64,000 bases of DNA, taken from positions 1 through 64,000 of the forward strand of contig JAPOPW010000001.1 in the NCBI GenBank assembly GCA_026712715.1. Direction: 5' to 3'. The position numbers and the translations under genes are program-made. The notes below the pieces were generated by a model, which was not told the origin of the DNA, did not search any database, and saw nothing but the letters and a program-made list of their open reading frames with translations. Positions 1 to 64,000 of this stretch are shown piece by piece. Every line of letters starts with the position of its first letter. Positions within the stretch are counted from its first letter, which is position 1. The stretch comes from Immundisolibacterales bacterium (lineage in GTDB: Bacteria; Pseudomonadota; Gammaproteobacteria; HK1).

Positions 1-229
1 ATCAGCCGGAGATCCACAACCACCCTCGGAGGGGACCCCCAACACCGGTCTCCGAAAAAGATTCCCTTCCATCGGCTATCGTTCACCTCAGTGCCGGTGA
101 CGACAGCCCTCAACCGTCCACACGATCGGGTTAACCCCAGCCAGGCTCGGAGCACAAGAGCGCCGGAGGCGGTCCGCCGTGCGCGGGTGATGGGGCTCGT
201 TTCCGACGAGTGTCGAGCGCGTGCGCCGG

Positions 230-658
230 TCACCCTCCGGACTCCTCCCCTGGTCTTCTCCGTCCCGCGGTCATTGCCGCAATCAGGCGCTTCACCCGCG
301 CGGTCGTGACGAGCGAGCGTTCCTCGCCCAGAAAGGCGTAGGTCGCGGCGACCACGCTCGCCTTGTCCACCGGATCGAGAACGAAGTCGGATTCCAGGAG
401 CACCCGTTCGATCATGGCGATGGCCTCTTCCAGGCGCCTCTCGTCCACCTCCCCGACCACGCGGGGAGGGCCGACGTAGAACTCGAGCCCGAGCGCTTCG
501 CACAGGGTCCGGAACTTCTCGACGGAGCCGACGTGGCCCCGTCGAAGGTTGCGCACGAATTCGGGGCTTCCGCCAATCTGCCGGGAGGCGTGCCGGGCCG
601 ACCAGCCTCGGGCGCGAAGGGCTCGGTTCACCTCGTCGATCAAGTCTTCCATCTTCAT
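230..658 (-). CDS. Small helix-turn-helix DNA-binding protein
   Basis: A protein of about 142 residues. Its N-terminal half looks like a phage-repressor or HigA-type helix-turn-helix: 'ALRARGWSARHASRQIGGS' followed by 'EFVRNLRRGHVGSVEKFRTL' and 'LGLEFYVG'. This pattern is common in short predicted repressors with one N-terminal HTH. The C-terminal half is helical, with no motif I recognise. I chose the ATG at 658; an upstream ATG at 688 and an internal ATG at 652 are also in frame, and none has a strong Shine-Dalgarno. No toxin-like partner gene lies next to it, so an antitoxin role is not supported. It is divergent from the TadG-like gene and could regulate the shared 315-bp spacer; that is inference. 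Confidence 0.72.
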   Translation of the reverse strand: MKMEDLIDEVNRALRARGWSARHASRQIGGSPEFVRNLRRGHVGSVEKFRTLCEALGLEFYVGPPRVVGEVDERRLEEAIAMIERVLLESDFVLDPVDKASVVAATYAFLGEERSLVTTARVKRLIAAMTAGRRRPGEESGG

Positions 659-700
659 AAATTTGCAACATCCACGAGCGCCTGACACGCATTTGATGCC

Positions 701-728
701 TTGTAATGCGGTAATTTTTGCCTATACT
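701..728 (+). promoter_or_regulatory. Candidate sigma-70 promoter in the divergent spacer
   Basis: TTGTAA at 701-706 and TATACT at 723-728 are separated by 16 bp, in an AT-richer patch that stands out from its surroundings. It faces the TadG-like gene. The leader to the ATG at 974 would be long (about 240 nt). An in-frame ATG at 764 lies only about 35 bp downstream, so the true start of that gene may be further upstream than annotated. Confidence 0.4.
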
Positions 729-973
729 CCCGGGCGACAAGCCCTGGAGCAGCGGACGACGAGATGCGTTCGAGAGAGACAGCATCGACGAGAGCGAGAT
801 TCGCGCGGTTCGATTTTCCGGGGCTTGCGTCACTGCGACATGTGCACGCGTCCGCGCGACGCCATGCGCACCCGGCGAAACGGACGGCGCGGGTCGCGCC
901 GAACGCACCGTGCCGGTCCTCAGGTTCGCATCCCCGGGAGCGCAAGGTGGAAGGCACGACGACCGCGAAGAAC

Positions 974-2755
974 ATGCCTGGCGCCGCATCCGGACTGGAG
1001 GACCAGCGAAAGCTCCCGGATTGTTCTTCGAAGGATGCCTGCTACCGGTCGGGGCAGGGTCGGGATCCGGGCGCCTGGAATGGGAGCCGGGGCCGCGCCG
1101 CGGCCCGGGTACGGGCGTTCCTGCACCGGAAGGGAGCGCGGTGGAAACGCCTGGAGAGCTTCGTCCGCGGCGAACGAGGGGGAGCAACGGCCCTCGCCGC
1201 CGCCGCGTTGACCGTCATGACGGTCGGCGGCTCGGCGCTGACCATCGATCATCTCTGGCTCGTCGACCAGCGCGACACGCTCAAGCGCGCTGCGAATGCG
1301 GCGAGTGTGGCAGCCACGTCCGAGCTCAACAACCAACTGCGCGAGGACCCCGACGTGTCCGACGCGGCTCTCTTGGCGGTGCTTCAGGAGGTGGCGGAGC
1401 GATACCTCAGGATGAACCTGGAGCATCTGCCGAAGGACCGGCTCGACCAGGCGCAGGCCACCCTGGTCGTGAAGGTGACGCTGAACCGTGACGGACGTTC
1501 GGTAAAGGTCACCGCGGAGGCTGATCTCGGCGGCTTCATCCTTGGCGGACGGCTCCCGTTCCTCGCGGACGCGAGAGGGCCGGCGAAGGTCGGGGCCGTA
1601 TCGGGCACGGACACGCTGACCTCCCCGGTCGAAGTGGTCCTCGCCATCGATATCAGCGGTTCGATGAGTCTGGACCTCGCCGGGGTTTACAAGTCAACGA
1701 ACGCGACCCGGATGGAGATCGTCAAGGGCGCAGCCAAGTCCCTCGTTGACATCCTCAAGCCGAATGAGGCAGGTCGCGTGGCCATCGGAATCTTGCCCTG
1801 GAACCAGGTCGTGGCGCTCGCACCGGATGCAGCGCAGAAGTGGGCCAACTTCAACTGGGCGCGGTATCCGCGTCGACGCATGTACGGCGTGCCCTACAAG
1901 TGTGAACCCCACGGGAACTGCGCCGAACCAGCCGGCATCGAAGAAGATCTGCCGCCGGCGTCAGCGGCCGATCCGTGGAAAGGTTGCCTTGACGGTACCA
2001 GGATGGGAACGGGAGTGGGCACCCGGGCGTCCGTGCCCGATTCGGACGATTTCTTCACGCTTCCGTCTGCCAACCCGTTCGCGCAAGGGTTCTTTGTCTC
2101 GACCTACGGATCGGCGTACACATGCTTGGAAGACCCGTTGCCGGCGAGCTTTCTCGGGCAGCTCTGCCACGAAGGGAGTCCGCCAAGACCAGGACCTTCC
2201 AAGATTCCGTCGCAGTTGACCTGTAGGGCGGGTTTTCCGCAGATCTTGCCGCTTTCGACCTCCGAGAAGACGATTGACGACGCGATCGATGCGCTGACCC
2301 CGAAGGGCGGCTACACGTACTCGGCACTCGGCGTGCTCTGGGCCCAGCGTCTGCTCCACCACACATGGCGGAACGTCTGGGGCGGCGCCGTGCACCCGGT
2401 GGATGTGACACAGTCCGCGAACAAGGGGCTGCGCAAGGCCATCGTACTCCTCACCGACGGTGAGGACACGCACTGCGGCGAAGGAAACGAAAGCTGCGAC
2501 GCGAGCCCAATCGGCACTGCCCGCACGGACGCCTGCGACGAGGCAAAGGGACGAGGCACCGAGATCTTCGTGGTGGCGGCGATGAATCCGGACAGGATGG
2601 GGAGCGATTTCGAGACGTCACTCAGGGAGTGTTCGAGCGCGTCGCCCGACTCTGACACCAGGTACGTGTTTGTCAATAATTCGACCAAGGCGGAGCTTGA
2701 GGCGGCATTCGCGGACATCGCGAACCAGCTTCGCACCGTGCGCCGTTCGTACTGA
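974..2755 (+). CDS. TadG-like protein with von Willebrand factor A domain
   Basis: A protein of about 593 residues. A basic N-terminus is followed by 'ERGGATALAAAALTVMTVGG', the membrane anchor typical of TadE/TadG-family pilus-associated proteins, and then a pseudopilin-like helix ('RDTLKRAANAASVAATSELN'). A von Willebrand A domain follows: the metal-site motif 'DISGS' falls at residues 226-230 and a second VWA strand, 'AIVLLTDGEDT', comes later. Several cysteines ('YKCEPHGNC', 'HCGEGNESC') suggest a secreted, disulfide-bonded fold. TadG proteins normally sit in tad/flp pilus operons, but no other tad gene is present here, so it may be an orphan surface or adhesion protein. The start is uncertain: the frame is open back to an ATG at 764, but the extra 70 residues are arginine-rich and not TadG-like. 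Confidence 0.78.
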   Translation: MPGAASGLEDQRKLPDCSSKDACYRSGQGRDPGAWNGSRGRAAARVRAFLHRKGARWKRLESFVRGERGGATALAAAALTVMTVGGSALTIDHLWLVDQRDTLKRAANAASVAATSELNNQLREDPDVSDAALLAVLQEVAERYLRMNLEHLPKDRLDQAQATLVVKVTLNRDGRSVKVTAEADLGGFILGGRLPFLADARGPAKVGAVSGTDTLTSPVEVVLAIDISGSMSLDLAGVYKSTNATRMEIVKGAAKSLVDILKPNEAGRVAIGILPWNQVVALAPDAAQKWANFNWARYPRRRMYGVPYKCEPHGNCAEPAGIEEDLPPASAADPWKGCLDGTRMGTGVGTRASVPDSDDFFTLPSANPFAQGFFVSTYGSAYTCLEDPLPASFLGQLCHEGSPPRPGPSKIPSQLTCRAGFPQILPLSTSEKTIDDAIDALTPKGGYTYSALGVLWAQRLLHHTWRNVWGGAVHPVDVTQSANKGLRKAIVLLTDGEDTHCGEGNESCDASPIGTARTDACDEAKGRGTEIFVVAAMNPDRMGSDFETSLRECSSASPDSDTRYVFVNNSTKAELEAAFADIANQLRTVRRSY

Positions 2756-2964
2756 CCCATCGCCACAAGCTCGAACACGCGCGTACACGGCGAGACGGCA
2801 GGGTATTGCGCGATGGCGTGCATGTCGCTTCGTGGCGTCTCCGGGGACATCGGGGATGGATGTCCCGGGGCCGTCATCCGGGCCGGATCGCATGAATCCG
2901 TGCTCCCGGGGTTGGCTGACCTCTTGCGCACGACGGTGCCTGGAACCACGGGAAGCGCAGACGA

Positions 2965-3912
2965 ATGACGTTGAGGAGCCGGTACCGGACCCACCGGCGA
3001 AATCGGTACCGGCAGCTTCTCGCGTTCTGTCACGTGGCGCGGCTCGGAAGCGTCTCGAAGGCGGCGACGCCCTTGGGGACGACCCCCGGGACGGTGTCGG
3101 CTCTCGTGCGCTTGCTCGAGGAGGAGCTCAACGCGGTGCTGTTCGAGCGCGCGAAGAAGAGTGTCACCTTGACCGCAGCGGGCAAGCAGTTCTACGCGCT
3201 TGCAAATCCACTCGTGGAGGAGGTGGCGGTGCTGACCACGCCTTCTCCCGAATACGTCATGGAAGAATTGACGGGGCGCTTGGCCATTGCGACGAGCATG
3301 GTCGGCGGGGCCTTCGTGCTGCCACCCTACGTCAAGCGATTCCGCGATCGGTACCCGAGCGTGCATCTGCGGGTGAGCAACGGTACGCTCGGTGACGGGA
3401 TCGCGCGTCTTAAAGCCGGTGAAGTGGAGTTCCTGCTCGGAGAGCGCGAGGCTCCCGAGGACCACTCGCTCGAGTACAGCGAGGTGCTTTCCTACAACTT
3501 CGTGCTCATCGCTTCGCCTGATCACCCGCTTGCCGGTCGCGAGACGGTATCGCTGCAAGAGGCGGCGGGTTGGCCGGCGATCGTGCCTCCGCAGGGATCG
3601 TGCGGCTGGCGGTTCGACGAGCCGGAACTGCGCGAGTTCGGCTCCAAGGCAGACGTGGCGGTCATCGTTGAGGGATGGGGAGCGATCAAGGCCTGCGTGG
3701 AGCAGGGACTCGGGGTCTCGGCGGTGCCGAGCCTGTGCGTCGATGAGCGTGACCAATTGTCGGTGATTTCGTTCGGGATGCACTCTCCCGTGCGGAGCTT
3801 CGGGATCTACACTCGGCAGGACGGAACGCTGACGGAGTCCGCGCTCCATTTTCTTGCACTGATGTCTTCAGCGAAGGAGTGCACGGGCAAGCGGACAAGC
3901 GACGTGCGGTAG
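2965..3912 (+). CDS. LysR-family transcriptional regulator
   Basis: A protein of 315 residues, normal for the family. The N-terminal winged helix-turn-helix (about residues 17-75) reads 'FCHVARLGSVSKAATPLG', then 'VSALVRLLEEELNAVLFERA' and 'VTLTAAGKQFY', the usual LysR order. A substrate-binding domain follows, with 'GRLAIATSMVGGAFVLPPYV' starting the first lobe and 'GLGVSAVPSLCV' in the second. The closest look is to the CysB/Cbl type, but the inducer cannot be told. The neighbours are an orphan VWA protein and an unknown gene, so its target is unclear; many LysR proteins regulate a divergent neighbour, and here none is divergent. No strong ribosome binding site precedes the ATG. Confidence 0.88.
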   Translation: MTLRSRYRTHRRNRYRQLLAFCHVARLGSVSKAATPLGTTPGTVSALVRLLEEELNAVLFERAKKSVTLTAAGKQFYALANPLVEEVAVLTTPSPEYVMEELTGRLAIATSMVGGAFVLPPYVKRFRDRYPSVHLRVSNGTLGDGIARLKAGEVEFLLGEREAPEDHSLEYSEVLSYNFVLIASPDHPLAGRETVSLQEAAGWPAIVPPQGSCGWRFDEPELREFGSKADVAVIVEGWGAIKACVEQGLGVSAVPSLCVDERDQLSVISFGMHSPVRSFGIYTRQDGTLTESALHFLALMSSAKECTGKRTSDVR

Positions 3913-4683
3913 TGAGAGGTCACGAATTCTACCGTGCTGCATGTCCCCCGCCTTCCGACGCCTGACGGCGCTGGAGGCGCGCGGCGGATTCGGCAATCCG
4001 AGCGAGGGACGCTCCCGCTCTCGGAAACGGGTCTCCGCCACCGGGCAAGCCAGGTGCCGGGAGGGTGCCGGAAGCGGCTTCGACCATTGAGACCGAACGT
4101 GATCTCCGCCTCCATGGCTTCGGTGGCAACTTCCGGAACCGAAAGCGGGAATTCCCGATCGTTGCGAGCAGAACGCTCCATGATTGCAAGCGGCTACACA
4201 TAAAGGTGGCAGGAAACTGTAGTACCGACAACTGACAAGACTACGCAATTTTCTTTCGAAATCGTATTGCCCCGGCAACGTCAACCCTGTATGACTCTTG
4301 CGCTAGCGACGGCCCGGAGCCTGGGTACCCGTAGTGGCGAGCGGCCGTCAATGATTGGGCAACTCGGCGCACTGCGCACATTGCGATCCGCGGACTCGGT
4401 TCCGCTGTGAATTCCGCCTCTTCGTTCCCTTCCGATTGAGGGAGGGAGCCGACCGGGCAGTCCTCCTGGCCGGGTCCCGGCCTGGGCGGTCTCTCTGACG
4501 GGAGCCGTGCAACGCCCCTTCTCGGAGATTGGATGGGGAAGGCGGAGTTGCGGCAATGCTTGCGCACACCGAATCCGAATGGTCCAAGAAAGGACCTCGG
4601 CCCACTGCGCCACGACTCGGGAGCGCTCGCGACGCCGTGTCCGCCGTCGGCATCGCTTGGAGCTGGAGAGAGGGAGGAATGTT
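3913..4683. other. Gene-free stretch
   Basis: About 770 bp between the LysR gene and the next coding region. Short open frames exist on both strands, but their translations are arginine/serine/proline-rich and show no family resemblance, as expected for chance frames in GC-rich DNA. There is a short AT-richer patch around 4195-4275, but no convincing promoter pair, repeat or RNA fold was seen. Confidence 0.5.
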
Positions 4684-5283
4684 GTGGACGAGAACGAAAC
4701 GCGGCGCAAGATCGCGGCACTGACCGCGATCGTCCAGACGATGATGCACGAGGTCTACTCGGGACCCGGCGACGGGAGCGGCAGGAAGCGTTTCGACCTC
4801 CAGCTCGAGGAGGACGAGCTCCTCGCAATGGCGATTGCGAATGAGCTCGGCGAGGAGGAGCTTGGCCGGGCCTTCACCTGGGTGGAGGGGGCCAATGGAT
4901 CGAGCGGCGACGAGGTATCGGCGGGGCCCATTTCACCTCACTTGCGCGAGGAGCAGAGGAAGCGGGCCCGCATTGCGTTGCTGGCCGACCAGGAGGCAGA
5001 CCATGCGCACACCCTTGCGGTGCGGATGCCGGACCGTCCGGGCGAACCGTCGCTTACTACCGAAGACCGCATCAGGATCGGCGAGGAAGCGTTCCTGGGG
5101 CGAATCGAGATCGACGTGCTGCATGAACACGAAGGCTGGTCGGGATTCACGACGAAGGCGAAGCCGGGTCCGGATGAGAGGCTCGCGCACCTCCCCGAGC
5201 CATGGAGGAAACACGCGGAAAAAAGGCTGCCCGAGCTTCGGGCACGGCTGAAGGAGAGCCTCGAGAAAGAGGAAGGCAGGTAG
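4684..5283 (+). CDS. Hypothetical acidic protein
   Basis: A protein of about 199 residues, started at the GTG at 4684 because the purine-rich 'AGGGAGGAAT' lies just upstream and because the frame further upstream is arginine-rich and not protein-like. The product is rich in Glu, Asp, Arg and Lys, starts 'VDENETRRKIAALTAIVQTM', and ends in a charged helix, 'RLPELRARLKESLEKEEGR'. No signal peptide, membrane segment or catalytic motif is visible. I do not recognise the family. It is the last intact gene before the thyA remnant. Confidence 0.6.
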   Translation: MDENETRRKIAALTAIVQTMMHEVYSGPGDGSGRKRFDLQLEEDELLAMAIANELGEEELGRAFTWVEGANGSSGDEVSAGPISPHLREEQRKRARIALLADQEADHAHTLAVRMPDRPGEPSLTTEDRIRIGEEAFLGRIEIDVLHEHEGWSGFTTKAKPGPDERLAHLPEPWRKHAEKRLPELRARLKESLEKEEGR

Positions 5284-5408
5284 GCGGAGCCCGGAGAGTC
5301 TCCGTACCGGAACGGGAGCCCTCCGAGATGTCGGTACCGGACGACGAGGGATCGGTCCCAAAGAAGTTCCATCTTGTTTCAATGATTTGGTTGTCGCCCT
5401 GATCAACG

Positions 5409-5984
5409 ATGGCAATCTCGAAACCTTCGACCACGTCAGGTGAATCAGGACGGCCGTCGGATCTGAAGCTGACGGTGCGGGTAGTTGCTCGAGCGGGCGG
5501 CCGGGCAGGAACGGAGGCCAAGCAGGGCAACCGGAGATTCGGACCGGGGCCGGGACGGTGGGCTGCGCTCGGACTCGACGTCGCGACGGTCTTCGTGATC
5601 GACCGGCGCTTCGTCGTCAGCGCCCGGCTCCGCCGGGAGACTGTCCATGCACTAACATTCAGACCGGACCGGTTGCCGGGGGGGGCGGGCCAGGATCACG
5701 GTAAACCGATCAACGTCGCCTCCCGCTCGCTGCTGGCGATGATGGTGGCGAAGGTCGCCGGATACGAGCCGGAGGAGTTCGTGCACACGTACGGGGACGT
5801 CCGCCTCTGCCTGGACCACTTCGAACCGGCGGACCTCCAGCCCGTGCCGGAGCCGCAGCCGCAGCCGCTCCGGCGCGTGAGGCTCCGGCGCGTTCCGGCA
5901 TCGCTCCTCGACTCTCGCTACGGGGACATCGAGCTGCATGACTTTCGGTTTCATCCCGTGCTCCGGGCGCCGGAATCGGTATAG
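5409..5984 (+). pseudogene. thyA: Decayed thymidylate synthase (thyA) remnant
   Basis: The C-terminal half is clearly ThyA: 'PINVASRSLLAMMVAKVAGY' then 'EEFVHTYGDVRLCLDHFE', 'ADLQPVPEPQPQPL' and 'YGDIELHDFRFHP' match in order the ThyA blocks PFNIASYALL, G(D/E)FV-T-GD-HLY-NH, LQLSREPRPLP and DFEIEGYDPHP. Upstream, 'DRRFVVSA' fits the conserved RR-(I/L/F)VSAWN block. The next block, which should carry the catalytic Cys (PCHALFQF), is reduced to 'TVHALTF', with Val in the Cys position and about 15 residues missing before PINVAS. The first ~140 residues of ThyA are absent; residues before about 5595 do not resemble ThyA. The frame is open, so a protein could be made, but it could not act as thymidylate synthase. 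It lies 3 bp upstream of folA, the usual thyA-folA order. Confidence 0.82.
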
Positions 5985-5987
5985 CCC

Positions 5988-6494
5988 GTGCTCGTGTCAG
6001 TAGTCGCCGCGGTCGCCCGCAACCGGGTCATCGGGATCGAGAATCGTCTGCCCTGGCACCTCCCGGCCGATCTGAAGCGCTTTCGCGCGATCACCTGGGG
6101 CAAGCCTGTCGTCATGGGACGCTTGACCCACGAATCCATCGGCCGGCCGCTCCCCGGCCGGCGCAACATCGTCATCACCCGCCACGGACCCGTGATGGAC
6201 GGGTGCGAGCGCGCGGCCTCCCTCCGAGACGCGCTCGCCCTGACCGCGGGTGCGCCCGAGACCGTGGTGATCGGCGGGGCGCGGTGCTACCGCGAGGCGC
6301 TGCCGCTCAGCCGTCGCCTGTATCTCACCCGGATCGATGCGGACTTCGCGGGCGATGCGTGGTTTCCCGAGTGGGACGCGGGCGAGTGGCGGCAGTGCGA
6401 GCACGAGCGCGTGGAGGCTGGCGAGGCGTCCCCCTTCGGCTACGAATTCCTCGTTCTCGAACGGCAGTCCACCGACCGCACCTCGCCGCTTTGA
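5988..6494 (+). CDS. folA: Dihydrofolate reductase
   Basis: Reduces dihydrofolate to tetrahydrofolate with NADPH. A 168-residue protein with the DHFR landmarks: 'VVAAVARNRVIGIENRLPWH', the active-site Asp in 'LPADLKRF' (about residue 28), 'VVMGRLTHESIGRPLPGRRN' (NADPH binding) and 'VIGGARCYREALP'. I used the GTG at 5988, directly after the stop of the thyA remnant; a second GTG two codons on is possible. The last 55 bp overlap the end of the convergent apaH. Folate genes folKP and the cyclo-ligase lie 17 kb away. Confidence 0.95.
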   Translation: MLVSVVAAVARNRVIGIENRLPWHLPADLKRFRAITWGKPVVMGRLTHESIGRPLPGRRNIVITRHGPVMDGCERAASLRDALALTAGAPETVVIGGARCYREALPLSRRLYLTRIDADFAGDAWFPEWDAGEWRQCEHERVEAGEASPFGYEFLVLERQSTDRTSPL

Positions 6495-7270
6495 AGGTCG
6501 AGCGCGGTCAGGCGACCTCCCCATACGCACCCGGTGTCCACGTGGCGGATGCGCTCGCGTGCCGCGAGCCCGGGATCGAGCTGCAGGTTGGCCCAGTGGC
6601 CGAACACGATCCGCTCACCGCGGGATCGGCGACCCGGCGCCGAGAACCAGGGAACGAGTCCGGCGGGCCGTTGCTCCGGCGGCCCGGAAAATGCGAGATC
6701 GAGCCGGCCGGCCCCGGTCACGCAGCGGATCCGGGTAAGGGCGTTCAGGGTGTAGCGGAGCCAGCCCGGGTCGGAGCCGGCCGCCTCTTCCGCGGATGCC
6801 TCGTTGCCGTACATGAGGGAGAGGAACGCAGGAGCGCGCGGCCCGGCCAGGACGCGCTCGACCTCCGCCGCTTGCCGTCGCGCGGTGGCGACGTCCCACT
6901 CGGGCGGAAGCCCGGCATGGACCATGGTCCAGCCGAGCGCGTGGTCCTGGTGCACGAGGGGGCGCGTCCGCAGCCAGTCGAGAAGTCGTGCGCGATCCGG
7001 TGCTTCCAGCACCGGCCCGAAGGTATCGGCAGCCTGGACGGGCCGCGCACCGTGCGCGACCGCGAGCAGGTGCAGGTCGTGGTTGCCGAGTACGCACACC
7101 GCGCCGAGCTCCATCGCCCGGCGGAGCACTCCGAGCGAATCGGGGCCGCGGTTCACGAGATCGCCGGCGAGCCAGATGGCATCCCTCGCGGGGTCCGGAT
7201 CGAGCCGGTCGAGGAGCGCCTCGAACGCCTCGAGGCAACCCTGTACGTCGCCGATGACCCAGGTGGCCAT
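6440..7270 (-). CDS. apaH: Symmetrical bis(5'-nucleosyl)-tetraphosphatase ApaH
   Basis: Hydrolyses diadenosine tetraphosphate (Ap4A) to two ADP and, in E. coli, removes Np4 caps from RNA. A 276-residue protein with the phosphoesterase metal motifs 'GDVQGC' (from residue 7), 'AGDLVNRGPDS' (about 35) and 'LGNHDLHLL' (about 61). The C-terminal 'IVFGHWANLQ' and 'HVDTGCVWGGRLTALDL' are typical of ApaH. I chose ATG 7270 ('MATWVIGDVQGC') because the 17 upstream in-frame codons fall inside dispersed repeat copy A and are not conserved ApaH sequence. In many gammaproteobacteria apaG-apaH-folA is a unit; here apaG lies 390 bp upstream and folA converges. Confidence 0.95.
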   Translation of the reverse strand: MATWVIGDVQGCLEAFEALLDRLDPDPARDAIWLAGDLVNRGPDSLGVLRRAMELGAVCVLGNHDLHLLAVAHGARPVQAADTFGPVLEAPDRARLLDWLRTRPLVHQDHALGWTMVHAGLPPEWDVATARRQAAEVERVLAGPRAPAFLSLMYGNEASAEEAAGSDPGWLRYTLNALTRIRCVTGAGRLDLAFSGPPEQRPAGLVPWFSAPGRRSRGERIVFGHWANLQLDPGLAARERIRHVDTGCVWGGRLTALDLQSGEVRSVDCRSRTRNS

Positions 7271-7272
7271 CC

Positions 7273-7435
7273 TATCGAGGCCGCGCCTCGGACCGACGAG
7301 ACCGGTTCGAAGCCCCCTCATCCTTGTTCGAGACCCGGCCGCTCCGTAGCGGCAGCAGCCTCGTGCGTTTCGTTCCAGAAACCGATTCGCAAACTTGACT
7401 CATTTGTAAGGATCGAGCCCTCTCAAGGAGTCCAG
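7273..7435 (+). repeat. Dispersed 162-bp intergenic repeat, copy A
   Basis: About 163 bp that recur at 16382-16543 and, inverted, at 37358-37519. Shared blocks in order: CGAGG(C/T)(C/T)GCGCC, GTTCGAAGCC, CCTTGTTCGA(G/A)ACCCGG, a central stem-loop, GCAAACTTGACTCAT (shared with copy C), and CTCAAGGAGTC near the end. The stem-loop here is GCCGCT-CCGT-AGCGGC at 7338-7353. The copy lies directly upstream of the apaH start codon. Confidence 0.88.
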
Positions 7436-7660
7436 CCCGGAATCCTCATCGATCTCCCGCCCCGCACGCCGGGCTGCTTGCGATGTCCGGGCTTGCTCCC
7501 TCGAACCGCTTCGACGCGGGGCCGGCTGCGCCGTTCAGCCGGCGCGATGCGCTCTCTCGGTTCATGCGTCCTTTCACCGCGGCATCTGCGCCCCCGGGTC
7601 CGAAAGACTCCCTGAATTCCTCGGGCGGGTGTCGAATGGGGGCGAGACTCGTGGAACGCC

Positions 7661-8083
7661 TCAGTGCAAGGTCGCGCCCGGGCCAAGTAGCCGAAATACC
7701 GGAATCGGAGCGAGGAACGTATTGCCGTCGTCCGCAAGCATCCGGTACTCGCCGTGCATCGTCCCGATTGGAGTGCGGAGCACCGCCGCGCTCGTGTACT
7801 CGAACGCTTCACCCGGTCGCAGGCGAGGCTGTTCGCCGACCACTCCGTCGCCCTGGACCTCCTCCACGTGGCCGTCGGCGTGGGTGATGACCCAGTGCCG
7901 CGAGAGAAGCTTGGCGGGGACCTGCCCGGTGTTGCGGATAGTGATCCGGTAAGCGAAGAAATACTGGTTCGCTTCCGGGTTCGAGCGGGGCGCGACGAAC
8001 GTGGCCTTCGCGCTGACGTCGATGCTGTAGTTGGATTCCGCCACGGGATCAGGGACTCTACGGACTCGACCTTCGATCTGCAA
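7661..8083 (-). CDS. apaG: ApaG (CorD) domain protein
   Basis: A 140-residue protein with the single immunoglobulin-like ApaG fold: 'YFFAYRITIRNTGQVPAKLL', 'SRHWVITHADGHVEEVQGDG', 'GEQPRLRPGEAFEYTSA' and 'IGTMHGEYRMLADDG' are the family signature. The biochemical role is uncertain; the gene travels with rsmA and apaH and was linked to cobalt resistance (corD) in Salmonella. Here it is separated from rsmA by comM, ubiK and aroE. The 225 bp between apaG and repeat copy A hold no gene I can see. Confidence 0.94.
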   Translation of the reverse strand: MQIEGRVRRVPDPVAESNYSIDVSAKATFVAPRSNPEANQYFFAYRITIRNTGQVPAKLLSRHWVITHADGHVEEVQGDGVVGEQPRLRPGEAFEYTSAAVLRTPIGTMHGEYRMLADDGNTFLAPIPVFRLLGPGATLH

Positions 8084-8188
8084 CCGGATTACCGGACAAC
8101 CCTTGTGCTACAAAACCGGACAGTTCCATTCGTTGCCAACACCGGACTGGAAGAAGGCGACCCGGTCCGGCCCTTCGCGACTCACCGA

Positions 8189-9730
8189 TCAGCTCAGGCT
8201 GAAGCGTTCGAGACCGCGATAGGCGAGCGCCTCCGCGACCTGGTCCGCGCGCGGGCGCTCGCCTCCATCGATATCCGCAATCGTGCGCGTGACCCGCAGG
8301 ACCCGTTGCACCGCCCGCTCGGACAGGGCGAAGCGACGGGTCGCGGCGCGCAGCAGGGAACGCGCGTCCGGATCGAGCGGACAGCAGTGGGCGGTCGCGG
8401 CCGGAGCGAGGTCGCGGTTGAGCCGCCCACCGCGATCGATCTGGATCGCGTAGGCGGCGGCCACCCGTTCTCGCACGACGGAGGTCGTGCGCCGCGCGGT
8501 GCCCGGGTCCCTGCTTCGCCGATCCGACCCACCGTGCCCCGGGCGGGAGTCGGCCGCCTCCCGCACCATCGCCAGGTGCACGTCGAAGCGGTCGACGAGC
8601 GGACCCGATACGCGGGCCTGGTAGCGCCGCACCGCTTCGGGCAGGCACCGGCAACGCTGCGTGCCGTCGCCGAGGTAGCCGCAAGGGCAGGGATTCATCG
8701 CCGCCACGAGCTGGAAGCGGGCTGGAAACTCCGCCTCGCAGGCGGCGCGCACGATGGCGACTCTGCCCGATTCGAGCGGCTCGCGCAGCACGTCCAGGAT
8801 TGAACGCCCGAACTCCGCGAGCTCGTCCAGAAAGAGCAGGCCATGGTTGGCGAGCGAGATCTCGCCCGGCCGCGGCGGCACGCCTCCCCCCACGAGACCG
8901 ACCGCCGAGATCGTGTGGTGGGGCGCGCGCACGGGGCGCTGGCGCCACGCCGTCGGGTCGCGTTCCAGGCGTCGGGCGGAGTAGATGGCCATGGTCTCGA
9001 GCGCCTCCGCCTCGCTCATCGGCGGGAGCAGTCCCGGAAGGCGGTTGGCGAGCATGGTCTTGCCGGTGCCGGGCGGGCCGACCATGAGCACGTGATGTCC
9101 GCCGGCGGCCGCGATCTCGAGGACCCGCTTGGCCGTCTCCTGGCCCCGCACTTCGGCGAGGTCGGGCGCCTCGATCGGGTGGGAATCCGGCACCGGCGCG
9201 GAGAACGGCTCGATCGCCGGAGCGCCGAGGAGGTGGCATCGCGCCTCGGCGAGGTGCGATACCGGAAAGAGCCTCGTCGCGCGCGCGAAGGCCGCCTCCC
9301 GGGCATTGCCGGCCGGCAGGATCAGGCCCCGCGACGACGCGCGGGCCGCCACCGCGCACGACACCGCCCCCCGGACCGGCTGCACGGTGCCGTTCAGGGA
9401 CAGCTCGCCGACGACCTCCACCTCGGCGAGCCGTTCGGCGGGAATCTGTCCGGATGCGGCCAGGATGCCGAGCGCGATCGGCAGATCGAACCGGCCTCCC
9501 TCCTTGGGCAGATCGGCCGGGCCGAGGTTGATGACCACCCGCCCGTTCGGGTACTGGAAGTCGGATGCGACGAGCGCGGCCCGGACCCGATCCGTGCTCT
9601 CGCGAACCGCGGCGGCCGGCAGGCCCACCAGGGAGGTGCGCGGGAGACCACCGCTCAAGTGCACCTCAACTGCGACGAGCGGAGCTTCGAGCCCGAGCAG
9701 TGCCCGGGTGCGGGCGAGAGCGAACGCCAT
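8189..9730 (-). CDS. comM: ComM-like Mg-chelatase family AAA+ ATPase (YifB)
   Basis: A 513-residue protein of the YifB/ComM family. In Vibrio, ComM is a hexameric helicase that extends strand exchange during natural transformation. The N-terminal Lon-protease-like domain includes 'LPRTSLVGLPAAAVRES' and 'NLGPADLPKEGGRFDLPIA'. Then come the ATPase domain with Walker A 'GPPGTGKT' (residues 218-225), Walker B 'LLFLDELAEF', a sensor region 'AAMNPCPCGYLGDG' and the C-terminal domain. DprA, another transformation protein, is encoded at 57.6 kb. The gene starts 12 bp after the end of ubiK on the same strand and may share its transcript. Confidence 0.94.
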   Translation of the reverse strand: MAFALARTRALLGLEAPLVAVEVHLSGGLPRTSLVGLPAAAVRESTDRVRAALVASDFQYPNGRVVINLGPADLPKEGGRFDLPIALGILAASGQIPAERLAEVEVVGELSLNGTVQPVRGAVSCAVAARASSRGLILPAGNAREAAFARATRLFPVSHLAEARCHLLGAPAIEPFSAPVPDSHPIEAPDLAEVRGQETAKRVLEIAAAGGHHVLMVGPPGTGKTMLANRLPGLLPPMSEAEALETMAIYSARRLERDPTAWRQRPVRAPHHTISAVGLVGGGVPPRPGEISLANHGLLFLDELAEFGRSILDVLREPLESGRVAIVRAACEAEFPARFQLVAAMNPCPCGYLGDGTQRCRCLPEAVRRYQARVSGPLVDRFDVHLAMVREAADSRPGHGGSDRRSRDPGTARRTTSVVRERVAAAYAIQIDRGGRLNRDLAPAATAHCCPLDPDARSLLRAATRRFALSERAVQRVLRVTRTIADIDGGERPRADQVAEALAYRGLERFSLS

Positions 9731-9742
9731 CCCGGGCGGCGG

Positions 9743-10000
9743 TCAGGCGTCGGCCGCGGGGGCGGATGTTTCCGATTCGATCGCCCTGATCCGCTCTTCC
9801 AGCGCTTCCATGCGGGCTTGCGCCTCGGCGAGCGTCTCCAGGTGGCGGTCGAGCTCCTCCCGGGTCACGATGTTCATCCGCCCGAGCGCCGCGCCGACCG
9901 CTTCCCCGATATTGCGGCGAAGGTCCTCGCCGATCTCGTCCACCGGCAGCGCCTCGTGCACCCGGCGGATCGCATCCTCGATGACACGCGTGGAATTCAC
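9743..10000 (-). CDS. ubiK: UbiK-type ubiquinone biosynthesis accessory factor (BMFP domain)
   Basis: A short protein of 85 residues. The N-terminal helix, 'RVIEDAIRRVHEALPVDEIG', leads into 'RRNIGEAVGAALGRMNIVTR' and a C-terminal coiled coil, 'LETLAEAQARMEALEERIRA', the layout of UbiK/YqiC. UbiK partners UbiJ and stimulates aerobic ubiquinone synthesis in E. coli. The start is GTG at 10000, preceded by GGGGAG at good spacing. The same frame continues upstream, but that part is arginine-rich and not conserved. A ubiquinone factor fits a gammaproteobacterium or betaproteobacterium. Confidence 0.88.
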   Translation of the reverse strand: MNSTRVIEDAIRRVHEALPVDEIGEDLRRNIGEAVGAALGRMNIVTREELDRHLETLAEAQARMEALEERIRAIESETSAPAADA

Positions 10001-10382
10001 CGCACGCTCTCCCCAACGATTCGCGGTGAACATACGTCCCGCGCAAGCCTGCGACAAGGGGCGAATGCCCCGCGCCCGGTGGGGATCTGCCTCGGATCCG
10101 CGTGGTCGGAGCGCCGGCGCGCGGGTCCGGGGGCCTTCGTTCTCACGTAACATTGCGGGCCGGAATCGATGACTCGGCCACCGTCGCGTCCATACCCCGG
10201 TGCCGGGCCGCGCCACGCCGACTCGCAGGCACCGGGCTGGGAGGACCGGGAGGCCGGCCGTACCGGCCGCGGGCGCACCCCGGCCCCGCGCCGGCGTGGC
10301 CGCGGGCGACGTGCCCTCGGTGCGTCGGACGGGTCGAGCGCACGAGTCCCGATGCTGGCGGGGAAGGACAGGGCCGCGACAA
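10001..10382. other. Spacer between divergent ubiK and aroE
   Basis: About 380 bp, very GC-rich, with several short inverted GGCCGG-type words around 10250-10290. No gene, clear promoter pair or conserved RNA was recognised. It presumably carries the promoters of both divergent genes. Confidence 0.4.
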
Positions 10383-11234
10383 GTGAAGCAACCCCTCGAT
10401 CGGTATGCGGTGACGGGTCACCCCATCGGACATTCGAAGTCGCCGTACATCCATCGATGGTTCGCGGCCGAGACCGGGCAGGGGATTCGGTACGATGCGA
10501 TTCCCTCGGCGCGGGACGGATTCGAGGAAGTCGTCCGCCGCTTTCGCGCCGACGGGGGACTCGGACTCAACGTGACCCTTCCCTTCAAGGAGGAGGCCTG
10601 CGCGCTCGCGGATGTGCGGACCCCCCGGGCGGAGCTCGCGGGGGCGGCCAACACGCTGTCGTTCCTTCCCGACGGCACCGTGCACGGCGACAACACCGAC
10701 GGCGTCGGGCTGATTCGCGACCTTCGCATCAACCACGGGGTTGCGCTCGCGGGTCGCCGAATCCTCATGATCGGCGCGGGCGGGGCCGCCCGCGGGGTCC
10801 TTCCCGCTCTCGTCGACGAGCGCCCTCGTCGCCTCACGGTGGTCAACCGGTCACCGGAGCGGGCCGTGTCTCTCGCCGCCCGGTTCCCGGCGGCCGGGGT
10901 CGTGGGATGTGGATTCGGCGACCTGCGGAGGGGGGACGGGGAAGTGTTCGACATCGTGATCAACGCGACTTCCGCGGGGCTTTCCGGCGAATCCGCTCCT
11001 CCGGTCCCCATCAGCGCGTTTCGCCCCGGCGGGGCCGCCTACGACATGGTGTACGCGACCGAGCCGACCTCGTTCCTGCTTTGGAGCCGGGCGGCGGGGG
11101 CGTCGCTCGCCGTCGACGGAGCGGGGATGCTGGTGGAGCAGGGAGCCGAGTCGTTTCGGCTCTGGCGCGGCGTTCGGCCGCCCACGAGGCGGGTAATCGC
11201 GGCGCTTCGTGCGGAGCTCGTGCGAGGCGGTTGA
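10383..11234 (+). CDS. aroE: Shikimate dehydrogenase (NADP+)
   Basis: Reduces 3-dehydroshikimate to shikimate in aromatic amino acid synthesis. About 283 residues from the GTG at 10383 ('VKQPLDRYAVTGHPIGHSKS'). Family motifs: the 'GHPIGHSKSP' substrate loop, 'NVTLPFKE' with the catalytic Lys, 'NTDGVGL' with the catalytic Asp, 'MIGAGGAARGVL' for NADP binding, 'VNRSPERA' after beta-2, and 'INATSAGL' plus a C-terminal 'DGAGMLVEQGAESF'. The open frame runs further upstream, but only from the GTG onward is the sequence AroE-like. It converges on rsmA. Confidence 0.94.
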   Translation: MKQPLDRYAVTGHPIGHSKSPYIHRWFAAETGQGIRYDAIPSARDGFEEVVRRFRADGGLGLNVTLPFKEEACALADVRTPRAELAGAANTLSFLPDGTVHGDNTDGVGLIRDLRINHGVALAGRRILMIGAGGAARGVLPALVDERPRRLTVVNRSPERAVSLAARFPAAGVVGCGFGDLRRGDGEVFDIVINATSAGLSGESAPPVPISAFRPGGAAYDMVYATEPTSFLLWSRAAGASLAVDGAGMLVEQGAESFRLWRGVRPPTRRVIAALRAELVRGG

Positions 11235-11366
11235 AGCCCCGGCGGCGGTCGCTCGCGTGGTGAGCCCGACCGACCGATCGCCCGTCCGCCCGCCGCCGGT
11301 GGCTATTCCCGGTCCGGTCCGTCTTCCCGGCGCCTCCGGGGCCGGGCCCCGAGCCGGGAGCCCGCG

Positions 11367-12152
11367 CTAGGCCGACGGTCCGTCGCCCGCCCCCTCCGCG
11401 ATCGATGCGGCGCTCGCGAGGCGGGAGAACTCCTCGAGGGTCAGGGTTCCGGGACGCCGGTCCGGGTCCACCCCGCAGGCGCGAATCGTCGCCTCGTCGA
11501 GCGTCCCGCGAAGGGCGTTGCCGAGTCGTTTTCGCCGGTGGGTGAACGCCCGGGTCACCAGCCGGCGGAACCCGTCGACATCCCGTACCGGGCCCGGTCG
11601 GTGGGGCCGGAGCCTGACGAATGCCGACCACACCCGGGGCGGCGGCCGGAATGCCTCCGGCGGGACCTCGAACAGCGCCGTCGCCTCGGCATGGCATCGC
11701 ACCATCAGTCCGAGCCGGCCGTAGGCGGAGGTCCCGGGCTCCGCGGTCATGCGCGCCACCACCTCGCGCTGCAGCATGAAGTGCATGTCCTCGATGGCGT
11801 CGGCCCGCTCGAACAGGCGAAAGAGAAGCGGTGTGGAGAGATAGTACGGAAGGTTTCCCGCGATTCGCACCCGATTGCCGCCCGTCGCGAAACTCTCGAA
11901 CGGCCACGCGAGCGCATCTCCCACGTGGACTCGCAGGCCGGGGCGCGGCCCGAGGCGCCCCGCAAGCTCGCGGTCGATCTCGACCACGTCGAGAGAGCCG
12001 GCACGGGCGAGGAGCAAAGAGGTGAGCGCGCCGCGCCCCGGGCCAATCTCGACCAGCGCATCCCCCGGTCGCGGCGCAATGGCGGCGACCGAACGTTCGA
12101 TGAATTCCGGGTCGTGAAGGAAGTGCTGTCCGAGCCGCGCTCCGCGGGACAC
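11367..12152 (-). CDS. rsmA: 16S rRNA dimethyladenosine transferase (KsgA/RsmA)
   Basis: Dimethylates A1518 and A1519 of 16S rRNA during 30S maturation. A 261-residue protein with 'GQHFLHDP' at the N-terminus, SAM-binding motif I 'EIGPGRGALT' (from residue 35), motif IV 'NLPYYLSTP' (residues 100-108) and the C-terminal 'VTRAFTHRRKRLGNAL'. It follows surA by 3 bp, so the two are very likely co-transcribed. In E. coli, pdxA lies between surA and rsmA; it is absent here. Confidence 0.96.
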   Translation of the reverse strand: MSRGARLGQHFLHDPEFIERSVAAIAPRPGDALVEIGPGRGALTSLLLARAGSLDVVEIDRELAGRLGPRPGLRVHVGDALAWPFESFATGGNRVRIAGNLPYYLSTPLLFRLFERADAIEDMHFMLQREVVARMTAEPGTSAYGRLGLMVRCHAEATALFEVPPEAFRPPPRVWSAFVRLRPHRPGPVRDVDGFRRLVTRAFTHRRKRLGNALRGTLDEATIRACGVDPDRRPGTLTLEEFSRLASAASIAEGAGDGPSA

Positions 12153-12155
12153 CGA

Positions 12156-13445
12156 TCACTCGCCCACGCGGAGCTTGACGAATGCGCTGTCGCGGAGCTG
12201 ACGGAGCCAGGCGATCAGCTCTTCGTTGGCCTTGCGCTGGAAGATGGCATTTCGCGCCCGGGCGCGCCGGACCTCGTCGGTATTGTCGTGCTCGCGTCGC
12301 TCCAGCACCCGGACGATGTGCCAGCCCCAGGTGCTCTTGAACGGTTCGCTCAGCTCGCCCGGTTGCAGTCGATCCAGCTCGGCCTGGAACCGGGGGGTGA
12401 CCGCGCCCGGGCCCAGCCAGCCGAGGTCGCCGCCGCGCACCGCGGACGCGGAGTCGTCGGAGTGAAACCGGGCGAGCTCCTCGAACTCCTCGCCCTGCAG
12501 GATGCGTTCGCGCAGCCGCACGAGCCGCAGCCGGGCATCTTCGTCGGACACGAGGGCCCGCAGGGTCACGAGGATGTGTGCCGCGTGGGTCTGGCGGACG
12601 AAGTTCTGGCCGGCGCGGCGCACGTCCATCAGCTTGAAGATGTGGAAGCCGTTCGAGTCTTCGATGATTCCACTCGTTTCGCCGGGCTCGAGCCGCGGCA
12701 CCAGGCCGGCCACGAGCGAGGGCAGCGCGGCCGCCGGGCGCCAGTCGAGAATCCCGCCTTCTCCCGCCCGCGCGCCGGAGGAATGGAGCCGCGCGAGACC
12801 CACGAACGCCTCGCCTGCCTGGAGACGTGCAAGCACCTCCTCGGCCGTGTTCCGGGATGCGGCCTCGTCCTGCGACCGGGCAATGAGGATGTGTCCCACG
12901 AGGAACTCGTCGTCCTCCACGAGCGTCTGGTCGGGCTGGGCGAGATACCGATCGATTTCCGCTTCGCTCACCTCGATCCGATTGAACACTTCCCGCCGGC
13001 GCACGCTTTCGACGAGGAGATCGTTTCGGATCCGGTCGCGAAAGTCCGAGAACGGGATGCTGCCCGCTTCCAGGGAGCGCCGCAGGTCGTCCACGGTGGC
13101 GCCGTGCCGGCGCGCGATCGTCTCGAGGGCGCGATCGAGGGTCTCGTCCGTGACCTGGAGGCCGCGGCTCTCCGCGATGCCGAGCTGCAGCCGCTCCAGG
13201 ACCAGCTCGTCCAGCGACCTTTGAATCAGCGCGGCCCGGGAGGGAAGGGCGGACGAAGTCTGCCGGAGGTCGAACGCGAGGTGCCGGGACCGGCGCTCGA
13301 CCTCGCTCGCCAGGATGGCGTCGCCATTGACCACCGCGGCAACCCGGTCGAGCTCCGCGGCCTTGCCCGGGAGGACCGAGCAAAGCACGGCGGCCGCCGC
13401 GACCGCCGCAATGCCGAAGGAACGTGTTCCCTGAAGGCTCATCAT
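12156..13445 (-). CDS. surA: Periplasmic peptidyl-prolyl isomerase and chaperone SurA
   Basis: Chaperone that escorts outer-membrane proteins such as LptD to the BAM complex. About 429 residues: a signal peptide ('FGIAAVAAAAVLCSVLPGKA'), the SurA N-terminal domain beginning 'ELDRVAAVVNGDAILASEVE', and two parvulin domains at about residues 181-273 ('GHILIARS' to 'GFHIFKLMDVRR') and 286-383 ('AHILVTLRALVS' to 'WGWHIVRVLERR'). A C-terminal helix completes it. Two adjacent ATGs (13445 and 13442) could start it. It begins 20 bp after lptD, its classic neighbour and client. Confidence 0.95.
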   Translation of the reverse strand: MMSLQGTRSFGIAAVAAAAVLCSVLPGKAAELDRVAAVVNGDAILASEVERRSRHLAFDLRQTSSALPSRAALIQRSLDELVLERLQLGIAESRGLQVTDETLDRALETIARRHGATVDDLRRSLEAGSIPFSDFRDRIRNDLLVESVRRREVFNRIEVSEAEIDRYLAQPDQTLVEDDEFLVGHILIARSQDEAASRNTAEEVLARLQAGEAFVGLARLHSSGARAGEGGILDWRPAAALPSLVAGLVPRLEPGETSGIIEDSNGFHIFKLMDVRRAGQNFVRQTHAAHILVTLRALVSDEDARLRLVRLRERILQGEEFEELARFHSDDSASAVRGGDLGWLGPGAVTPRFQAELDRLQPGELSEPFKSTWGWHIVRVLERREHDNTDEVRRARARNAIFQRKANEELIAWLRQLRDSAFVKLRVGE

Positions 13446-13465
13446 TCTGTGCCCCGACCCACGAC

Positions 13466-15772
13466 TCAGAAGCGGTTGCGATAACCCGGAATCGGCCGCG
13501 TCCACCACTGTCCGGAGCGGCGTTCCGATCCGGACAGCCCCTTGAGCTCGAACTGCAGCACGACCGAGTTCTCGTAGTCGGACGGCCCGTCCGGTCTCCT
13601 CGCGCCCTGCATGGACGTGAGGTAGCGTTGCCCGAGCACGCGCAGGCTCCAACAGCACGATTCGTACTCGATGCCGGTAAAGACCTCGGTCAGGACGTCT
13701 TCCTCGAGCGCGTAGTTCGCGCTGCCGAGGATCCGCAGGTGCCGGCCGATGTCCCGGTGCACCGAGAGGCTCACCGACTCCATCGAGTCTTCGATGGACT
13801 CCTGCACCCGGGCAACCGACGTCGACTCGGTCGGGAAGCGGCGGTACCCGAGGTTCACGATCCGTTCCGGCGTCGGCTGGTAGCGCAGACTGAGCGCCAT
13901 CCTGCGGTTGCGGGCCGTGCTGCCGTCGTGCTCGAGCGCGCCGGCGAGCGTGACGGAGCGGTGCGGTCGCGCCTTCAGCGTCGCGATCCACGAGGAGTCC
14001 CAGGGGTCCTCGGCCGCCGCCCCCTCCGGACACGCGTAGACGTCCGCATCCGGATCCGCGGTGGTGCAGAAGCGCACGCGGCGGTTCCCGAAATGCTGCA
14101 GCCAGCCCAGTCGCGCCGCCAGAATCTCGCGGCCGCCGTCGAGCACGCGCGAGTCGACCGCGAGGGTGAGGCGGTTCGCATCGCCGATCCGGTCGGCACC
14201 GCTGAAGCGGTTCTCGCGGAACATGTGGTCGTAGCCGGAGGTGAGGCTGCCCGTGTCGAACAGGGGAAGGTGATCCTGGTCACGATGGTCGACCCACAGA
14301 TAGTAGAGCCGTGGCTCGAGCGTCTGCGTGATCCCTCGGTTTCCGAACGTGCTCTCGTGCTCGTAATAGAGGCCGCCGTCCAGGCTGAACGACGGGACCG
14401 TGCGCACGGGTGAATCCGCGACCCCCGCGCTCGTGTCGTCGAGGTCGTATCCGGTGTACCAGAGGGTGGCCCGCGGGATCAGATGGCCGAACGAGGAACG
14501 CAGCGGAAGGGACACGGACGGATGCAGGTGGACCCGCGTGCCGCTCGCGAACGACTCCGAACGGTGCTCGAAGCGGGTGACTTCGCCCGCAATGTCGAAA
14601 TTGAGCCGCCGGTTCCTCTCCCGCTGGCGCGACTCCGCGGCGAGCCGCGGCGCCAGCCGGTAGGGCTCGCGCCCGATGTCCGGATCCCGGAGGATCTGGA
14701 AGTCCTCGACACTCGTTTCGAGCCGCACGCCCGGCAGCTCATACGTGAGCTCGGCCACCCGCTGCAGGTGGTCGGTTTCCGCCGCCGCGGCCCCCGGGGC
14801 AAGATCCTGAAGGTAGTGGATGTCCGACGCCCGGGCGTACTCGACCCTTGCGTCGAGTCCCGGTCCGATCCGGTGCCGGTGCCGGAACGAGACGAGTGAG
14901 CGCGAATCGCCGGTAATGCGATCCTCGGGCAGGTTCTCCGCATCGAAGAACCCGGAGCTGCGTTCGGTGAGGTATCGGAACCGGCCGCCCAGAACTTCGC
15001 CGCGCCGGCTCGTGAACCGGGCCCGCAGGGTGGCATCGAAGTTGGGCGCGAGGTTGAGGTAGAAGGGCTGGGTCAGGCTCGTTCCGGCGCTGTCCGATGT
15101 CCCGAAGTACGGCGTGAGGAGGCCGGTCTTGCGCTCGCTGCCGAGGGGGAACGTAAGCCAGGGCAGGTACACGACGGGAACGCCCAGCAGCTCGAGGCGG
15201 GCGTTGCGCGCGGTTCCGACCCCGGCTTCGCGGTCGAACTCGAGCGCGCTCGCTTCGAGCATCCAGGTGCTCGAACCGGGCTCGCACGTCGTGAACGTGC
15301 CCTTGGTGATGACCGTGGTCCGAGGGTTGTGCTCGATCCGCTCCGCCGATCCCCGTCCACTCGAATCGGGGTGGACGAATGTCGCGTCTTCCAGCACCGA
15401 CTCGCCCGTCTCCAGGTTCGCGCGCAGGTGCCGGCCCTCCAGGTACACCTGCCGCTCTCGCACCGTGACGTCGCCGCTCGCCTGCGCGAGCGCTTCGGCG
15501 GCGTCATAGTCCATGCGGTGCGCGGTGATGGTCCGATCCGGGGTCCGCACGACCACGTTGCCTTCCGCCACCGACACGCCGTCTTCGCGCAGCCGGGCGG
15601 AGTCCGCCTCCATGGTGAAGGAGCGGGCATCCTCCGAAGGGGGAGGGGGGACGGGAGGCAGCGCGCAAAGGGAGGATTCGGCCGCAAGGGCTAGGGGTGC
15701 GGGCGCAAGGGAAAGCATGCACGCGAGGGTGGCCCACCCGCGCGTGCGAGTTCGAATCAGTGCCACATCCAT
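13466..15772 (-). CDS. lptD: LPS-assembly protein LptD
   Basis: Outer-membrane beta-barrel that, with LptE, inserts lipopolysaccharide into the outer leaflet. About 768 residues from ATG 15772. A signal sequence ('LACMLSLAPAPLALAAES') is followed by the N-terminal OstA/LptA-like jellyroll ('DRTITAHRMDYDAAEALAQA', 'VYLEGRHLRANLETGE') and a long barrel with 'VPVVYLPWLTFPLGSERKTG', the most conserved LptD block. Cysteines occur early ('SSLCALPP', 'TFTTCEPG') and near the end ('YESCCWSLR'), consistent with the essential disulfides of LptD. ATG 15799 is an alternative start. Its presence implies an LPS outer membrane. Confidence 0.94.
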   Translation of the reverse strand: MDVALIRTRTRGWATLACMLSLAPAPLALAAESSLCALPPVPPPPSEDARSFTMEADSARLREDGVSVAEGNVVVRTPDRTITAHRMDYDAAEALAQASGDVTVRERQVYLEGRHLRANLETGESVLEDATFVHPDSSGRGSAERIEHNPRTTVITKGTFTTCEPGSSTWMLEASALEFDREAGVGTARNARLELLGVPVVYLPWLTFPLGSERKTGLLTPYFGTSDSAGTSLTQPFYLNLAPNFDATLRARFTSRRGEVLGGRFRYLTERSSGFFDAENLPEDRITGDSRSLVSFRHRHRIGPGLDARVEYARASDIHYLQDLAPGAAAAETDHLQRVAELTYELPGVRLETSVEDFQILRDPDIGREPYRLAPRLAAESRQRERNRRLNFDIAGEVTRFEHRSESFASGTRVHLHPSVSLPLRSSFGHLIPRATLWYTGYDLDDTSAGVADSPVRTVPSFSLDGGLYYEHESTFGNRGITQTLEPRLYYLWVDHRDQDHLPLFDTGSLTSGYDHMFRENRFSGADRIGDANRLTLAVDSRVLDGGREILAARLGWLQHFGNRRVRFCTTADPDADVYACPEGAAAEDPWDSSWIATLKARPHRSVTLAGALEHDGSTARNRRMALSLRYQPTPERIVNLGYRRFPTESTSVARVQESIEDSMESVSLSVHRDIGRHLRILGSANYALEEDVLTEVFTGIEYESCCWSLRVLGQRYLTSMQGARRPDGPSDYENSVVLQFELKGLSGSERRSGQWWTRPIPGYRNRF

Positions 15773-15862
15773 GCCGTCTGCAGGACCGGGCGTGACCATA
15801 GCATCATTCGATCCGTCCTTCCTCGTGCTAACCTTGGATCGAGCGCCTCCCGGACGAACCGG

Positions 15863-16384
15863 ATGCCGGAAGCCCGATCCTTCCTCCCCATCGACATTGC
15901 GGTTCTCACCGTGTCCGACTCGCGCACGGAGGAGACCGACACGTCCGGCCGCCTGCTCGTCTCGCGGCTCGAGACGGACGGTCACCGACTGGCGGAGAAG
16001 ACTATCGTACCCGACGACGTGTACCGGATCCGGGCCTGCGTTTCCCGCTGGATTGTGGATTCGGGCGTGCGCGCGATCATTGCCACCGGGGGTACCGGCC
16101 TCACCGGTCGCGATGGCACGCCGGAGGCGGTGCGACCTCTGCTCGACAAGGAGATTGACGGGTTCGGGGAGCTCTTCCGCGCCGTGTCGTACGAGGAGAT
16201 CGGGACGTCGACGGTCAACTCCCGGGCCCTCGCAGGGGTAGCCAACGGCACCTTGGTGTTCTGCCTGCCCGGCTCGTCGGGCGCCTGCCGGACCGCCTGG
16301 GACCGCCTGCTCCACGAGCAGCTCGACTACCGGTTCCGCCCGTGCAACCTCATCGAGCTCATCCCCCGCCTGACGGAGCGCTAG
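15863..16384 (+). CDS. moaB: Molybdenum cofactor biosynthesis protein MoaB
   Basis: MoaB/Mog-family protein that adenylates molybdopterin before molybdenum insertion, although E. coli MoaB itself is not essential for this. A 173-residue protein with 'DIAVLTVSDSRTEETDTSG', the molybdopterin-binding 'AIIATGGTGLTGRDGTPEAV' and 'LPGSSGACRTAWDRLL'. It is divergent from lptD (91 bp between the starts) and is the first gene of the Moco block. Its TAG stop codon is also the first triplet of dispersed repeat copy B, which fills the gap to moaE. Confidence 0.93.
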   Translation: MPEARSFLPIDIAVLTVSDSRTEETDTSGRLLVSRLETDGHRLAEKTIVPDDVYRIRACVSRWIVDSGVRAIIATGGTGLTGRDGTPEAVRPLLDKEIDGFGELFRAVSYEEIGTSTVNSRALAGVANGTLVFCLPGSSGACRTAWDRLLHEQLDYRFRPCNLIELIPRLTER

Positions 16385-16543
16385 CGAGGCTGCGCCTCGG
16401 ACCGGCGAGAAATGTTCGAAGCCACGCAACCTTGTTCGAAACCCGGCCGCTCCGTGGCGTTGGCCGCCTCGTACGTTTCGTTCCTGGAACCGCTTGGCAA
16501 TTCGGACCCGTCCGTAACGATCGGGTCCCTTCAAGGAGTCTAG
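16382..16543 (+). repeat. Dispersed 162-bp intergenic repeat, copy B
   Basis: Begins exactly at the moaB stop codon (TAGCGAGGCTGCGCC) and ends three bases before the moaE GTG start. Blocks shared with copies A and C: GTTCGAAGCC, CCTTGTTCGAAACCCGGCCG, a weaker central inverted repeat (CGGCC at 16444-16448 with GGCCG at 16462-16466), a CGTTTCGTTCC-type block, and CTTCAAGGAGTCTAG. Its terminal AAGGAG serves as the moaE ribosome binding site. Confidence 0.88.
16533..16538 (+). promoter_or_regulatory. moaE ribosome binding site inside repeat B
   Basis: AAGGAG lies 7 nt before the GTG at 16546 and decides the moaE start. It is part of the conserved end of the dispersed repeat (CAAGGAGTC in copy A, CAAGGATTC in copy C), so the mobile-looking element supplies a translation signal. 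Confidence 0.7.
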
Positions 16544-16545
16544 CG

Positions 16546-17001
16546 GTGGAATCGGTCCGTGTCCGGGTGCAGCCGGAGCCCTTCGACACCGGCCGGGAGA
16601 TCGCCCGGCTGCACGAGGGCGCCTGGGGCGTGGGGGCGGTCGCGTCCTTCCTCGGGGTGGTCCGCGACCGGAACGACGATCGCTCGGTGGGCTCCATGCG
16701 CCTCGAGCACTACCCCGGCATGACGGAACGCGCGATCGAACGCATCGTCCGCGATGCGGGGATGCGCTGGGAGCTCGCGGCGGTGACCGTGATTCATCGG
16801 GTCGGGGAGCTCTCGCCCGGCGATCCCATCGTGCTCGTCGCGGCCGCGTCGTCGCACCGGGGCGAAGCGTTCAGCGCCTGCGAGTTCGTCATGGACTATC
16901 TCAAGACGAAGGCGCCGTTCTGGAAGAAGGAGTCGACGCCGGCGGGCGGGCGCTGGGTGGAGACTCGCGTCTCGGATTCCGAGGCGGCCGGGCGCTGGTA
17001 G
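16546..17001 (+). CDS. moaE: Molybdopterin synthase catalytic subunit MoaE
   Basis: Large subunit of molybdopterin synthase, which transfers sulfur from thiocarboxylated MoaD to cyclic pyranopterin monophosphate. About 151 residues from the GTG at 16546. Motifs: 'AVASFLGVVRDRNDDRSVGS', 'LEHYPGMTERAI', 'VTVIHRVGELSPGDPIVLVA' and 'HRGEAFSACEFVMDYLKTKA', with 'PFWKKE' supplying the active-site lysines. No moaD or moaC gene is adjacent, so those partners must be elsewhere. The start is fixed by AAGGAG inside repeat copy B. Confidence 0.95.
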   Translation: MESVRVRVQPEPFDTGREIARLHEGAWGVGAVASFLGVVRDRNDDRSVGSMRLEHYPGMTERAIERIVRDAGMRWELAAVTVIHRVGELSPGDPIVLVAAASSHRGEAFSACEFVMDYLKTKAPFWKKESTPAGGRWVETRVSDSEAAGRW

Positions 17002-17155
17002 CGAACGGCGCCCCGGCTCCGAGGGTCGGGCACGCGGGCTTCCGCCCCGAGGTGCGCCGATGCGCGGTCGCCACACCGAAGAGCATTCCGCGCGGGCGTG
17101 GGCGCTCGCCCCGCGCGGCGTCCGCCCGCATCCCCTTCGTCGCTTTCTCGTCCGG

Positions 17156-18121
17156 TCAGGAGCGCGTGCCGGCGGCTTCCTCGCGGCGGGCGCCGGCGCG
17201 CTCCGCCGGCCGGCGCTCCGGTCGGGGTGGGGGCGGCGCGTCGAACACCACGTTCGACGCGCCGGTATAGACGAGGAAGTGGCGGGCCTTGGCGCGCGCG
17301 ATCATCGTCACTCCGGTGATCTCGGCGAGCTCGAGGCCCATGTGGGTGACCCCGGAGCGCGACAGCAGCACCGGGATGCCCATCTGGGTGACCTTCATCA
17401 CGATCTCGGAGGTGAGCCGCCCGGTGGTGTAGAAGATCTTGTCTTCCCCGACGGTTTCGTCCAGCCACATCTGCCCCGCGATCGCGTCCGCCGCATTGTG
17501 GCGGCCGACGTCCTCGACGAAGCTGAGGATCCGGGTCCCCTGGCAGAGCGCGCAGCCGTGCACCGCGCCCGCCTGGCGATAGATCTCGTTGTAGGCGCCG
17601 ATCTCGCGGAGCAGGTCGTACACGAGCGATTGCCGGACCTCGACCTGCGGCACCTTCGAGTCGTAAATCATGTCGATCGTGCAACTGAACACCGTCCCCT
17701 GGCCGCAGCCGGTGGTCACCGTCCGCCGCGCGAGCTTCTCCTCGAGGTCCGCGATTCCGTTCCCGGCGAAGGTGCGCACGTGGACCGTCTCGAAGTCCCA
17801 GTCGACCTCCACCGATTCCACGTCGCGGAGCCGCTCGACGAGCCGCTGGTTGCGCAGGTACCCGAGGGCGAGCGCCTCGGGGTGGGTCCCGAGGGTCATC
17901 AGGGTGACGATCTCCCGGTCGTCCACCTTGAGGGTGAGCGGCGACTCGCCCGCGACGTGGGCCGGGCGCGGGGTTCCGTACTCGTCGACGACCGTGATCT
18001 CGTGCGTGGGGGCGAGTCCGGCCTCGGTCATCCGCGGTCGCCAGGGCGCGCCGCCCCCGGGCTCCGGGCCGGCCGCCGCCCGGGGCGGATCCATCTCCGC
18101 GAGCGTGCTCACGGCGCGCAT
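17156..18121 (-). CDS. fdhD: Formate dehydrogenase accessory sulfurtransferase FdhD
   Basis: Delivers sulfur from IscS to the molybdenum of formate dehydrogenases. About 321 residues. Recognisable blocks: 'PLTLKVDDREIVTLMTLGTH', 'ALGYLRNQRLVERL', 'FVEDVGRHNAADAIAG', 'FYTTGRLTSEIVMKVTQMGI' and 'LSRSGVTHMGLELAEITGVT'. The sulfur-transfer loop reads 'TTGCGQGT': the first Cys of the usual CXXC is present, but the second is not, although 'GCALCQG' occurs later. The C-terminus is a proline/arginine-rich tail. ATG 18121 overlaps the moeA end by 13 bp; later in-frame ATGs (for example before 'TEAGLAPTHEI') are possible. No formate dehydrogenase gene lies in the window. Confidence 0.9.
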   Translation of the reverse strand: MRAVSTLAEMDPPRAAAGPEPGGGAPWRPRMTEAGLAPTHEITVVDEYGTPRPAHVAGESPLTLKVDDREIVTLMTLGTHPEALALGYLRNQRLVERLRDVESVEVDWDFETVHVRTFAGNGIADLEEKLARRTVTTGCGQGTVFSCTIDMIYDSKVPQVEVRQSLVYDLLREIGAYNEIYRQAGAVHGCALCQGTRILSFVEDVGRHNAADAIAGQMWLDETVGEDKIFYTTGRLTSEIVMKVTQMGIPVLLSRSGVTHMGLELAEITGVTMIARAKARHFLVYTGASNVVFDAPPPPRPERRPAERAGARREEAAGTRS

Positions 18122-19404
18122 CCGGTGACGCCGCCGAAGGGCTCGACGTCCACCTCGCGGCCCGGCTCCACCCCTTCGCTCTCGAGCGGCAGCACGATGA
18201 AGCAGTTCGCTTCGTGCATCGAGCTCAGGATGCCGGAGCCCTGCCCGCCGGTGCTGCGCACGGTGAGTCGGCCGGTCTCGTCGTATGCGAGCACCCCGCG
18301 CTGGAACTCGACCCGTCCCGGGCGCTTGCGAAGCCGGGAGGCGCTCGGCACCCGGAACCGGACCGGCGAAGCCGCGGGCTCTCCCATCATCCGGCGAAGG
18401 GCCGGCTGGACGAACTGGTAGAACGTGACCATCACGGAGACCGGGTTGCCGGGCAGGCCGAAGAAGAGCGCGTCGCCCACCCGGCCGAACGCGAGCGGGC
18501 GGCCGGGCTTCATGGCGATCTTCCAGAACCCCACTTCCCCGGTCTTCTCCAGCGTCTCCTTGACGAAGTCCGCCTCGCCGACCGAGACCCCGCCCGAGGT
18601 GACGATCGCGTCGGCGGCCGCCGCGGCTTCCCGGAATGCCCGCTCGACGTCCTCGCGTACGTCGCGCACCACCCCGAGGTCCAGCACTTCGGCCCCGATT
18701 GCGCGCAGCATGGCGAGCAGGGTGTAGCGGTTGCTGTCGTAGACGCAGCCCGCCTCGAGCGGCTCCCCGAGCGAACGCAGCTCGTCGCCGGTGGAGAAGA
18801 ACGCGACCCGCAGCCGGCGCCGCACGCTCACCTCGACCGTGCCGAGGGAAGCGAGCACGCCGAGCTCGGCCGGACCGATCCGCTGCCCCGCGGGGAGCAC
18901 CGTCGCGCCCCGGCGGATGTCCTCGCCCGCGTCGCGCACGTTGTCGCGCGCGCGGGGCCGCTCGCTGAAGCGCACCGTGTTCGGGGGGCCGGGCTGCGTC
19001 TTCTCCTGGATGACGACGGAGTCCGTGCCGGCCGGCATGACCGCTCCGGTCATGATGCGCACGCATTCCCCGGGACCGACCGGATCGGGGAAGGGACGCC
19101 CGGCCCATGCGGTTCCGAGCACCCGGAGCGCCACCGGGAGGTCGCCCCCGGTGTCGGCGGCGCGAACCGCGTAACCGTCCATGGCCGAATTGTCGTGGGA
19201 GGGCACGTCGAGCGGGGAGCGCACCGACTCGGCCAGCACCCGGCCCAGGGCCTCGCGGATCGCCACCCGTTCGACCCCCGCGACCGGGGCGGCAAGCGCC
19301 CGGATCCGCTCCAGGGCCTGCTCCACGAGGAGCGAGGACGGGTCGAAGTCGTCCATGCAGGACGGGTCCAGGGGCGCGATCGGGGCGGCGAGAGGGTTCT
19401 GCAT
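18109..19404 (-). CDS. moeA: Molybdopterin molybdenumtransferase MoeA
   Basis: Inserts molybdenum into adenylated molybdopterin. About 431 residues, the usual MoeA length. Motifs: 'DVPSHDNSAMDGYAVRAADT' in domain III, 'CVRIMTGAVMPAGTDSVVIQ', 'VRDAGEDIRRGATVLPAG', 'FFSTGDELRSLG', 'YDSNRYTLLAML', 'IVTSGGVSVGEADFVKETLE' and 'ALFFGLPGNPVSVMVTFYQF'. The start ATG 19404 is supported by GAGGTGG about 7 nt upstream. It begins 11 bp after the mobA-mobB fusion ends and overlaps fdhD, so these genes form an operon. Confidence 0.95.
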   Translation of the reverse strand: MQNPLAAPIAPLDPSCMDDFDPSSLLVEQALERIRALAAPVAGVERVAIREALGRVLAESVRSPLDVPSHDNSAMDGYAVRAADTGGDLPVALRVLGTAWAGRPFPDPVGPGECVRIMTGAVMPAGTDSVVIQEKTQPGPPNTVRFSERPRARDNVRDAGEDIRRGATVLPAGQRIGPAELGVLASLGTVEVSVRRRLRVAFFSTGDELRSLGEPLEAGCVYDSNRYTLLAMLRAIGAEVLDLGVVRDVREDVERAFREAAAAADAIVTSGGVSVGEADFVKETLEKTGEVGFWKIAMKPGRPLAFGRVGDALFFGLPGNPVSVMVTFYQFVQPALRRMMGEPAASPVRFRVPSASRLRKRPGRVEFQRGVLAYDETGRLTVRSTGGQGSGILSSMHEANCFIVLPLESEGVEPGREVDVEPFGGVTGCAP

Positions 19405-19415
19405 CGAAGGCCACC

Positions 19416-20720
19416 TCAGGTGGTCAGGAATCGTTCGACGATGAAACGGGCCACGCGGTCGGGCCGGTCGAGATCGAGGCGCGGGAGGGCCCGCGGGTTC
19501 GCTCGCGCGCCGCCGGCGCCGCCGGCGCCGGGCGTGGCCACCGCCACGACGAAGGGATCGTCCACGAGCACCGGAGCGTCTCCGCGGCCGACCGCGATCT
19601 TCGGGAACTCCGCGTGCTTGAAGCCCTCCACGAGCACGATGTCGACCGCAGCCCAGTCTAGCCGATCGACGAGCTCGTCCACCCTCGGCTCGCGCCCCGG
19701 CCTCGCCTCGGTCACGAGCGCCCAGCGGTGGCGGGAGGCGACGAGGGTCTGCACCGCCCCGGCCCGGCGCAGCTCGTAGCTGTCCTTGCCCGGCCGGTCC
19801 ACGTCGAACGAGTGGTGGGCATGCTTGACCGCGGCGACCCGGACCCCGGCCTCGGCGAGCGCCCGCACGACGCCGGCGGCGAGCGTCGTCTTGCCGCTCC
19901 CGCTGTAGCCCGCGAATCCCAACACGGGGGGGCGGAGGCTCGCCGTGTCGCCCCCGGTCGGGCGACGTCGTCGCGTTGTCGCCGGAGTCCTCTGCGCTTG
20001 CGCACCGGGTTCCGCACCGCTGGCCTCGTCTCCGCCCGCGCCGGTCGCCGCTCTCCCCCGCGGACGCTCCGAAGGGGGCGCGTCCGCGGGTGCGCCGGGC
20101 GCGCCGCGGCCGCTCGTCAGGCGTGTCTCGAGCTTGGCCCGGTCCGCGTCGCGGTTCACGTTGAGGAACATGTCCGGGAGGTCGGAGAAGTCGACGACTT
20201 CGGTATTCTCTTCCGCGAACCAGCGGTCGATCTTGCGTTCGCCGCGGGCGAGGAAGTCCTCGAGTCCGGCGAGCGCGGAGCGGCGCAGCAGGACGAACAC
20301 CGGGTGCATGCGTTCGCCGTCGTGCGCCACCGCGACGTTCGCGTTCCGCGCCCCAAGGGCGGCGTGCAGGCGCGGCCCGAGGGCCGGAGCCACGAGAGGC
20401 GAGTCGCAGGGCACGACGAGCACGAGCTCGGTCTCGGCGGCGGCGAGGGCGCTCGCCATTCCCGCGAGCGGTCCCTGGTAGCCGTCCAGCCGGTCCCGAA
20501 TGACGGGATGCCCGTAGCGGGCGTAGCGATCGACGCTGCGGTTGGCGTTGATCGCCATCGCCCCGGCCTGCGGCCCGAGGGCGGCGAGGACGTGCTCGAC
20601 CATCGCCCGGCCCGCCACCTCGACGAGTCCCTTGTCGACGCCCCCCATCCGGGAGCCACGTCCGCCGGCCAGGACCACCCCGGTGACCGCGTCGCGGGGA
20701 TAGGGGAGGGGAGCGCTCAC
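19416..20720 (-). CDS. mobAB: MobA-MobB fusion: molybdenum cofactor guanylyltransferase plus GTP-binding adaptor
   Basis: A 434-residue two-domain protein. The N-terminal part (about 1-200) is MobA: 'GVVLAGGRGSRMGGVDKGLV' is the nucleotidyltransferase signature, followed by 'VVPCDSPLVAP' and 'ERMHPVFVLLRRSAL'. It attaches GMP to molybdopterin to give the MGD cofactor. A linker of about 60 residues rich in Ala, Pro, Gly and Arg follows. The C-terminal part is MobB: Walker A 'GFAGYSGSGKTTLA', 'VAAVKHAHHSFDVDRPGKDS' and 'DIVLVEGFKHAEFPKIAVGR'. The fusion order is MobA then MobB. It needs MGD-type enzymes such as formate dehydrogenase as end users, which fits fdhD next door. Confidence 0.94.
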   Translation of the reverse strand: MSAPLPYPRDAVTGVVLAGGRGSRMGGVDKGLVEVAGRAMVEHVLAALGPQAGAMAINANRSVDRYARYGHPVIRDRLDGYQGPLAGMASALAAAETELVLVVPCDSPLVAPALGPRLHAALGARNANVAVAHDGERMHPVFVLLRRSALAGLEDFLARGERKIDRWFAEENTEVVDFSDLPDMFLNVNRDADRAKLETRLTSGRGAPGAPADAPPSERPRGRAATGAGGDEASGAEPGAQAQRTPATTRRRRPTGGDTASLRPPVLGFAGYSGSGKTTLAAGVVRALAEAGVRVAAVKHAHHSFDVDRPGKDSYELRRAGAVQTLVASRHRWALVTEARPGREPRVDELVDRLDWAAVDIVLVEGFKHAEFPKIAVGRGDAPVLVDDPFVVAVATPGAGGAGGARANPRALPRLDLDRPDRVARFIVERFLTT

Positions 20721-20816
20721 CGCGCGGCCCGAGGAGCCGGCCCCCGGACGGTCGGGACCTCGCCGAAGCGGGCGCGCGGTGCGGTGGGGGGGAGGGAGCC
20801 GGACGGGCCGGACATC

Positions 20817-21884
20817 TCAGCCTCCGATATAGGACATCTCGATGCGGGCCGCGGTCTGCGCACCGCGCGCCCCTTCGAGCGCGCGCGGCCCCGTGACCCG
20901 GGTTTCGGCGGTGCGAAGCTCCGAGTAGCGATCGTCGCGCCGGCCCCAGATGCGCGCGAGCCGGGCCCGGATCTCGTCGTCGTCGGCGCCGGAGCGCAGC
21001 ACCGCGCGAAGGTCGTGACCCGAAGTGGCGAAGAGGCAGGTATAGAGCCGCCCTTCGGCCGAGAGCCGGGCCCGCGTGCAGCCGCCGCAGAACGGCTGGC
21101 TGACCGACGAGATGACCCCGATCTCTCCCGCGCCGTCGCGGTAGCGCCAGCGCTTGGCGACCTCCCCCGGATAGTTCGCGCCGACCGGCTCGAGCGGGAA
21201 CGTCTCGTCGATCCGCCGGACGATCTCCCCCGCGGGCACCACGTCCGCGAGCTCCCAGCCGTTTGAATTGCCGACGTCCATGTACTCGATGTAGCGCACG
21301 ATGTGGCCGGTGCCCCGGAACTGCCGGGCCATGGGGACGATCTGGTCTTCGTTCCCGCCCCCCTTGACCACCATGTTCACCTTGACCGGGGCGAGATCCG
21401 CCTCGGCCGCCGCGTCGATGGCCCGCAGCACCCCGGATACCGGGAAGTTGACGTCGTTGATCCGCTTGAAGACCACGTCGTCCAGGGCATCGAGGCTGAC
21501 CGTGATGCGTCTGAGCCCCGCGGCGCGCAGCGCCCGGGCGCGCGCCGGGGTCAGCAGCGATCCGTTCGTGGTGAGGCTGAGGTCCTCGAGCCCCGGAATC
21601 GCCGCGAGCTTCTCCACCAGGGTCTCGAGCCCCCGGCGCACGAGGGGCTCGCCTCCGGTGAGCCGGATCTTGCGCACCCCCCGGTCCACGAACAGGCCGG
21701 CGAGGCGCGCGATCTCCTCGAGGCTCAGCACCTCCTTGCGGTCGAGGAAGGCGTGGTCGGCGCCGAACACCTCGCGCGGCATGCAGTAGACGCACCGGAA
21801 GTTGCACCGGTCGGTGACCGAGATGCGAAGGTCGCGGAGCGCCCGTCCGCGAGTGTCGGCGAGCACCGGGAGCTCCGGGCTCAT
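20817..21884 (-). CDS. moaA: GTP 3',8-cyclase MoaA
   Basis: Radical-SAM enzyme that, with MoaC, converts GTP to cyclic pyranopterin monophosphate. A 355-residue protein with the N-terminal cluster motif 'CNFRCVYC' (Cys 27, 31, 34), '[16 protein letters not shown]', '[10 protein letters not shown]' and the C-terminal second-cluster region '[20 protein letters not shown]'. It ends 'SYIGG', the conserved Gly-Gly tail needed for activity. The ATG overlaps the moeB stop in an ATGA, so the two are translationally coupled. moaC is not in the window. Confidence 0.96.
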
Positions 21885-22672
21885 CGCCGATCGCCGCACG
21901 CGGGGCAGCGGGGGTTGCGCCGGAGCCGGACGGTCTGCCACTCCATCCGCAGCGCGTCCAGCACGAGCACCCGGCCCTCGAGGTCCTCCCCGACGCCAAG
22001 GAGCGTCTTCACCACCTCGGTCGCCTGGACGGTGCCGATGATCCCGGCGACGGAGCCGAGCACCCCGCTGTCCGCGCAGGTGCCGGGCGGCGCCGTGACG
22101 GCGCCGTGCAGGCACTCGTAGCACGGCCCGTCCGGGCGGTCCAGGCGGAACACCGCGACCTGGCCCTCCATGCGGATGACCGCGCCGGAGACGAGCGGCC
22201 GCCCCGCATCGACGCACGCGCGGTTGAGCGCGCGCCGCGCCTCGAAGTTGTCGGTCGCCTCCACCACCACGTCGGCCGCCGCGACTTCGTCGCGGAGCGA
22301 CTCCCCGCGAAGGGCATGCGCGATCGGGTCCACCCGGACCTCCGGGTTGAGGGCGGCCAGGGTGCGCGCCGCGGACCGGACCTTGGGCTCCCCGAGCGAT
22401 GCGGTGGTGTGCACGATCTGGCGCTGCAGGTTCGAGAGATCCACCGCGTCGTGGTCGACGAGGACGAGGTGTCCCACGCCGCTCGCGGCGAGGTACATCG
22501 CGATCGGGGAGCCGAGGCCGCCCAGTCCCACGAGGAGCACCCGGGACCCCCACAGGCATTCCTGTCCCTCGACCCCGATCTCGGGCAGCATGATCTGGCG
22601 GTTGTACCGCAGGAGCTGTTCGTCGCCGAGCTCGAGGAGCGGGCGCACGGGGGCGGAAATCGCGGTGGTCAT
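21881..22672 (-). CDS. moeB: MoeB/ThiF-family adenylyltransferase
   Basis: Adenylates the C-terminus of MoaD (or a ThiS-like partner) before sulfur loading. About 263 residues. '[20 protein letters not shown]' opens the fold; '[20 protein letters not shown]' holds the ATP-binding glycines (about residues 47-66); '[20 protein letters not shown]' is the E1 signature. Zinc-binding Cys pairs are 'CYECLHG' and 'CPACGDRR'. The full-length ThiF/MoeB fold is there without a rhodanese domain. No Shine-Dalgarno precedes ATG 22672. It is coupled to moaA, which favours MoeB over ThiF. Confidence 0.92.
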
Positions 22673-22733
22673 GTCGGGAGAGCCGGGGGTGCCTGCCTCC
22701 CGTTCGATTATACGCCTGCGGTCCCGGGCATGC

Positions 22734-24041
22734 TCAGGCGCCGCCCGTTCGCGAGGGGGCCGGCGGCGGCTCCGCGACGTGTGCCCAGGACCGGTATGCG
22801 CGCGCGTGCAGGGCGACGTCGTGCACCCGCAGCACTTCCACTCCGCGTGCGGCGAGGGCGAGCGACGCGCCGAGGGTTTCCGGGTCGCGTTCGGGGGCCG
22901 GCGGTCCGCCTCCGGCAAACCACACCTTGCGCGAATGTCCGACCAGCACCCGGAAGCCCTCGGCGCGGAACCGGTCGAGCGCGGCAAACAGATCGAGGGC
23001 CTGCAGGCTGTCCTTGCCGAAGCCGATTCCGGGGTCGAAGAGGATCCGGGCCGGGTCGAGACCGTCGTCCTCCCATTCCCGGCGCCGGCGGGCGAGCCAG
23101 TCCACCAGGGTGTCCGGAGCCGGAGGCCGGGGGGGAAGCCGCCGTCCGGGGTCCGCGGGGACGCTCACGGCGTGCACCGCCACCCACTCGGCGCCGCTCT
23201 CGCGGGCAAGCCGGCGCATCCCCGTCGTGCCGAGACCGGAGACGTCGTTCACCATCTGCGCTCCGAGCACGAGCGCGCGTTCCGCGACCTCGGGATGGCG
23301 CGTGTCGACGCTCACCCCGGGGGGGAGACGAGCCCCGCGAAGATGGGCGATGACCTCGCGAAGCGGCGCCTCGAGGCGTCTCCACTCCTCCTCCGGCGAG
23401 ACCGGCCAGGCGCCTGGCCGGGTCGACTCGGCCCCGAGGTCGATCCAGTGCACGCCGGCCGCGACCTGCTCGTCCACCGCCGCGGCGAGCCGCGCCGGGT
23501 CGAACGCGCCGCCACCCGAGAACGAGTCCGGCGTGCAGTTGACGATCCCCATCCACAGGGGGATGGGCCGCACCCGGCCCGCCCACTCGAGCACGGTGGA
23601 GTCGCCGTGTCCCGGTATGGCCATCAGGGGCGCGAGATGGGCGAGGGGAGTGAGGACGAAGCTCCGCTCCCGGATCTCGGGGTGCGGAATCGTCAGCCGT
23701 TCGGTGCGGACCGTCCGGCGGCCCCAGAGCAGGATGTCGATGTCGACCGGGCGCGGCGACCACCGCGAGGCGGCGAGGTCGCGCCCCAGGCGCGTCTCGA
23801 TCGACTTGATCACGCGGTGCCAGTCGTCCGGCTCGGAGCGGGCGATCCGGGCGCGGGCGACGAGGTTGAGGTAGGGCCGGTTCCAGCTCGCCGGGGCCCC
23901 GGCCGGCAGGAGCGCGGGAGACTCGACGGTCGGCGAGGCGACGATGTCCCGCGCCCCGGCGTGCTCGAGGGCACGAAGCGCCGCCTCGAGGTGGGCGAGC
24001 CGGTCTCCGAGGTTCGATCCGAGGCCGAAGTACACTTCCAT
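22734..24041 (-). CDS. folKP: Bifunctional HPPK-DHPS (FolK-FolP fusion)
   Basis: About 435 residues carrying two consecutive folate enzymes. Residues 1 to about 165 are HPPK: 'VYFGLGSNLGDRLAHLEAAL', 'WNRPYLNLVARARI', 'RWSPRPVDIDILLWG' and 'LTIPHPEIRERSFVLTPLAH'. The rest is DHPS: 'MGIVNCTPDSFSGGG' (usually NVTPDSF), 'IDLGAESTRPGA', 'GVSVDTRHPEVAERAL', 'MVNDVSG', 'DPGIGFGKD' and 'VLVGHSRK'. The usual MH-(M/Q)G-P loop reads 'VAVHAVSVPADPG', a marked departure. HPPK-DHPS fusions are known in Francisella and some eukaryotes. The HPPK half looks standard; DHPS activity is likely but less certain. Its ATG is 22 bp from the divergent cyclo-ligase ATG. Confidence 0.9.
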   Translation of the reverse strand: MEVYFGLGSNLGDRLAHLEAALRALEHAGARDIVASPTVESPALLPAGAPASWNRPYLNLVARARIARSEPDDWHRVIKSIETRLGRDLAASRWSPRPVDIDILLWGRRTVRTERLTIPHPEIRERSFVLTPLAHLAPLMAIPGHGDSTVLEWAGRVRPIPLWMGIVNCTPDSFSGGGAFDPARLAAAVDEQVAAGVHWIDLGAESTRPGAWPVSPEEEWRRLEAPLREVIAHLRGARLPPGVSVDTRHPEVAERALVLGAQMVNDVSGLGTTGMRRLARESGAEWVAVHAVSVPADPGRRLPPRPPAPDTLVDWLARRRREWEDDGLDPARILFDPGIGFGKDSLQALDLFAALDRFRAEGFRVLVGHSRKVWFAGGGPPAPERDPETLGASLALAARGVEVLRVHDVALHARAYRSWAHVAEPPPAPSRTGGA

Positions 24042-24063
24042 GCGCGAATCTCTTGGGGGGACC

Positions 24064-24690
24064 ATGCGGACCGATACGGTGACGGACGACGAACGGCTGG
24101 CGGCCGGCAAGCGCGAGCTGCGGCGTGCCGCCGCGGCCGCGCGCAACGCGGTGCGCAATCGGGCGGAGGCCGCCGGCGCCGCGTGCGGGAATCTTAGCGC
24201 ACTGGCCTCCTACCGGTCGGCGACGACGGTGCTGTGGTACGTGAACATGCCTTCGGAGCTCGCGACCACCCGAGCGATCGAGGCCGCGCTCGCGCAAGGC
24301 CGGCGGGTGGTCGTGCCGTGGTGCGACGGCGAGGATCTCGGACTCTGGCGGCTCGAGTCGATGGGTGAGCTCGTGCCCGGCACGTGGGGCATTCCGGAGC
24401 CTCCTCCGGCCCGGCGCGACGATCCCGAACGCCGGATCGTCCCCGAGGCTCTCGACTTCGTCGTCGTCCCCGGCCTCGCCTTCGATGCCCGGGGCCGGCG
24501 CCTCGGTCACGGCAAGGGCTACTACGACCGCCTCCTGCCGCGCACCCGCGCGGTGCGGGCCGGACTGTGCTTCGACGCCCAGGTGTTCCCCGAGGTTCCG
24601 GCCGGCCCGCGCGATGCGCTGATGGACTGGCTGGTCACCGAGCGCGGGGCGCGGGCCGCCGGACCCGTCAGCGATGGGTCGGGATGCTGA
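24064..24690 (+). CDS. 5-formyltetrahydrofolate cyclo-ligase (MTHFS)
   Basis: Converts 5-formyl-THF to 5,10-methenyl-THF with ATP, recycling folate stored as the formyl form. About 208 residues. An N-terminal helix '[18 protein letters not shown]' carries the usual KxxLRxxxxxxR pattern; then '[15 protein letters not shown]', '[18 protein letters not shown]', '[20 protein letters not shown]' and '[11 protein letters not shown]', the ATP-binding signature. The start ATG 24064 follows GGGGGGA. It belongs to the family called YgfA/FAU1. The end overlaps the convergent mmsA by 23 bp. It is divergent from folKP, so two folate genes share a very short intergenic space. Confidence 0.93.
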
Positions 24691-26197
24691 AGTCGGCCTG
24701 CTCGCGCACTCCCGAGGGCCAGCGCTGGGTGATCGTCTTCAGCCGCGTGTAGAAACGGACGCCTTCGGGGCCGTGCATGTAGTGATCGCCGAACAGCGAC
24801 CGCTTCCATCCGCCGAAGCTGTGGAACGCGGACGGAACCGGGATCGGCACGTTCACTCCGATCATCCCGATCTTCGCCCGGGTCGTGAAGTCGCGCGCGG
24901 TGTCGCCGTCGCGGGTGAAGATCGCGGCCCCGTTCCCGTACTCGTGGTCGTTGACGAGGGTGAGCGCCTCCTCGTAGCTCTTCGCGCGCACGAGTGACAG
25001 CACCGGGCCGAAGATCTCGTCGGTGTAGATCGACATCTGCGGCTGCACCCGGTCGAAGAGGCAGCCCCCGAGGAAGAAGCCGCCGTCGGAGTCGGTACCT
25101 CCGTTCCCCCCGTTTCCGGCGGTCGTCGGGCCGACCCCGCGGCCGTCCACCACGAGCTCCGCTCCTTCCTCCACCCCGGCGTCGACATAGCCGCGGACCC
25201 GGTTGCGATGCGCGCCGGTCACGAGCGGCCCCATCTCGGCCTGCGGGTCCTCGAATCCTCCGATGTGCAGGTCGCGGACCCGCGGGGAGAGCCGCTCGAC
25301 GAGGGCGTCCGCCACGTCGTCGCCGACCGCCACCGCCACCGAGACGGCCATGCAGCGCTCTCCGGCCGAGCCGTACGCGGATCCCATCAGGGCCTCGACG
25401 GTCTGGTCGAGGTCGGCGTCGGGCATCACCACCAGGTGGTTCTTCGCGCCGCCGAGGGCCTGGACCCGCTTGCCGGCTTGCGACGCGGCCCGGTACACCC
25501 GCTCCGCGATGGGTGTCGAGCCGACGAAGCTCACCGCGTCGACTTCCGGATGGGCGATGAGCCCATCCACCGCCTCCCGGTCGCCGTGCAGGACGTTGAG
25601 CACTCCCGCGGGCAGGCCGGCCTCCACCGCGAGCTCGGCGATCCGCACCGCCGCCGAGGGATCGCGCTCGGAAGGCTTGAGGACGAAGGTGTTGCCGCAC
25701 GCGATCGCGACCGGGAACATCCACATCGGCACCATCGCGGGGAAGTTGAAGGGGGTGATCCCGACGCAGACCCCGAGCGGCTGGCGGAAGGAGTAGCTGT
25801 CGATCCCGGACGCGACCCCTTCGTTGTGCTCTCCCTTGAGCAATTGGGGGATGCCGCACGCGAACTCGACGACCTCGATCCCTCGGGTGACCGAGCCGCG
25901 GGCGTCGTCGAGGGTCTTGCCGTGCTCGGACGACACGATCCGGGCAAGCTCGTCGATATGGTCGCGGAGCTGCATCTGGTACCGGAACAGGATGCGCGCG
26001 CGGGCCGGTGGCGCAGTGGCCGCCCAGTCCGGGAAAGCCGCCCGGGCGGCGGCGACGGCGGTATCGACCTCGCTCTCCGAGGCGAGGGGTACCCGTGCCC
26101 GCACCGCGCCCGAGGCGGGGTCGAACACGTCGCCGAACCGGTTCCCGCTCGCGGCAACCCGCTCTCCGCCGACGAAGTGGTCGATGGTCGCGGTCAT
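24668..26197 (-). CDS. mmsA: CoA-acylating methylmalonate-semialdehyde dehydrogenase
   Basis: Oxidises (methyl)malonate semialdehyde to propionyl- or acetyl-CoA in valine, pyrimidine and inositol breakdown. About 509 residues of the aldehyde dehydrogenase fold: '[20 protein letters not shown]', '[14 protein letters not shown]', the MMSDH hallmark '[16 protein letters not shown]', the catalytic Cys in '[14 protein letters not shown]', and '[15 protein letters not shown]'. A Gly/Asn-rich insert, '[16 protein letters not shown]', sits where the family has a short loop before 'FFLGGCLF'. ATG 26197 has AGGAGAG upstream. Lies divergent from an AhpD-like gene. Confidence 0.94.
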
Positions 26198-26310
26198 GAG
26201 ACTCTCCTGCGGTTTGCGTCGAAGCGCGAACGATATCGCATCGTGCTCCCGTAGTGGAATCTCGCGCTTCGAAACGGCCTTGCTTTCCCCGAGGCACCGC
26301 GACCCTCGCA

Positions 26311-26360
26311 GTCGAGTCGAGTCGAGTCGAGTCGAGCCGAGTTGAGCCGAGCCGAGCCGA
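26311..26360. repeat. Pentanucleotide tandem array (GTCGA)n/(GCCGA)n
   Basis: Ten head-to-tail 5-bp units: five perfect GTCGA, then GCCGA, GTTGA and three GCCGA. It lies about 110 bp upstream of the mmsA ATG and about 195 bp before the divergent AhpD-like gene. Five-base units can slip by replication; the array is not inside a recognisable coding frame, so any effect would be on promoter spacing. Confidence 0.92.
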
Positions 26361-26384
26361 GTCTGCGGAGGCGTTGCACGGATG

Positions 26385-26490
26385 TGGTGGACGAAGCCGC
26401 GGACGGCGCGGCGCTGCGGGATCGGGTAAACGTCGGGTGGCTTCGAGGACGTCTCCCCCGTTCGTGGCGCAGCCGCGCGAATACCGCTCT
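26385..26490 (-). repeat. Eroded copy D of the dispersed repeat
   Basis: On the plus strand, GGGTGGCTTCGAGGACGTCT followed by GTTCGTGGCGCAGCCGCG aligns with copy C (GGGTGGCTTCGAACCCGTCT ... GTCCGCGGCGCAGCCTCG). In one frame both give a W-L-R-x-R-L peptide (copy D '[17 protein letters not shown]', copy C 'KAGWLRTRLVGPRRSLA'). Only this end of the element can be recognised; the hairpin and the AAGGAG end are not. It has the same orientation as copy C. The boundaries are approximate. Confidence 0.5.
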
Positions 26491-26555
26491 CCCGGTGTTC
26501 TTCGCAGCGCCGCCGGGGGATAGACTTGGTCCGAGACCGGGAACCGGGAGTGGAC

Positions 26556-27161
26556 ATGGCACGAGTGCGCGACGTCGAGATTCACGAGGTCCCTGCGGAC
26601 CTTCGGCCCGTCTACCGGCGCTTCGCGGAATCCTATGGTCCGTTTCTCAACCAGGTGAAGGTGTTCGCCCATCGGGCGCCCGCGCTCCGGCACCTGATGG
26701 GAATGCTGCTCGAGCTCGCCGACGAGGCGATCCTGCCGAAGCGCTACCTCGAGATCGCCCTGGTGGCGGTCTCGAAGGTGAACGAGTGCACCTACTGCGT
26801 CGCCCACCACGGGCCCCGGCTCGTCGAGCAGGGGCTCGACCCGGCGAGCGTCGCCGCGATCCTCGAGCCCGAGGTGCCGGGATTCGACGACGTGGACACG
26901 CTGGTGCGCGACTACGCGGTCGCGGTCACCGACGACCCGCGGCGGATGCCGGGGTCGATGGTGGAACGGCTGAGCGCGCACTTCACCGAGGAGCAGATCG
27001 TCGAGCTCACCCTGCGCGCCACCCTTTGCGGGTTCTTCAACCGCTTCAACGAGGCGCTCGGAATCGAGATCGAGGAGGGCGTCGTCGAGGACCTGCTCGG
27101 TTCGGGCATGCGGCTGGACGACCTTCCCCACCCGGAGACCCTGGCCGCGGGCGGCGGCTGA
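26556..27161 (+). CDS. Carboxymuconolactone decarboxylase / AhpD-like protein
   Basis: About 201 residues, all helical. The AhpD core '[20 protein letters not shown]' carries the CXXC redox pair followed by His, typical of peroxidase-associated AhpD-like proteins, which may reduce peroxides or act as disulfide reductases. A second half, '[20 protein letters not shown]', repeats the family helix. A GGGAG box precedes ATG 26556. No ahpC lies near. Its divergent position from mmsA across a 358-bp spacer containing the pentamer array and repeat copy D is unusual; a shared role with mmsA is only a guess. Confidence 0.85.
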
Positions 27162-27608
27162 GCTGGCCCTGCCGGCTCGTTCGCCGCACCCCGGTCGTGA
27201 ACGGGAGCGGGACCGTCGCGGCGGATGGTCCGGTGGTCGCAGGAAGTCGGTGAGATCCGGTTTGGACTTCTCGAGGGGCCGTGAATCTGCCGCTTCGGCC
27301 GGGTCGCACCCGACGGCGGCCCGGGAACGCGGGCGTTTCCTGTCCGCATGGGCAATGGCCCGCCTGCGGTTCGCTGCGGACTTGAAGCCTGCCGCGCGTC
27401 CAGGAATCGCGCCCACCCCCCTGACCGGCGCAAGGCTCGCCGGTCTGCGTCCAAGCCTCGCCTGAACCTCATGCGCCTCGCCAGCGACTGCGCGGGCGTG
27501 CACCGGTCTTCTTCCGAGAGTCCATCGAGCGCCGGAACCTTGTGCCCCGCGCCACGCTCCGGCGGGGCGCGCAGTGGCCCGGTTCCCCGGCCCACCGGCG
27601 ATTGAGAG
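27162..27608. other. Gene-free stretch
   Basis: About 450 bp with no credible gene. Around 27432-27463 the word CTCGCCGGTCTGCG followed by AAGCCTCGCC faintly resembles the end of the dispersed repeat (CTCGTCGGTCCGCG ... AGCCTCGC), perhaps a further decayed copy. Open frames here give low-complexity Arg/Ala/Pro peptides. Confidence 0.4.
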
Positions 27609-28478
27609 GTGCGGACGAGCTACTACCGGACGGCCCTGCTCCTCGTGATCGCGAGCGCGGTCTTCAACTCCGCGAACGGGCTCATCGTGCGTTCGATGGA
27701 AGCCGCGGACGCCTGGCAGATCGTCTTCTATCGGTCCTGGTTCCTCGCCGGTGCGCTCGCCGCCGTCTTCGTCGTGCAGGTCGGGGGGCGGGTGCGGGCG
27801 GCCCTGCTCGATCTCCGCCCGTGGATGCTGGTCGGAAGCCTCGTCATCGCGGCCGTCAACACCTGCTTCATCCTCGCCATCACCTACACGACGGTGGCGA
27901 ACACCATGTTCCTGCTGAGCGGGGCGCCGTTCTTCGCCGCCCTGCTCGGCCGGATCGTGCTCGGCGAGGCCGTCGCCCGCGGGGTATGGGTCGCGATGGG
28001 AGTCGCGCTCCTCGGCATGGCGGTGATGCTGTGGGACGGCCTGGGGGCAGGGACTCTTCTCGGTAACTCGCTCGCCCTGCTCGCCGCGTTGTGCTTCGGG
28101 GCTTTCGCGGTGATCCTGCGCAAGGGCCGCGGGATCAACATGCTGCCGGTCGTCGTGCTCGGCGCGGTGCTCGGCGGGGTGAACGGAGCGCTGATGTGCG
28201 GCGGGGAGTTCGCCATTCCGTTGCGGGACGTCGCGTTGCTCTTCGTCTGGGGCGCGCTGCTCTCCGGCACCGTGCACGTCATCTTCACGTGGGGGTCGCG
28301 TCACGTGCCGGGGGCGGAGCTGACCCTGCTCATCCTCATCGAGTTCATCCTGTCTCCGTTGTGGGTGTGGCTCTTCATCGACGAGCGCCCGAGCCTCGCG
28401 ACCCTGGTCGGCGGCGCGCTCGTGCTTGCCTCCGTCGCGAGCCGGGCGGTCGGGAGCCTGCGCGTGCGGCCGCGATGA
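27609..28478 (+). CDS. EamA/DMT-superfamily membrane transporter
   Basis: A 289-residue inner-membrane protein with about ten hydrophobic helices in two repeats, as in the drug/metabolite transporter superfamily. Repeat one includes 'MLVGSLVIAAVNTCFILAIT' and 'NTMFLLSGAPFFAALLGRIV' followed by 'LGEAVARGVW'. Repeat two ends 'LTLLILIEFILSPLWVWLFI' and 'DERPSLATLVGGALVLASV'. The GE/DE-R motif before the last helix is typical. The start is GTG 27609, with GAG just upstream. The substrate is unknown; relatives export amino acids or other metabolites. Confidence 0.88.
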   Translation: MRTSYYRTALLLVIASAVFNSANGLIVRSMEAADAWQIVFYRSWFLAGALAAVFVVQVGGRVRAALLDLRPWMLVGSLVIAAVNTCFILAITYTTVANTMFLLSGAPFFAALLGRIVLGEAVARGVWVAMGVALLGMAVMLWDGLGAGTLLGNSLALLAALCFGAFAVILRKGRGINMLPVVVLGAVLGGVNGALMCGGEFAIPLRDVALLFVWGALLSGTVHVIFTWGSRHVPGAELTLLILIEFILSPLWVWLFIDERPSLATLVGGALVLASVASRAVGSLRVRPR

Positions 28479-28721
28479 GCGGCGCGTATCGAGTGCCGTC
28501 CGGCGCCCGGCGCGGTGCGGACCCGAACGACCGGATTCACGTTCCGCCTGCGAGCCCTTCGGGTGGATGCGGACCGCGGCATGGAAGGATGGTGGGGGGG
28601 TGGAATTCGCAGTCGCGGCGGGCGGGATATCCTCCCGGTCAAGTTGCCGTGCCTTGTTCCGAACCCGCGCGGTTTCGTTCCGGTTGCCCCTGGCGGCAGG
28701 CGGAAAGGGAGGGGTGAACGA

Positions 28722-29507
28722 ATGACCGAACCGAACCATCACGAAGAGTACGACGACACCTTCGTCGCGGGGCTCGAATGGATGTGGGGGGAGGGGTACC
28801 TCTCCCCGGGCGGGGCGGACGAGGTGGCTCGAATCGTCGCCGATGCCCCGATCGCGGGGGCCCGGGTGCTCGATGTCGGATGCGGGCTCGGCGCGATCGA
28901 CGTCCTGCTGGTCGAGCGCTTCGGGGCGGCCCACGTCACCGGTATCGACGTCGAGGCCCCGCTCGTCGCGCGCGCGGCGGCGCGGGTCAAGGCGGCGGGA
29001 CTCTCCGACCGGATCTCGATTCGCCGGGTCTCGCCCGGTCCTTTCCCCTTCGACGACGGCTCCTTCGATGTGGTGTTCAGCAAGGACTCGATGATCCACA
29101 TCCCCGACAAGCCGGCGCTCTACGCGGACATCCACCGGGTGCTCGCCCCGGGGGGCTGGATGGTGGCGGGCGACTGGTTCGGCAACGGGCGCGAGCCGAC
29201 CGGGGCGATGCGCGAGTGGCTCGCCGCGGTCGGCCTCACCTTCACCCTCGAGAGCATCGAAGCGTCGGCGAAGCTGGTCGGAGCCTGCGGGTTCGTCGAC
29301 GTCGGGTGGCGCGACCGCAACGCCTGGTACGCGGAGGCCATCAACGAAGAGATCGAGGCCCTCGCCGGCGCCAACTACCCGCGCCTCGTCGAGCGCCTCG
29401 GGGCCGAGGCCGCGTCCCAGCGCCTCGAGAGCTCCACGAAGAAGAAGGCGGTCGTCGAGGGCGGCGAGCTCCGCCCCGGCCACCTCCGCGCCCGCAAGCC
29501 CGCCTGA
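28722..29507 (+). CDS. SAM-dependent methyltransferase, phosphoethanolamine-methyltransferase-like
   Basis: About 261 residues. Motif I 'VLDVGCGLGAIDVLLVERFG' and motif II 'GIDVEAPLVARAAAR' bind SAM. The stretch 'FDVVFSKDSMIHIPDKPALY' and then 'VLAPGGWMVAGDW' closely follow the pattern of phosphoethanolamine N-methyltransferases (YSRDTILHIQDKPALF ... LKPGGK). Such enzymes make phosphocholine, but this could also act on another small amine. The start ATG 28722 is set by AAAGGGAGGGG upstream; the frame is open further upstream without conserved sequence. No other choline or lipid genes adjoin it. Confidence 0.86.
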   Translation: MTEPNHHEEYDDTFVAGLEWMWGEGYLSPGGADEVARIVADAPIAGARVLDVGCGLGAIDVLLVERFGAAHVTGIDVEAPLVARAAARVKAAGLSDRISIRRVSPGPFPFDDGSFDVVFSKDSMIHIPDKPALYADIHRVLAPGGWMVAGDWFGNGREPTGAMREWLAAVGLTFTLESIEASAKLVGACGFVDVGWRDRNAWYAEAINEEIEALAGANYPRLVERLGAEAASQRLESSTKKKAVVEGGELRPGHLRARKPA

Positions 29508-29759
29508 CGGGTGCCGTTCGCAGCGGGGCGGACCGACCGGAATCTTCATCGCAGGGCTTGGCCGTTCGAGCTCGACCGGTTCGCGGTCCCGTGGTCGATT
29601 CGTGGGGCCGAATGAGGCGATCGCCAAGTGATCGGCGATTCCGTTCGGCTGCCGGCCGGCTCCGGCGGACCTGCCCCGAAATGCGTCAGAGGGTCGGGAC
29701 CATCGGGCCGGAACCGGCCCGGACGGACAGAAGAAGACCGTGCCGGGGCCGGGCGGTGC

Positions 29760-31508
29760 TCAGGGGTAGTGGCGGGCGAGGTACTCGTCGCTGAACTTGC
29801 CGCTTCGCCGGTCCTCGTCGAGCTCGTCCGGGGTGCGCTCGGCCGGGGAACCGAGACCTCCCGCGCCCGGGGTCTCGATCACCACCCGCTCGTCGGCGCG
29901 GATGGGGATGTCGCCGGACTTGTCGCCGAGGGTCCGCTCGGCGCCGTTGTCGCCCACGATGGCGAACCGTCCGCGTCCGCCGGACCCGCCGCCCTCGAGT
30001 CCCCACGGCTCGTGGCGGAACCGTTCCCCGAGGCCGTTGAAGGTGCAGTCGTGCCCGACCGGGCGGACGACCCGGCGCAGCCCGAGCCCCCCGCGGCGGC
30101 GCCCCGCCCCGCCGGAGTCGGGAACGAGGCCGTACTCCTCGACGAGGAGCGGGTACTCCATCTCGATGGCCTCCACCGGCAGGTTCGACGTGTTCGTCAT
30201 GTGGACCTGCACCGCATCCTTTCCGTCGCGGTCCGGGCGCGCCCCCATGCCGCCACCGAGGGTCTCGAGGTAGACGTAGGGGACGCCGTTCTCGGGATTC
30301 GTCCCCGCGAACACCGCCGTCGTGTTGGCTCCGTTCGCCGCGGCCGGCACGCGGTCCGGAAGGGACTTGGCGAGCGCGCCGAAGATGACGTCCACGATGC
30401 GCTGGCAGGTATTGGCGCGGGCCGCCACCGAGGCGGGGAACACCGCGTTCAGGATGGTCCCGGGCGGCGCGCTCACCTCGGCCGTGTCGAGCACCCCCTG
30501 GCTGTTCGGGATCTCGGGGTCGAGAAGGGACTTGAGGGCATAGCAGGCGCTCGCGTGGGTCGCGTTGAGGGTGGTGTTCATGTTTCCGGGGACCTGCTCG
30601 GAGGTGCCCGTGAAGTCGAAGCGGATGCGCTCGCCCGCCACCTCGATCCGGACCCGGATGGGCAGGTCGAAGTGGTCCGTCCCGTCGCTGTCGAGCCGAT
30701 CCTCGAATTCGTAGGTCCCGTCCGGGACGGTCGCGATCGCGCTCCGGAGGCGCTGCTCGGCACGTTCCATCATGAGCTCGAAGCCGCGCGTCACGGTGCC
30801 GGCGCCGCGTACCTCCACGAGCTCGAGCAGCCGGCGGGCGCCGAGCCGGCAGGCCGCGATCTGGGCGAAGTAATCGCCCCGGCGCTCGTGCGGCACCCGC
30901 ACGTTGAGGAGCAGCAGGTCGAACAGATCCTGCTGCAGCTCGCCGCGGCGGAACAGTCGGACCACCGGGATCCGGAGCCCCTCCTGGAAGATCTCGGTCA
31001 TGCCGCCCGCCATGCTGCCGGGGGCCATGCCGCCGATGTCGGCGTGGTGGGCGATGTTGCACACGAATCCGACGAGGGTCCCGTCGCTGAAGACCGGGAG
31101 GGCGAGGTTCACGTCCGGCAGGTGGGTCCCCCCCGCCACGTAGGGATCGTTCGCGACGAAGAGGTCGCCCTCGTGAAGATCGTCACCGAACTTCTCGAGC
31201 ACGCTCTCCATGAGCCCGCTCATCGACGCGATGTGGAGGGGAAGGGACTGCTCGGACTGGGCGACGAGCCGCCCGCGCACGTCCATGATGGACGCGGAGT
31301 GGTCGCGCCGCTCCTTGATGTTCGTGGAGTAGGCGCTCTTCATCAGGGCGAAGAAGCACTCGTCCGTGATGGAGCGAAGCGCATTGGAGAGGATCTCGAG
31401 GCCGACCGCGTCGAGCTCGAAGTCCGCGGGTGCGGGCGCGTGTCGGACCGGTTCCGCAGTCGAGACCGAGGGGTCGTTGGTGGTCGGGGTCGTGGTCATT
31501 TCCATCAT
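29760..31508 (-). CDS. hyuB: Hydantoinase B / oxoprolinase-family subunit
   Basis: Beta subunit of ATP-dependent N-methylhydantoinase or 5-oxoprolinase/acetone-carboxylase-like enzymes. A 582-residue protein with 'LEILSNALRSITDECFFALM', 'DVNLALPVFSDGTLVGFVCN', 'AHHADIGGMAPGSMAGG', 'GTSEQVPGNMNTTLNATHAS' and 'ETLGGGMGARPDRDGKDAVQ', all typical of HyuB. The tail 'IETPGAGGLGSPAERTPDEL' is the usual C-terminal block. Its ATG overlaps the hyuA stop in an ATGA, so both subunits are made together. The real substrate is unknown. It is the last gene of the liv-hyu cluster. Confidence 0.92.
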   Translation of the reverse strand: MMEMTTTPTTNDPSVSTAEPVRHAPAPADFELDAVGLEILSNALRSITDECFFALMKSAYSTNIKERRDHSASIMDVRGRLVAQSEQSLPLHIASMSGLMESVLEKFGDDLHEGDLFVANDPYVAGGTHLPDVNLALPVFSDGTLVGFVCNIAHHADIGGMAPGSMAGGMTEIFQEGLRIPVVRLFRRGELQQDLFDLLLLNVRVPHERRGDYFAQIAACRLGARRLLELVEVRGAGTVTRGFELMMERAEQRLRSAIATVPDGTYEFEDRLDSDGTDHFDLPIRVRIEVAGERIRFDFTGTSEQVPGNMNTTLNATHASACYALKSLLDPEIPNSQGVLDTAEVSAPPGTILNAVFPASVAARANTCQRIVDVIFGALAKSLPDRVPAAANGANTTAVFAGTNPENGVPYVYLETLGGGMGARPDRDGKDAVQVHMTNTSNLPVEAIEMEYPLLVEEYGLVPDSGGAGRRRGGLGLRRVVRPVGHDCTFNGLGERFRHEPWGLEGGGSGGRGRFAIVGDNGAERTLGDKSGDIPIRADERVVIETPGAGGLGSPAERTPDELDEDRRSGKFSDEYLARHYP

Positions 31509-33574
31509 GCTCCGCCGAGGGTGATGGTGAGGTTGGCGTGCGCGTCCATGCGGGCGCGGTCGCCCGGATGGACGACGGTGGTGGCGTCGAGCTGCTCCAC
31601 GACGGCCGGGCCGACGAGCTCGGTGCCCGGCCGGAGCCGGCTCCGGTCAAAGACCGGGGTGTCCTCGGGCGCATGCGGTCCGAACCAGACCGGGCGAACC
31701 TCGTCCGGGGCGGGGAGCGCCGCCGCAGCCTCCCCGTTCCCGGTCGCAAGGTCTCGGCGCGAGCGGCCGAAGGCGGTGAGGCGCACGTTGACCACTTCCA
31801 CGGGGTCGTCCGGATTGTGGTATCCGTAGGCGACGTCGTGCACCGCGAAGAAACGGTCCCGCACCGCGGCGATCGCCTCCGGCGCCGGGTGGCCGTCGAG
31901 GACCGCGGGGGAGCCGGCCGCGACCGGAACCCGGAGCTCGAAGTTCTGTCCGACATAGCGGGCATCGAAGTGGAGCTCGACCTCCCGGTCCGGTTCCGGG
32001 ACGGCTTCCTCCCCGAACCACGCGCCCGCCCGCCGGGCGAGCTCCGCCACCGCCGCGCCGAGCTCCCCGGCCGTCTCCGGCGCGAGCTCCACCCGCCGTC
32101 CGAGCACGAAGTCTTCCTTCAGATCCGCGATGACGAGCCCCTGAGCGCAGACGATCCCCGGCACTTCCGGAACGAGGACCTCGCGGATTCCGAGGGCGTC
32201 GGCCACGTCCCGGGCGTGGAGTGGTCCGGCACCGCCGAACGCGACGAGGGTGAAGTCGCGCGGGTCATGGCCCCGCTCCACCGAGATGGTGCGGATCGCC
32301 CGCACCATGTTCGCGACCACCACCCCGATCACCCCGTGCGCGGCGCGCTCCGCGCCGTACCCGAGCTCGCCCGCGACGCCGTCGAACGCCTGCGCGGCGC
32401 GCGCCCGGTCCAGGGTCATCCGTCCGCCGAGAAGCCCGCGGGCGGACAGCCGGCCGAGCAGCAGGTTGGCGTCCGTGACGGTCGGCGCGGTTCCTCCGCG
32501 CCCGTAGCAGGCCGGGCCGGGGTCGGCTCCGGCACTCTCCGGCCCGACCTTGAGCAGGCCGTCCCGGTCGAACCAGGCGATCGAGCCGCCGCCCGCCCCC
32601 ACGGTCTGGACGTCGATGCTCGGGAGCCGGATGGGAAGGCCCGCTACCGCGCGCTCGAGGGCGACGTCCGCCTTGAGGTCGCGAACCAGGGAGACGTCCG
32701 CGCTGGTGCCGCCCATGTCGAGGGTGATGAGGTTGCGGGGGCCGGAGCGGGCGCCGGAGTCGATGGCCCCGACCACTCCGGCCGCGGGCCCCGAGAGGGC
32801 GGTGCGAACGGGGAGGGCGCGTGCGCGGGCCGGCGACATGAGGCCGCCGTTCGACTGGTTGATGCCGATGCGAGCGTGCGGAACGCGCGCCGCGAGCCCC
32901 GCCTCGAGGCTCGCCATGTACTCGTCCATGACCGGCTGCAGCCAGGCGTTCAGCACCGTGGTGGAGCAGCGCTCGAACTCCCGGAACTCCGGCTGGACCT
33001 CCGACGAGAGCGAAACGCGCAAGTCGGGACGGGCGGCGCGGATCGCCGCCCCGATGCGCGCCTCGTGGTCCGGGTTCTGGAATGCGAAGAGGAGGCACAC
33101 CGCGCAAGCGTCCGCGTCGATCGCGCCGATCCGCTCCACCGCCTCGCGGACCGCCGCCTCTCCGAGCGGGCGGACCACCCTCCCGCCCGACGTGATCCGC
33201 TCCTCCACCTCGAGGCGCCGCTCGCGCGGCACGAGAGGCGGCGGCTGGTCGCGGTAGAGGTCGTACATGTGGGGCCGGATCTGGCGCCCGATCTCGAGGA
33301 GATCGCGGAAGCCGGCCGTCGTGAGCAGGACCACCTTCCCGCCCCGGCGCTGGATAATCGCGTTGGTGGCGACCGTCGTCCCGTGCGCGAGCCGGCCGAC
33401 CTCGCCGAGCGGGACGCCGGCCGCGGCGAGCTCCTCCAGCCCCTCGAGCACCGCGCGTCCCGGGTTGTCGCGCGTGGAGGGACGCTTCGCGACCCGGACC
33501 TCGCCGCTCCCGGCGCTCGTCGCGTAGAAGTCCGTGAACGTCCCCCCGACGTCCACCCCGACGATCCAGCTCAC
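31505..33574 (-). CDS. hyuA: Hydantoinase A / oxoprolinase-family subunit
   Basis: ATP-binding alpha subunit that activates a cyclic amide or ketone by phosphorylation. About 689 residues from GTG 33574. 'WIVGVDVGGTFTDFYATSAG' is the hallmark ATPase N-terminus; then 'RLAHGTTVATNAIIQRRGGK', 'INQSNGGLMSPARARALPVR', 'LITLDMGGTSADVSLV', 'GGGSIAWFDRDGLLKVGPES', 'FTLVAFGGAGPLHARDVADA' and a C-terminal domain that ends with the usual 'GPAVVEQLDATTVVHPGDRA'. GGGAGGG lies upstream. It is paired with hyuB; no dihydropyrimidinase or carbamoylase gene is near, so the pathway is not classical hydantoin use. Confidence 0.93.
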   Translation of the reverse strand: MSWIVGVDVGGTFTDFYATSAGSGEVRVAKRPSTRDNPGRAVLEGLEELAAAGVPLGEVGRLAHGTTVATNAIIQRRGGKVVLLTTAGFRDLLEIGRQIRPHMYDLYRDQPPPLVPRERRLEVEERITSGGRVVRPLGEAAVREAVERIGAIDADACAVCLLFAFQNPDHEARIGAAIRAARPDLRVSLSSEVQPEFREFERCSTTVLNAWLQPVMDEYMASLEAGLAARVPHARIGINQSNGGLMSPARARALPVRTALSGPAAGVVGAIDSGARSGPRNLITLDMGGTSADVSLVRDLKADVALERAVAGLPIRLPSIDVQTVGAGGGSIAWFDRDGLLKVGPESAGADPGPACYGRGGTAPTVTDANLLLGRLSARGLLGGRMTLDRARAAQAFDGVAGELGYGAERAAHGVIGVVVANMVRAIRTISVERGHDPRDFTLVAFGGAGPLHARDVADALGIREVLVPEVPGIVCAQGLVIADLKEDFVLGRRVELAPETAGELGAAVAELARRAGAWFGEEAVPEPDREVELHFDARYVGQNFELRVPVAAGSPAVLDGHPAPEAIAAVRDRFFAVHDVAYGYHNPDDPVEVVNVRLTAFGRSRRDLATGNGEAAAALPAPDEVRPVWFGPHAPEDTPVFDRSRLRPGTELVGPAVVEQLDATTVVHPGDRARMDAHANLTITLGGA

Positions 33575-33655
33575 GTCGCCCTGGCCCTCCCCGGCCGCTC
33601 GTTCAATCGGGTCCTCTCGCCGCCCGGTCCGTTCCTGCCGGTCCGGAAGTCTCAA

Positions 33656-33679
33656 CCGCTCCCGTCGCGACGGGAGCGG
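33656..33679. repeat. Perfect 24-bp palindrome
   Basis: CCGCTCCCGTCG followed directly by its reverse complement. It lies between the aminotransferase stop (33704) and the hyuA start (33574), and could be an operator for a dimeric regulator or, as RNA, a long stem. There is no T-run after it on the minus strand, so a classical terminator is doubtful. Confidence 0.7.
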
Positions 33680-33703
33680 AAACGAGTCGGCGCGAGTCCT
33701 CGG

Positions 33704-35002
33704 TCAGCTCTGTCGGGCGCGCTCCGCGGCCAACACCCCGAGGGCGTCGGACCAGGCGTCGAAGGTCTGCCGGACGTCCTCGTCGTCGTGGGCGATGGAG
33801 AGGTAGTACTTGCTCTCCCCCTTGAGGATCCCCCGTTCGAGCAGGAGCTCGTTGAGGCGCCGGCCGAGGCTCGCGTCTCCGCGCAGGGTGCCCCGATAGT
33901 CGACGATGGGACCCGGCGCGAATACCGCTTCGAAGCAGGCCGGGACGCCGAGTACGGTGGCGGTGAATCCGTGTTCGCGAAGCCGCTCGCCGAACCCTTC
34001 CATCAGCCGCTGCCCGGTCGCGTTCAGCCGCTCGTACGTGCCCGGCTCGCGAAGCACCTCGAGGGTCGCGAGGCCCGCGACCGCGGCAATCGGGTTCCCG
34101 GAGAGAGTGCCCACCTGGAACAGGAACTGCTCCTGGACGACCCGGCTCGCGTCGAAGTGCGCCATGACCTCCTCGCGGCCCGCGATGGCCGCGAGCGGGT
34201 AGCCGCCGCCGCACGCCTTGCCGAGGGTGCACAGATCCGGGGTGATGCCGTAGAACTCCTGCGCGCCGCCGTAGGCCATGCGGAATCCGGTCACCACCTC
34301 GTCGAAGATGAGCACGATGTCGTGCTTCGCGGTGAGCTCGCGGAGCCCTTCGAGGAAGCCCTTCACGGGCGGAATGATGCGCTGCACCGGCTCCACGATG
34401 ACGCCGGCGATCTCGTCGCCGTGCTCGGCGATGAGGTTCGCCACCGCGTCGAGGTCGTTGTACGGCGCGACGAGGATCTCGTCTCCGACCCCGGCCGGAA
34501 TCCCGGCCGAGTCCGCCACCGGGCGCGGAAAGTTGGTGAGGCGCTTCGGGGCGAGGCTCTGGAGGCCCGAGTCGCTCATCCCGTGATAGGCGCCCTCGAA
34601 CTTGAGGATCTTGTCGCGCCCCCGATGTCCCCGGGCAAGACGCATCGCGTAGGCATCCGCCTCGGTTCCCGAGCTCACGAACCGGACCTGCTCGGCGCAC
34701 GGCACCGCATCCACGATCGCTTCCGCGAGCTCGATGGCGAAGCGGTTGTTGGCGAAGAACGTCGAGCCGAGCTCGACCTGGTTCCGCACCGCTTCGTTGA
34801 CCCTGGGATGGGCGTGGCCGGCCAGCATCGGCCCCGAGCCGATGAGGTAGTCGATGTATTCGTTTCCGCTCTCGTCCCACACCCGGCCGCCCTTTCCGGA
34901 GCGGATGATGAGATCGGAACTCGTGTTCCCGAGTCCGCCGGCCGGCATGACCTGTCGGGCCTTCTCGACCAGGGCCAGCTCGTGATCGCTTCGTGTCAGC
35001 AT
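33704..35002 (-). CDS. Class III aminotransferase, glutamate-1-semialdehyde-mutase-like
   Basis: PLP enzyme of 432 residues. 'YIDYLIGSGPMLAGHAHPRV', 'VRFVSSGTEADAYAMRLARG', 'KILKFEGAYHGMSDSGLQSL', the PLP-binding Asp in 'LIFDEVVTGFRMAYGG' (Asp 234) and the Schiff-base Lys in 'CTLGKACGGGYPLAAIAG' (Lys 262) place it with GSA aminomutase-like proteins. Context (an ABC importer on one side, HyuAB on the other) argues for a catabolic transaminase rather than HemL. GGGAGGAA lies upstream of ATG 35002. The substrate is unknown. Confidence 0.9.
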   Translation of the reverse strand: MLTRSDHELALVEKARQVMPAGGLGNTSSDLIIRSGKGGRVWDESGNEYIDYLIGSGPMLAGHAHPRVNEAVRNQVELGSTFFANNRFAIELAEAIVDAVPCAEQVRFVSSGTEADAYAMRLARGHRGRDKILKFEGAYHGMSDSGLQSLAPKRLTNFPRPVADSAGIPAGVGDEILVAPYNDLDAVANLIAEHGDEIAGVIVEPVQRIIPPVKGFLEGLRELTAKHDIVLIFDEVVTGFRMAYGGAQEFYGITPDLCTLGKACGGGYPLAAIAGREEVMAHFDASRVVQEQFLFQVGTLSGNPIAAVAGLATLEVLREPGTYERLNATGQRLMEGFGERLREHGFTATVLGVPACFEAVFAPGPIVDYRGTLRGDASLGRRLNELLLERGILKGESKYYLSIAHDDEDVRQTFDAWSDALGVLAAERARQS

Positions 35003-35096
35003 TTCGTTCGTTCCTCCCGTCGGTGAATGACCGTCCGCAGCAGGGCAGGGTGGGGTTGGATGCGGGTGGCGCGCTCCGTTCGGCCGGGCCCGCCCG

Positions 35097-35891
35097 TCAC
35101 GAGAGCCAGCGCTTGCGCCGGCGGTAGTGCTTCACGTCCCGGAAGCTCTTGCGGGCGCCGGCTTCCGAGAGCCCGAGGTAGAACTCCTTGATGTCCGCGT
35201 TCTCCCCGAGCTCGTCCGCCCGTCCCTGGAGCACGATCTTTCCGTTCTCGAGGACATAGCCTTCGTCCGCGATGGAGAGCGCGAGCGACGCGTTCTGCTC
35301 GACGAGCAGGATGGTCACGCTCTCCTCGTCGCGAAGGCGCTTCAGGATCCCGAAAATCTCCTCGACCAGCATCGGGGCGAGCCCGAGGGACGGCTCGTCG
35401 AGCATGAGCAGCTTCGGCCGGCTCATGAGGCCGCGCCCGATCGCGAGCATCTGCTGCTCGCCTCCCGACAGGTACCCCGACTGCACGGAGATCCGTTCTC
35501 CGAGACGCGGGAAGTAGGTTAGGACCCGGTCGACGTCGTCGCGCACCTGGCGCCAGTCGCGGTTGGTATGGGCGCCCGCGATGAGGTTCTCGCGGGCGTT
35601 CAGGTGCTCGAAGCCCCGCCGGCCCTCGAACACCTGCGCGAGCCCGAGCTTGACGATGTCGGACGGGTCGCGGCGGTCGATCCGGCTTCCCTGGAACTCG
35701 ATCGACCCGCGGGTCACCTCGCCCCGCTCGGACTTGAGGAGGCCCGAGATGGCCTTGAGGGTGGTCGACTTCCCGGCCCCGTTGGACCCGAGCAGGGTGA
35801 CGATCCGGCCCTCCGGGACGTGCAGGTACACCCCCTTCAGAACGAGGATGATGTTGTCGTAGATGACCTCGATGTTGTTGAGGGTCAACAT
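35097..35891 (-). CDS. livF: LivF-type ABC transporter ATP-binding protein
   Basis: One of two ATPases of a branched-chain-amino-acid-type importer. A 264-residue protein with Walker A 'LLGSNGAGKSTTLKAISGLL', Q-loop region 'GLAQVFEGRRGFEHLNAREN', ABC signature 'YLSGGEQQMLAIGRGLMSRP', Walker B 'LLMLDEPSLGLAPMLVEEIF' and the switch in 'LLVEQNASLALSIADEGYVL'. A basic tail ('FRDVKHYRRRKRWLS') extends beyond the usual end. It starts 135 bp after the end of livK. Confidence 0.94.
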   Translation of the reverse strand: MLTLNNIEVIYDNIILVLKGVYLHVPEGRIVTLLGSNGAGKSTTLKAISGLLKSERGEVTRGSIEFQGSRIDRRDPSDIVKLGLAQVFEGRRGFEHLNARENLIAGAHTNRDWRQVRDDVDRVLTYFPRLGERISVQSGYLSGGEQQMLAIGRGLMSRPKLLMLDEPSLGLAPMLVEEIFGILKRLRDEESVTILLVEQNASLALSIADEGYVLENGKIVLQGRADELGENADIKEFYLGLSEAGARKSFRDVKHYRRRKRWLS

Positions 35892-36026
35892 GCCGGGTCC
35901 CGTCCCCTCTCCCGGAGTCCCGCGCCGACGGAGCCCGGATGCGTGGACACCGCGAAGAACGCGGGGAGGCGGGTCGCGCCGACCCGCCTCCCCGGTTGCT
36001 CGCTGGCGCTCCTCGTCAGGTGTTGC

Positions 36027-37286
36027 CTAGCCCGCCGGCGGCTCGGCCTTCTCGACATGCTCCATGATCACGTCGCGATAGCCCTGTATCCAGTCCGTGA
36101 TCGGCACCCAGGCGCCGTCGCGCACCTGCCACACCTGCACCCAACCGCCGCCTTCGTGGTCTTCCGGCGTGATGTTGAGCGGAGGCATGAAGCCGCCCAG
36201 GGTGAAGTCGCTGATCGACTCGAAGCCCTTGCGGACGTCGTCGCCGGTGACGTTGTCGGCTCCGACCGCCTCGATGGCGTTGGCGATGGCACGGGCGTGC
36301 AGGGCGCCGATGAAGACGCCGCGGTTGTAGTACACGCTGACGGCCATCTTGTCGTCCGGTGCCTCCTTCCCTTCCTCGGCGTACATGGCCTTGATCTGGT
36401 CGATGACCTTGTGGTTCTGGCCGACCCCGGCGAACTGGAGGGCCTGGTAGCCTTCCGCCGCCTCCCATCCGGCCGCCTGCATGTCGGCCTCGGAGGCCGC
36501 CCAGACGAAGCCGATGACCCGGTTCATCGGGAACCGGAGCCGGCTCAGCTCCTTGATGGAGACCGCCGGCGCCTTGCCGAAGGTGTGGTTGATGACCCAG
36601 TCGGCCTTGTAGTTGCGCACGATGTCGAGCACCTGGGGCCGCATGTCCACCCCGGGAGGCGGAACCGCGAACTCGCGCATCTCGAAGCCGATCCGGCCCT
36701 GGATGTCGCGCAGGATCTCGAGGGGCTCGCGGCCGGCCGGGTTGTCGTAGTAGAGGTATGCGACCTTGGGCAAGCCGGACTGGCCGGAAGCCTCCCACTC
36801 GTCCATCAGGAACTGGACGGCGGCCCCCGCCTGCGACCAGTAGGTGGCCGCGACCGGGAAGACATAGGGATAGCTCTGTCCGTTCGCCGCGCCCGCGCTT
36901 CCGAAGCCGGGGGACGTGCCCGGCACCTGGTCGGTGGTGAGCTTCGGGGTGAGCGCATAGGTGTGCGGGGTCCCGTAGAGCCCGTAGCTCACGTGCCCCG
37001 CCTCCTTGGAGCGTTCGTACGCTTCGACCCCGCGCGGCACGTTGTAGCCGTGGTCGATCTCGAAGGCCCGGACCGAATTGCCCTCTCCGAACATGCCGTT
37101 CCGGTTGGCGAGGCGGATGTAGTCGTGCGCGCCGTCGCACAGGAAGTTTCCTACGAGCTGCGTGGGCCCGGATCGGTCGCACTGGAAGCCGAGGACGAGC
37201 TCCCGCGCAGATGCCGTGCCGGCCGCCATGGCGGCGGCCAGTGCCGCACTTGCCAGGGCGAGCGTTGCGATTCTTGGATGTTTCAT
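36027..37286 (-). CDS. livK: LivK-type periplasmic substrate-binding protein
   Basis: Solute receptor of the ABC importer. About 419 residues with a signal peptide ('LALASAALAAAMAAGTASA') and a two-lobe Leu/Ile/Val-binding fold: 'LVLGFQCDRSGPTQLVGNFL', 'PVAATYWSQAGAAVQFLMDE', 'KVAYLYYDNPAGREPLEILR' and 'GALHARAIANAIEAVGADNV'. It is longer than classical LivK and closer to receptors for other organic acids, so the ligand cannot be called. GAGGATGG is well placed before ATG 37286. Dispersed repeat copy C lies between it and livM; livK may have its own promoter there. Confidence 0.9.
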   Translation of the reverse strand: MKHPRIATLALASAALAAAMAAGTASARELVLGFQCDRSGPTQLVGNFLCDGAHDYIRLANRNGMFGEGNSVRAFEIDHGYNVPRGVEAYERSKEAGHVSYGLYGTPHTYALTPKLTTDQVPGTSPGFGSAGAANGQSYPYVFPVAATYWSQAGAAVQFLMDEWEASGQSGLPKVAYLYYDNPAGREPLEILRDIQGRIGFEMREFAVPPPGVDMRPQVLDIVRNYKADWVINHTFGKAPAVSIKELSRLRFPMNRVIGFVWAASEADMQAAGWEAAEGYQALQFAGVGQNHKVIDQIKAMYAEEGKEAPDDKMAVSVYYNRGVFIGALHARAIANAIEAVGADNVTGDDVRKGFESISDFTLGGFMPPLNITPEDHEGGGWVQVWQVRDGAWVPITDWIQGYRDVIMEHVEKAEPPAG

Positions 37287-37357
37287 GTCGCCATCCTCGT
37301 GATGAGTGTCGATGGACTCGGAGTCCGTTCGTGACGGAGCGGCCCGACTATACCGCA

Positions 37358-37519
37358 CTGGAATCCTTGAGGGGCTCCGATCTCTACAGATGAGTCAAGT
37401 TTGCAAATCGGTTTCAGGAACGCAACGTGCGAGGCGGCGGCCGCTGCGCAGCGGCCGGGTCTCGAACAAGGCGGGGTGGCTTCGAACCCGTCTCGTCGGT
37501 CCGCGGCGCAGCCTCGCTA
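37358..37519 (-). repeat. Dispersed 162-bp intergenic repeat, copy C
   Basis: Inverted relative to copies A and B. Read on the minus strand it starts with the TAG stop of livM (TAGCGAGGCTGCGCC), as copy B starts with the moaB stop. The central hairpin is strongest here: a perfect 20-bp palindrome, CGGCCGCTGCGCAGCGGCCG, at 37438-37457. GCAAACTTGACTCAT is shared with copy A. It separates livM from livK. Confidence 0.9.
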
Positions 37520-38620
37520 CACATAGGGGAAGGGCCACACCCGGAAGTAGTCGGTGAAGTTCCGCCACATCTTCGCGAGCCCGTCCGGCTCGACGACCAG
37601 GAAGAACATGATGAGGCCGCCGAACATGATGAGGTTCCACTGGGGCATGATGGCCGACGCGGCCGCGTCGTCCCATCCGAACACGGCGCCTCCGACCCCG
37701 CGGAGGATGAAGTCGAGGACGATCGGCAGCATGGTGATGAAGATCGCTCCCAGGATGGAACCGAGAATGCTGCCGAGCCCGCCGATGATGCACATCGCGA
37801 GGAACTGGATGGAGACGAGCAGGGTGAAGCTCTCGAAGTTCGCGATCGAATAGAAGTAGGTGTAGAGCACCCCGGTGATCCCGGCGTAGAACGAGGCGAT
37901 GCCGAAAGCGACCAGCTTGGTGCGGAAGATGTTGATCCCGATGATCTCGGCCGCGATGTCCCGGTCCCGGACCGCGATGAACGCGCGCCCCAGGTGCGAG
38001 CGGAACAGGTTGAGCGCGAACACGATGCCGACCGCGAGGACGGTATAGATGAGATAGTAGTAATGAAGGTTCGCGTCCATCTTGCGGACCACGAGCTCTC
38101 CGTTCTCGATCCACGGGAAGGTGGGGGGCTGGATGTAGATCGACCCCTGCGCCCCGCCGCTCAGCCATGACCAGTGGTTGATGACCCATTCGATGATGAG
38201 CTGGGCGGCAAGGGTCGAGACCGCGAGGTAGAGTCCCTTGATGCGAAGGGAAGGGATCCCGAAGAACATGCCGACGAGCGCGGCTGCGCACCCTCCGCCG
38301 AGCATCGCGAAGAGCCAGTGGGTGCCCGGGAACTCGCGCAGGATCACCGCCGCGGTGTACGCCCCGACCGACATGAACGCGGCGTGCCCGACCGAGATCT
38401 GGCCCGTGTAGCCGACCAGGATGTTGAGTCCGAGCGCGCCGAGGGACGCGATGCCGATGAGGTTGAGGCCCCCGAGCCAGTACGACCCGCCCAGCCACGG
38501 AACGATCACGAACACCACGAGCGCGATGACCCCGATCGCGATCTTCGGAAGCGGGGTGCGGAAGATCGCCAGGTCTTCGGCGTAGGTCCGCTTGAAGGTG
38601 CCCGTCTCGCGGTTGATCAC
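37517..38620 (-). CDS. livM: LivM-type ABC transporter permease
   Basis: One of two membrane subunits of the importer. A 367-residue protein with about nine hydrophobic segments, among them 'KIAIGVIALVVFVIVPWLGG' and 'FYAGITGVLYTYFYSIANFE'. The core 'LNILVGYTGQISVGHAAFMS' and 'SHLGRAFIAVRDRDIAAEII' (the EAA-type loop to the ATPases) are family hallmarks, as is 'FLAMCIIGGLGSILGSILGA'. GTG 38620 is the likely start, with AGAGGGAAC upstream. It begins 13 bp after livH. Its stop codon forms the edge of repeat copy C. Confidence 0.94.
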   Translation of the reverse strand: MINRETGTFKRTYAEDLAIFRTPLPKIAIGVIALVVFVIVPWLGGSYWLGGLNLIGIASLGALGLNILVGYTGQISVGHAAFMSVGAYTAAVILREFPGTHWLFAMLGGGCAAALVGMFFGIPSLRIKGLYLAVSTLAAQLIIEWVINHWSWLSGGAQGSIYIQPPTFPWIENGELVVRKMDANLHYYYLIYTVLAVGIVFALNLFRSHLGRAFIAVRDRDIAAEIIGINIFRTKLVAFGIASFYAGITGVLYTYFYSIANFESFTLLVSIQFLAMCIIGGLGSILGSILGAIFITMLPIVLDFILRGVGGAVFGWDDAAASAIMPQWNLIMFGGLIMFFLVVEPDGLAKMWRNFTDYFRVWPFPYV

Positions 38621-38632
38621 GTCTCGTTCCCT

Positions 38633-39514
38633 CTACACGCGCTCGATGATCTTCTCGCCGAACAGCCCGTAGGGCTTGAACATGAGGACGAGGATCATCA
38701 GGACGTAGGGGGTGAGGTCCTTCGTGCCCCCGCCGACGAGCGGGTCGAGGAAGCCGGCCGCGAGGCTCTCCACAAGCCCGATGATGAGGCCCGCGACGAG
38801 CGCGCCGATGATGCTGTCGAGCCCGCCGAGGATCACCACCGGGAACACCTTGAGCCCGATGAGGGCGAGCTGGGTGTCGACCCCGCTCGCGTTCCCCCAG
38901 AACACGCCCCCGACCAGGGCGACCACCCCCGCGATGGCCCACGCGATGCCGAAGAAGGTCTTGACGTTGATCCCCATCGCGAGGGAGACCTGCTGGTCGT
39001 CGGCGATGGCGCGCAGCGCGATGCCGTACCGGCTCTTGACGAAGAACCAGCCGACGGCGGCGAATCCGAGACCCGCGAACACCGCCGCGACGAGCTCGAT
39101 GCGGTTCAGCAGCAGGTCGCCGATGAAGATGGGGTAGTCGTCGATGGGGAGGGGAACCGTCCGGGTCTCCACCCCGAACAGGAGCTGTGCGGTGCCCTGC
39201 AGGAACGAGGCGAGCCCGATGGTGGCCATGATGACCGCGACCACCGGCCGGCCGATGAGATGGCGGAGAACCGCCCACTCGACGAGCAGGCCGACCAGCA
39301 CCATGACCACGAGGGCGAGGAAGGCCGCGACCACGATGTTGAAGTCGAGCGAGAGGATCCAGAACGCGATGACGTAGCCCGCGAACATCACGAACTCGCC
39401 CTGGGCGAAGTTGATGACCTCGGACGCCTTGTAGATGAGCACGAATCCGAGGGCCACGATCGAATAGAGGGATCCGACGAGGAGCCCGTTCAGCATGAGT
39501 TCGACGTAGTACAC
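38633..39514 (-). CDS. livH: LivH-type ABC transporter permease
   Basis: Second membrane subunit. A 293-residue protein with 'LNGLLVGSLYSIVALGFVLI', 'YKASEVINFAQGEFVMFAGY', 'SRYGIALRAIADDQQVSLAM' (cytoplasmic coupling loop) and 'FPVVILGGLDSIIGALVAGL', all typical of LivH. About eight hydrophobic helices. It starts at a GTG with GGAAGGGAG upstream. Lies 66 bp downstream of the acyl-CoA ligase gene and 12 bp before livM. Confidence 0.95.
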   Translation of the reverse strand: MYYVELMLNGLLVGSLYSIVALGFVLIYKASEVINFAQGEFVMFAGYVIAFWILSLDFNIVVAAFLALVVMVLVGLLVEWAVLRHLIGRPVVAVIMATIGLASFLQGTAQLLFGVETRTVPLPIDDYPIFIGDLLLNRIELVAAVFAGLGFAAVGWFFVKSRYGIALRAIADDQQVSLAMGINVKTFFGIAWAIAGVVALVGGVFWGNASGVDTQLALIGLKVFPVVILGGLDSIIGALVAGLIIGLVESLAAGFLDPLVGGGTKDLTPYVLMILVLMFKPYGLFGEKIIERV

Positions 39515-39580
39515 CCTGTTCTCCCTTCCGTATCCCCCGGGCGCGCGGCAGCGCGCTCCCGGCCGCGTTCGAACACGACT

Positions 39581-41530
39581 TCAGTCGGCGGCCGCGCGCA
39601 GGTCCGCCTGCGTCGCGCCATCCGCGTCCATCACCCGCAGGTCCGCGTGGATGGACCCGGTGGATCCGTCCTCGTACGTGACCGTGATGTCCGTCTCCAC
39701 CCGGTCGCCGCCGCCGTACAGCGCCTCGATGAGCGTGCCGTACCGCTCCGCGATCACCCCGCGCCGGATCTTCCGGGTGCGGGTGATCTCGCCGTCGTCC
39801 GCATCGAGCTCCTTGTTGAGGATGAGGAAGCGCCGGATGCGGGCGCCCGCGAGGGTGCTGTCGACCGCGAGTTCCCGGTTGATCCGGTCCACCTCGCCGT
39901 GGATGAGGTCGTACACCTCGTCCCTTTGCGAAAGATCCTGGTAGCCGGTGTATGCGACCCCCCGGCGCTCCGCCCAGTTCTCCATCGCCTCGAGGTCGAT
40001 GTTGACGATCGCGGTCACGTAGTCGCGGTCCTTTCCGAGGGTGACCGCCTCCTTGATGTAGGGCGAGAACTTGAGCTTGTTCTCGAGGAACTGGGGGGCG
40101 AACATGGTGCCGTCGTTGAGATGGCTCACGTCCTTGGCCCGGTCGATGACCCGCAGGTGCCCCCGGTCGTCGACGAAGCCGGCGTCGCCGGTCGCGAGCC
40201 AGCCCTCGTCGTCGATGGTGTCGGCGGTCGCCTGCTCGTTCTTGAAGTAGGCGTGGAACATCTGCGGCCCGCGAAGCTGGATCTCGCCCGAGTCCGAGAT
40301 GCGGATCTCGGTGGACGGGAGCGGGCGTCCGACCGTCTCCGAGCTCGCTTCCCCGTCGGGCTGGTACACGCACGCCGACGAGGTCTCCGTCATGCCGTAG
40401 AGCTGCTTCAGGTTGAGGCCCATCGCGCGGATGAAGTCGAACGTGTCGGGGCCGAGGGGCGCGCCGCCGGTGTACGCGCGCCGCACCCGGGTCATGCCGA
40501 GGAGGTCGCGAAGCGGGCGGCGCACCAGCCACTCGCCCATCGTGTTCAGCGCCGCGAGACCGGACGGCACCGCGGCGCCCGACTGGCGCATCCGCTCCAC
40601 CCGCACCGCGATGTTCATGAACGTGCGGAACAGCCCCCGCTTCAGCCAGTCGGCCTCGTCCATCAGCACCTGGACCCGGGTGAGCATCCCCTCCCAGTAG
40701 GCGGGCGGCGCGACCATCACGTTCACGCCGATCTCCCGGAAGTCGCGCCGCATGGTCTCGCGGTCCTCCGGGCAGTTGATGGTGAGGCCGAAGCAGATCG
40801 CGGCCGCCACCGACAGCCACGAGTCCCCGACCCAGGCCATCGGCAGGTAGGCGATGAGCTCGTCCCCGGTGCGCCAGTCCTCGGCTATTCGGGACTCCTC
40901 GACGGAAGAGAGCAGGTTGTCGTTCGTGAGCATCGCCCCCTTGGGGGCGCCGGTGGTGCCGGAGGTGTAGCAGAACATCGCGGTGTCCGCGCCCTTGCCC
41001 GCCGCGAGCTCCCGTTCGAAGTACTCCGGATCCTCGCGCCCGAGCTCGTCCCCCATCGCCTGCACGTCCGGAAAGCAGGCGAGCCACGGGTCGTCCACGA
41101 GCTCGAGACCGCGGGGATCGTCGTAGATCACCTTCTCGACGTTGCCGAGCCGCTCCCGGATTTCGAACAGCTTGTCGACCTGCTCCTCGTTCTCGGCCAC
41201 GATGAACCGCGTTTCCGCGTGCTCGAGCACGTAACCGAGCTCCTGGGCGATGGAGTCCTGGTAGACCGCGAGCGAGATGCCCCCGAGCGACTGGGCGGCG
41301 ATCTGGGCGAAGTAGAGGCGCCGGCGGTTGTCGCCGATCACCGCGAGCTTGTCGCCGCGCCGGAACCCGATCTTCGCAAGGCCGAGGGCGAAGCGCCGCA
41401 CCTCGTCCGCGTACTCGGCCCAGGTCACGGTCTGCCAGATGCCGTACTCCTTCTCGCGCATCGCATCGCGCCCGGCGAGCGGGCCGCGCGCGTTCGCCTG
41501 CAGGATCTTCGCAAGGGTGTCGTCGGTCAT
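39581..41530 (-). CDS. AMP-dependent acyl-CoA synthetase (long-chain type)
   Basis: Activates a carboxylic acid with ATP and CoA. About 649 residues from ATG 41530. AMP-binding motif 'AMFCYTSGTTGAPKGAMLTN', 'YLPMAWVGDSWLSVAAAICF', 'LKQLYGMTETSSACVYQPDG', 'GWLATGDAGFVDDRGHLRVI' and the lysine-bearing C-terminal end 'GEITRTRKIRRGVIAERYGT'. It resembles the long FadD15-type ligases often found beside liv importers in proteobacteria, where they may activate the imported acid. Here it lies between livG and livH. The final about 50 residues ('VTYEDGSTGSIHADLRV') form an extra tail. GGAG precedes the start. Confidence 0.93.
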   Translation of the reverse strand: MTDDTLAKILQANARGPLAGRDAMREKEYGIWQTVTWAEYADEVRRFALGLAKIGFRRGDKLAVIGDNRRRLYFAQIAAQSLGGISLAVYQDSIAQELGYVLEHAETRFIVAENEEQVDKLFEIRERLGNVEKVIYDDPRGLELVDDPWLACFPDVQAMGDELGREDPEYFERELAAGKGADTAMFCYTSGTTGAPKGAMLTNDNLLSSVEESRIAEDWRTGDELIAYLPMAWVGDSWLSVAAAICFGLTINCPEDRETMRRDFREIGVNVMVAPPAYWEGMLTRVQVLMDEADWLKRGLFRTFMNIAVRVERMRQSGAAVPSGLAALNTMGEWLVRRPLRDLLGMTRVRRAYTGGAPLGPDTFDFIRAMGLNLKQLYGMTETSSACVYQPDGEASSETVGRPLPSTEIRISDSGEIQLRGPQMFHAYFKNEQATADTIDDEGWLATGDAGFVDDRGHLRVIDRAKDVSHLNDGTMFAPQFLENKLKFSPYIKEAVTLGKDRDYVTAIVNIDLEAMENWAERRGVAYTGYQDLSQRDEVYDLIHGEVDRINRELAVDSTLAGARIRRFLILNKELDADDGEITRTRKIRRGVIAERYGTLIEALYGGGDRVETDITVTYEDGSTGSIHADLRVMDADGATQADLRAAAD

Positions 41531-41547
41531 GGTGGACTCCGGTCGGA

Positions 41548-42321
41548 TCAGGCCGCGTGCGCCTTGCCGAGATACGCTTCGATGACGATCTCGTCGTTGC
41601 GGACCTCGTCCGGGGTCCCCTCCGAGATCTTCCTGCCCTGGTCGAGGACGATGATGTGGTCCGAGATGTCCATGACCACCCCCATGTCGTGCTCGATGAG
41701 GACGACGGCGGTGTCCGACATCTCGACGACGTCGAGCACGTAGCGGCAGATCGATTCCTTCTCCTCGAGGTTCATTCCCCCCATCGGTTCGTCGAGGAGG
41801 AGGACCTTGGGGTCCGCGGCGAGGGCGCGCCCGAGCTCCACCCGCTTCTGGAGGCCGAGCGGGAGGCTCCCCGCCGGCGCATTTCGGATCTGGGTGATGT
41901 TGAGGAAGTCGATGACCTCTTCCGCCCGCCGCCGGTGCGCGATCTCCTCGCGGCGCGCCGGGCCCCAGAACACTCCGCACTTGACCACCCCGCTCTTCAT
42001 CAGCATGTTGCGGCCGAGGAGGATGTTGTCGAGCACGCTCATGCCGGCGAAGAGGGCGACGTTCTGGAAGGTGCGGGCGATCCCGTGCCGCGCGACCTCG
42101 AAGGCGCGCCGTCCCGTGATGTCGGCGCCGTTGAGCACGACCTGCCCGGCGTCCGGGGGATAGACCCCGCTCACCACGTTGATGAGGGTGGTCTTGCCCG
42201 CCCCGTTGGGGCCTATGATCGCGAGGATCTTCTTCGATTCCGCGGTGAGGGTGGCCTCGCTCAGGGCGAGCACCCCGCCGAACGATTTCGCGGCATCGAC
42301 GACTTCGAGACGGTTGCTCAT
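41548..42321 (-). CDS. livG: LivG-type ABC transporter ATP-binding protein
   Basis: First gene of the minus-strand cluster. A 257-residue ATPase with Walker A 'IIGPNGAGKTTLINVVSGVY', 'GIARTFQNVALFAGMSVLDN' around the Q-loop, signature 'LPLGLQKRVELGRALAADPK', Walker B 'VLLLDEPMGGMNLEEKESIC' and 'VLIEHDMGVVMDISDHIIVL'. The signature reads LPLG instead of the usual LSGG/LPYG, a modest change. It begins the transcript that would run through the ligase, livH, livM and on to hyuB. It is divergent from pyrD. Confidence 0.94.
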   Translation of the reverse strand: MSNRLEVVDAAKSFGGVLALSEATLTAESKKILAIIGPNGAGKTTLINVVSGVYPPDAGQVVLNGADITGRRAFEVARHGIARTFQNVALFAGMSVLDNILLGRNMLMKSGVVKCGVFWGPARREEIAHRRRAEEVIDFLNITQIRNAPAGSLPLGLQKRVELGRALAADPKVLLLDEPMGGMNLEEKESICRYVLDVVEMSDTAVVLIEHDMGVVMDISDHIIVLDQGRKISEGTPDEVRNDEIVIEAYLGKAHAA

Positions 42322-42564
42322 CCGCTCCGGACCGGTCGGCGGGACATTGCCGCCGGGCGTGAAACCTCATGCGGCGCGGGCTTTGTACCGCGCTTCGGAT
42401 GGCGGGTCAAACCGGTGGGTTGTCCCGGCGGCGTACCGGAGTCATCTTCTCCCTCCCGGTGGCGGTGGAGCGGGGGGACGCGCTTCGGAGCGCCGCGCCG
42501 ATCCGCGGACGGCCCGGCTCGCGCCGGAAGGGCGCCGGCGCGCGCCGGCCATCGACCGCCCGAC

Positions 42565-42570
42565 TATAAT
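42565..42570 (+). promoter_or_regulatory. Candidate -10 box for pyrD
   Basis: TATAAT in an otherwise very GC-rich 300-bp spacer between divergent livG and pyrD, about 50 bp before the pyrD ATG. No good -35 hexamer was seen at 16-18 bp, so activator help or another sigma factor is possible. Confidence 0.4.
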
Positions 42571-42621
42571 CGCGCCGCCGGCCGGGCCGTCCGTACTCCC
42601 GGCCAGACTCGGGAGGACGCC

Positions 42622-43617
42622 ATGTCGAGCGCCGCCGCCGTCGTTTCCCAACCGGCCGAAGAGGCCGCTCCCCCGCTTGCCGTCGAGCTTTGCGGCATCC
42701 CCCTTGCCTCGCCCGTCGTCCTGCTTTCCGGGTGCGTCGGCTTCGGCGAGGAGTACACGCGGGTCGACGGATTCGACAACCGGGACGCGGGCGCGATCTG
42801 TCTCAAGGGCACCACCCTCGATCCGCGGCTCGGAAACCCCGCGCACCGGGTCTGCGAGACCCCGTGCGGAATGCTCAACTCCATCGGGCTTCAGAACCCG
42901 GGCAGCCGCGAGGTGATCGACCGCATCCTGCCCGCGCTCGACTTCGGGGAGACGCGGTTCTTCGCCAACATCGCGGGGGCCTCCGTCGGCGAATACGAGG
43001 AGCTCGCGCGGCGCTTCGACGACTCGCCGGTCGACGCCATCGAGATCAACATCTCCTGTCCCAACGTGGAGGAGGGCGGGCTCATCTTCGGCAACGATCC
43101 GGTCCTGTCGGCGCGGGTGGTGGAGGCTTGCCGGCGAGCCACGGCGAAGCCGCTCTTCACCAAGCTCTCGCCGAACCAGACCGACGTCGCCGAGAACGCC
43201 CGTCTTTGCATCGAGGCGGGGACGGACGGCCTCGCCGTGGTCAACACGTTCGTCGGCATGGCGATCGACGTCGAGACCGGGCGCCCGGTCATCGGTGCGA
43301 TCCGGGCGGGCCTGTCGGGCCCCGCGATCAAGCCGCTCGCGCTCCACCTCGTGTACGAGGTGCACCGGGTCGCCGCTCCGCACGGGGTCCCCATCATCGG
43401 GCAGGGAGGCATCGCCGGGGTCGACGATGCGATCGAGTTCCTGCTCGCGGGCGCGAGCGCGGTCGGGATCGGGACCGCGCTGTTCCACGATCCGCTGATC
43501 GGCCGCCGGGTGAACGAAGGGCTCGCGCAATGGCTCGCTCGCCGCGGCGTCGGCGGGGTTGCGCAGACCGCGGGGTCGATGCGCGCCGCGGCGGCGGACG
43601 GCGGCGGCGCGCGATGA
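42622..43617 (+). CDS. pyrD: Dihydroorotate dehydrogenase, class 1-like
   Basis: Oxidises dihydroorotate to orotate in pyrimidine synthesis. A 331-residue flavoprotein with 'GAICLKGTTLDPRLGNPAHR', 'ETPCGMLNSIGLQNPGSREV', 'AIEINISCPNVEEGGLIFGN' and 'PIIGQGGIAGVDDAIEFLLA'. The catalytic base is Cys in 'NISCPN', the class 1 signature; class 2 quinone-linked enzymes, the usual type in gammaproteobacteria, have Ser. Class 1B enzymes need PyrK, but no pyrK is adjacent. GGGAGGACG is well placed before ATG 42622. Confidence 0.9.
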   Translation: MSSAAAVVSQPAEEAAPPLAVELCGIPLASPVVLLSGCVGFGEEYTRVDGFDNRDAGAICLKGTTLDPRLGNPAHRVCETPCGMLNSIGLQNPGSREVIDRILPALDFGETRFFANIAGASVGEYEELARRFDDSPVDAIEINISCPNVEEGGLIFGNDPVLSARVVEACRRATAKPLFTKLSPNQTDVAENARLCIEAGTDGLAVVNTFVGMAIDVETGRPVIGAIRAGLSGPAIKPLALHLVYEVHRVAAPHGVPIIGQGGIAGVDDAIEFLLAGASAVGIGTALFHDPLIGRRVNEGLAQWLARRGVGGVAQTAGSMRAAAADGGGAR

Positions 43618-43717
43618 GGATGGCCGCCGCGCGCCGCTTTCCGCGCTCCGGACCGGAGCCCGCCGACCCCCGACCCCGCCGTCGCGGGCGGCCGGCGACC
43701 TGAGGACGGGTCCGGCG

Positions 43718-44047
43718 ATGGACATGGTGGAGAGATTCGAGAGTCTGCTCGCGGCCGGAAAGGAGAGCCCGATGCTCAGGCTCTCCCTTGGAACGGAATA
43801 CCTGAAGCGCGACGATCCCGACACCGCCATCGCGCATCTCGCGCGGGCGGTGGAGCTCGATCCGGACTACTCCGCCGCGTGGCAGCATCTCGGGCGCGCC
43901 CTCGACGCCGTCGAGCGCGCGCAAGAGGCCGCGACCGCGTGGCGGCGCGGCGTCGAGGCGGCCGAGCGCCGGGGCGACGCGCAGGCCGCCAAGGTCATGC
44001 GGGTATGGCTGCGCCGCCTCGAACGGCGGGGGGCCGCGGCAACGTGA
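43718..44047 (+). CDS. Small TPR protein
   Basis: A 109-residue soluble protein with two tetratricopeptide-like repeats: 'LRLSLGTEYLKRDDPDTAIA' then 'HLARAVELDPDYSAAWQHLG' and 'RALDAVERAQEAATAWRRGV'. TPRs mediate protein contacts. Its TGA stop overlaps the GTG start of the ABC ATPase (GTGA), so it is coupled to the ATPase-permease pair and may serve as its soluble partner. TGAGGACGG lies upstream of the ATG at 43718. Confidence 0.82.
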   Translation: MDMVERFESLLAAGKESPMLRLSLGTEYLKRDDPDTAIAHLARAVELDPDYSAAWQHLGRALDAVERAQEAATAWRRGVEAAERRGDAQAAKVMRVWLRRLERRGAAAT

Positions 44048-44691
44048 TCGAGGTCGAGGCGCTCGAGCACGGGTTCGCCGAGCGCAGGGTGCTCGACCTC
44101 CCGAGCTGGCGGGTCGCGGCGGGCGAGCGCTGCCTCGTCGTCGGGCCGTCGGGCTCGGGCAAGAGCACGTTGCTGCACCTGGTCGCGGGGCTGGTCGCGC
44201 CCCGCGCGGGGGTCGTCCGGATCGACGGGCAGGACCTTTCCTCCCTCTCCGCGTCCGCCCGGGACCGGTTTCGCGGACGCACCATCGGGTTGCTGCTCCA
44301 GTCCTTCCACCTGCTCGACACGCTGAGCGTGCTCGACAACGTCCGTCTCGCCCGCCGGCTCGCGGGCCTGCCCGAGGACCGCGCGCGCTGCCGGCAGGGG
44401 CTCGAGGCGCTCGACGTGGCCGGCCTCGCTCACGCGCGCCCCTCCACCCTGTCGCATGGACAGGCGCAGCGGGTCGCCCTCGCCCGGGCGGTCGTCAACC
44501 GGCCGAAGCTCATCCTGGCCGACGAACCGACGTCGAGCCTCGACGACGAGAGCTGCGAGCGGGTTGCGGCGCTCGTCGAGACCGAGGCCGAACGGCACGG
44601 CGCCGCCCTCGTGGTGGCGACGCACGACTCGCGCCTGCGCGCCCGCTTCGAACGTCACCTTGCGCTCCGCGCACGGAGCACCGGCGCGTGA
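44044..44691 (+). CDS. ABC transporter ATP-binding protein, LolD/MacB-type
   Basis: A 215-residue ATPase with Walker A 'VVGPSGSGKSTLLHLVAGLV', 'GLLLQSFHLLDTLSVLDNVR', signature 'STLSHGQAQRVALARAVVNR' (LSHGQ, as in many LolD/FtsE/MacB types), Walker B 'LILADEPTSSLDDESCERVA' and the switch His in 'LVVATHDSRLRARF'. The start is GTG in a GTGA overlap with the TPR gene, and its stop overlaps the permease GTG in the same way. With the permease and the DUF3299 protein it resembles the zinc-responsive zrm locus of Pseudomonas aeruginosa (PA4063-PA4066). Confidence 0.92.
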   Translation: MIEVEALEHGFAERRVLDLPSWRVAAGERCLVVGPSGSGKSTLLHLVAGLVAPRAGVVRIDGQDLSSLSASARDRFRGRTIGLLLQSFHLLDTLSVLDNVRLARRLAGLPEDRARCRQGLEALDVAGLAHARPSTLSHGQAQRVALARAVVNRPKLILADEPTSSLDDESCERVAALVETEAERHGAALVVATHDSRLRARFERHLALRARSTGA

Positions 44692-45974
44692 ATTCGTTCG
44701 TCCTCGGAATGCGCACCATCGGGCGCCGCCCGCTGCCCGCGGTCCTGACCTTGGTCCTGCTCATGCTGGGAATCGCGACGGTGGTCGTGGTGCTCCTTTT
44801 CGAGCGCGAGCTCGAGGACCGCCTCGGCCGGGACGCGCGCGGAGTCGACCTGGTGGTCGGGGCCAAGGGGAGCGGGCTCCAGCTCGTCCTGTCCGCGGTG
44901 TTCCACATCGACGTCCCGACCGGGAACGTCCGTCTCCCCGAGCTTCGCGAGATCGCGCGCCACCCCATGGTCGCGGGCGTGATCCCGCTTTCGCTCGGAG
45001 ACGCCTACCGCGGATTCCGGATCGTGGGCACGACCCACGCCTATCCGGACCACTACGGCGCGCGGCTCGCCGGAGGGCGCCTGTGGGAGCGATCGATGGA
45101 GGCGGTGGCCGGGGCGCGCGCCGCCCGCGAGACGGGCCTGCGCGAAGGCAGCTCGTTCGTCGGAGCGCACGGCCTCGAGGGCGACTCGGGGTTCCACCAC
45201 GACGAACAGCCGTACCGGGTGGTGGGGGTGCTGCGGGAGACCGGCACCGTCCTCGACCGGCTCATCCTCGTGAACAGCGCGTCGGTGTGGGAGGTGCACT
45301 CCGTCCACGACGACCCGACCCCGGCGGACGCCGCCGGCGGCGCGGACGAGGCGGACCCGTCCTCGACCGAGGCGTCGGGAGCGGAGAAGGGTGCCGCCGG
45401 CGGCAACTTCGGACTTCCGCCCGGGGACCGGGAGGTGACCGCGATGCTGGTCCGCTACCGCACCCCGCTCGCTGCAATCTCGCTGCCGCGCGCCATCAAT
45501 TCGGGGACGGGGCTGCAGGCCGCCTCCCCGGCGCAGGAGACCGCACGCCTGTTCTACCTCGTCGGCACGGGGCTCGACGCATTCCGGGCGTTTGCCGGAG
45601 TCCTCGTCGTCGCTTCCGCCCTGAGCCTCTTCATCGCGCTGTGGCATGCGTTGCACGAGCAGCGCTACGACCTCGCGGTCATGCGGACCCTCGGGGCATC
45701 GCGGGGGCGCATCCTGCGTTTCGTGCTGGTCCAGGGCGCCGTGCTCGGCGCGGCCGGCGCGGCGCTTGGCACGGCGCTTGGACACGCGTCCGGATGGGTC
45801 CTCGCGCAATGGCTCGAACGCGAGCGCAACCTCTCGATGGGAAGTCTCGGGTGGGCGCCCGAGGAAGGGGTCGTCATCGCGGGAGCGGTGCTGATCGCGC
45901 TCGTCGCGGCCGCGGTGCCCGCCATGCGCGCGTATCGCCTCGACGTCGCGGCGGTGCTCGCCGAGCGCCGCTGA
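44688..45974 (+). CDS. FtsX/MacB-type ABC permease
   Basis: A 428-residue inner-membrane protein with the four-helix layout of MacB/LolC: one N-terminal helix ('LTLVLLMLGIATVVVVLLFE'), a large periplasmic domain, then three helices ('FAGVLVVASALSLFIALWHA', 'VQGAVLGAAGAALGTALGHA', 'VVIAGAVLIALVAAAVPAMR'). 'EQRYDLAVMRTLGASRGRIL' is the FtsX-family cytoplasmic loop. A low-complexity Asp/Ala/Glu insert ('DAAGGADEADPSSTEASGAE') sits in the periplasmic domain. Such pumps use ATP to move substrates or lipoproteins from the periplasmic side, not through the membrane. It is coupled to the ATPase by GTGA. Confidence 0.9.
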   Translation: MNSFVLGMRTIGRRPLPAVLTLVLLMLGIATVVVVLLFERELEDRLGRDARGVDLVVGAKGSGLQLVLSAVFHIDVPTGNVRLPELREIARHPMVAGVIPLSLGDAYRGFRIVGTTHAYPDHYGARLAGGRLWERSMEAVAGARAARETGLREGSSFVGAHGLEGDSGFHHDEQPYRVVGVLRETGTVLDRLILVNSASVWEVHSVHDDPTPADAAGGADEADPSSTEASGAEKGAAGGNFGLPPGDREVTAMLVRYRTPLAAISLPRAINSGTGLQAASPAQETARLFYLVGTGLDAFRAFAGVLVVASALSLFIALWHALHEQRYDLAVMRTLGASRGRILRFVLVQGAVLGAAGAALGTALGHASGWVLAQWLERERNLSMGSLGWAPEEGVVIAGAVLIALVAAAVPAMRAYRLDVAAVLAERR

Positions 45975-45998
45975 GCCGCTCGATCGGCGGCCGCGTGC

Positions 45999-46014
45999 GC
46001 CCCGGGAACGGGGC
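45999..46014. terminator. Short hairpin between convergent genes
   Basis: GCCCCG-GGAA-CGGGGC forms a 6-bp GC stem with a GGAA tetraloop, between the permease stop and the convergent DUF3299 stop. There is no U-tract on either side, so it is at best a weak bidirectional terminator. Confidence 0.35.
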
Positions 46015-46028
46015 CACCTCCCCGCGCT

Positions 46029-46577
46029 TCAGCTCGCCGAGCGGGCGGCGTTCAGACGGTAGTGGAGCCCGGTCCCGAGCTCGTCCTCCTCGAGCAGCTC
46101 GAACCGTCCTTCCAGAAGCACCGGCTCGAGGGTGTAGCGCACCCCCTCGTCGCACTTGACCTCCACCAGGCCGCGCGCGGATGCCGGCAGGCAGAAGGGG
46201 CAGCTCGGGGGGAGGGCGCTCAGCAGGAAGTAGGTGTGGGTCTCGCCGGCCTCGAGCGGATACATGAAGCCCTTGATCCGGACCACCGTTCCGTCCTTGG
46301 CCTTGAGCGAGTCCGGGTAGGAGACGTGGAACACCGTCTGGAGCGGAGCGGGATTCTCGACGGTGACCTCGAGGTTCATCAGGTCGTCCCACGTCAGGGC
46401 CGTGGCCGGGGCTTCCGGCACCTGGTTGTGCACGTCGTGCCCGGGTACCGGCTCGCTGCCGCGGCTTCCGAACGGATTCAGGGCCGCGGCGGGGCCGTGC
46501 GCGAGGCCGACGAGGAGGGCGAAGCCGGAGGCCGCGAGCGACGGGAACATCGTTTTCCGTATTCGTGCATGCATCAT
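46029..46577 (-). CDS. Secreted DUF3299 protein
   Basis: About 182 residues with a signal sequence ('SLAASGFALLVGLAHGPAAA'). The body matches the DUF3299 pattern: 'TWDDLMNLEVTVENPAPLQT', 'VRIKGFMYPLEAGETHTYFL', then 'LPPSCPFCLPASARGLVEVK', where the SCPFC cysteines may bind metal, and 'FELLEEDELGTGLHYRL'. DUF3299 proteins co-occur with LolD-like ATPase/FtsX permease pairs, including a zinc-regulated locus in Pseudomonas, which fits the convergent operon next door. Two adjacent ATGs at 46577/46574 are possible starts. I saw no Zur-like palindrome upstream. Confidence 0.85.
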   Translation of the reverse strand: MMHARIRKTMFPSLAASGFALLVGLAHGPAAALNPFGSRGSEPVPGHDVHNQVPEAPATALTWDDLMNLEVTVENPAPLQTVFHVSYPDSLKAKDGTVVRIKGFMYPLEAGETHTYFLLSALPPSCPFCLPASARGLVEVKCDEGVRYTLEPVLLEGRFELLEEDELGTGLHYRLNAARSAS

Positions 46578-46811
46578 GACTGGTCTACCGTGAATGAACG
46601 GGCGCAGCCGCGCGGACAGGGCCCCGCGGAGCTGCCCGGTCGCCCGAGCAGGAAACGGGTGCTTCGATGCGGCCCCGCTCGCCGAAGTGGTCCCCAGGCG
46701 ATCATGCGAACCGCGCGGCATGGCCATCGCGCTCCGGCCACCGTGCTCCGTGGCGCCGGAGCCCGCCGACACTCGTCGACGGGTTCCGGCACCGCTCGAT
46801 GTCCGGCGTTC

Positions 46812-47867
46812 TCAGCGGATCGCGATCGGCGAGCCGTGCGAGCCGGTGCCGCCGCGGATCGGGGACGGCGAGTAGATGTACGCGAAGACGTACGCCTTGT
46901 CGTCCGCGAGCTGCGTCAGGGCCAGGTTCTCCTGGGTGACGATGCCGTGGCGGGTCTGCAGGTAGTTGTGCACGCAGAACGCGCACGCGGGTTCGTCCGG
47001 ATACGGGACCGGGTCCGTCGCCGGCCAGGTGTCGCCCGCGACCACGCCGGCCTTGACGTCCTCGGCCACCCAGCGCGCGACGTCCATGCAGATGCCCGGA
47101 GTGCCCTGGTTGTAGGCTGGCGGGTCGCCCCAGTGCCGCTCCCAGTTGTAGCGGAAGAGGAGCGCATCGCCTTCGGCGAACTGGAACGCGCTCATGCCCT
47201 GCATCTCCAGCACCTTCCCGAGATCATCCATGTTGGCGCAGGTGCCGTGCTCCATGTCGCCGTGGACCAGGGTGAAGTCGATGAGGACCCCCCGTGCCAC
47301 GATGGGATGCAGCTTCTCGATACCGAGCTGCTGCAGCCCGTACGCACTTTGCATTTCCTGCACCGTGTAGCCGTTGTAGAAGCGCATGTTGCTCTTGTCG
47401 CCGTCCGCGCCGACCTGCACCCCGACGTGCCCGAGGCCGTCGAACTGGGTCCCGGCCTGCCCGATCTCCGTGGCGAGGAACTCGTCGTGCCAGACGATCC
47501 TGTTCTGCCCGACCGGGCCGCCGGTGGGGGAGGCGGGGATGCGCAGCACCCACTTGCGCTCGCCGAACATCGGCATGCCGCTGTGGTACTCGTGTCCCAG
47601 CTGGTACGTCTTGCCCTCTCTGATGGCGCCGAGCGCACGTGCCACCACCTTGGGCATCTTGTACCAGTTGGTCGAGCCGGCCTGGTCGCCTTCACCCCAG
47701 ATTGCATGCGGCCACCAGATGCTCCCCATCGGGGTGTCCATCACGTCGCCGTCCACCCAGGGCTTGCCGGCACACTCCTTCCAGTCATCCTCGCAGGCGG
47801 CCTGCGCGGTGGCGACGGCGAGGCCCGCGACGACTGCGAACGCGGCCGAAATCAGCTTCTTTGTCAT
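46812..47867 (-). CDS. Secreted cyclase-family (kynurenine-formamidase-like) protein
   Basis: A 351-residue protein with a signal peptide ('LISAAFAVVAGLAVATAQA') and the cyclase fold (PF04199): 'HSGMPMFGERKWVLRIPASP', 'EIGQAGTQFDGLGHVGVQVG', 'GVLIDFTLVHGD', 'FAEGDALLFRYNWERHWGDP' and 'CMDVARWVAEDVKAGVVAGD'. Kynurenine formamidase uses HxGTHxDxxxH to bind metal; here the two first His are Gln (QAGTQFDGLGH), while Asp and the last His remain. It may bind a different metal set or have altered chemistry. ATG 47867 has GGTGGAG upstream. The 234-bp gap to DUF3299 holds no gene. Confidence 0.85.
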   Translation of the reverse strand: MTKKLISAAFAVVAGLAVATAQAACEDDWKECAGKPWVDGDVMDTPMGSIWWPHAIWGEGDQAGSTNWYKMPKVVARALGAIREGKTYQLGHEYHSGMPMFGERKWVLRIPASPTGGPVGQNRIVWHDEFLATEIGQAGTQFDGLGHVGVQVGADGDKSNMRFYNGYTVQEMQSAYGLQQLGIEKLHPIVARGVLIDFTLVHGDMEHGTCANMDDLGKVLEMQGMSAFQFAEGDALLFRYNWERHWGDPPAYNQGTPGICMDVARWVAEDVKAGVVAGDTWPATDPVPYPDEPACAFCVHNYLQTRHGIVTQENLALTQLADDKAYVFAYIYSPSPIRGGTGSHGSPIAIR

Positions 47868-47961
47868 GATCGTGGTTCTCCACCTGATGAGACGTGCCGG
47901 CCCCGCAGGCCCCGGCGATGGGGGCGAGCGGGTCGAGATTGCCCCCGCCGCCGACCGATCG

Positions 47962-47967
47962 AGTATA
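47962..47967 (-). promoter_or_regulatory. Candidate -10 box upstream of the cyclase gene
   Basis: TATACT on the minus strand, about 95 bp before ATG 47867, downstream of an AT-rich patch (about 47980-48030) that stands out from the GC-rich surroundings. The matching -35 is weak. Confidence 0.35.
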
Positions 47968-48048
47968 GCTGCCACTTGGCGGAGAAGAAAATTCGCGGAG
48001 ACGAAATGTCATAATATTACAATCCGTTAGCGGTGGAAGGGCGAAGGG

Positions 48049-49500
48049 TCAGACCCGCCAGAAGCCCGGGGTCAGGATAACCAGCAAGGTGAAGATCTCG
48101 AGCCGGCCGAGCAACATCGCGAGACTGAGGAGCAGCTTTGCGGCGGGTCCGATGTCCGCGTAGTTGGAACCGACCGCGCCGAGACCCGGCCCGAGGTTGT
48201 TGAGGCACGCCGCGACCGCGGAGAACGCGGTGACCTGGTCGAGCCCGGTGGCCATCAGCGCGATGAGGAAGAACACGAATGCGACGACGTAGCCGGCGAA
48301 GAACCCCCACACCGCGCCCACCACCCGGTCGGAGAGGGCGGTCTCGCCGACCTTGATCGACACCCGCGCGTTCGGGTGGATGAGCTGCTGGATCTCGCGC
48401 AGCCCCTGCTTGAGGAGCAGCAGCACGCGGATCACCTTGAGTCCGCCCCCGGTGGAGCCCGCGCAGGCGCCGACGAAGCTCGAGAGCAGGAGCACCACCG
48501 GCAGCATCCCCGGCCACGCGGTATAGCCGCTCGTGGTGAAGCCGGTCGTGGTGGCGAACGCGATCGCCTGGAACGCACCCGCGCGGATCGCAGCGAGGGC
48601 GCTCTCGAAGGTCCCCGTGGCGTACAGGTAGGCGCTGGCGCCCACGACCATGACGACGAGGAAGTACGCGTATGCGCGCAACTCCGCATCCTGGAGATAC
48701 GCCGCCGGGCTCCGCGCCCGCCAGGCGACGAAGTGCAGCGCGAAGTTGATTCCGGCGAGGATCATGAAGACCATCGCGACCCCTTCGACGGCCGGGCTGT
48801 CGAAGTGGCCGAGACTCGCGTCGTGGGTCGAGAACCCGCCGATGGCCACCGTCGAGAAGCTGTGCGCGACGGCGTCGAACCACTCCATGCCGGCCGCCCG
48901 GTAGCCGAGCGCGCAGAGGATGGTCAGGCCGAGGTAGATGTACCAGAGCGCCTTCGCGGTCTCCGTGATCCGGGGGGTGAGCTTCTGGTCCTTCATCGGG
49001 CCGGGGGTCTCCGCCCGGTAGAGCTGCAGTCCGCCGATTCCGAGCACCGGCAGGATCGCGACCGCGAGCACGATGATCCCCATTCCACCCAGCCACTGGA
49101 GCATCTGGCGGTAGAAGAGCAGCGACCGGGGGAGCGAATCGATGCCGGTGATCACCGTCGCGCCGGTGGTGGTGAGGCCCGACACCGCCTCGAATACCGC
49201 GTCGGCGACCGACATCTCCGGCTCGTCGAGGAGCAGGAACGGCACCGCGCCCGACAGCCCGAGCACCCCCCAGAACGCAACCACCACGAGGAAGCCGTCG
49301 CGGAGCCGGAGATCGCGGCGGTGGCTGCGCACCGGCAGCCACAGGGCAATCCCGCATCCGAGAACCAGCGACATCGCGATCGCGAACGAGACGACGTTGC
49401 CGTCCTCGTAGATCCACGCCACCGCGAGCGGCGGCACCATGGTCAGGCTGAACAGCCCGAGCAGGACCCCGAGGATGCGCTGAACGGCGAACCAGTGCAT
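48049..49500 (-). CDS. trkH: Trk potassium uptake membrane subunit TrkH
   Basis: K+ channel-like subunit with four pseudo-repeats of membrane-pore-membrane. A 483-residue protein. Selectivity-filter regions are visible as 'GLTTTGATVITGIDSL', 'FSTVAIGGFSTHDASLGHFD', 'ATTTGFTTSGYTAWPG' and 'VAACLNNLGPGLGAVG'. 'SFVGACAGSTGGGLKVIRVL' is the conserved cytoplasmic hinge. It ends 'LLVILTPGFWRV', a typical TrkH end. It follows trkA by 110 bp and works with it. Confidence 0.95.
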   Translation of the reverse strand: MHWFAVQRILGVLLGLFSLTMVPPLAVAWIYEDGNVVSFAIAMSLVLGCGIALWLPVRSHRRDLRLRDGFLVVVAFWGVLGLSGAVPFLLLDEPEMSVADAVFEAVSGLTTTGATVITGIDSLPRSLLFYRQMLQWLGGMGIIVLAVAILPVLGIGGLQLYRAETPGPMKDQKLTPRITETAKALWYIYLGLTILCALGYRAAGMEWFDAVAHSFSTVAIGGFSTHDASLGHFDSPAVEGVAMVFMILAGINFALHFVAWRARSPAAYLQDAELRAYAYFLVVMVVGASAYLYATGTFESALAAIRAGAFQAIAFATTTGFTTSGYTAWPGMLPVVLLLSSFVGACAGSTGGGLKVIRVLLLLKQGLREIQQLIHPNARVSIKVGETALSDRVVGAVWGFFAGYVVAFVFFLIALMATGLDQVTAFSAVAACLNNLGPGLGAVGSNYADIGPAAKLLLSLAMLLGRLEIFTLLVILTPGFWRV

Positions 49501-49610
49501 GCAGGCGTGGTGGGCGGGTCAGGGTCCCGGAGCGGTCAAGAGTCGCGGGGCGCACGGCCGGGGCGCCCTCCGTACGTGCTCGCGGCCGGTCCCGTCCGAG
49601 GCGGTGGACC

Positions 49611-50993
49611 TCACGGTGGGTAGTGCATCTCGGTCGTGATCTGGAACAGTTGCTCGACGTCCGGGACCCGTCGCTTGTCCAGCAGGAACAGGATGACGTG
49701 GTCGTCCGCCTCGATGACCGTGTCGTGGTGGGCCATGATCACTTCGCCGTCGCGCACCAGGGTGGTGATGGTCGTGTCGGGCGGGAGGTCGATGCCCCCG
49801 ACCTGCCGGCCGATCACCCGTGAGGTGAGCCGGGTGCCGTGCGCGACCGCCTCGATGGCCTCCGCCGCGCCTCGTCGCAGGGAATGGACCGCGACCACGT
49901 CGCCGCGCCGCACGCGCGCGAGCAGGGTGCCGATGGTGGTCTGGGCGGGAGAGAAGGCGATGTCGATGCTGTTCCCCTGCACGAGGTCCGCGTACACCCC
50001 GCGGTTGATGAGGGACATGACCTTGCCGGCCCCGAGCCGTTTCGCGAGCATGGCGGACAGGATGTTCGCCTGGTCGTCGTTGGTGACCGCGCAGAACACG
50101 TCCGTGCGGTCGATGTTCTCCTCGAGCAGCAGGTCCTCGTCCGCCGCGTCCCCCTGCAGCACGACCGTGCGGACGAGCTCCTCGGAAAGGCGCGTGACCA
50201 CCTTGTCGCTGCGCTCGATGAGCTTCACGCGGTAGTTGGGCTCGAGCGCCTGCGCAAGCCGCCGGCCGATGTTGCCGCCCCCCGCCAGCATCACCGTCCG
50301 CACCCGGCTCTCCCGGTTGCGGAGCTCTCCGAGGACGTTGCCGATGTCCTGGCGCGCCGCGACGAAGAAGACCTCGTCGTCGACCTCGATCACCGTGTCG
50401 CCGTCGGGAATGATCGCTCCGCCGCGCCGATAGATGGCCGCGACGCGGGCGTCGACCGTCGGGAGGTGGTCGCTCAGGGTGCGCAGGGCGTGTCCGACGA
50501 GCGGCCCGCCGTGAAACGCGCGCACCGCCACCATGAGCACGATGCCGTCCGCGAATTCGAGGACCTGGAGGGTCCCCGGATACTCGATGATCCGTTCGAT
50601 GTGGTTCGTGACTTCCTGCTCGGGGCTGATGAGCTCGTCGATGGCGAGGCATCCCGGCTCGAAGAGCGTCTTCTGGTTCAGGTACGAACGGGCGCGCACC
50701 CGTGCGATCCGGGTCGGGGTGCCGAACAGGTGGCAAGCCACCTGGCAGGCGATCATGTTCGTCTCGTCGCTGTTGGTGACCGCGAGCAGCATGTCCGCGT
50801 CCTCCGCCCCCGCGCGGCGCAGCACGTCCGGGTGCGAGGCGAATCCGGTCAGGGTCCGCAGATCGAAGTGCTCCTGAAGGTGGCGAAGCGCCTCGGGGTT
50901 GCTGTCGACGACGGTGATGTCGTTGGCTTCGCCCGAGAGCGACGCGGCCACCGAGCTGCCCACCTGACCGGCGCCGAGGATGAGGATGTTCAC
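49611..50993 (-). CDS. trkA: Trk potassium uptake regulatory subunit TrkA
   Basis: Peripheral NAD-binding gating ring of the Trk system. About 460 residues from GTG 50993. Two Rossmann RCK-N domains start '[20 protein letters not shown]' (residue 1) and 'TVMLAGGGNIGRRLAQALEP' (about 233); each is followed by an RCK-C domain (for example 'LPPDTTITTLVRDGEVIMAH'). The duplicated layout is typical. Its GTG overlaps the ntrX stop as GTGA. Confidence 0.95.
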   Translation of the reverse strand: MNILILGAGQVGSSVAASLSGEANDITVVDSNPEALRHLQEHFDLRTLTGFASHPDVLRRAGAEDADMLLAVTNSDETNMIACQVACHLFGTPTRIARVRARSYLNQKTLFEPGCLAIDELISPEQEVTNHIERIIEYPGTLQVLEFADGIVLMVAVRAFHGGPLVGHALRTLSDHLPTVDARVAAIYRRGGAIIPDGDTVIEVDDEVFFVAARQDIGNVLGELRNRESRVRTVMLAGGGNIGRRLAQALEPNYRVKLIERSDKVVTRLSEELVRTVVLQGDAADEDLLLEENIDRTDVFCAVTNDDQANILSAMLAKRLGAGKVMSLINRGVYADLVQGNSIDIAFSPAQTTIGTLLARVRRGDVVAVHSLRRGAAEAIEAVAHGTRLTSRVIGRQVGGIDLPPDTTITTLVRDGEVIMAHHDTVIEADDHVILFLLDKRRVPDVEQLFQITTEMHYPP

Positions 50994-52357
50994 GTCGTGA
51001 ACCGCCCTCCGGCCGCCCGGCGGTCGATGCCGAGCTGCTTCAGCTTGCGGTAGAGGTGGCTCCGCTCGATCCCGATCCGCGAGGCGATCTCGCTCATGCT
51101 GGAGCCCGGACGCTCGAACTGGTGAAGAAGGTAGGCGCGCTCGAACCGTTCGCGGGCCTCCTTGAACGGCAGGTCCAGGTCCTCGGACGAAGCCCCCGCG
51201 CCGGCGACCGCTCCCAGGCTCGCGTCCACCTCGCGAACGTCGATGTCGGGTCCCTGCCCGAGGATCAGCAGCCGCTGGACGACGTTGCGGAGCTCGCGCA
51301 CGTTCCCCGGCCAGCGATGGTTGCGCAGGCGGTTCTTGGCCGCGACGTCGCAGCGCCGGAACGGGACGTTCTCCCCGGTCGCGAACTCGTCGATGAACCA
51401 CTCCACGAGGGCGGGGACGTCCTCGGCGTGCTCCCGCAACGGCGGAACCTCGATGGGAACGACGTTGAGGAGGTAGTAGAGATCGTCGTGCAGTTCCCCC
51501 TGCGCGACCGCGGCGGACAGCTCGCGGCGCGAGGCGGCGATGATCCGCGCGTCCACCTTCACCGGATCGCGTCCCCCGGAGCGCAGGAACGAGCCGTTCT
51601 GGAGCGCGCCCGCGAAGCTCGCCTGCATGGCGGACGGCATGTCCGCGATGTCTTCCAGGAAGACGGTGCCGGCGTTGGCGCGCTCGAGAGGACCGTAGTG
51701 GATGGTGGAGCCTCGTTCGGATCCGAACAGCTCCTCCGGACTCGTCAGCCCCGCCACCGACACGGCCACGAAGGGTCCCGCCCGGCGCGGACTGAGCGTG
51801 TGCACGTGGCGGGCGAGGCGCGACTTGCCGGTCCCCGACTCGCCGGTCACGAGGATCGGGGCGTCGTGGGCCGCCGCCCCGGCGGCGCGATCGCGCAGCT
51901 CGTCCATCGCGGTGCTGGTGCCGACGAGGTCGGTGCCGCTTTCGGTGCGGCGCCGCAGGCGCAGGTTCTCGCGGGCGAGGCGATCCGCCTCGAGCGCCCG
52001 GCCGACGGTAAGGATGAGCTTTGCGAGCGAGATCGGCTTCTCCAGGAAGTCGTAGGCTCCCAGCCGGGTCGCCTCGATCGCGGTCTCGATGGTCCCGTGC
52101 CCCGACATCATGATGACCGGAGCGTCGAGGCCCCCGCCGGACGACCATTCCCGAAGCAGCGAGATGCCGTCCGTTCCGGGCATCCAGATGTCGAGGAGGA
52201 TCAGGTCCGGGCGCCGGACCCGGCGCAGATCGCGGGCCGCCTCCGCGCCGGCCGCCGCGACCACTTCGTAGCCCTCGTCCCCGAGGATTTCGGTGACGAG
52301 GGAGCGAATGTCCGGCTCGTCGTCCACCACGAGGACATGGCCGCGCCCCTCAGCCAC
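50990..52357 (-). CDS. ntrX: NtrX-like response regulator with AAA+ domain
   Basis: A 455-residue regulator: receiver domain with phosphoacceptor Asp 56 ('[14 protein letters not shown]'), AAA+ domain (Walker A '[20 protein letters not shown]') and a Fis-type HTH at the end ('[20 protein letters not shown]'). The GAFTGA loop that contacts sigma-54 is absent; the region reads '[19 protein letters not shown]', as is usual for NtrX. The Walker B reads '[10 protein letters not shown]', with Glu 235 and Asp 236 in reversed order from the usual DE. It overlaps ntrY by 8 bp. Likely controls respiration, nitrogen or envelope functions. Confidence 0.91.
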
Positions 52358-54638
52358 GCTGTCCTCCGGCCGCCGCCGCGGTCGCTGCCGTCGCCACCGG
52401 GGCCCGGGCCGCGAGAGCCGCCTCCCGGGCCACCGCGGGAAGCCGCACCATCACCCGCGCGCCCCCCTCCGGACGATTCTCCGCCGTCACGCTGCCGCCG
52501 TGCTCGTCGACGATCTTCTTGACGATGGCGAGTCCGAGGCCGGTCCCCTTGGGCTTCGTCGAGACGTAGGGCTCGAAGAGCTGCCCCATCACCTCGGGAG
52601 GTATGCCCGGTCCGTTGTCGTCGACCCGGGTCTCGACGTACTCCCGGCCCCGCACCTGAAGCCGGCGGGTTCCGAGCGAAATGGGCTCCGGACTCGTCGT
52701 TCCGCCGGCACGCTCCCGGTTGGCGTGGGCCTCGCCCGCGTTGCGGATGAGGTTGTGGAGCACCTGACGGATCTGCCCGGGATCGACCTCGACGGGCGGG
52801 AGCGGTCCGCCGAGCTCGAGTCGCAGCGCCTCGTTGCCGCCTTCGCCGGAGTAGAGCTCCGCCACGTCGGTCACGAGCTCGTTGACGTCCACCGGACGGG
52901 CGCGCCGATCCGGGGTGCGTGCATACCTCGAGAACGCGTTGACCATGTCCTTCAGGCTTTCCACCTGCTGCACGATGGTGCGGGTCAGACGGTCCAGGGA
53001 CTCCGCGTCGGAGTCGTTCATGCGCCTGAGGTACTTGTGCCGGAGGCGCTCGGCGGAGAGCTGAATAGGCGTCAGCGGGTTCTTGATCTCGTGGGCGAGG
53101 CGCCGCGCGACCTCCTCCCACGCCTGGCTGCGCTGCGCCTCGATGAGCCGGGTGACATCGTCGAAGACGATGACGTGCCCCGGGCCGGCTCCGTGCGGAC
53201 CGGGGAGCACGGTGCCCCGGCACATCAGGATCTGGCGCCCATGCCGACCCTCGATCTCGACCTCCTCGCGCCAGTCCGGCCGGGCGGCGAGGATTCGCGC
53301 CCCCACCGCACGGGCAAACGGGGCGAGCCGCGGCGCCCTCGCGTCCAGACGCTCGAGCGCGGTCCCGGTGTGCCGGTCGAGGGGGGCGTCGAGGATGTCC
53401 TTCGCCATCTGGTTGTACGTCACCAGATGCCCGTCGTGGCCGGTGGTGAGCACCCCCGACGACAGGCGCGACAGCACCGCTTCGAGGTAGGTCCGCTGCT
53501 CGTCGAGCTGACGGTGGCTGTCCCGGGCCTCGTCCCGGGCGAACGCCAGCCGGCGCGTCATCTCGTTGAACGACCTCACCAGGAACCCGATCTCGTCCGC
53601 GCCCTCGGCCGCGATCCGGGTCTCGTAGTCGCCGGCCGCCACCGAGCGGGTCAGCTCCGCCATGCGCCGCAGTGGGGCGGTGAGGCGGCGGGCCGCGAAC
53701 ACCGCGGCCCAGACCGCGCTCAGCAGGCTCACGAGCAGCACCAGCGACAGGGTGAGCATGAAAGAGGTCTTGAGCGGCGCGCGGAGGTAGATGAGGTCGC
53801 GATAGCGTTCGAACGCGGTCCGCACCCCGGTCTCGACCTCGCTCACCCGTTCGGCGACCGGAAACAGGGCCTGAACGAACCGCGGCTCCTGCCCGGGTGC
53901 CGGATTCGCGATGTTCACCACCACCCGAAGGAGCAGGCCGAGGTCGTCGATCGGGTCCAGGCCGACGTAGGTGCCGCCGTACCGTACCTGGATCAGGATC
54001 GCTTCGTCCGGCGGAGTCGGCACGAGCGCCGCGGTGTTCGCGCTCGCCGCGACCACCCGCCCCTGGGACGACATGAGGGTGAGCTCCGAGGCGCCGAGCA
54101 TCTCGAACGTGTCGTGAAGCCGTTCCTCCGCATCGGGCTCGGAGAGATCGGAGAGCTGCGCGGCAAGCAGCTCCACCTGCTTCAGGCGTTCGCGCATGTT
54201 GCGGTTGAGCGAGGCGCGGCTGAGCTCGAGCGCACCTTCGAGGGCCTGCTCGATTCGCACGTCGAGCCAGTTGTCCACGCTGCGGTGCAGGAACTGGACC
54301 GAGAAGAAATAGATCAACATTACCGGGGCGGCGGCGACCAGGCTGAAGATGATCACCATCCGCGCCGTCAGGCGCGCCCCCGGGCGGACTTCCCGCACCT
54401 CGCGGGCGAGCTGGACGAAGTCGCGAACGAGCAGGGCGGTGAGCACCGCGAGCCCGACCACCGTCAGCACGATGAGCGGGGTGTAGAACTCTCCGAACCG
54501 GGTGGGGTTGCGGGTCACGTCGCTCAGCATGAGGAGCGACAGCAGCAGGAACGTGACGACGACCGCGATGCGCCACCCGCCGCCGCGCGAGGCGTGAAGC
54601 TCGCGATCCGCGCTCGCTTCGGGCGCCGATGCGGTCAT
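52350..54638 (-). CDS. ntrY: NtrY-like membrane sensor histidine kinase
   Basis: About 762 residues. Membrane segments near the N-terminus: '[18 protein letters not shown]', '[18 protein letters not shown]' and '[20 protein letters not shown]', then a periplasmic region and another helix ('[20 protein letters not shown]'). A HAMP domain ('[20 protein letters not shown]'), a PAS-like domain, the H-box '[20 protein letters not shown]' and the ATPase domain ('[14 protein letters not shown]', '[17 protein letters not shown]', '[19 protein letters not shown]') follow. The layout is NtrY. ATG 54638 overlaps the rsmB stop (ATGA). It pairs with ntrX. Confidence 0.94.
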
Positions 54639-55996
54639 GGACCCTTCTTTGATACGCACGCGTGGAAGAAGCCGTCCATGTCGTTCTCGCCGGGAAGCAC
54701 CTGGCGTCCGGGACCGCAGGCTCGGCCCCCGTCGAACTCGATCGGTTCCGCGTCGCGGTGGCGCTCGAGGAACCGCGCCATCTGACGGGAGCCTTCGCGC
54801 GAGAGGACCGAGCAGGTAGCGTACACCAGCCGGCCGGAGGGAGCCAGCATGCTCCACGCGGCGTCGAGGAGGGCGGCCTGCCGCGCGGCGAGCTCGTCGA
54901 GGTCGGCGGCGCGGCGGTGGAGCTTGATGTCCGGATGGCGGCGGATGACGCCGGAGCCCGAACAGGGGGCGTCGACGAGGACGCGGTCGAATGCCGCTCC
55001 GTCCCACCAGCCGCCGGGGTCGCTCGCGTCGGCCGCGACGAGCCGCGCGCCTCCCCCCGTCCGGGCGAGATTCCGTGCGGCCCGCGCGAGTCGATCGGGG
55101 TCCACGTCCACGGCGACCACCTCTCGCAGGCACGGCTCGACGTCGACGATCTGCGCGGTCTTGCCGCCGGGAGCGGCGCAGGCGTCCAGCACCCGCATGC
55201 CGGGTCCGAGGTCGAGCAGCGGCACCGCGAGCTGGGCGGCGGCGTCCTGCACCGACACCGCGCCGTCCTCGAAGCCGGGCAGGGCGTCCACCGCGACCGG
55301 CTCGTCAAGCACGACCGCGTCCGGCGCCACGGGATGCGCGCACGCGCCGAGATCGGCCTCGCGAAGCGCCTGGAGACAGGCGGTCCGCCCGCCCGCGCGC
55401 CGCGCCGCGCGCAGGGTCATGGGCGCGCGCGTCCGGTTCGCGGACACGATCGCCTCCCACTCTCCGGGCCAGTCGGCGCGCAGCCGGTCGAGCATCCATC
55501 GGGGATGGTCGTAGCGGGCTTCGAGGTCCGGGGTGTGCGCGAGACCGGCGAGGAGCGCGTCGCGCTCGGCGGCGGCGCGCCGCAGGACCGCGTTCGCGAG
55601 TCCGCGTCGCCAGGGCCGAGATCCCGCAAGGCGCACCGTCTCGTGCACGGCGGCGTGAGGAGGAACACGCGTGTGGAGGATCTGGTAAAGGCCGAGGAGA
55701 AGCACCCCCTCGAGGCGCCCTTCGGAACTGCGAAGGGGGCTGTCGAGCAGACCGCCGAGAAGGTGGCGAAGCGACGGGAGGTGCCGCACCACCCCGGTCG
55801 CGAGCTCCCGCGCGAGCGCGCGTTCGCGCGGGTCCCGCACCTCGCCGAGGCGCTCCGGCACGGCCGCGGAAAGGGAGCGCCCGCCCAGCACGTCGTCGAG
55901 GATGGCGGCCGCGGCCGGCCGGCCTCCGGCCCTCGCACCGGCCGATCGCCGTTCCGGTCCGGTCCTCGGCTCACGGGTCGGGGCGGGGTTCTTCAT
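54635..55996 (-). CDS. rsmB: 16S rRNA (cytosine-967-C5)-methyltransferase RsmB
   Basis: About 453 residues. An N-terminal NusB-like RNA-binding domain (about 25-160: 'ALARELATGVVRHLPSLRHL', 'LLGLYQILHTRVPPHAAVHE') precedes the SAM domain: 'VLDACAAPGGKTAQIVDVEP', 'VDAPCSGSGVIRRHPDIKLH' with the first catalytic Cys, and 'GRLVYATCSVLSREG' with the second. It ends 'DMDGFFHACVSKK', typical of the family. ATG 55996 overlaps the fmt stop as ATGA. Confidence 0.95.
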   Translation of the reverse strand: MKNPAPTREPRTGPERRSAGARAGGRPAAAAILDDVLGGRSLSAAVPERLGEVRDPRERALARELATGVVRHLPSLRHLLGGLLDSPLRSSEGRLEGVLLLGLYQILHTRVPPHAAVHETVRLAGSRPWRRGLANAVLRRAAAERDALLAGLAHTPDLEARYDHPRWMLDRLRADWPGEWEAIVSANRTRAPMTLRAARRAGGRTACLQALREADLGACAHPVAPDAVVLDEPVAVDALPGFEDGAVSVQDAAAQLAVPLLDLGPGMRVLDACAAPGGKTAQIVDVEPCLREVVAVDVDPDRLARAARNLARTGGGARLVAADASDPGGWWDGAAFDRVLVDAPCSGSGVIRRHPDIKLHRRAADLDELAARQAALLDAAWSMLAPSGRLVYATCSVLSREGSRQMARFLERHRDAEPIEFDGGRACGPGRQVLPGENDMDGFFHACVSKKGP

Positions 55997-56958
55997 CCCG
56001 GACGCGGCGTTTCGCCGAGGCGGCCTCCAAGCCGTTCGCCCGGTGCGAGGTTCCGGCCGTTCAGGAATTCTCCCGCGTTCATCGGTTGTCGTCCGGGGCG
56101 CTGCAGGCGCAGCACCCGAAGCAGGCCGCATCCGGTCTCGACGTCGATGCCGCTCGCGCCGGAGCGGACCACCGTCCCGGGCGGCGCGCGCTCCGAGGAT
56201 TGGTCCGCGCGGGCCTTCGCCCGCAGGATGCGAAGCGGCTCCCCGCGCGCGAAGGTGAAGGCCACGGGCCAGGGGTCGAACGCCCGCACTGCGCGTTCCA
56301 GGCGAGATGCTTCCCGCGTCCAGTCCACCAGCGCATCGGCCTTGCGCAGGCGCGGAGCGAAGGTCGCCGCGGACTCGTCCTGCGGCCGGGGCTCGATGCG
56401 GCCCGCGGCGAGCCCGGCGATCGCGTCGCGGAGCGTCCCCGCGCCGAGGTGGGCGAGCCGTCCGGTCAGCGAGCCCGCGGTGTCGTCCGCAGCGATGGGA
56501 CAGGTCCTCGCGAGCAGGATGTCTCCGGTGTCGATTCCGGCGTCCATCCGCATGATTGTCGTTCCCGTCCCGGTGTCGCCGGCGAGAAGCGCGTGCTGAA
56601 CCGGAGTCGCGCCGCGCCAGCGCGGCAGGAGCGACGCGTGCACGTTGATGCATCCCGCGGGGGGAATCGCAAGGACCTCCGGGGTGAGAATCTGCCCGAA
56701 GGCGGCCACCACGATCAGGTCCGGACGGTAGCCCGCCAAGCGATCCCTCGCCGCCGGGTCGCGAAGGTCGGCCGGTTGCTCGACCGCGAGTCCGAGCTCG
56801 ATCGCGGCCGCCTTCACCGCGCTCGCGACCATCTTCCGCCCGCGGCCGGCGGGCCGATCCGGGCGGGTATAGACCGCGGCCACCCGGTGCGGCCCCCGGG
56901 TGAGCGCGCGCAGCGACGGGACCGCGAACTCCGGCGTCCCGGCGAAGACGACTACCAT
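55993..56958 (-). CDS. fmt: Methionyl-tRNA formyltransferase
   Basis: Formylates initiator Met-tRNA using 10-formyl-THF. About 321 residues: 'VVFAGTPEFAVPSLRALTRG', 'YTRPDRPAGRGRKMVASAVK', 'DLIVVAAFGQILTPEVLAIP', the catalytic 'CINVHASLLPRWRGATPVQH', 'TIMRMDAGIDTGDIL' and a C-terminal domain ('AFDPWPVAFTFARGEPLRIL', 'NGRNLAPGERLGG'). Begins 10 bp after the end of def. With folKP, folA and the cyclo-ligase it adds to the window's one-carbon theme. Confidence 0.96.
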   Translation of the reverse strand: MVVVFAGTPEFAVPSLRALTRGPHRVAAVYTRPDRPAGRGRKMVASAVKAAAIELGLAVEQPADLRDPAARDRLAGYRPDLIVVAAFGQILTPEVLAIPPAGCINVHASLLPRWRGATPVQHALLAGDTGTGTTIMRMDAGIDTGDILLARTCPIAADDTAGSLTGRLAHLGAGTLRDAIAGLAAGRIEPRPQDESAATFAPRLRKADALVDWTREASRLERAVRAFDPWPVAFTFARGEPLRILRAKARADQSSERAPPGTVVRSGASGIDVETGCGLLRVLRLQRPGRQPMNAGEFLNGRNLAPGERLGGRLGETPRPG

Positions 56959-56968
56959 CGGTGCGGGA

Positions 56969-57475
56969 TCAGGCGGCCGCCTCGCGCATCCGCTTGATCG
57001 CCCGCTTGCGGATGCGCTCGCGCTTGAGCCGCGACAGGTAGTCGACGAACAGCCGTCCGTCGAGGTGATCGATCTCGTGCTGCAGGCACGCGGCCAGGGT
57101 TCCCTCCGCCTCGATCGACACCTCCCCGCCATCGCGGTCGAGCGCCTCGACCCGAACTCGCGCCGAACGCGACACGGTCTCGTAGACCCCCGGCACGGAC
57201 AGGCACCCCTCCTCGAACTCGGCCGGGTCGCGCGCGTCCGCGACCCGCGGATTGACGAGGGCGAGGGGTGCGTTCCGTTCCGGTGAGACGTCCACCACGA
57301 TGACCCGCTTCGCGATGCCGACCTGGACCGCCGCGAGACCGATCCCGCGCGATGCGTACATCGTCTCGAGCAGGTCGTCGGCGAGCGCCCGGACATCGCC
57401 GTCCACCGTCTCGACCGGGGCGGCGACGCAGCGAAGCCGGGGGTCCGGATGATGGAGGATGTCGAGCACTGCCAT
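56969..57475 (-). CDS. def: Peptide deformylase
   Basis: Removes the formyl group from nascent proteins. A 168-residue metalloenzyme with its three signature motifs: 'GIGLAAVQVG', 'EEGCLSVPG' (metal Cys) and 'QHEIDHLDGRLFVDY' (two metal His and the catalytic Glu). The first motif has Val where Pro or Thr is common (GLAAPQVG). A basic C-terminal helix follows. No Shine-Dalgarno precedes the ATG, and a TATAAT lies just 7 bp upstream, so the mRNA may be leaderless. Confidence 0.96.
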   Translation of the reverse strand: MAVLDILHHPDPRLRCVAAPVETVDGDVRALADDLLETMYASRGIGLAAVQVGIAKRVIVVDVSPERNAPLALVNPRVADARDPAEFEEGCLSVPGVYETVSRSARVRVEALDRDGGEVSIEAEGTLAACLQHEIDHLDGRLFVDYLSRLKRERIRKRAIKRMREAAA

Positions 57476-57482
57476 GGCGTGG

Positions 57483-57488
57483 ATTATA
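57483..57488 (-). promoter_or_regulatory. Consensus -10 box directly before def
   Basis: TATAAT on the minus strand, 7 bp upstream of the def ATG (57475). A start site 7 nt below the box would fall at or next to the A of the ATG, which predicts a leaderless transcript for the def-fmt-rsmB operon. No good -35 hexamer was seen. Confidence 0.5.
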
Positions 57489-57632
57489 GACTTCGCCGGT
57501 CGCGACGGCGCGCGCGAGCGTTCCGGCGACACGCGCGTGGCGCGCGCGTGGCGGGTCGATCGCCGCTCCGGCTGCCGGTATGATCCCGCGCCGTCGGGGC
57601 CGGGCGGCGCCGCCTGGAGCACGAGAGGGGGC

Positions 57633-58739
57633 ATGGACGCGGAACGCATGGAACGCGAACGGTTTCTGCTCGCGCTCGCCCGGCGCCGGGAATCCGCACG
57701 CCGCCGCAAGGGCCGGCGCGGCGCGGCGGCCGGCGGTGAATCCGACCCGCTTCGCTCCTCGTCCCTTTCCCCGGCGCCCGGTCCGGGCCGGGTCGAGGCG
57801 GACGCCGATCGGCTCCGCACCCTGGGGGCGAAGGTCATCGGAGCGAACGACCCGGAGATGCCGCTGCGGCTCCGGGCGCTCCCGGACTGTCCCGAGGTGC
57901 TGTTCCTGCGCGGCGATCCGGACGCCCTCGCCGCGCCGCAGATCGCCATCGTCGGCAGCCGCCGGGCGACCCCGTCCGGCGCCGCCGTCGCCCGCCGGCT
58001 CGCCGGAGAACTCGCGGCGCTGGGTCTCGTGGTCACGAGCGGCCTCGCGCACGGCATCGACGCCGAGGCCCACCGGGGCGCGCTCGACGCGGGCGGGCGG
58101 ACCATCGCGGTTCTCGGCAGCTCCCTCGATCGGGTCTACCCGGCGGAGCACCACGGGCTCGCGGATCGCATCGCGGCGCAGGGCGCGGTGGTGACGGAGT
58201 TTCCCTTCGGCACGCGCCCCGTCCCCTGGAACTTTCCGTGGCGCAATCGGATAATCAGCGGCCTTTCGTTCGGGGTCCTGGTCGTCGAGGCGGCGGAACG
58301 AAGCGGCTCCCTCATCACCGCCCGGCTGGCCGCGGAGCAGGGCCGCGAGGTGTTCGCGGTGCCGGGCTCCATCCTCAATCCGCAGGCGGCCGGATGCCAC
58401 CGGCTCCTTCGCGACGGCGCGAAGCTGGTCGACAAGGTGGAAGACATCCTCGAGGAGCTGCCCGCTGCGGAGGTCGAGGCGCTCTCGGCCCCGGCCTCGC
58501 CGCGGCGCACGACCCGGGCGGCCGGGGCCGGGCCGGTGAACGGGGGCGCGGCGGTTCCCGCGGCCGGTTCGGACGGGGCGGCGTTGCTCGGTCCCCTCGA
58601 CCTCGAGCCGATCAGCGCCGAGGCGCTGGCGGAGCGCGCCGGATTGACCCCCGAGCGGGTATATTCGATTCTGTTGACCCTGGAGATCGGCGGCTCGGTC
58701 CGGACGGACGCCGCCGGACGCTACATGCGGGCGGTCTGA
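57633..58739 (+). CDS. dprA: DNA-processing protein DprA
   Basis: Loads RecA onto incoming single-stranded DNA during transformation. A 368-residue protein: 'VIGANDPEMPLRLRALPDCP', the Rossmann core 'QIAIVGSRRATPSGAAVARR', 'LGLVVTSGLAHGIDAEAHRG', 'TIAVLGSSLDRVYPAEHHGL', 'WNFPWRNRIISGLSFGVLVV' and a C-terminal winged helix ('ISAEALAERAGLTPERVYSI'). A Pro/Ala/Gly-rich linker precedes the winged helix. GAGAGGGGGC sits before ATG 57633. With comM it suggests competence potential; no other competence genes are present. Confidence 0.95.
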   Translation: MDAERMERERFLLALARRRESARRRKGRRGAAAGGESDPLRSSSLSPAPGPGRVEADADRLRTLGAKVIGANDPEMPLRLRALPDCPEVLFLRGDPDALAAPQIAIVGSRRATPSGAAVARRLAGELAALGLVVTSGLAHGIDAEAHRGALDAGGRTIAVLGSSLDRVYPAEHHGLADRIAAQGAVVTEFPFGTRPVPWNFPWRNRIISGLSFGVLVVEAAERSGSLITARLAAEQGREVFAVPGSILNPQAAGCHRLLRDGAKLVDKVEDILEELPAAEVEALSAPASPRRTTRAAGAGPVNGGAAVPAAGSDGAALLGPLDLEPISAEALAERAGLTPERVYSILLTLEIGGSVRTDAAGRYMRAV

Positions 58740-58770
58740 TCGCCCGACCGCTCACCAACCGGATTCCCCA

Positions 58771-61248
58771 ATGGCTCCCAAACCTCGAACCCGACCGTCC
58801 GGCGGTGACCGCCGCCCCGAACGGGCGGCCGGTGAGAAGACCCGCGCTCGACGGAAGAGCGGGGATGCGAAGGGCGGGTCGCGACTGCTCATCGTCGAAT
58901 CGCCGGCCAAGGCCCGGACCATCGGGAAGTATCTCGGCCCGGACTTCAAGGTGCTCGCATCCTATGGGCACGTTCGAGATCTGAGGCCCTCGAGCGGGGC
59001 GGTGGAGCCGGACCGCGACTTTGCGATGCACTTCGAGCCGGTGGCGCGGGCCGAAAGCCACGTGGAGGCGATCGTGCGGGCAATGCGCGGCGCGAGCGCG
59101 CTGTACCTCGCCACCGACCCGGACCGCGAGGGAGAGGCGATCTCCTGGCATGTTACCCAGCTCCTCGACGAGCGTGGCGTGCTCGCGGACAAGCCGGTCT
59201 ATCGGGTGCAGTTCCACGAGATCACCCGCCGGGCCGTCCAGGAGGCGATCGAGCACCCCGGAGAGCTTCAGACGAACCTGGTGAATTCCCAGCTTGCCCG
59301 GCGCGCGCTGGACTACCTCGTCGGATTCACCCTCTCGCCGGTGCTCTGGTCCAAGGTCCGTTCCAACCTCTCCGCCGGCCGGGTGCAGAGCCCGGCGCTT
59401 CGCCTGATCGCCGACCGGGAGTCCGAGATCGACGCGTTCGAAGCCCGCGAGTACTGGACGATCCTCGCGGACGCCCCGGGCCCCCCGCCATTTTCCGCCC
59501 GACTCTCGAAGTACCGGGGGGAGAAGGTCGAGCAGTTCACGTTCACCACGGAATCGGCCGCGTTCGCCGCGCAGGCGACCCTCAAGCTGCACGCCTCGCG
59601 CGGCCTCGAGGTGCTGGAGGTCACGAAGAAGAAGCGCCGCCGCTCGGCGCCGGCCCCGTTCACGACCGCCACCCTCCAGCAGGAGGCCTCGAACCGGCTG
59701 GGATTCAACGTGAGCCGCACCATGCGAGTGGCTCAGGAGCTCTATGAAGGCGTCGGAGGCGAGGGCCTCATCCCCTACATGCGCACCGACTCGGTGAGTC
59801 TCGCGGCCGATGCGGTGGCGGAGATCCGCGAGTTCGTGTCGGCGACGTTCGGCCCCGACGAAGTTCCGGCGCCCCCGCCACGCCACCGCACGCGCACGCG
59901 CAACGCGCAAGAGGCGCACGAGGCGGTGCGGCCGACCTCCGCCGCGCGCACCCCGGAGTCGCTGCGGGGCTCGCTTTCGCGCGATCAGTTCCGCGTGTAC
60001 GAGCTCGTCTGGCGCCGGGCGGTGGCAAGCCAGATGAAGCCCGCGGTGATGGACGACGTGACCGTCGACCTCGGGTGCGGGGAGGACGGCGTGTTCCGCG
60101 CGACCGGCTCCACGGTTGCCGCTCCGGGCTATCTCGCCGTCTACGAGGACCCCGCGGTCCACCCCGCGCGTTCGGCGGATGCGCAGTCCGGCGGGGCGGA
60201 TGCGGCGGACACGTCCGCCGCGGGCGGCAAGGCGTCCGCGCCCGTGCGGCTTCCGCAGCTCGTCGAGGGGCAGGTGGTGACGGTGTCCGAGGTCCGGGCC
60301 GAGCAGCATTTCACGCGGCCCCCGCCCCGCTACACCGAGGCGACCCTGGTTCGCGAGCTCGAACGATGCGGCATCGGACGGCCTTCGACTTACGCGGACA
60401 TCATTTCCAAGCTCCAGCAGCGAGACTACGTCGAGCTCGAGAAGCGCCGCTTCCGGCCGACGGACGTCGGCAGGGTGGTCAGCCGTTTTCTCACCGATCA
60501 CTTCAGCCGCTATGTCGACTTCGGCTTCACGGCGAGCATGGAGGACGATCTCGACGCAATCTCCGAGGGCCGCAAGGAGTGGGTGCCGGTGCTCGGCGAG
60601 TTCTGGAACGACTTCGAGGCGCAGGTCCGGCACAAGCAGGCGACGGTCACCCGGCAGCAGGTCACCCAGCAGCGCATCGACGAGAACTGCCCCGAGTGCG
60701 GGCGCCCGCTCGCGATCCGTCTCGGCCGGAGCGGGAACTTCATCAGTTGCACCGGGTTTCCCGAGTGCCGCTACGCGCGCAACCTGCCAAGGCCCGGCGA
60801 AGACGCGGCCGAGCAGGGAGAGGCGGGCGGTGGTGCGCCGTCCGCCCTGGAGGGCCGAAGCTGTCCCAAGTGCGGGAGCGCGCTCATCGAGAAGAGCGGG
60901 CGCAGCGGCAAGTTCGCCGGGTGCAGCCGCTACCCGGAGTGCCGCCACGCGGAGCCGCTCGAGAAGCTGCGCGAGACGGACATCGCCTGTCCGGTGTGCG
61001 GCGAGGGGACCATGCGCGAACGCCGCTCGCGACGCGGCAAGCCCTTCTTCTCGTGCTCCACGTACCCGAAGTGCGACTACGCGACGTGGGACGAGCCGCT
61101 GGACGAGCCCTGTCCCCGCTGCGGCTGGTCGTTGCTCACCCTCAAGCAGACCCGGAGGCGAGGGGCGGAAAAGGTGTGCCCGCAACGCGAGTGCGGTCAC
61201 CGCGAACCGGCCCTCGAGTCGGACGTGGCGGTTCCGCAGGCCGGCTGA
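58771..61248 (+). CDS. topA: DNA topoisomerase I
   Basis: Relaxes negative supercoils. An 825-residue protein with a basic N-terminal tail, Toprim domain ('RLLIVESPAKARTIGKYLGP', 'ALYLATDPDREGEAISWHVT'), the active-site Tyr 336 in 'GEGLIPYMRTDSVSLAADAV' and 'CGIGRPSTYADIISKLQQRD'. The C-terminus has four Cys4-type zinc ribbons: 'CPECGRPLAIRLGRSGNFIS', 'CPKCGSALIEKSGRSGKFAG', 'CPVCGEGTMRERRSRRGKPF' and 'CPRCGWSLLTLKQTRRRGAE'. It follows dprA by 31 bp; smg, usually between the two, is absent. Confidence 0.97.
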   Translation: MAPKPRTRPSGGDRRPERAAGEKTRARRKSGDAKGGSRLLIVESPAKARTIGKYLGPDFKVLASYGHVRDLRPSSGAVEPDRDFAMHFEPVARAESHVEAIVRAMRGASALYLATDPDREGEAISWHVTQLLDERGVLADKPVYRVQFHEITRRAVQEAIEHPGELQTNLVNSQLARRALDYLVGFTLSPVLWSKVRSNLSAGRVQSPALRLIADRESEIDAFEAREYWTILADAPGPPPFSARLSKYRGEKVEQFTFTTESAAFAAQATLKLHASRGLEVLEVTKKKRRRSAPAPFTTATLQQEASNRLGFNVSRTMRVAQELYEGVGGEGLIPYMRTDSVSLAADAVAEIREFVSATFGPDEVPAPPPRHRTRTRNAQEAHEAVRPTSAARTPESLRGSLSRDQFRVYELVWRRAVASQMKPAVMDDVTVDLGCGEDGVFRATGSTVAAPGYLAVYEDPAVHPARSADAQSGGADAADTSAAGGKASAPVRLPQLVEGQVVTVSEVRAEQHFTRPPPRYTEATLVRELERCGIGRPSTYADIISKLQQRDYVELEKRRFRPTDVGRVVSRFLTDHFSRYVDFGFTASMEDDLDAISEGRKEWVPVLGEFWNDFEAQVRHKQATVTRQQVTQQRIDENCPECGRPLAIRLGRSGNFISCTGFPECRYARNLPRPGEDAAEQGEAGGGAPSALEGRSCPKCGSALIEKSGRSGKFAGCSRYPECRHAEPLEKLRETDIACPVCGEGTMRERRSRRGKPFFSCSTYPKCDYATWDEPLDEPCPRCGWSLLTLKQTRRRGAEKVCPQRECGHREPALESDVAVPQAG

Positions 61249-61383
61249 ACCCGTCTGCGGACGCGACTCGACCGCCCGGGTCAGGGGGCCCGTGGAGTAC
61301 CGGCGCGCGGACGCCACCCGGACTCGTTTACGCTGTCCCGGCCGTTCGAGACCACTTCGCAGACGTACCAGGAGGCCGAGACG

Positions 61384-61893
61384 ATGTCCGAGCGCTTCGT
61401 AGCCGTGCTGATGGGGTCGGACTCCGACCTCCCCGTCATGCAGACCACCTTCGATGTCTTCGATCGCCTCGGCATCGCCTACGAAGCGCGCATCACGTCG
61501 GCCCACCGCACGCCCGATGCCACCCGCGCCTACGTGCACGACGCGGCCGGGCGCGGTGCCGCGGTCTTCGTCGCGGCCGCCGGTCTCGCCGCGCACCTCG
61601 CCGGGGCGGTGGCCGCGGAGACGGTTCGCCCGGTCATCGGGGTGCCCATAGACGCCGGGCCGCTGAACGGGCTCGACGCGCTCCTGTCCACGGTGCAGAT
61701 GCCGGCCGGGATCCCGGTCGCCACCGTGGCCATCGGCCGCGCGGGCGCCCGCAACGCCGCCTGGCTGGCGGCGCAGATCCTGGCCCTCGAGGAGCCCCGG
61801 GTCGGGGAGCGGCTTCTCGAGGAGCGCGCGGCGGCTCGCGACGCGGTGGCCGCGAACAACGAGGGCCTCGCCGAAAAGCTCGCTCGTCGGTGA
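61384..61893 (+). CDS. purE: 5-(carboxyamino)imidazole ribonucleotide mutase
   Basis: Class I PurE of purine synthesis: rearranges N5-CAIR to CAIR. A 169-residue protein, '[20 protein letters not shown]' being the substrate-binding start, then '[20 protein letters not shown]', '[20 protein letters not shown]' and '[20 protein letters not shown]'. The catalytic His is in SAHRTP. It overlaps tsaC as GTGA. purK is not seen within the window. Confidence 0.96.
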
Positions 61894-62459
61894 AGCTCGT
61901 CCGGGCGGTCGAGACCTTGCGCTCCGGCGGGGTCATCGCCTATCCGACGGAAGCGGTGTACGGGCTCGGCTGCGACCCGTGGCGCGAATCGGCGCTGGCG
62001 CGGCTCGCCCGGCTCAAGCGGCGCCCGCTCGCGAAGGGCCTCATCCTGATCGGGGCCCATTGGCGGCAGCTCGCGCCGTTCGTGCGCCCCGATTGGCTGG
62101 AGTGGCTCGAAGGGCGATTGGGCACCGTGCCGCGGATGTCCGACCCGCCGGTGACGTGGCTCGTGCCGGCCCGTTCGACGGTTCCGGCCGGGGTGACGGG
62201 CCGGCGATTCGGGGCGGCCGCGCGCGTGGCCGTGAGGGTCACCGCCCACCCGATCGCCGCGTCGCTGTGCCGCGAGTTCGGCGGCGCCATCGTCTCGACG
62301 AGCGCCAACACGGCGGCGGCGCCGCCCGCTCGCCGCGCGCTCGACGCGCGGCTGCGCCTCGGGAGAGGGCTCGATCTCGTGGTGCCCGGTCCGACCGGTG
62401 GGCACCTTCGCCCGAGCACGATCCGCGATGCCGGCAGCGGCCGGACCCTGCGCTCCTGA
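61890..62459 (+). CDS. tsaC: L-threonylcarbamoyladenylate synthase TsaC (YrdC)
   Basis: Makes threonylcarbamoyl-AMP for t6A37 of ANN-decoding tRNAs. About 189 residues from GTG 61890, the short TsaC size rather than Sua5. '[20 protein letters not shown]', '[20 protein letters not shown]', 'PVTWLVPA' and '[20 protein letters not shown]' are typical. The family's usual KxR/SxN ATP and Thr residues can be seen (KRRP, STSAN). Translationally coupled to purE. Confidence 0.94.
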
Positions 62460-62593
62460 ACCGGCGGCCGGAGCCCGCTTCGTTCCGCCGCCGCGTCCCG
62501 ATTCCGTCCCCTCCGGATTCGTGTGATACTCGGGCCGCCCCGGGCTCTGCCCGATCGAGTCCCGAGGGTCGGCACCGCCTCAGGAGGAAATCA

Positions 62594-63046
62594 ATGGTTT
62601 CAATCAGAATCAACGGCATAAGCCGACAGTTTCACGGTTCTCCCGACATGCCGCTGCTTTGGTACGTACGCGACGAGCTCGGGCTCACGGGAAGCAAGTT
62701 CGGCTGCGGAATGGCGCTCTGCGGTGCGTGCACGATGCACGTCGACGGCGTCGCGGTCCGCTCCTGCGTCACCCCGGTGTCGTATGCCGACGGCAAGGAG
62801 GTGACCACCATCGAGGGCCTCGACCCGGAGGGGAACCATCCCGTCCAGCGGGCGTGGCGCGCGCACAACGTCCCGCAGTGCGGCTACTGCCAGTCCGGGC
62901 AGATCATGTCCGCGGCGGCCCTGCTCCAATCGAATCCCGATCCCAGCGACGAGGAGATCGTCTCCGGCATGGCCGGCAACATCTGTCGCTGCGGAACGTA
63001 CCAGCGGATCTTCGCGGCGGTCAGGACCGCTGCGCAGGAGGTATGA
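62594..63046 (+). CDS. iorA: Molybdenum hydroxylase small subunit, (2Fe-2S) protein (IorA-like)
   Basis: Electron-transfer subunit of an isoquinoline 1-oxidoreductase/aldehyde-dehydrogenase-type enzyme. A 150-residue protein with two [2Fe-2S] clusters: the plant-type one at Cys 38, 43, 46 and 58 ('[15 protein letters not shown]') and the second at Cys 96, 99, 131 and 133 ('[11 protein letters not shown]', 'NICRCGTY'). AGGAGGAAA gives it a strong ribosome binding site. It is followed directly by the large subunit; a middle FAD subunit is absent, as expected for the Ior type. Confidence 0.94.
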
Positions 63047-63048
63047 CC

Positions 63049-64000
63049 ATGTCAGGCGTACAGAACATCAGCCGTCGCGACTTCCTGAAGCAGTCCGGCA
63101 TCGCCGGTGCCGTCGTCCTCGGCGCCAACGTGGTCCCCGGCCCGATGATCGCGGCCGTCCGGGCCCAGTCCGGCGGCGCCTCCATCCAGCCGAACCTGTT
63201 CGTCGGGATCGCGGCCGACGGGACGGTGACCATTACCTGCAGCCGGTCGGAGATGGGCCAGGGCGTGCGCACCGGGATTCCGATGATCCTCGCCGACGAG
63301 CTCGAGGCCGACTGGCATCGGGTGAAGATCTGGCAGGCGCCGGGGGATGCGGAAAAGTACGACCCGGCCGGCAAGGACGGCCAGAACACCGACGGCTCGC
63401 GCAGCACCCGCCACCATCTGGACGTGATGCGCGAGCTCGGCGCGGCGGGCCGCTACGTGCTCGAGCAGGCCGCGGCCCGCAAGTGGGGGGTCGATGCCGG
63501 CGAGGTCTACGCGAAGGACCACCGGATTCACCATACCGGGACCGGCCAATCGTTCGACTTCGGCGAGGTGGTGGACGCCGCCGCCGACATCGAGGTCCCG
63601 ACCGGCGCCGGCGCGCCGAAGCTCAAGGACATGTCGCAGTGGAAGTACATCGGCCGTGACATGCCGGTGGTCGACAACTACGACATGAGCACCGGAGGCG
63701 CAAGCTTCGGAGCCGACATCTCCATCCCCGGCATGAAGATCGCGGTCGTGGCGCGTCCCCCCGTCTATCGGGGCAAGGCGAAGTCCTTCGACGCCACCGC
63801 GGCCCTCGGGGTGCAGGGTGTCGAGCAGGTCGTCGAGATCCCGCCCCTCCCGGACGACAAGCCGGCCGAGTTCCGCGCCCTCGGCGGGATCGCGGTCGTC
63901 GGCACCAACACCTGGTCCGTGCTCGAGGGACGCCGGAAGCTCGCGATCGAGTGGGAGGACGGGCCGCACACGGCCCACGACTCGAGCACCTACGACGACG
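63049..64000 (+). CDS. iorB: Molybdenum hydroxylase large subunit, IorB-like (partial)
   Basis: The first 317 codons of a molybdopterin-binding subunit that runs off the window. A Tat signal is visible: 'NISRRDFLKQSGIAGAVVLG', with the twin Arg at residues 9-10, so the folded enzyme is exported to the periplasm. 'TCSRSEMGQGVRTGIPMILA', 'WKYIGRDMPVVD' and 'PGMKIAVVARPPVYRGKAKS' fit the isoquinoline 1-oxidoreductase beta / nicotinate or aldehyde dehydrogenase family (MCD cofactor type). The start ATG 63049 is chosen because AGGAGGT ends 6 nt before it; ATG 63043 overlaps the iorA stop and would be too close. Substrate unknown. Confidence 0.92.
   Translation, partial: MSGVQNISRRDFLKQSGIAGAVVLGANVVPGPMIAAVRAQSGGASIQPNLFVGIAADGTVTITCSRSEMGQGVRTGIPMILADELEADWHRVKIWQAPGDAEKYDPAGKDGQNTDGSRSTRHHLDVMRELGAAGRYVLEQAAARKWGVDAGEVYAKDHRIHHTGTGQSFDFGEVVDAAADIEVPTGAGAPKLKDMSQWKYIGRDMPVVDNYDMSTGGASFGADISIPGMKIAVVARPPVYRGKAKSFDATAALGVQGVEQVVEIPPLPDDKPAEFRALGGIAVVGTNTWSVLEGRRKLAIEWEDGPHTAHDSSTYDD

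Follow-up and report, generated by a model that had tools for sequence, protein, structure and literature searches.

A native thyA gene probably displaced in place by a foreign thymidylate synthase gene in an Immundisolibacterales bacterium

A question raised by this locus is how the cell makes thymidylate when the thymidylate synthase gene (thyA) beside its folA gene is a fragment. The locus lies in a window of 64,000 nucleotides (the whole stretch of DNA analyzed here, positions 1 to 64,000 of JAPOPW010000001.1), which is on contig C82 of an assembly (G000) of 5.05 Mb in 82 contigs with an estimated contamination of 4.96%. The original prediction held that thyA in the window is a truncated remnant, and this is borne out by the open reading frame at 5409-5984, in which only residues 98-188 match the ThyA profile PF00303, covering positions 175-263 of its 266 (E = 3.9e-14). 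Alignment with ThyA of Escherichia coli and of two same-genus genomes, G002 and G001, places the native 3' remnant, a predicted pseudogene extending from about codon 175 to the stop codon, at 5706-5984 on the forward strand. It comprises only the last third of ThyA, with folA directly downstream. Native sequence starts with the residues P-I-N-V-A-S at 5706, and the number of missing residues is about 174 rather than the roughly 140 that had been proposed. The catalytic cysteine and the N-terminal two thirds of the protein, which a functional ThyA requires, are absent from the open reading frame.

The sequence joined in frame to the remnant (5409-5705, forward strand) has no ThyA homology. Residues 1-97 of the open reading frame have no Pfam match and are unlike the thyA genes of G001 and G002, and DNA similarity of the window to these two genomes begins only at 5684/5706. 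Since residues 1-97 are not ThyA, the tripeptide TVH within them is not a mutated PCH catalytic block, as had been suggested, but a chance reading within unrelated sequence, and the gap of about 15 residues thought to precede PINVAS does not exist. The remnant itself is dead and has decayed further. It retains N177 (E. coli numbering) and has arginine in place of H207 and cysteine in place of Y209, as seen when it is aligned with the E. coli, G002 and G001 proteins. H207 and Y209 are conserved residues of ThyA that contact dUMP. The remnant has dN/dS values of 0.61 and 0.42 against the two same-genus genomes, and folA next to it has 0.24 and 0.28; with only 89 codons in the remnant, this is a modest signal of relaxed selection. 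The folA gene (5988-6494, forward strand) is intact, as predicted, with a full-length match to the dihydrofolate reductase profile PF00186 (DHFR_1; E = 9.5e-55), and its low dN/dS indicates that it is probably under purifying selection. It is followed by an apaH-like gene for a calcineurin phosphoesterase (6440-7321, reverse strand; PF00149), which is syntenic with G001 and lies in a region of DNA synteny with both G001 and G002.

The original prediction reasoned that another thymidylate source is needed and named ThyX or a second ThyA. No match to ThyX (PF02511) was found anywhere in the G000 assembly, which rules out ThyX as the alternative source of dTMP, and a search with PF00303 found no full-length native thyA anywhere in the assembly. 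That search identified four ThyA pieces, two on contig C19 and one each on C46 and C82. With no ThyX in the assembly and a second ThyA-type gene on C19, it is the second-ThyA branch of the prediction that is correct. The order of genes on C19 is lgt (TIGR00544), a stub of about 20 codons from the start of the native thyA (MKRYLDPCVRVRRDRTRTGTL), a foreign thyA (thyA#1) that is broken at about codon 67 and, some 250 bases beyond it, another foreign thyA (thyA#2) that is interrupted only by the end of the contig. Up to N177, after which the contig ends, thyA#2 keeps all of the catalytic and dUMP-contact residues that were checked. Contig C46 likewise ends in thyA#2, and C19 and C46 have exactly their terminal 141 bases in common. 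This suggests that the assembly graph forks there with a k-mer of 141 (the assembler used is not named), so that the interruption of thyA#2 most likely stems from the assembly. The last third of the foreign thyA, on its 3' side, is missing from the G000 contigs, and the gene is judged complete by reference to G001 and to the termini that C19 and C46 share.

Judged by its sequence, thyA#2 on C19 apparently works as a thymidylate synthase, and since the assembly has no thyX and no other thyA, we infer that the foreign enzyme is the working thymidylate synthase of the cell. Because the ThyA reaction produces dihydrofolate, a cell that relies on it continues to need FolA. The original prediction found the intact folA puzzling, as ThyX would relax the need for FolA; the puzzle disappears if the replacement is ThyA-type and makes dihydrofolate, which would explain why folA has been kept intact. 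A perfect 24-base palindrome lies between the broken thyA#1 and thyA#2 on C19 (L005 6086-6109), and no other copy of the sequence to the left of thyA#2 was found in the genomes searched. The thyA on C46 (L006 5700-5965) is a mosaic, in which the 5' part (#3) is 52-56% identical to thyA#2 and the sequence from GGGGTGGAACGTAG onward is identical to it; an apparent truncated histidine kinase C-terminus, read by eye, precedes it on the minus strand. The mosaic implies that recombination between thyA copies occurs and, taken together with the broken thyA#1, that thyA has been hit or recombined repeatedly in G000.

The arrangement that is spread over two contigs in G000 is found complete on a single contig (C83) in G001 (JAJDXW010000128), a Gammaproteobacteria MAG. 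The gene order there is lgt, native thyA head, foreign ThyA gene, cupin, ricin-B lectin, cation efflux, MFS, native thyA tail, folA and apaH. The native head and tail of G001 match PF00303 positions 2-86 and 177-266, respectively, and the foreign ThyA matches the profile over its full length (2-266; E = 9.8e-99) with the catalytic cysteine, R166, D169, N177, H207 and Y209 in place. The ends of the DNA alignment indicate that about 5.65 kb took the place of 284 bases of the native gene. In G002 the lgt-thyA-folA-apaH segment is intact on one contig with the same synteny. Remnants of the native gene thus flank the insert on both sides in G001, and the corresponding head (lgt side) and tail (folA side) are both present in G000, on C19 and C82, which are unjoined.

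We consider it highly probable (roughly 0.87) that foreign DNA with its own ThyA gene invaded the lgt-thyA-folA locus and that the native thyA was displaced in place. According to this model, foreign DNA with a complete ThyA-type thymidylate synthase gene would have entered the native locus, and the native thyA would have been broken with loss of its middle, leaving a short head after lgt and the tail before folA that is seen in the window. The foreign thyA would then have taken over dTMP synthesis, leaving the native tail to decay without function. Rearrangement between C19 and C82 is possible as these contigs are unjoined, and the estimated contamination of the MAG is a further caveat.

The foreign ThyAs are xenologues of the native enzyme and not recent duplicates of it. 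The foreign ThyAs of G001 and G000 are 75% identical over shared columns, and outside this pair the nearest identity is 53.5%. In a quick tree they fell into a starred clade together with ThyAs encoded on plasmids, separate from the clade that the native ThyAs of the class form. The closest relatives found are the ThyAs of the Pseudomonas sp. FeN3W megaplasmid (CP136011; 53.5% identical) and of the Rhizobium plasmid pRlX5 (49% identical), the record of which carries no annotation. The neighbours of the FeN3W gene are sbcB and radical-SAM genes rather than lgt and folA. A viral origin was rejected, as no relative on a viral contig exceeds 42% identity and most of them branch elsewhere in the tree. 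The motif that is usually PFNIAS reads SNQVGL or GGNLIGL in the foreign ThyAs (the G001 copy at L039 11945-12910 and thyA#2 of G000); the dUMP-binding asparagine is retained within this equivalent and the flanking residues are unusual.

A sequence shared by the breaks bears on how the foreign DNA arrived. At the thyA breaks of C46, C19 and G001, the insert side carries a similar sequence of about 36 bases (CGsTTyACTnnGATCC...CCGyTTCGnnCGAA). It occurs at three positions in different thyA genes (codons ~67, ~100 and 175/177) and always faces thyA. The similarities between the C46 and C19 junctions and between the C46 and G001 junctions were reached by only 5-11 of 20,000 random 50-mers, drawn from a pool in which the junctions were also present; compared directly, the C19 and G001 junctions are more weakly similar (about 450-500 of 20,000 random draws). 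A 16-mer from C46, with two mismatches, occurs at five places in the three genomes, three of which are thyA breaks, one being the query itself. A profile built from the three junctions found no other convincing copy in G000-G002 and, among 369 genomes sampled from the class, matched only in G000; that it scores its own training sequences best is so by construction, and the informative part is the lack of other copies. In the window, a candidate decayed copy facing thyA lies at 5685-5708 on the reverse strand and is the best match to model R1 in 5000-6500 (8.8 bits, E = 0.0035 for this 1.5 kb; alignment A1). The model was not trained on 5685-5708, and the similarity is weak in an unregistered alignment.

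One alternative for the route of entry, to which we give somewhat less than even odds, is that the foreign thyA replaced the native gene with no dedicated element, entering by illegitimate or homology-assisted recombination, and that the shared breakpoint reflects descent from one event together with exchange between lineages. The contents of the ~5.65-kb G001 insert, with its cupin, ricin-B lectin, cation efflux and MFS genes, fit this scenario, as no recombinase, integrase or transposase was found in that complete insert (the G000 insert is incompletely assembled) and no matching end was found at its left side. The mosaic thyA on C46 also fits, as it testifies to recombination between thyA copies. 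Against it, the junction sequence recurs at three positions in different thyA genes in the same orientation and has no other convincing copy in G000-G002. Moreover, G001 and G002 are the closest pair (about 84% DNA identity, compared with about 78% for either against G000), yet the break is common to G001 and G000 only. This sharing would require either two events at one site, or transfer of the block between lineages, or recovery of the native gene by G002.

The recurrence of the junction sequence suggests delivery by an element, with the sequence common to the breakpoints as its end. A stronger version, which we regard as doubtful, is that this gammaproteobacterial genus harbours a family of elements with a preference for insertion into thyA, an end of ~36 bases and a thyA of their own, so that each arrival kills the resident gene and becomes indispensable, with successive waves breaking the thyA of the earlier invader. 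Such waves would explain the native, #1, #2 and #3 thyA fragments in one genome. Our doubt stems from the complete G001 insert, in which neither a recombinase nor a matching left end was found. Several other explanations were considered and rejected: a dispersed insertion sequence bearing the shared end (no convincing copies beyond the thyA junctions in G000-G002), an RNA element such as a group I or II intron at the breaks (no Rfam match at gathering thresholds in four related loci), a tRNA attachment site (no tRNA nearby) and hairpin-type ends (folding no better than shuffles). A viral origin of the end was likewise rejected, since the short pattern matches viral contigs exactly at 80 places, apparently by chance, and the best of these matches (L214) has no thyA in its vicinity. 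Elsewhere in the window, the search against Rfam gave only a weak match (E = 0.36).

It is very improbable that displacement of the native thyA is an illusion created by mis-joined contigs or mixed strains, with a normal native thyA present at the locus. The fragmentation and estimated contamination of the MAG, the identical 141-base termini of C19 and C46 and the start of C82 in a repeat would be expected of such a chimera, but the separate MAG G001 has head, foreign thyA and tail on one contig with the same 3' codon break, which makes an assembly error at 5400-5700 unlikely. The tail on C82 has lost conserved residues and has a raised dN/dS, and a full-length native thyA is nowhere in the assembly. 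Thymidine auxotrophy, in which dTMP synthesis was lost and the cell scavenges thymidine, would accord with the dead native thyA in the window and is very improbable given the ThyA-type gene on the lgt side with its active site intact to N177 and the purifying selection that apparently still acts on folA.

The proposed displacement of thyA has a parallel in Pseudomonas putida KT2440, in which a 65-kb genomic island splits tmk, and a phage-like dNMP kinase borne on the island, PP_1964, is the only working thymidylate kinase (PMC10653934). The same study describes kindred islands that interrupt tmk in other genera. In both cases an essential gene of the dTMP pathway is split in place by DNA that supplies a substitute for the same step, what is left of the resident gene is non-functional (for thyA, as predicted from sequence), and the arrangement recurs, in other species for the KT2440 islands and in G001 for thyA. 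The thyA case concerns the step preceding that of tmk. The KT2440 replacement, a T4-like dNMP kinase, is only distantly related to the resident Tmk, whereas here a xenologous ThyA would replace a ThyA, and its function is inferred whereas that of the KT2440 replacement is proven. In addition, the KT2440 island is prophage-like with tyrosine recombinases, whereas no recombinase was found in the thyA case. Exchange of ThyA and ThyX between lineages, in which a horizontally acquired thymidylate synthase displaces the resident enzyme, is well established and is reviewed, for example, in PMC5954106; unlike that exchange, the locus described here has ThyA replacing ThyA from inside the resident gene, with both gene ends left. 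Displacement of thyA would be a further, independent case in the dTMP pathway, and the intact, displaced and decayed states of thyA are all visible in one genus, with signs of repetition at this gene. Should an element that both targets and supplies thyA exist, it would have a simple addiction strategy, as a cell that lost the element would also lose its DNA precursor.

In a family relative, G009, the only thyA (C4:14223-14910) lacks profile positions 181-214 and has a changed frame, which may represent another lesion near the same codon or an assembly error. The DNA upstream of the remnant in the window (1-5684), which has no counterpart at the thyA locus in G001 or G002, has a VWA/TadG-like open reading frame (764-2755), a LysR regulator and open reading frames with no assigned function. 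Positions 1-140, where C82 begins, lie inside a multi-copy repeat with copies that are 89-100% identical on C14, C24, C26, C11 and C33, mostly near contig ends. The stretch at 1112-2817 recurs with 83% identity at G000:C41:78608-80315, and there are further scattered partial copies.
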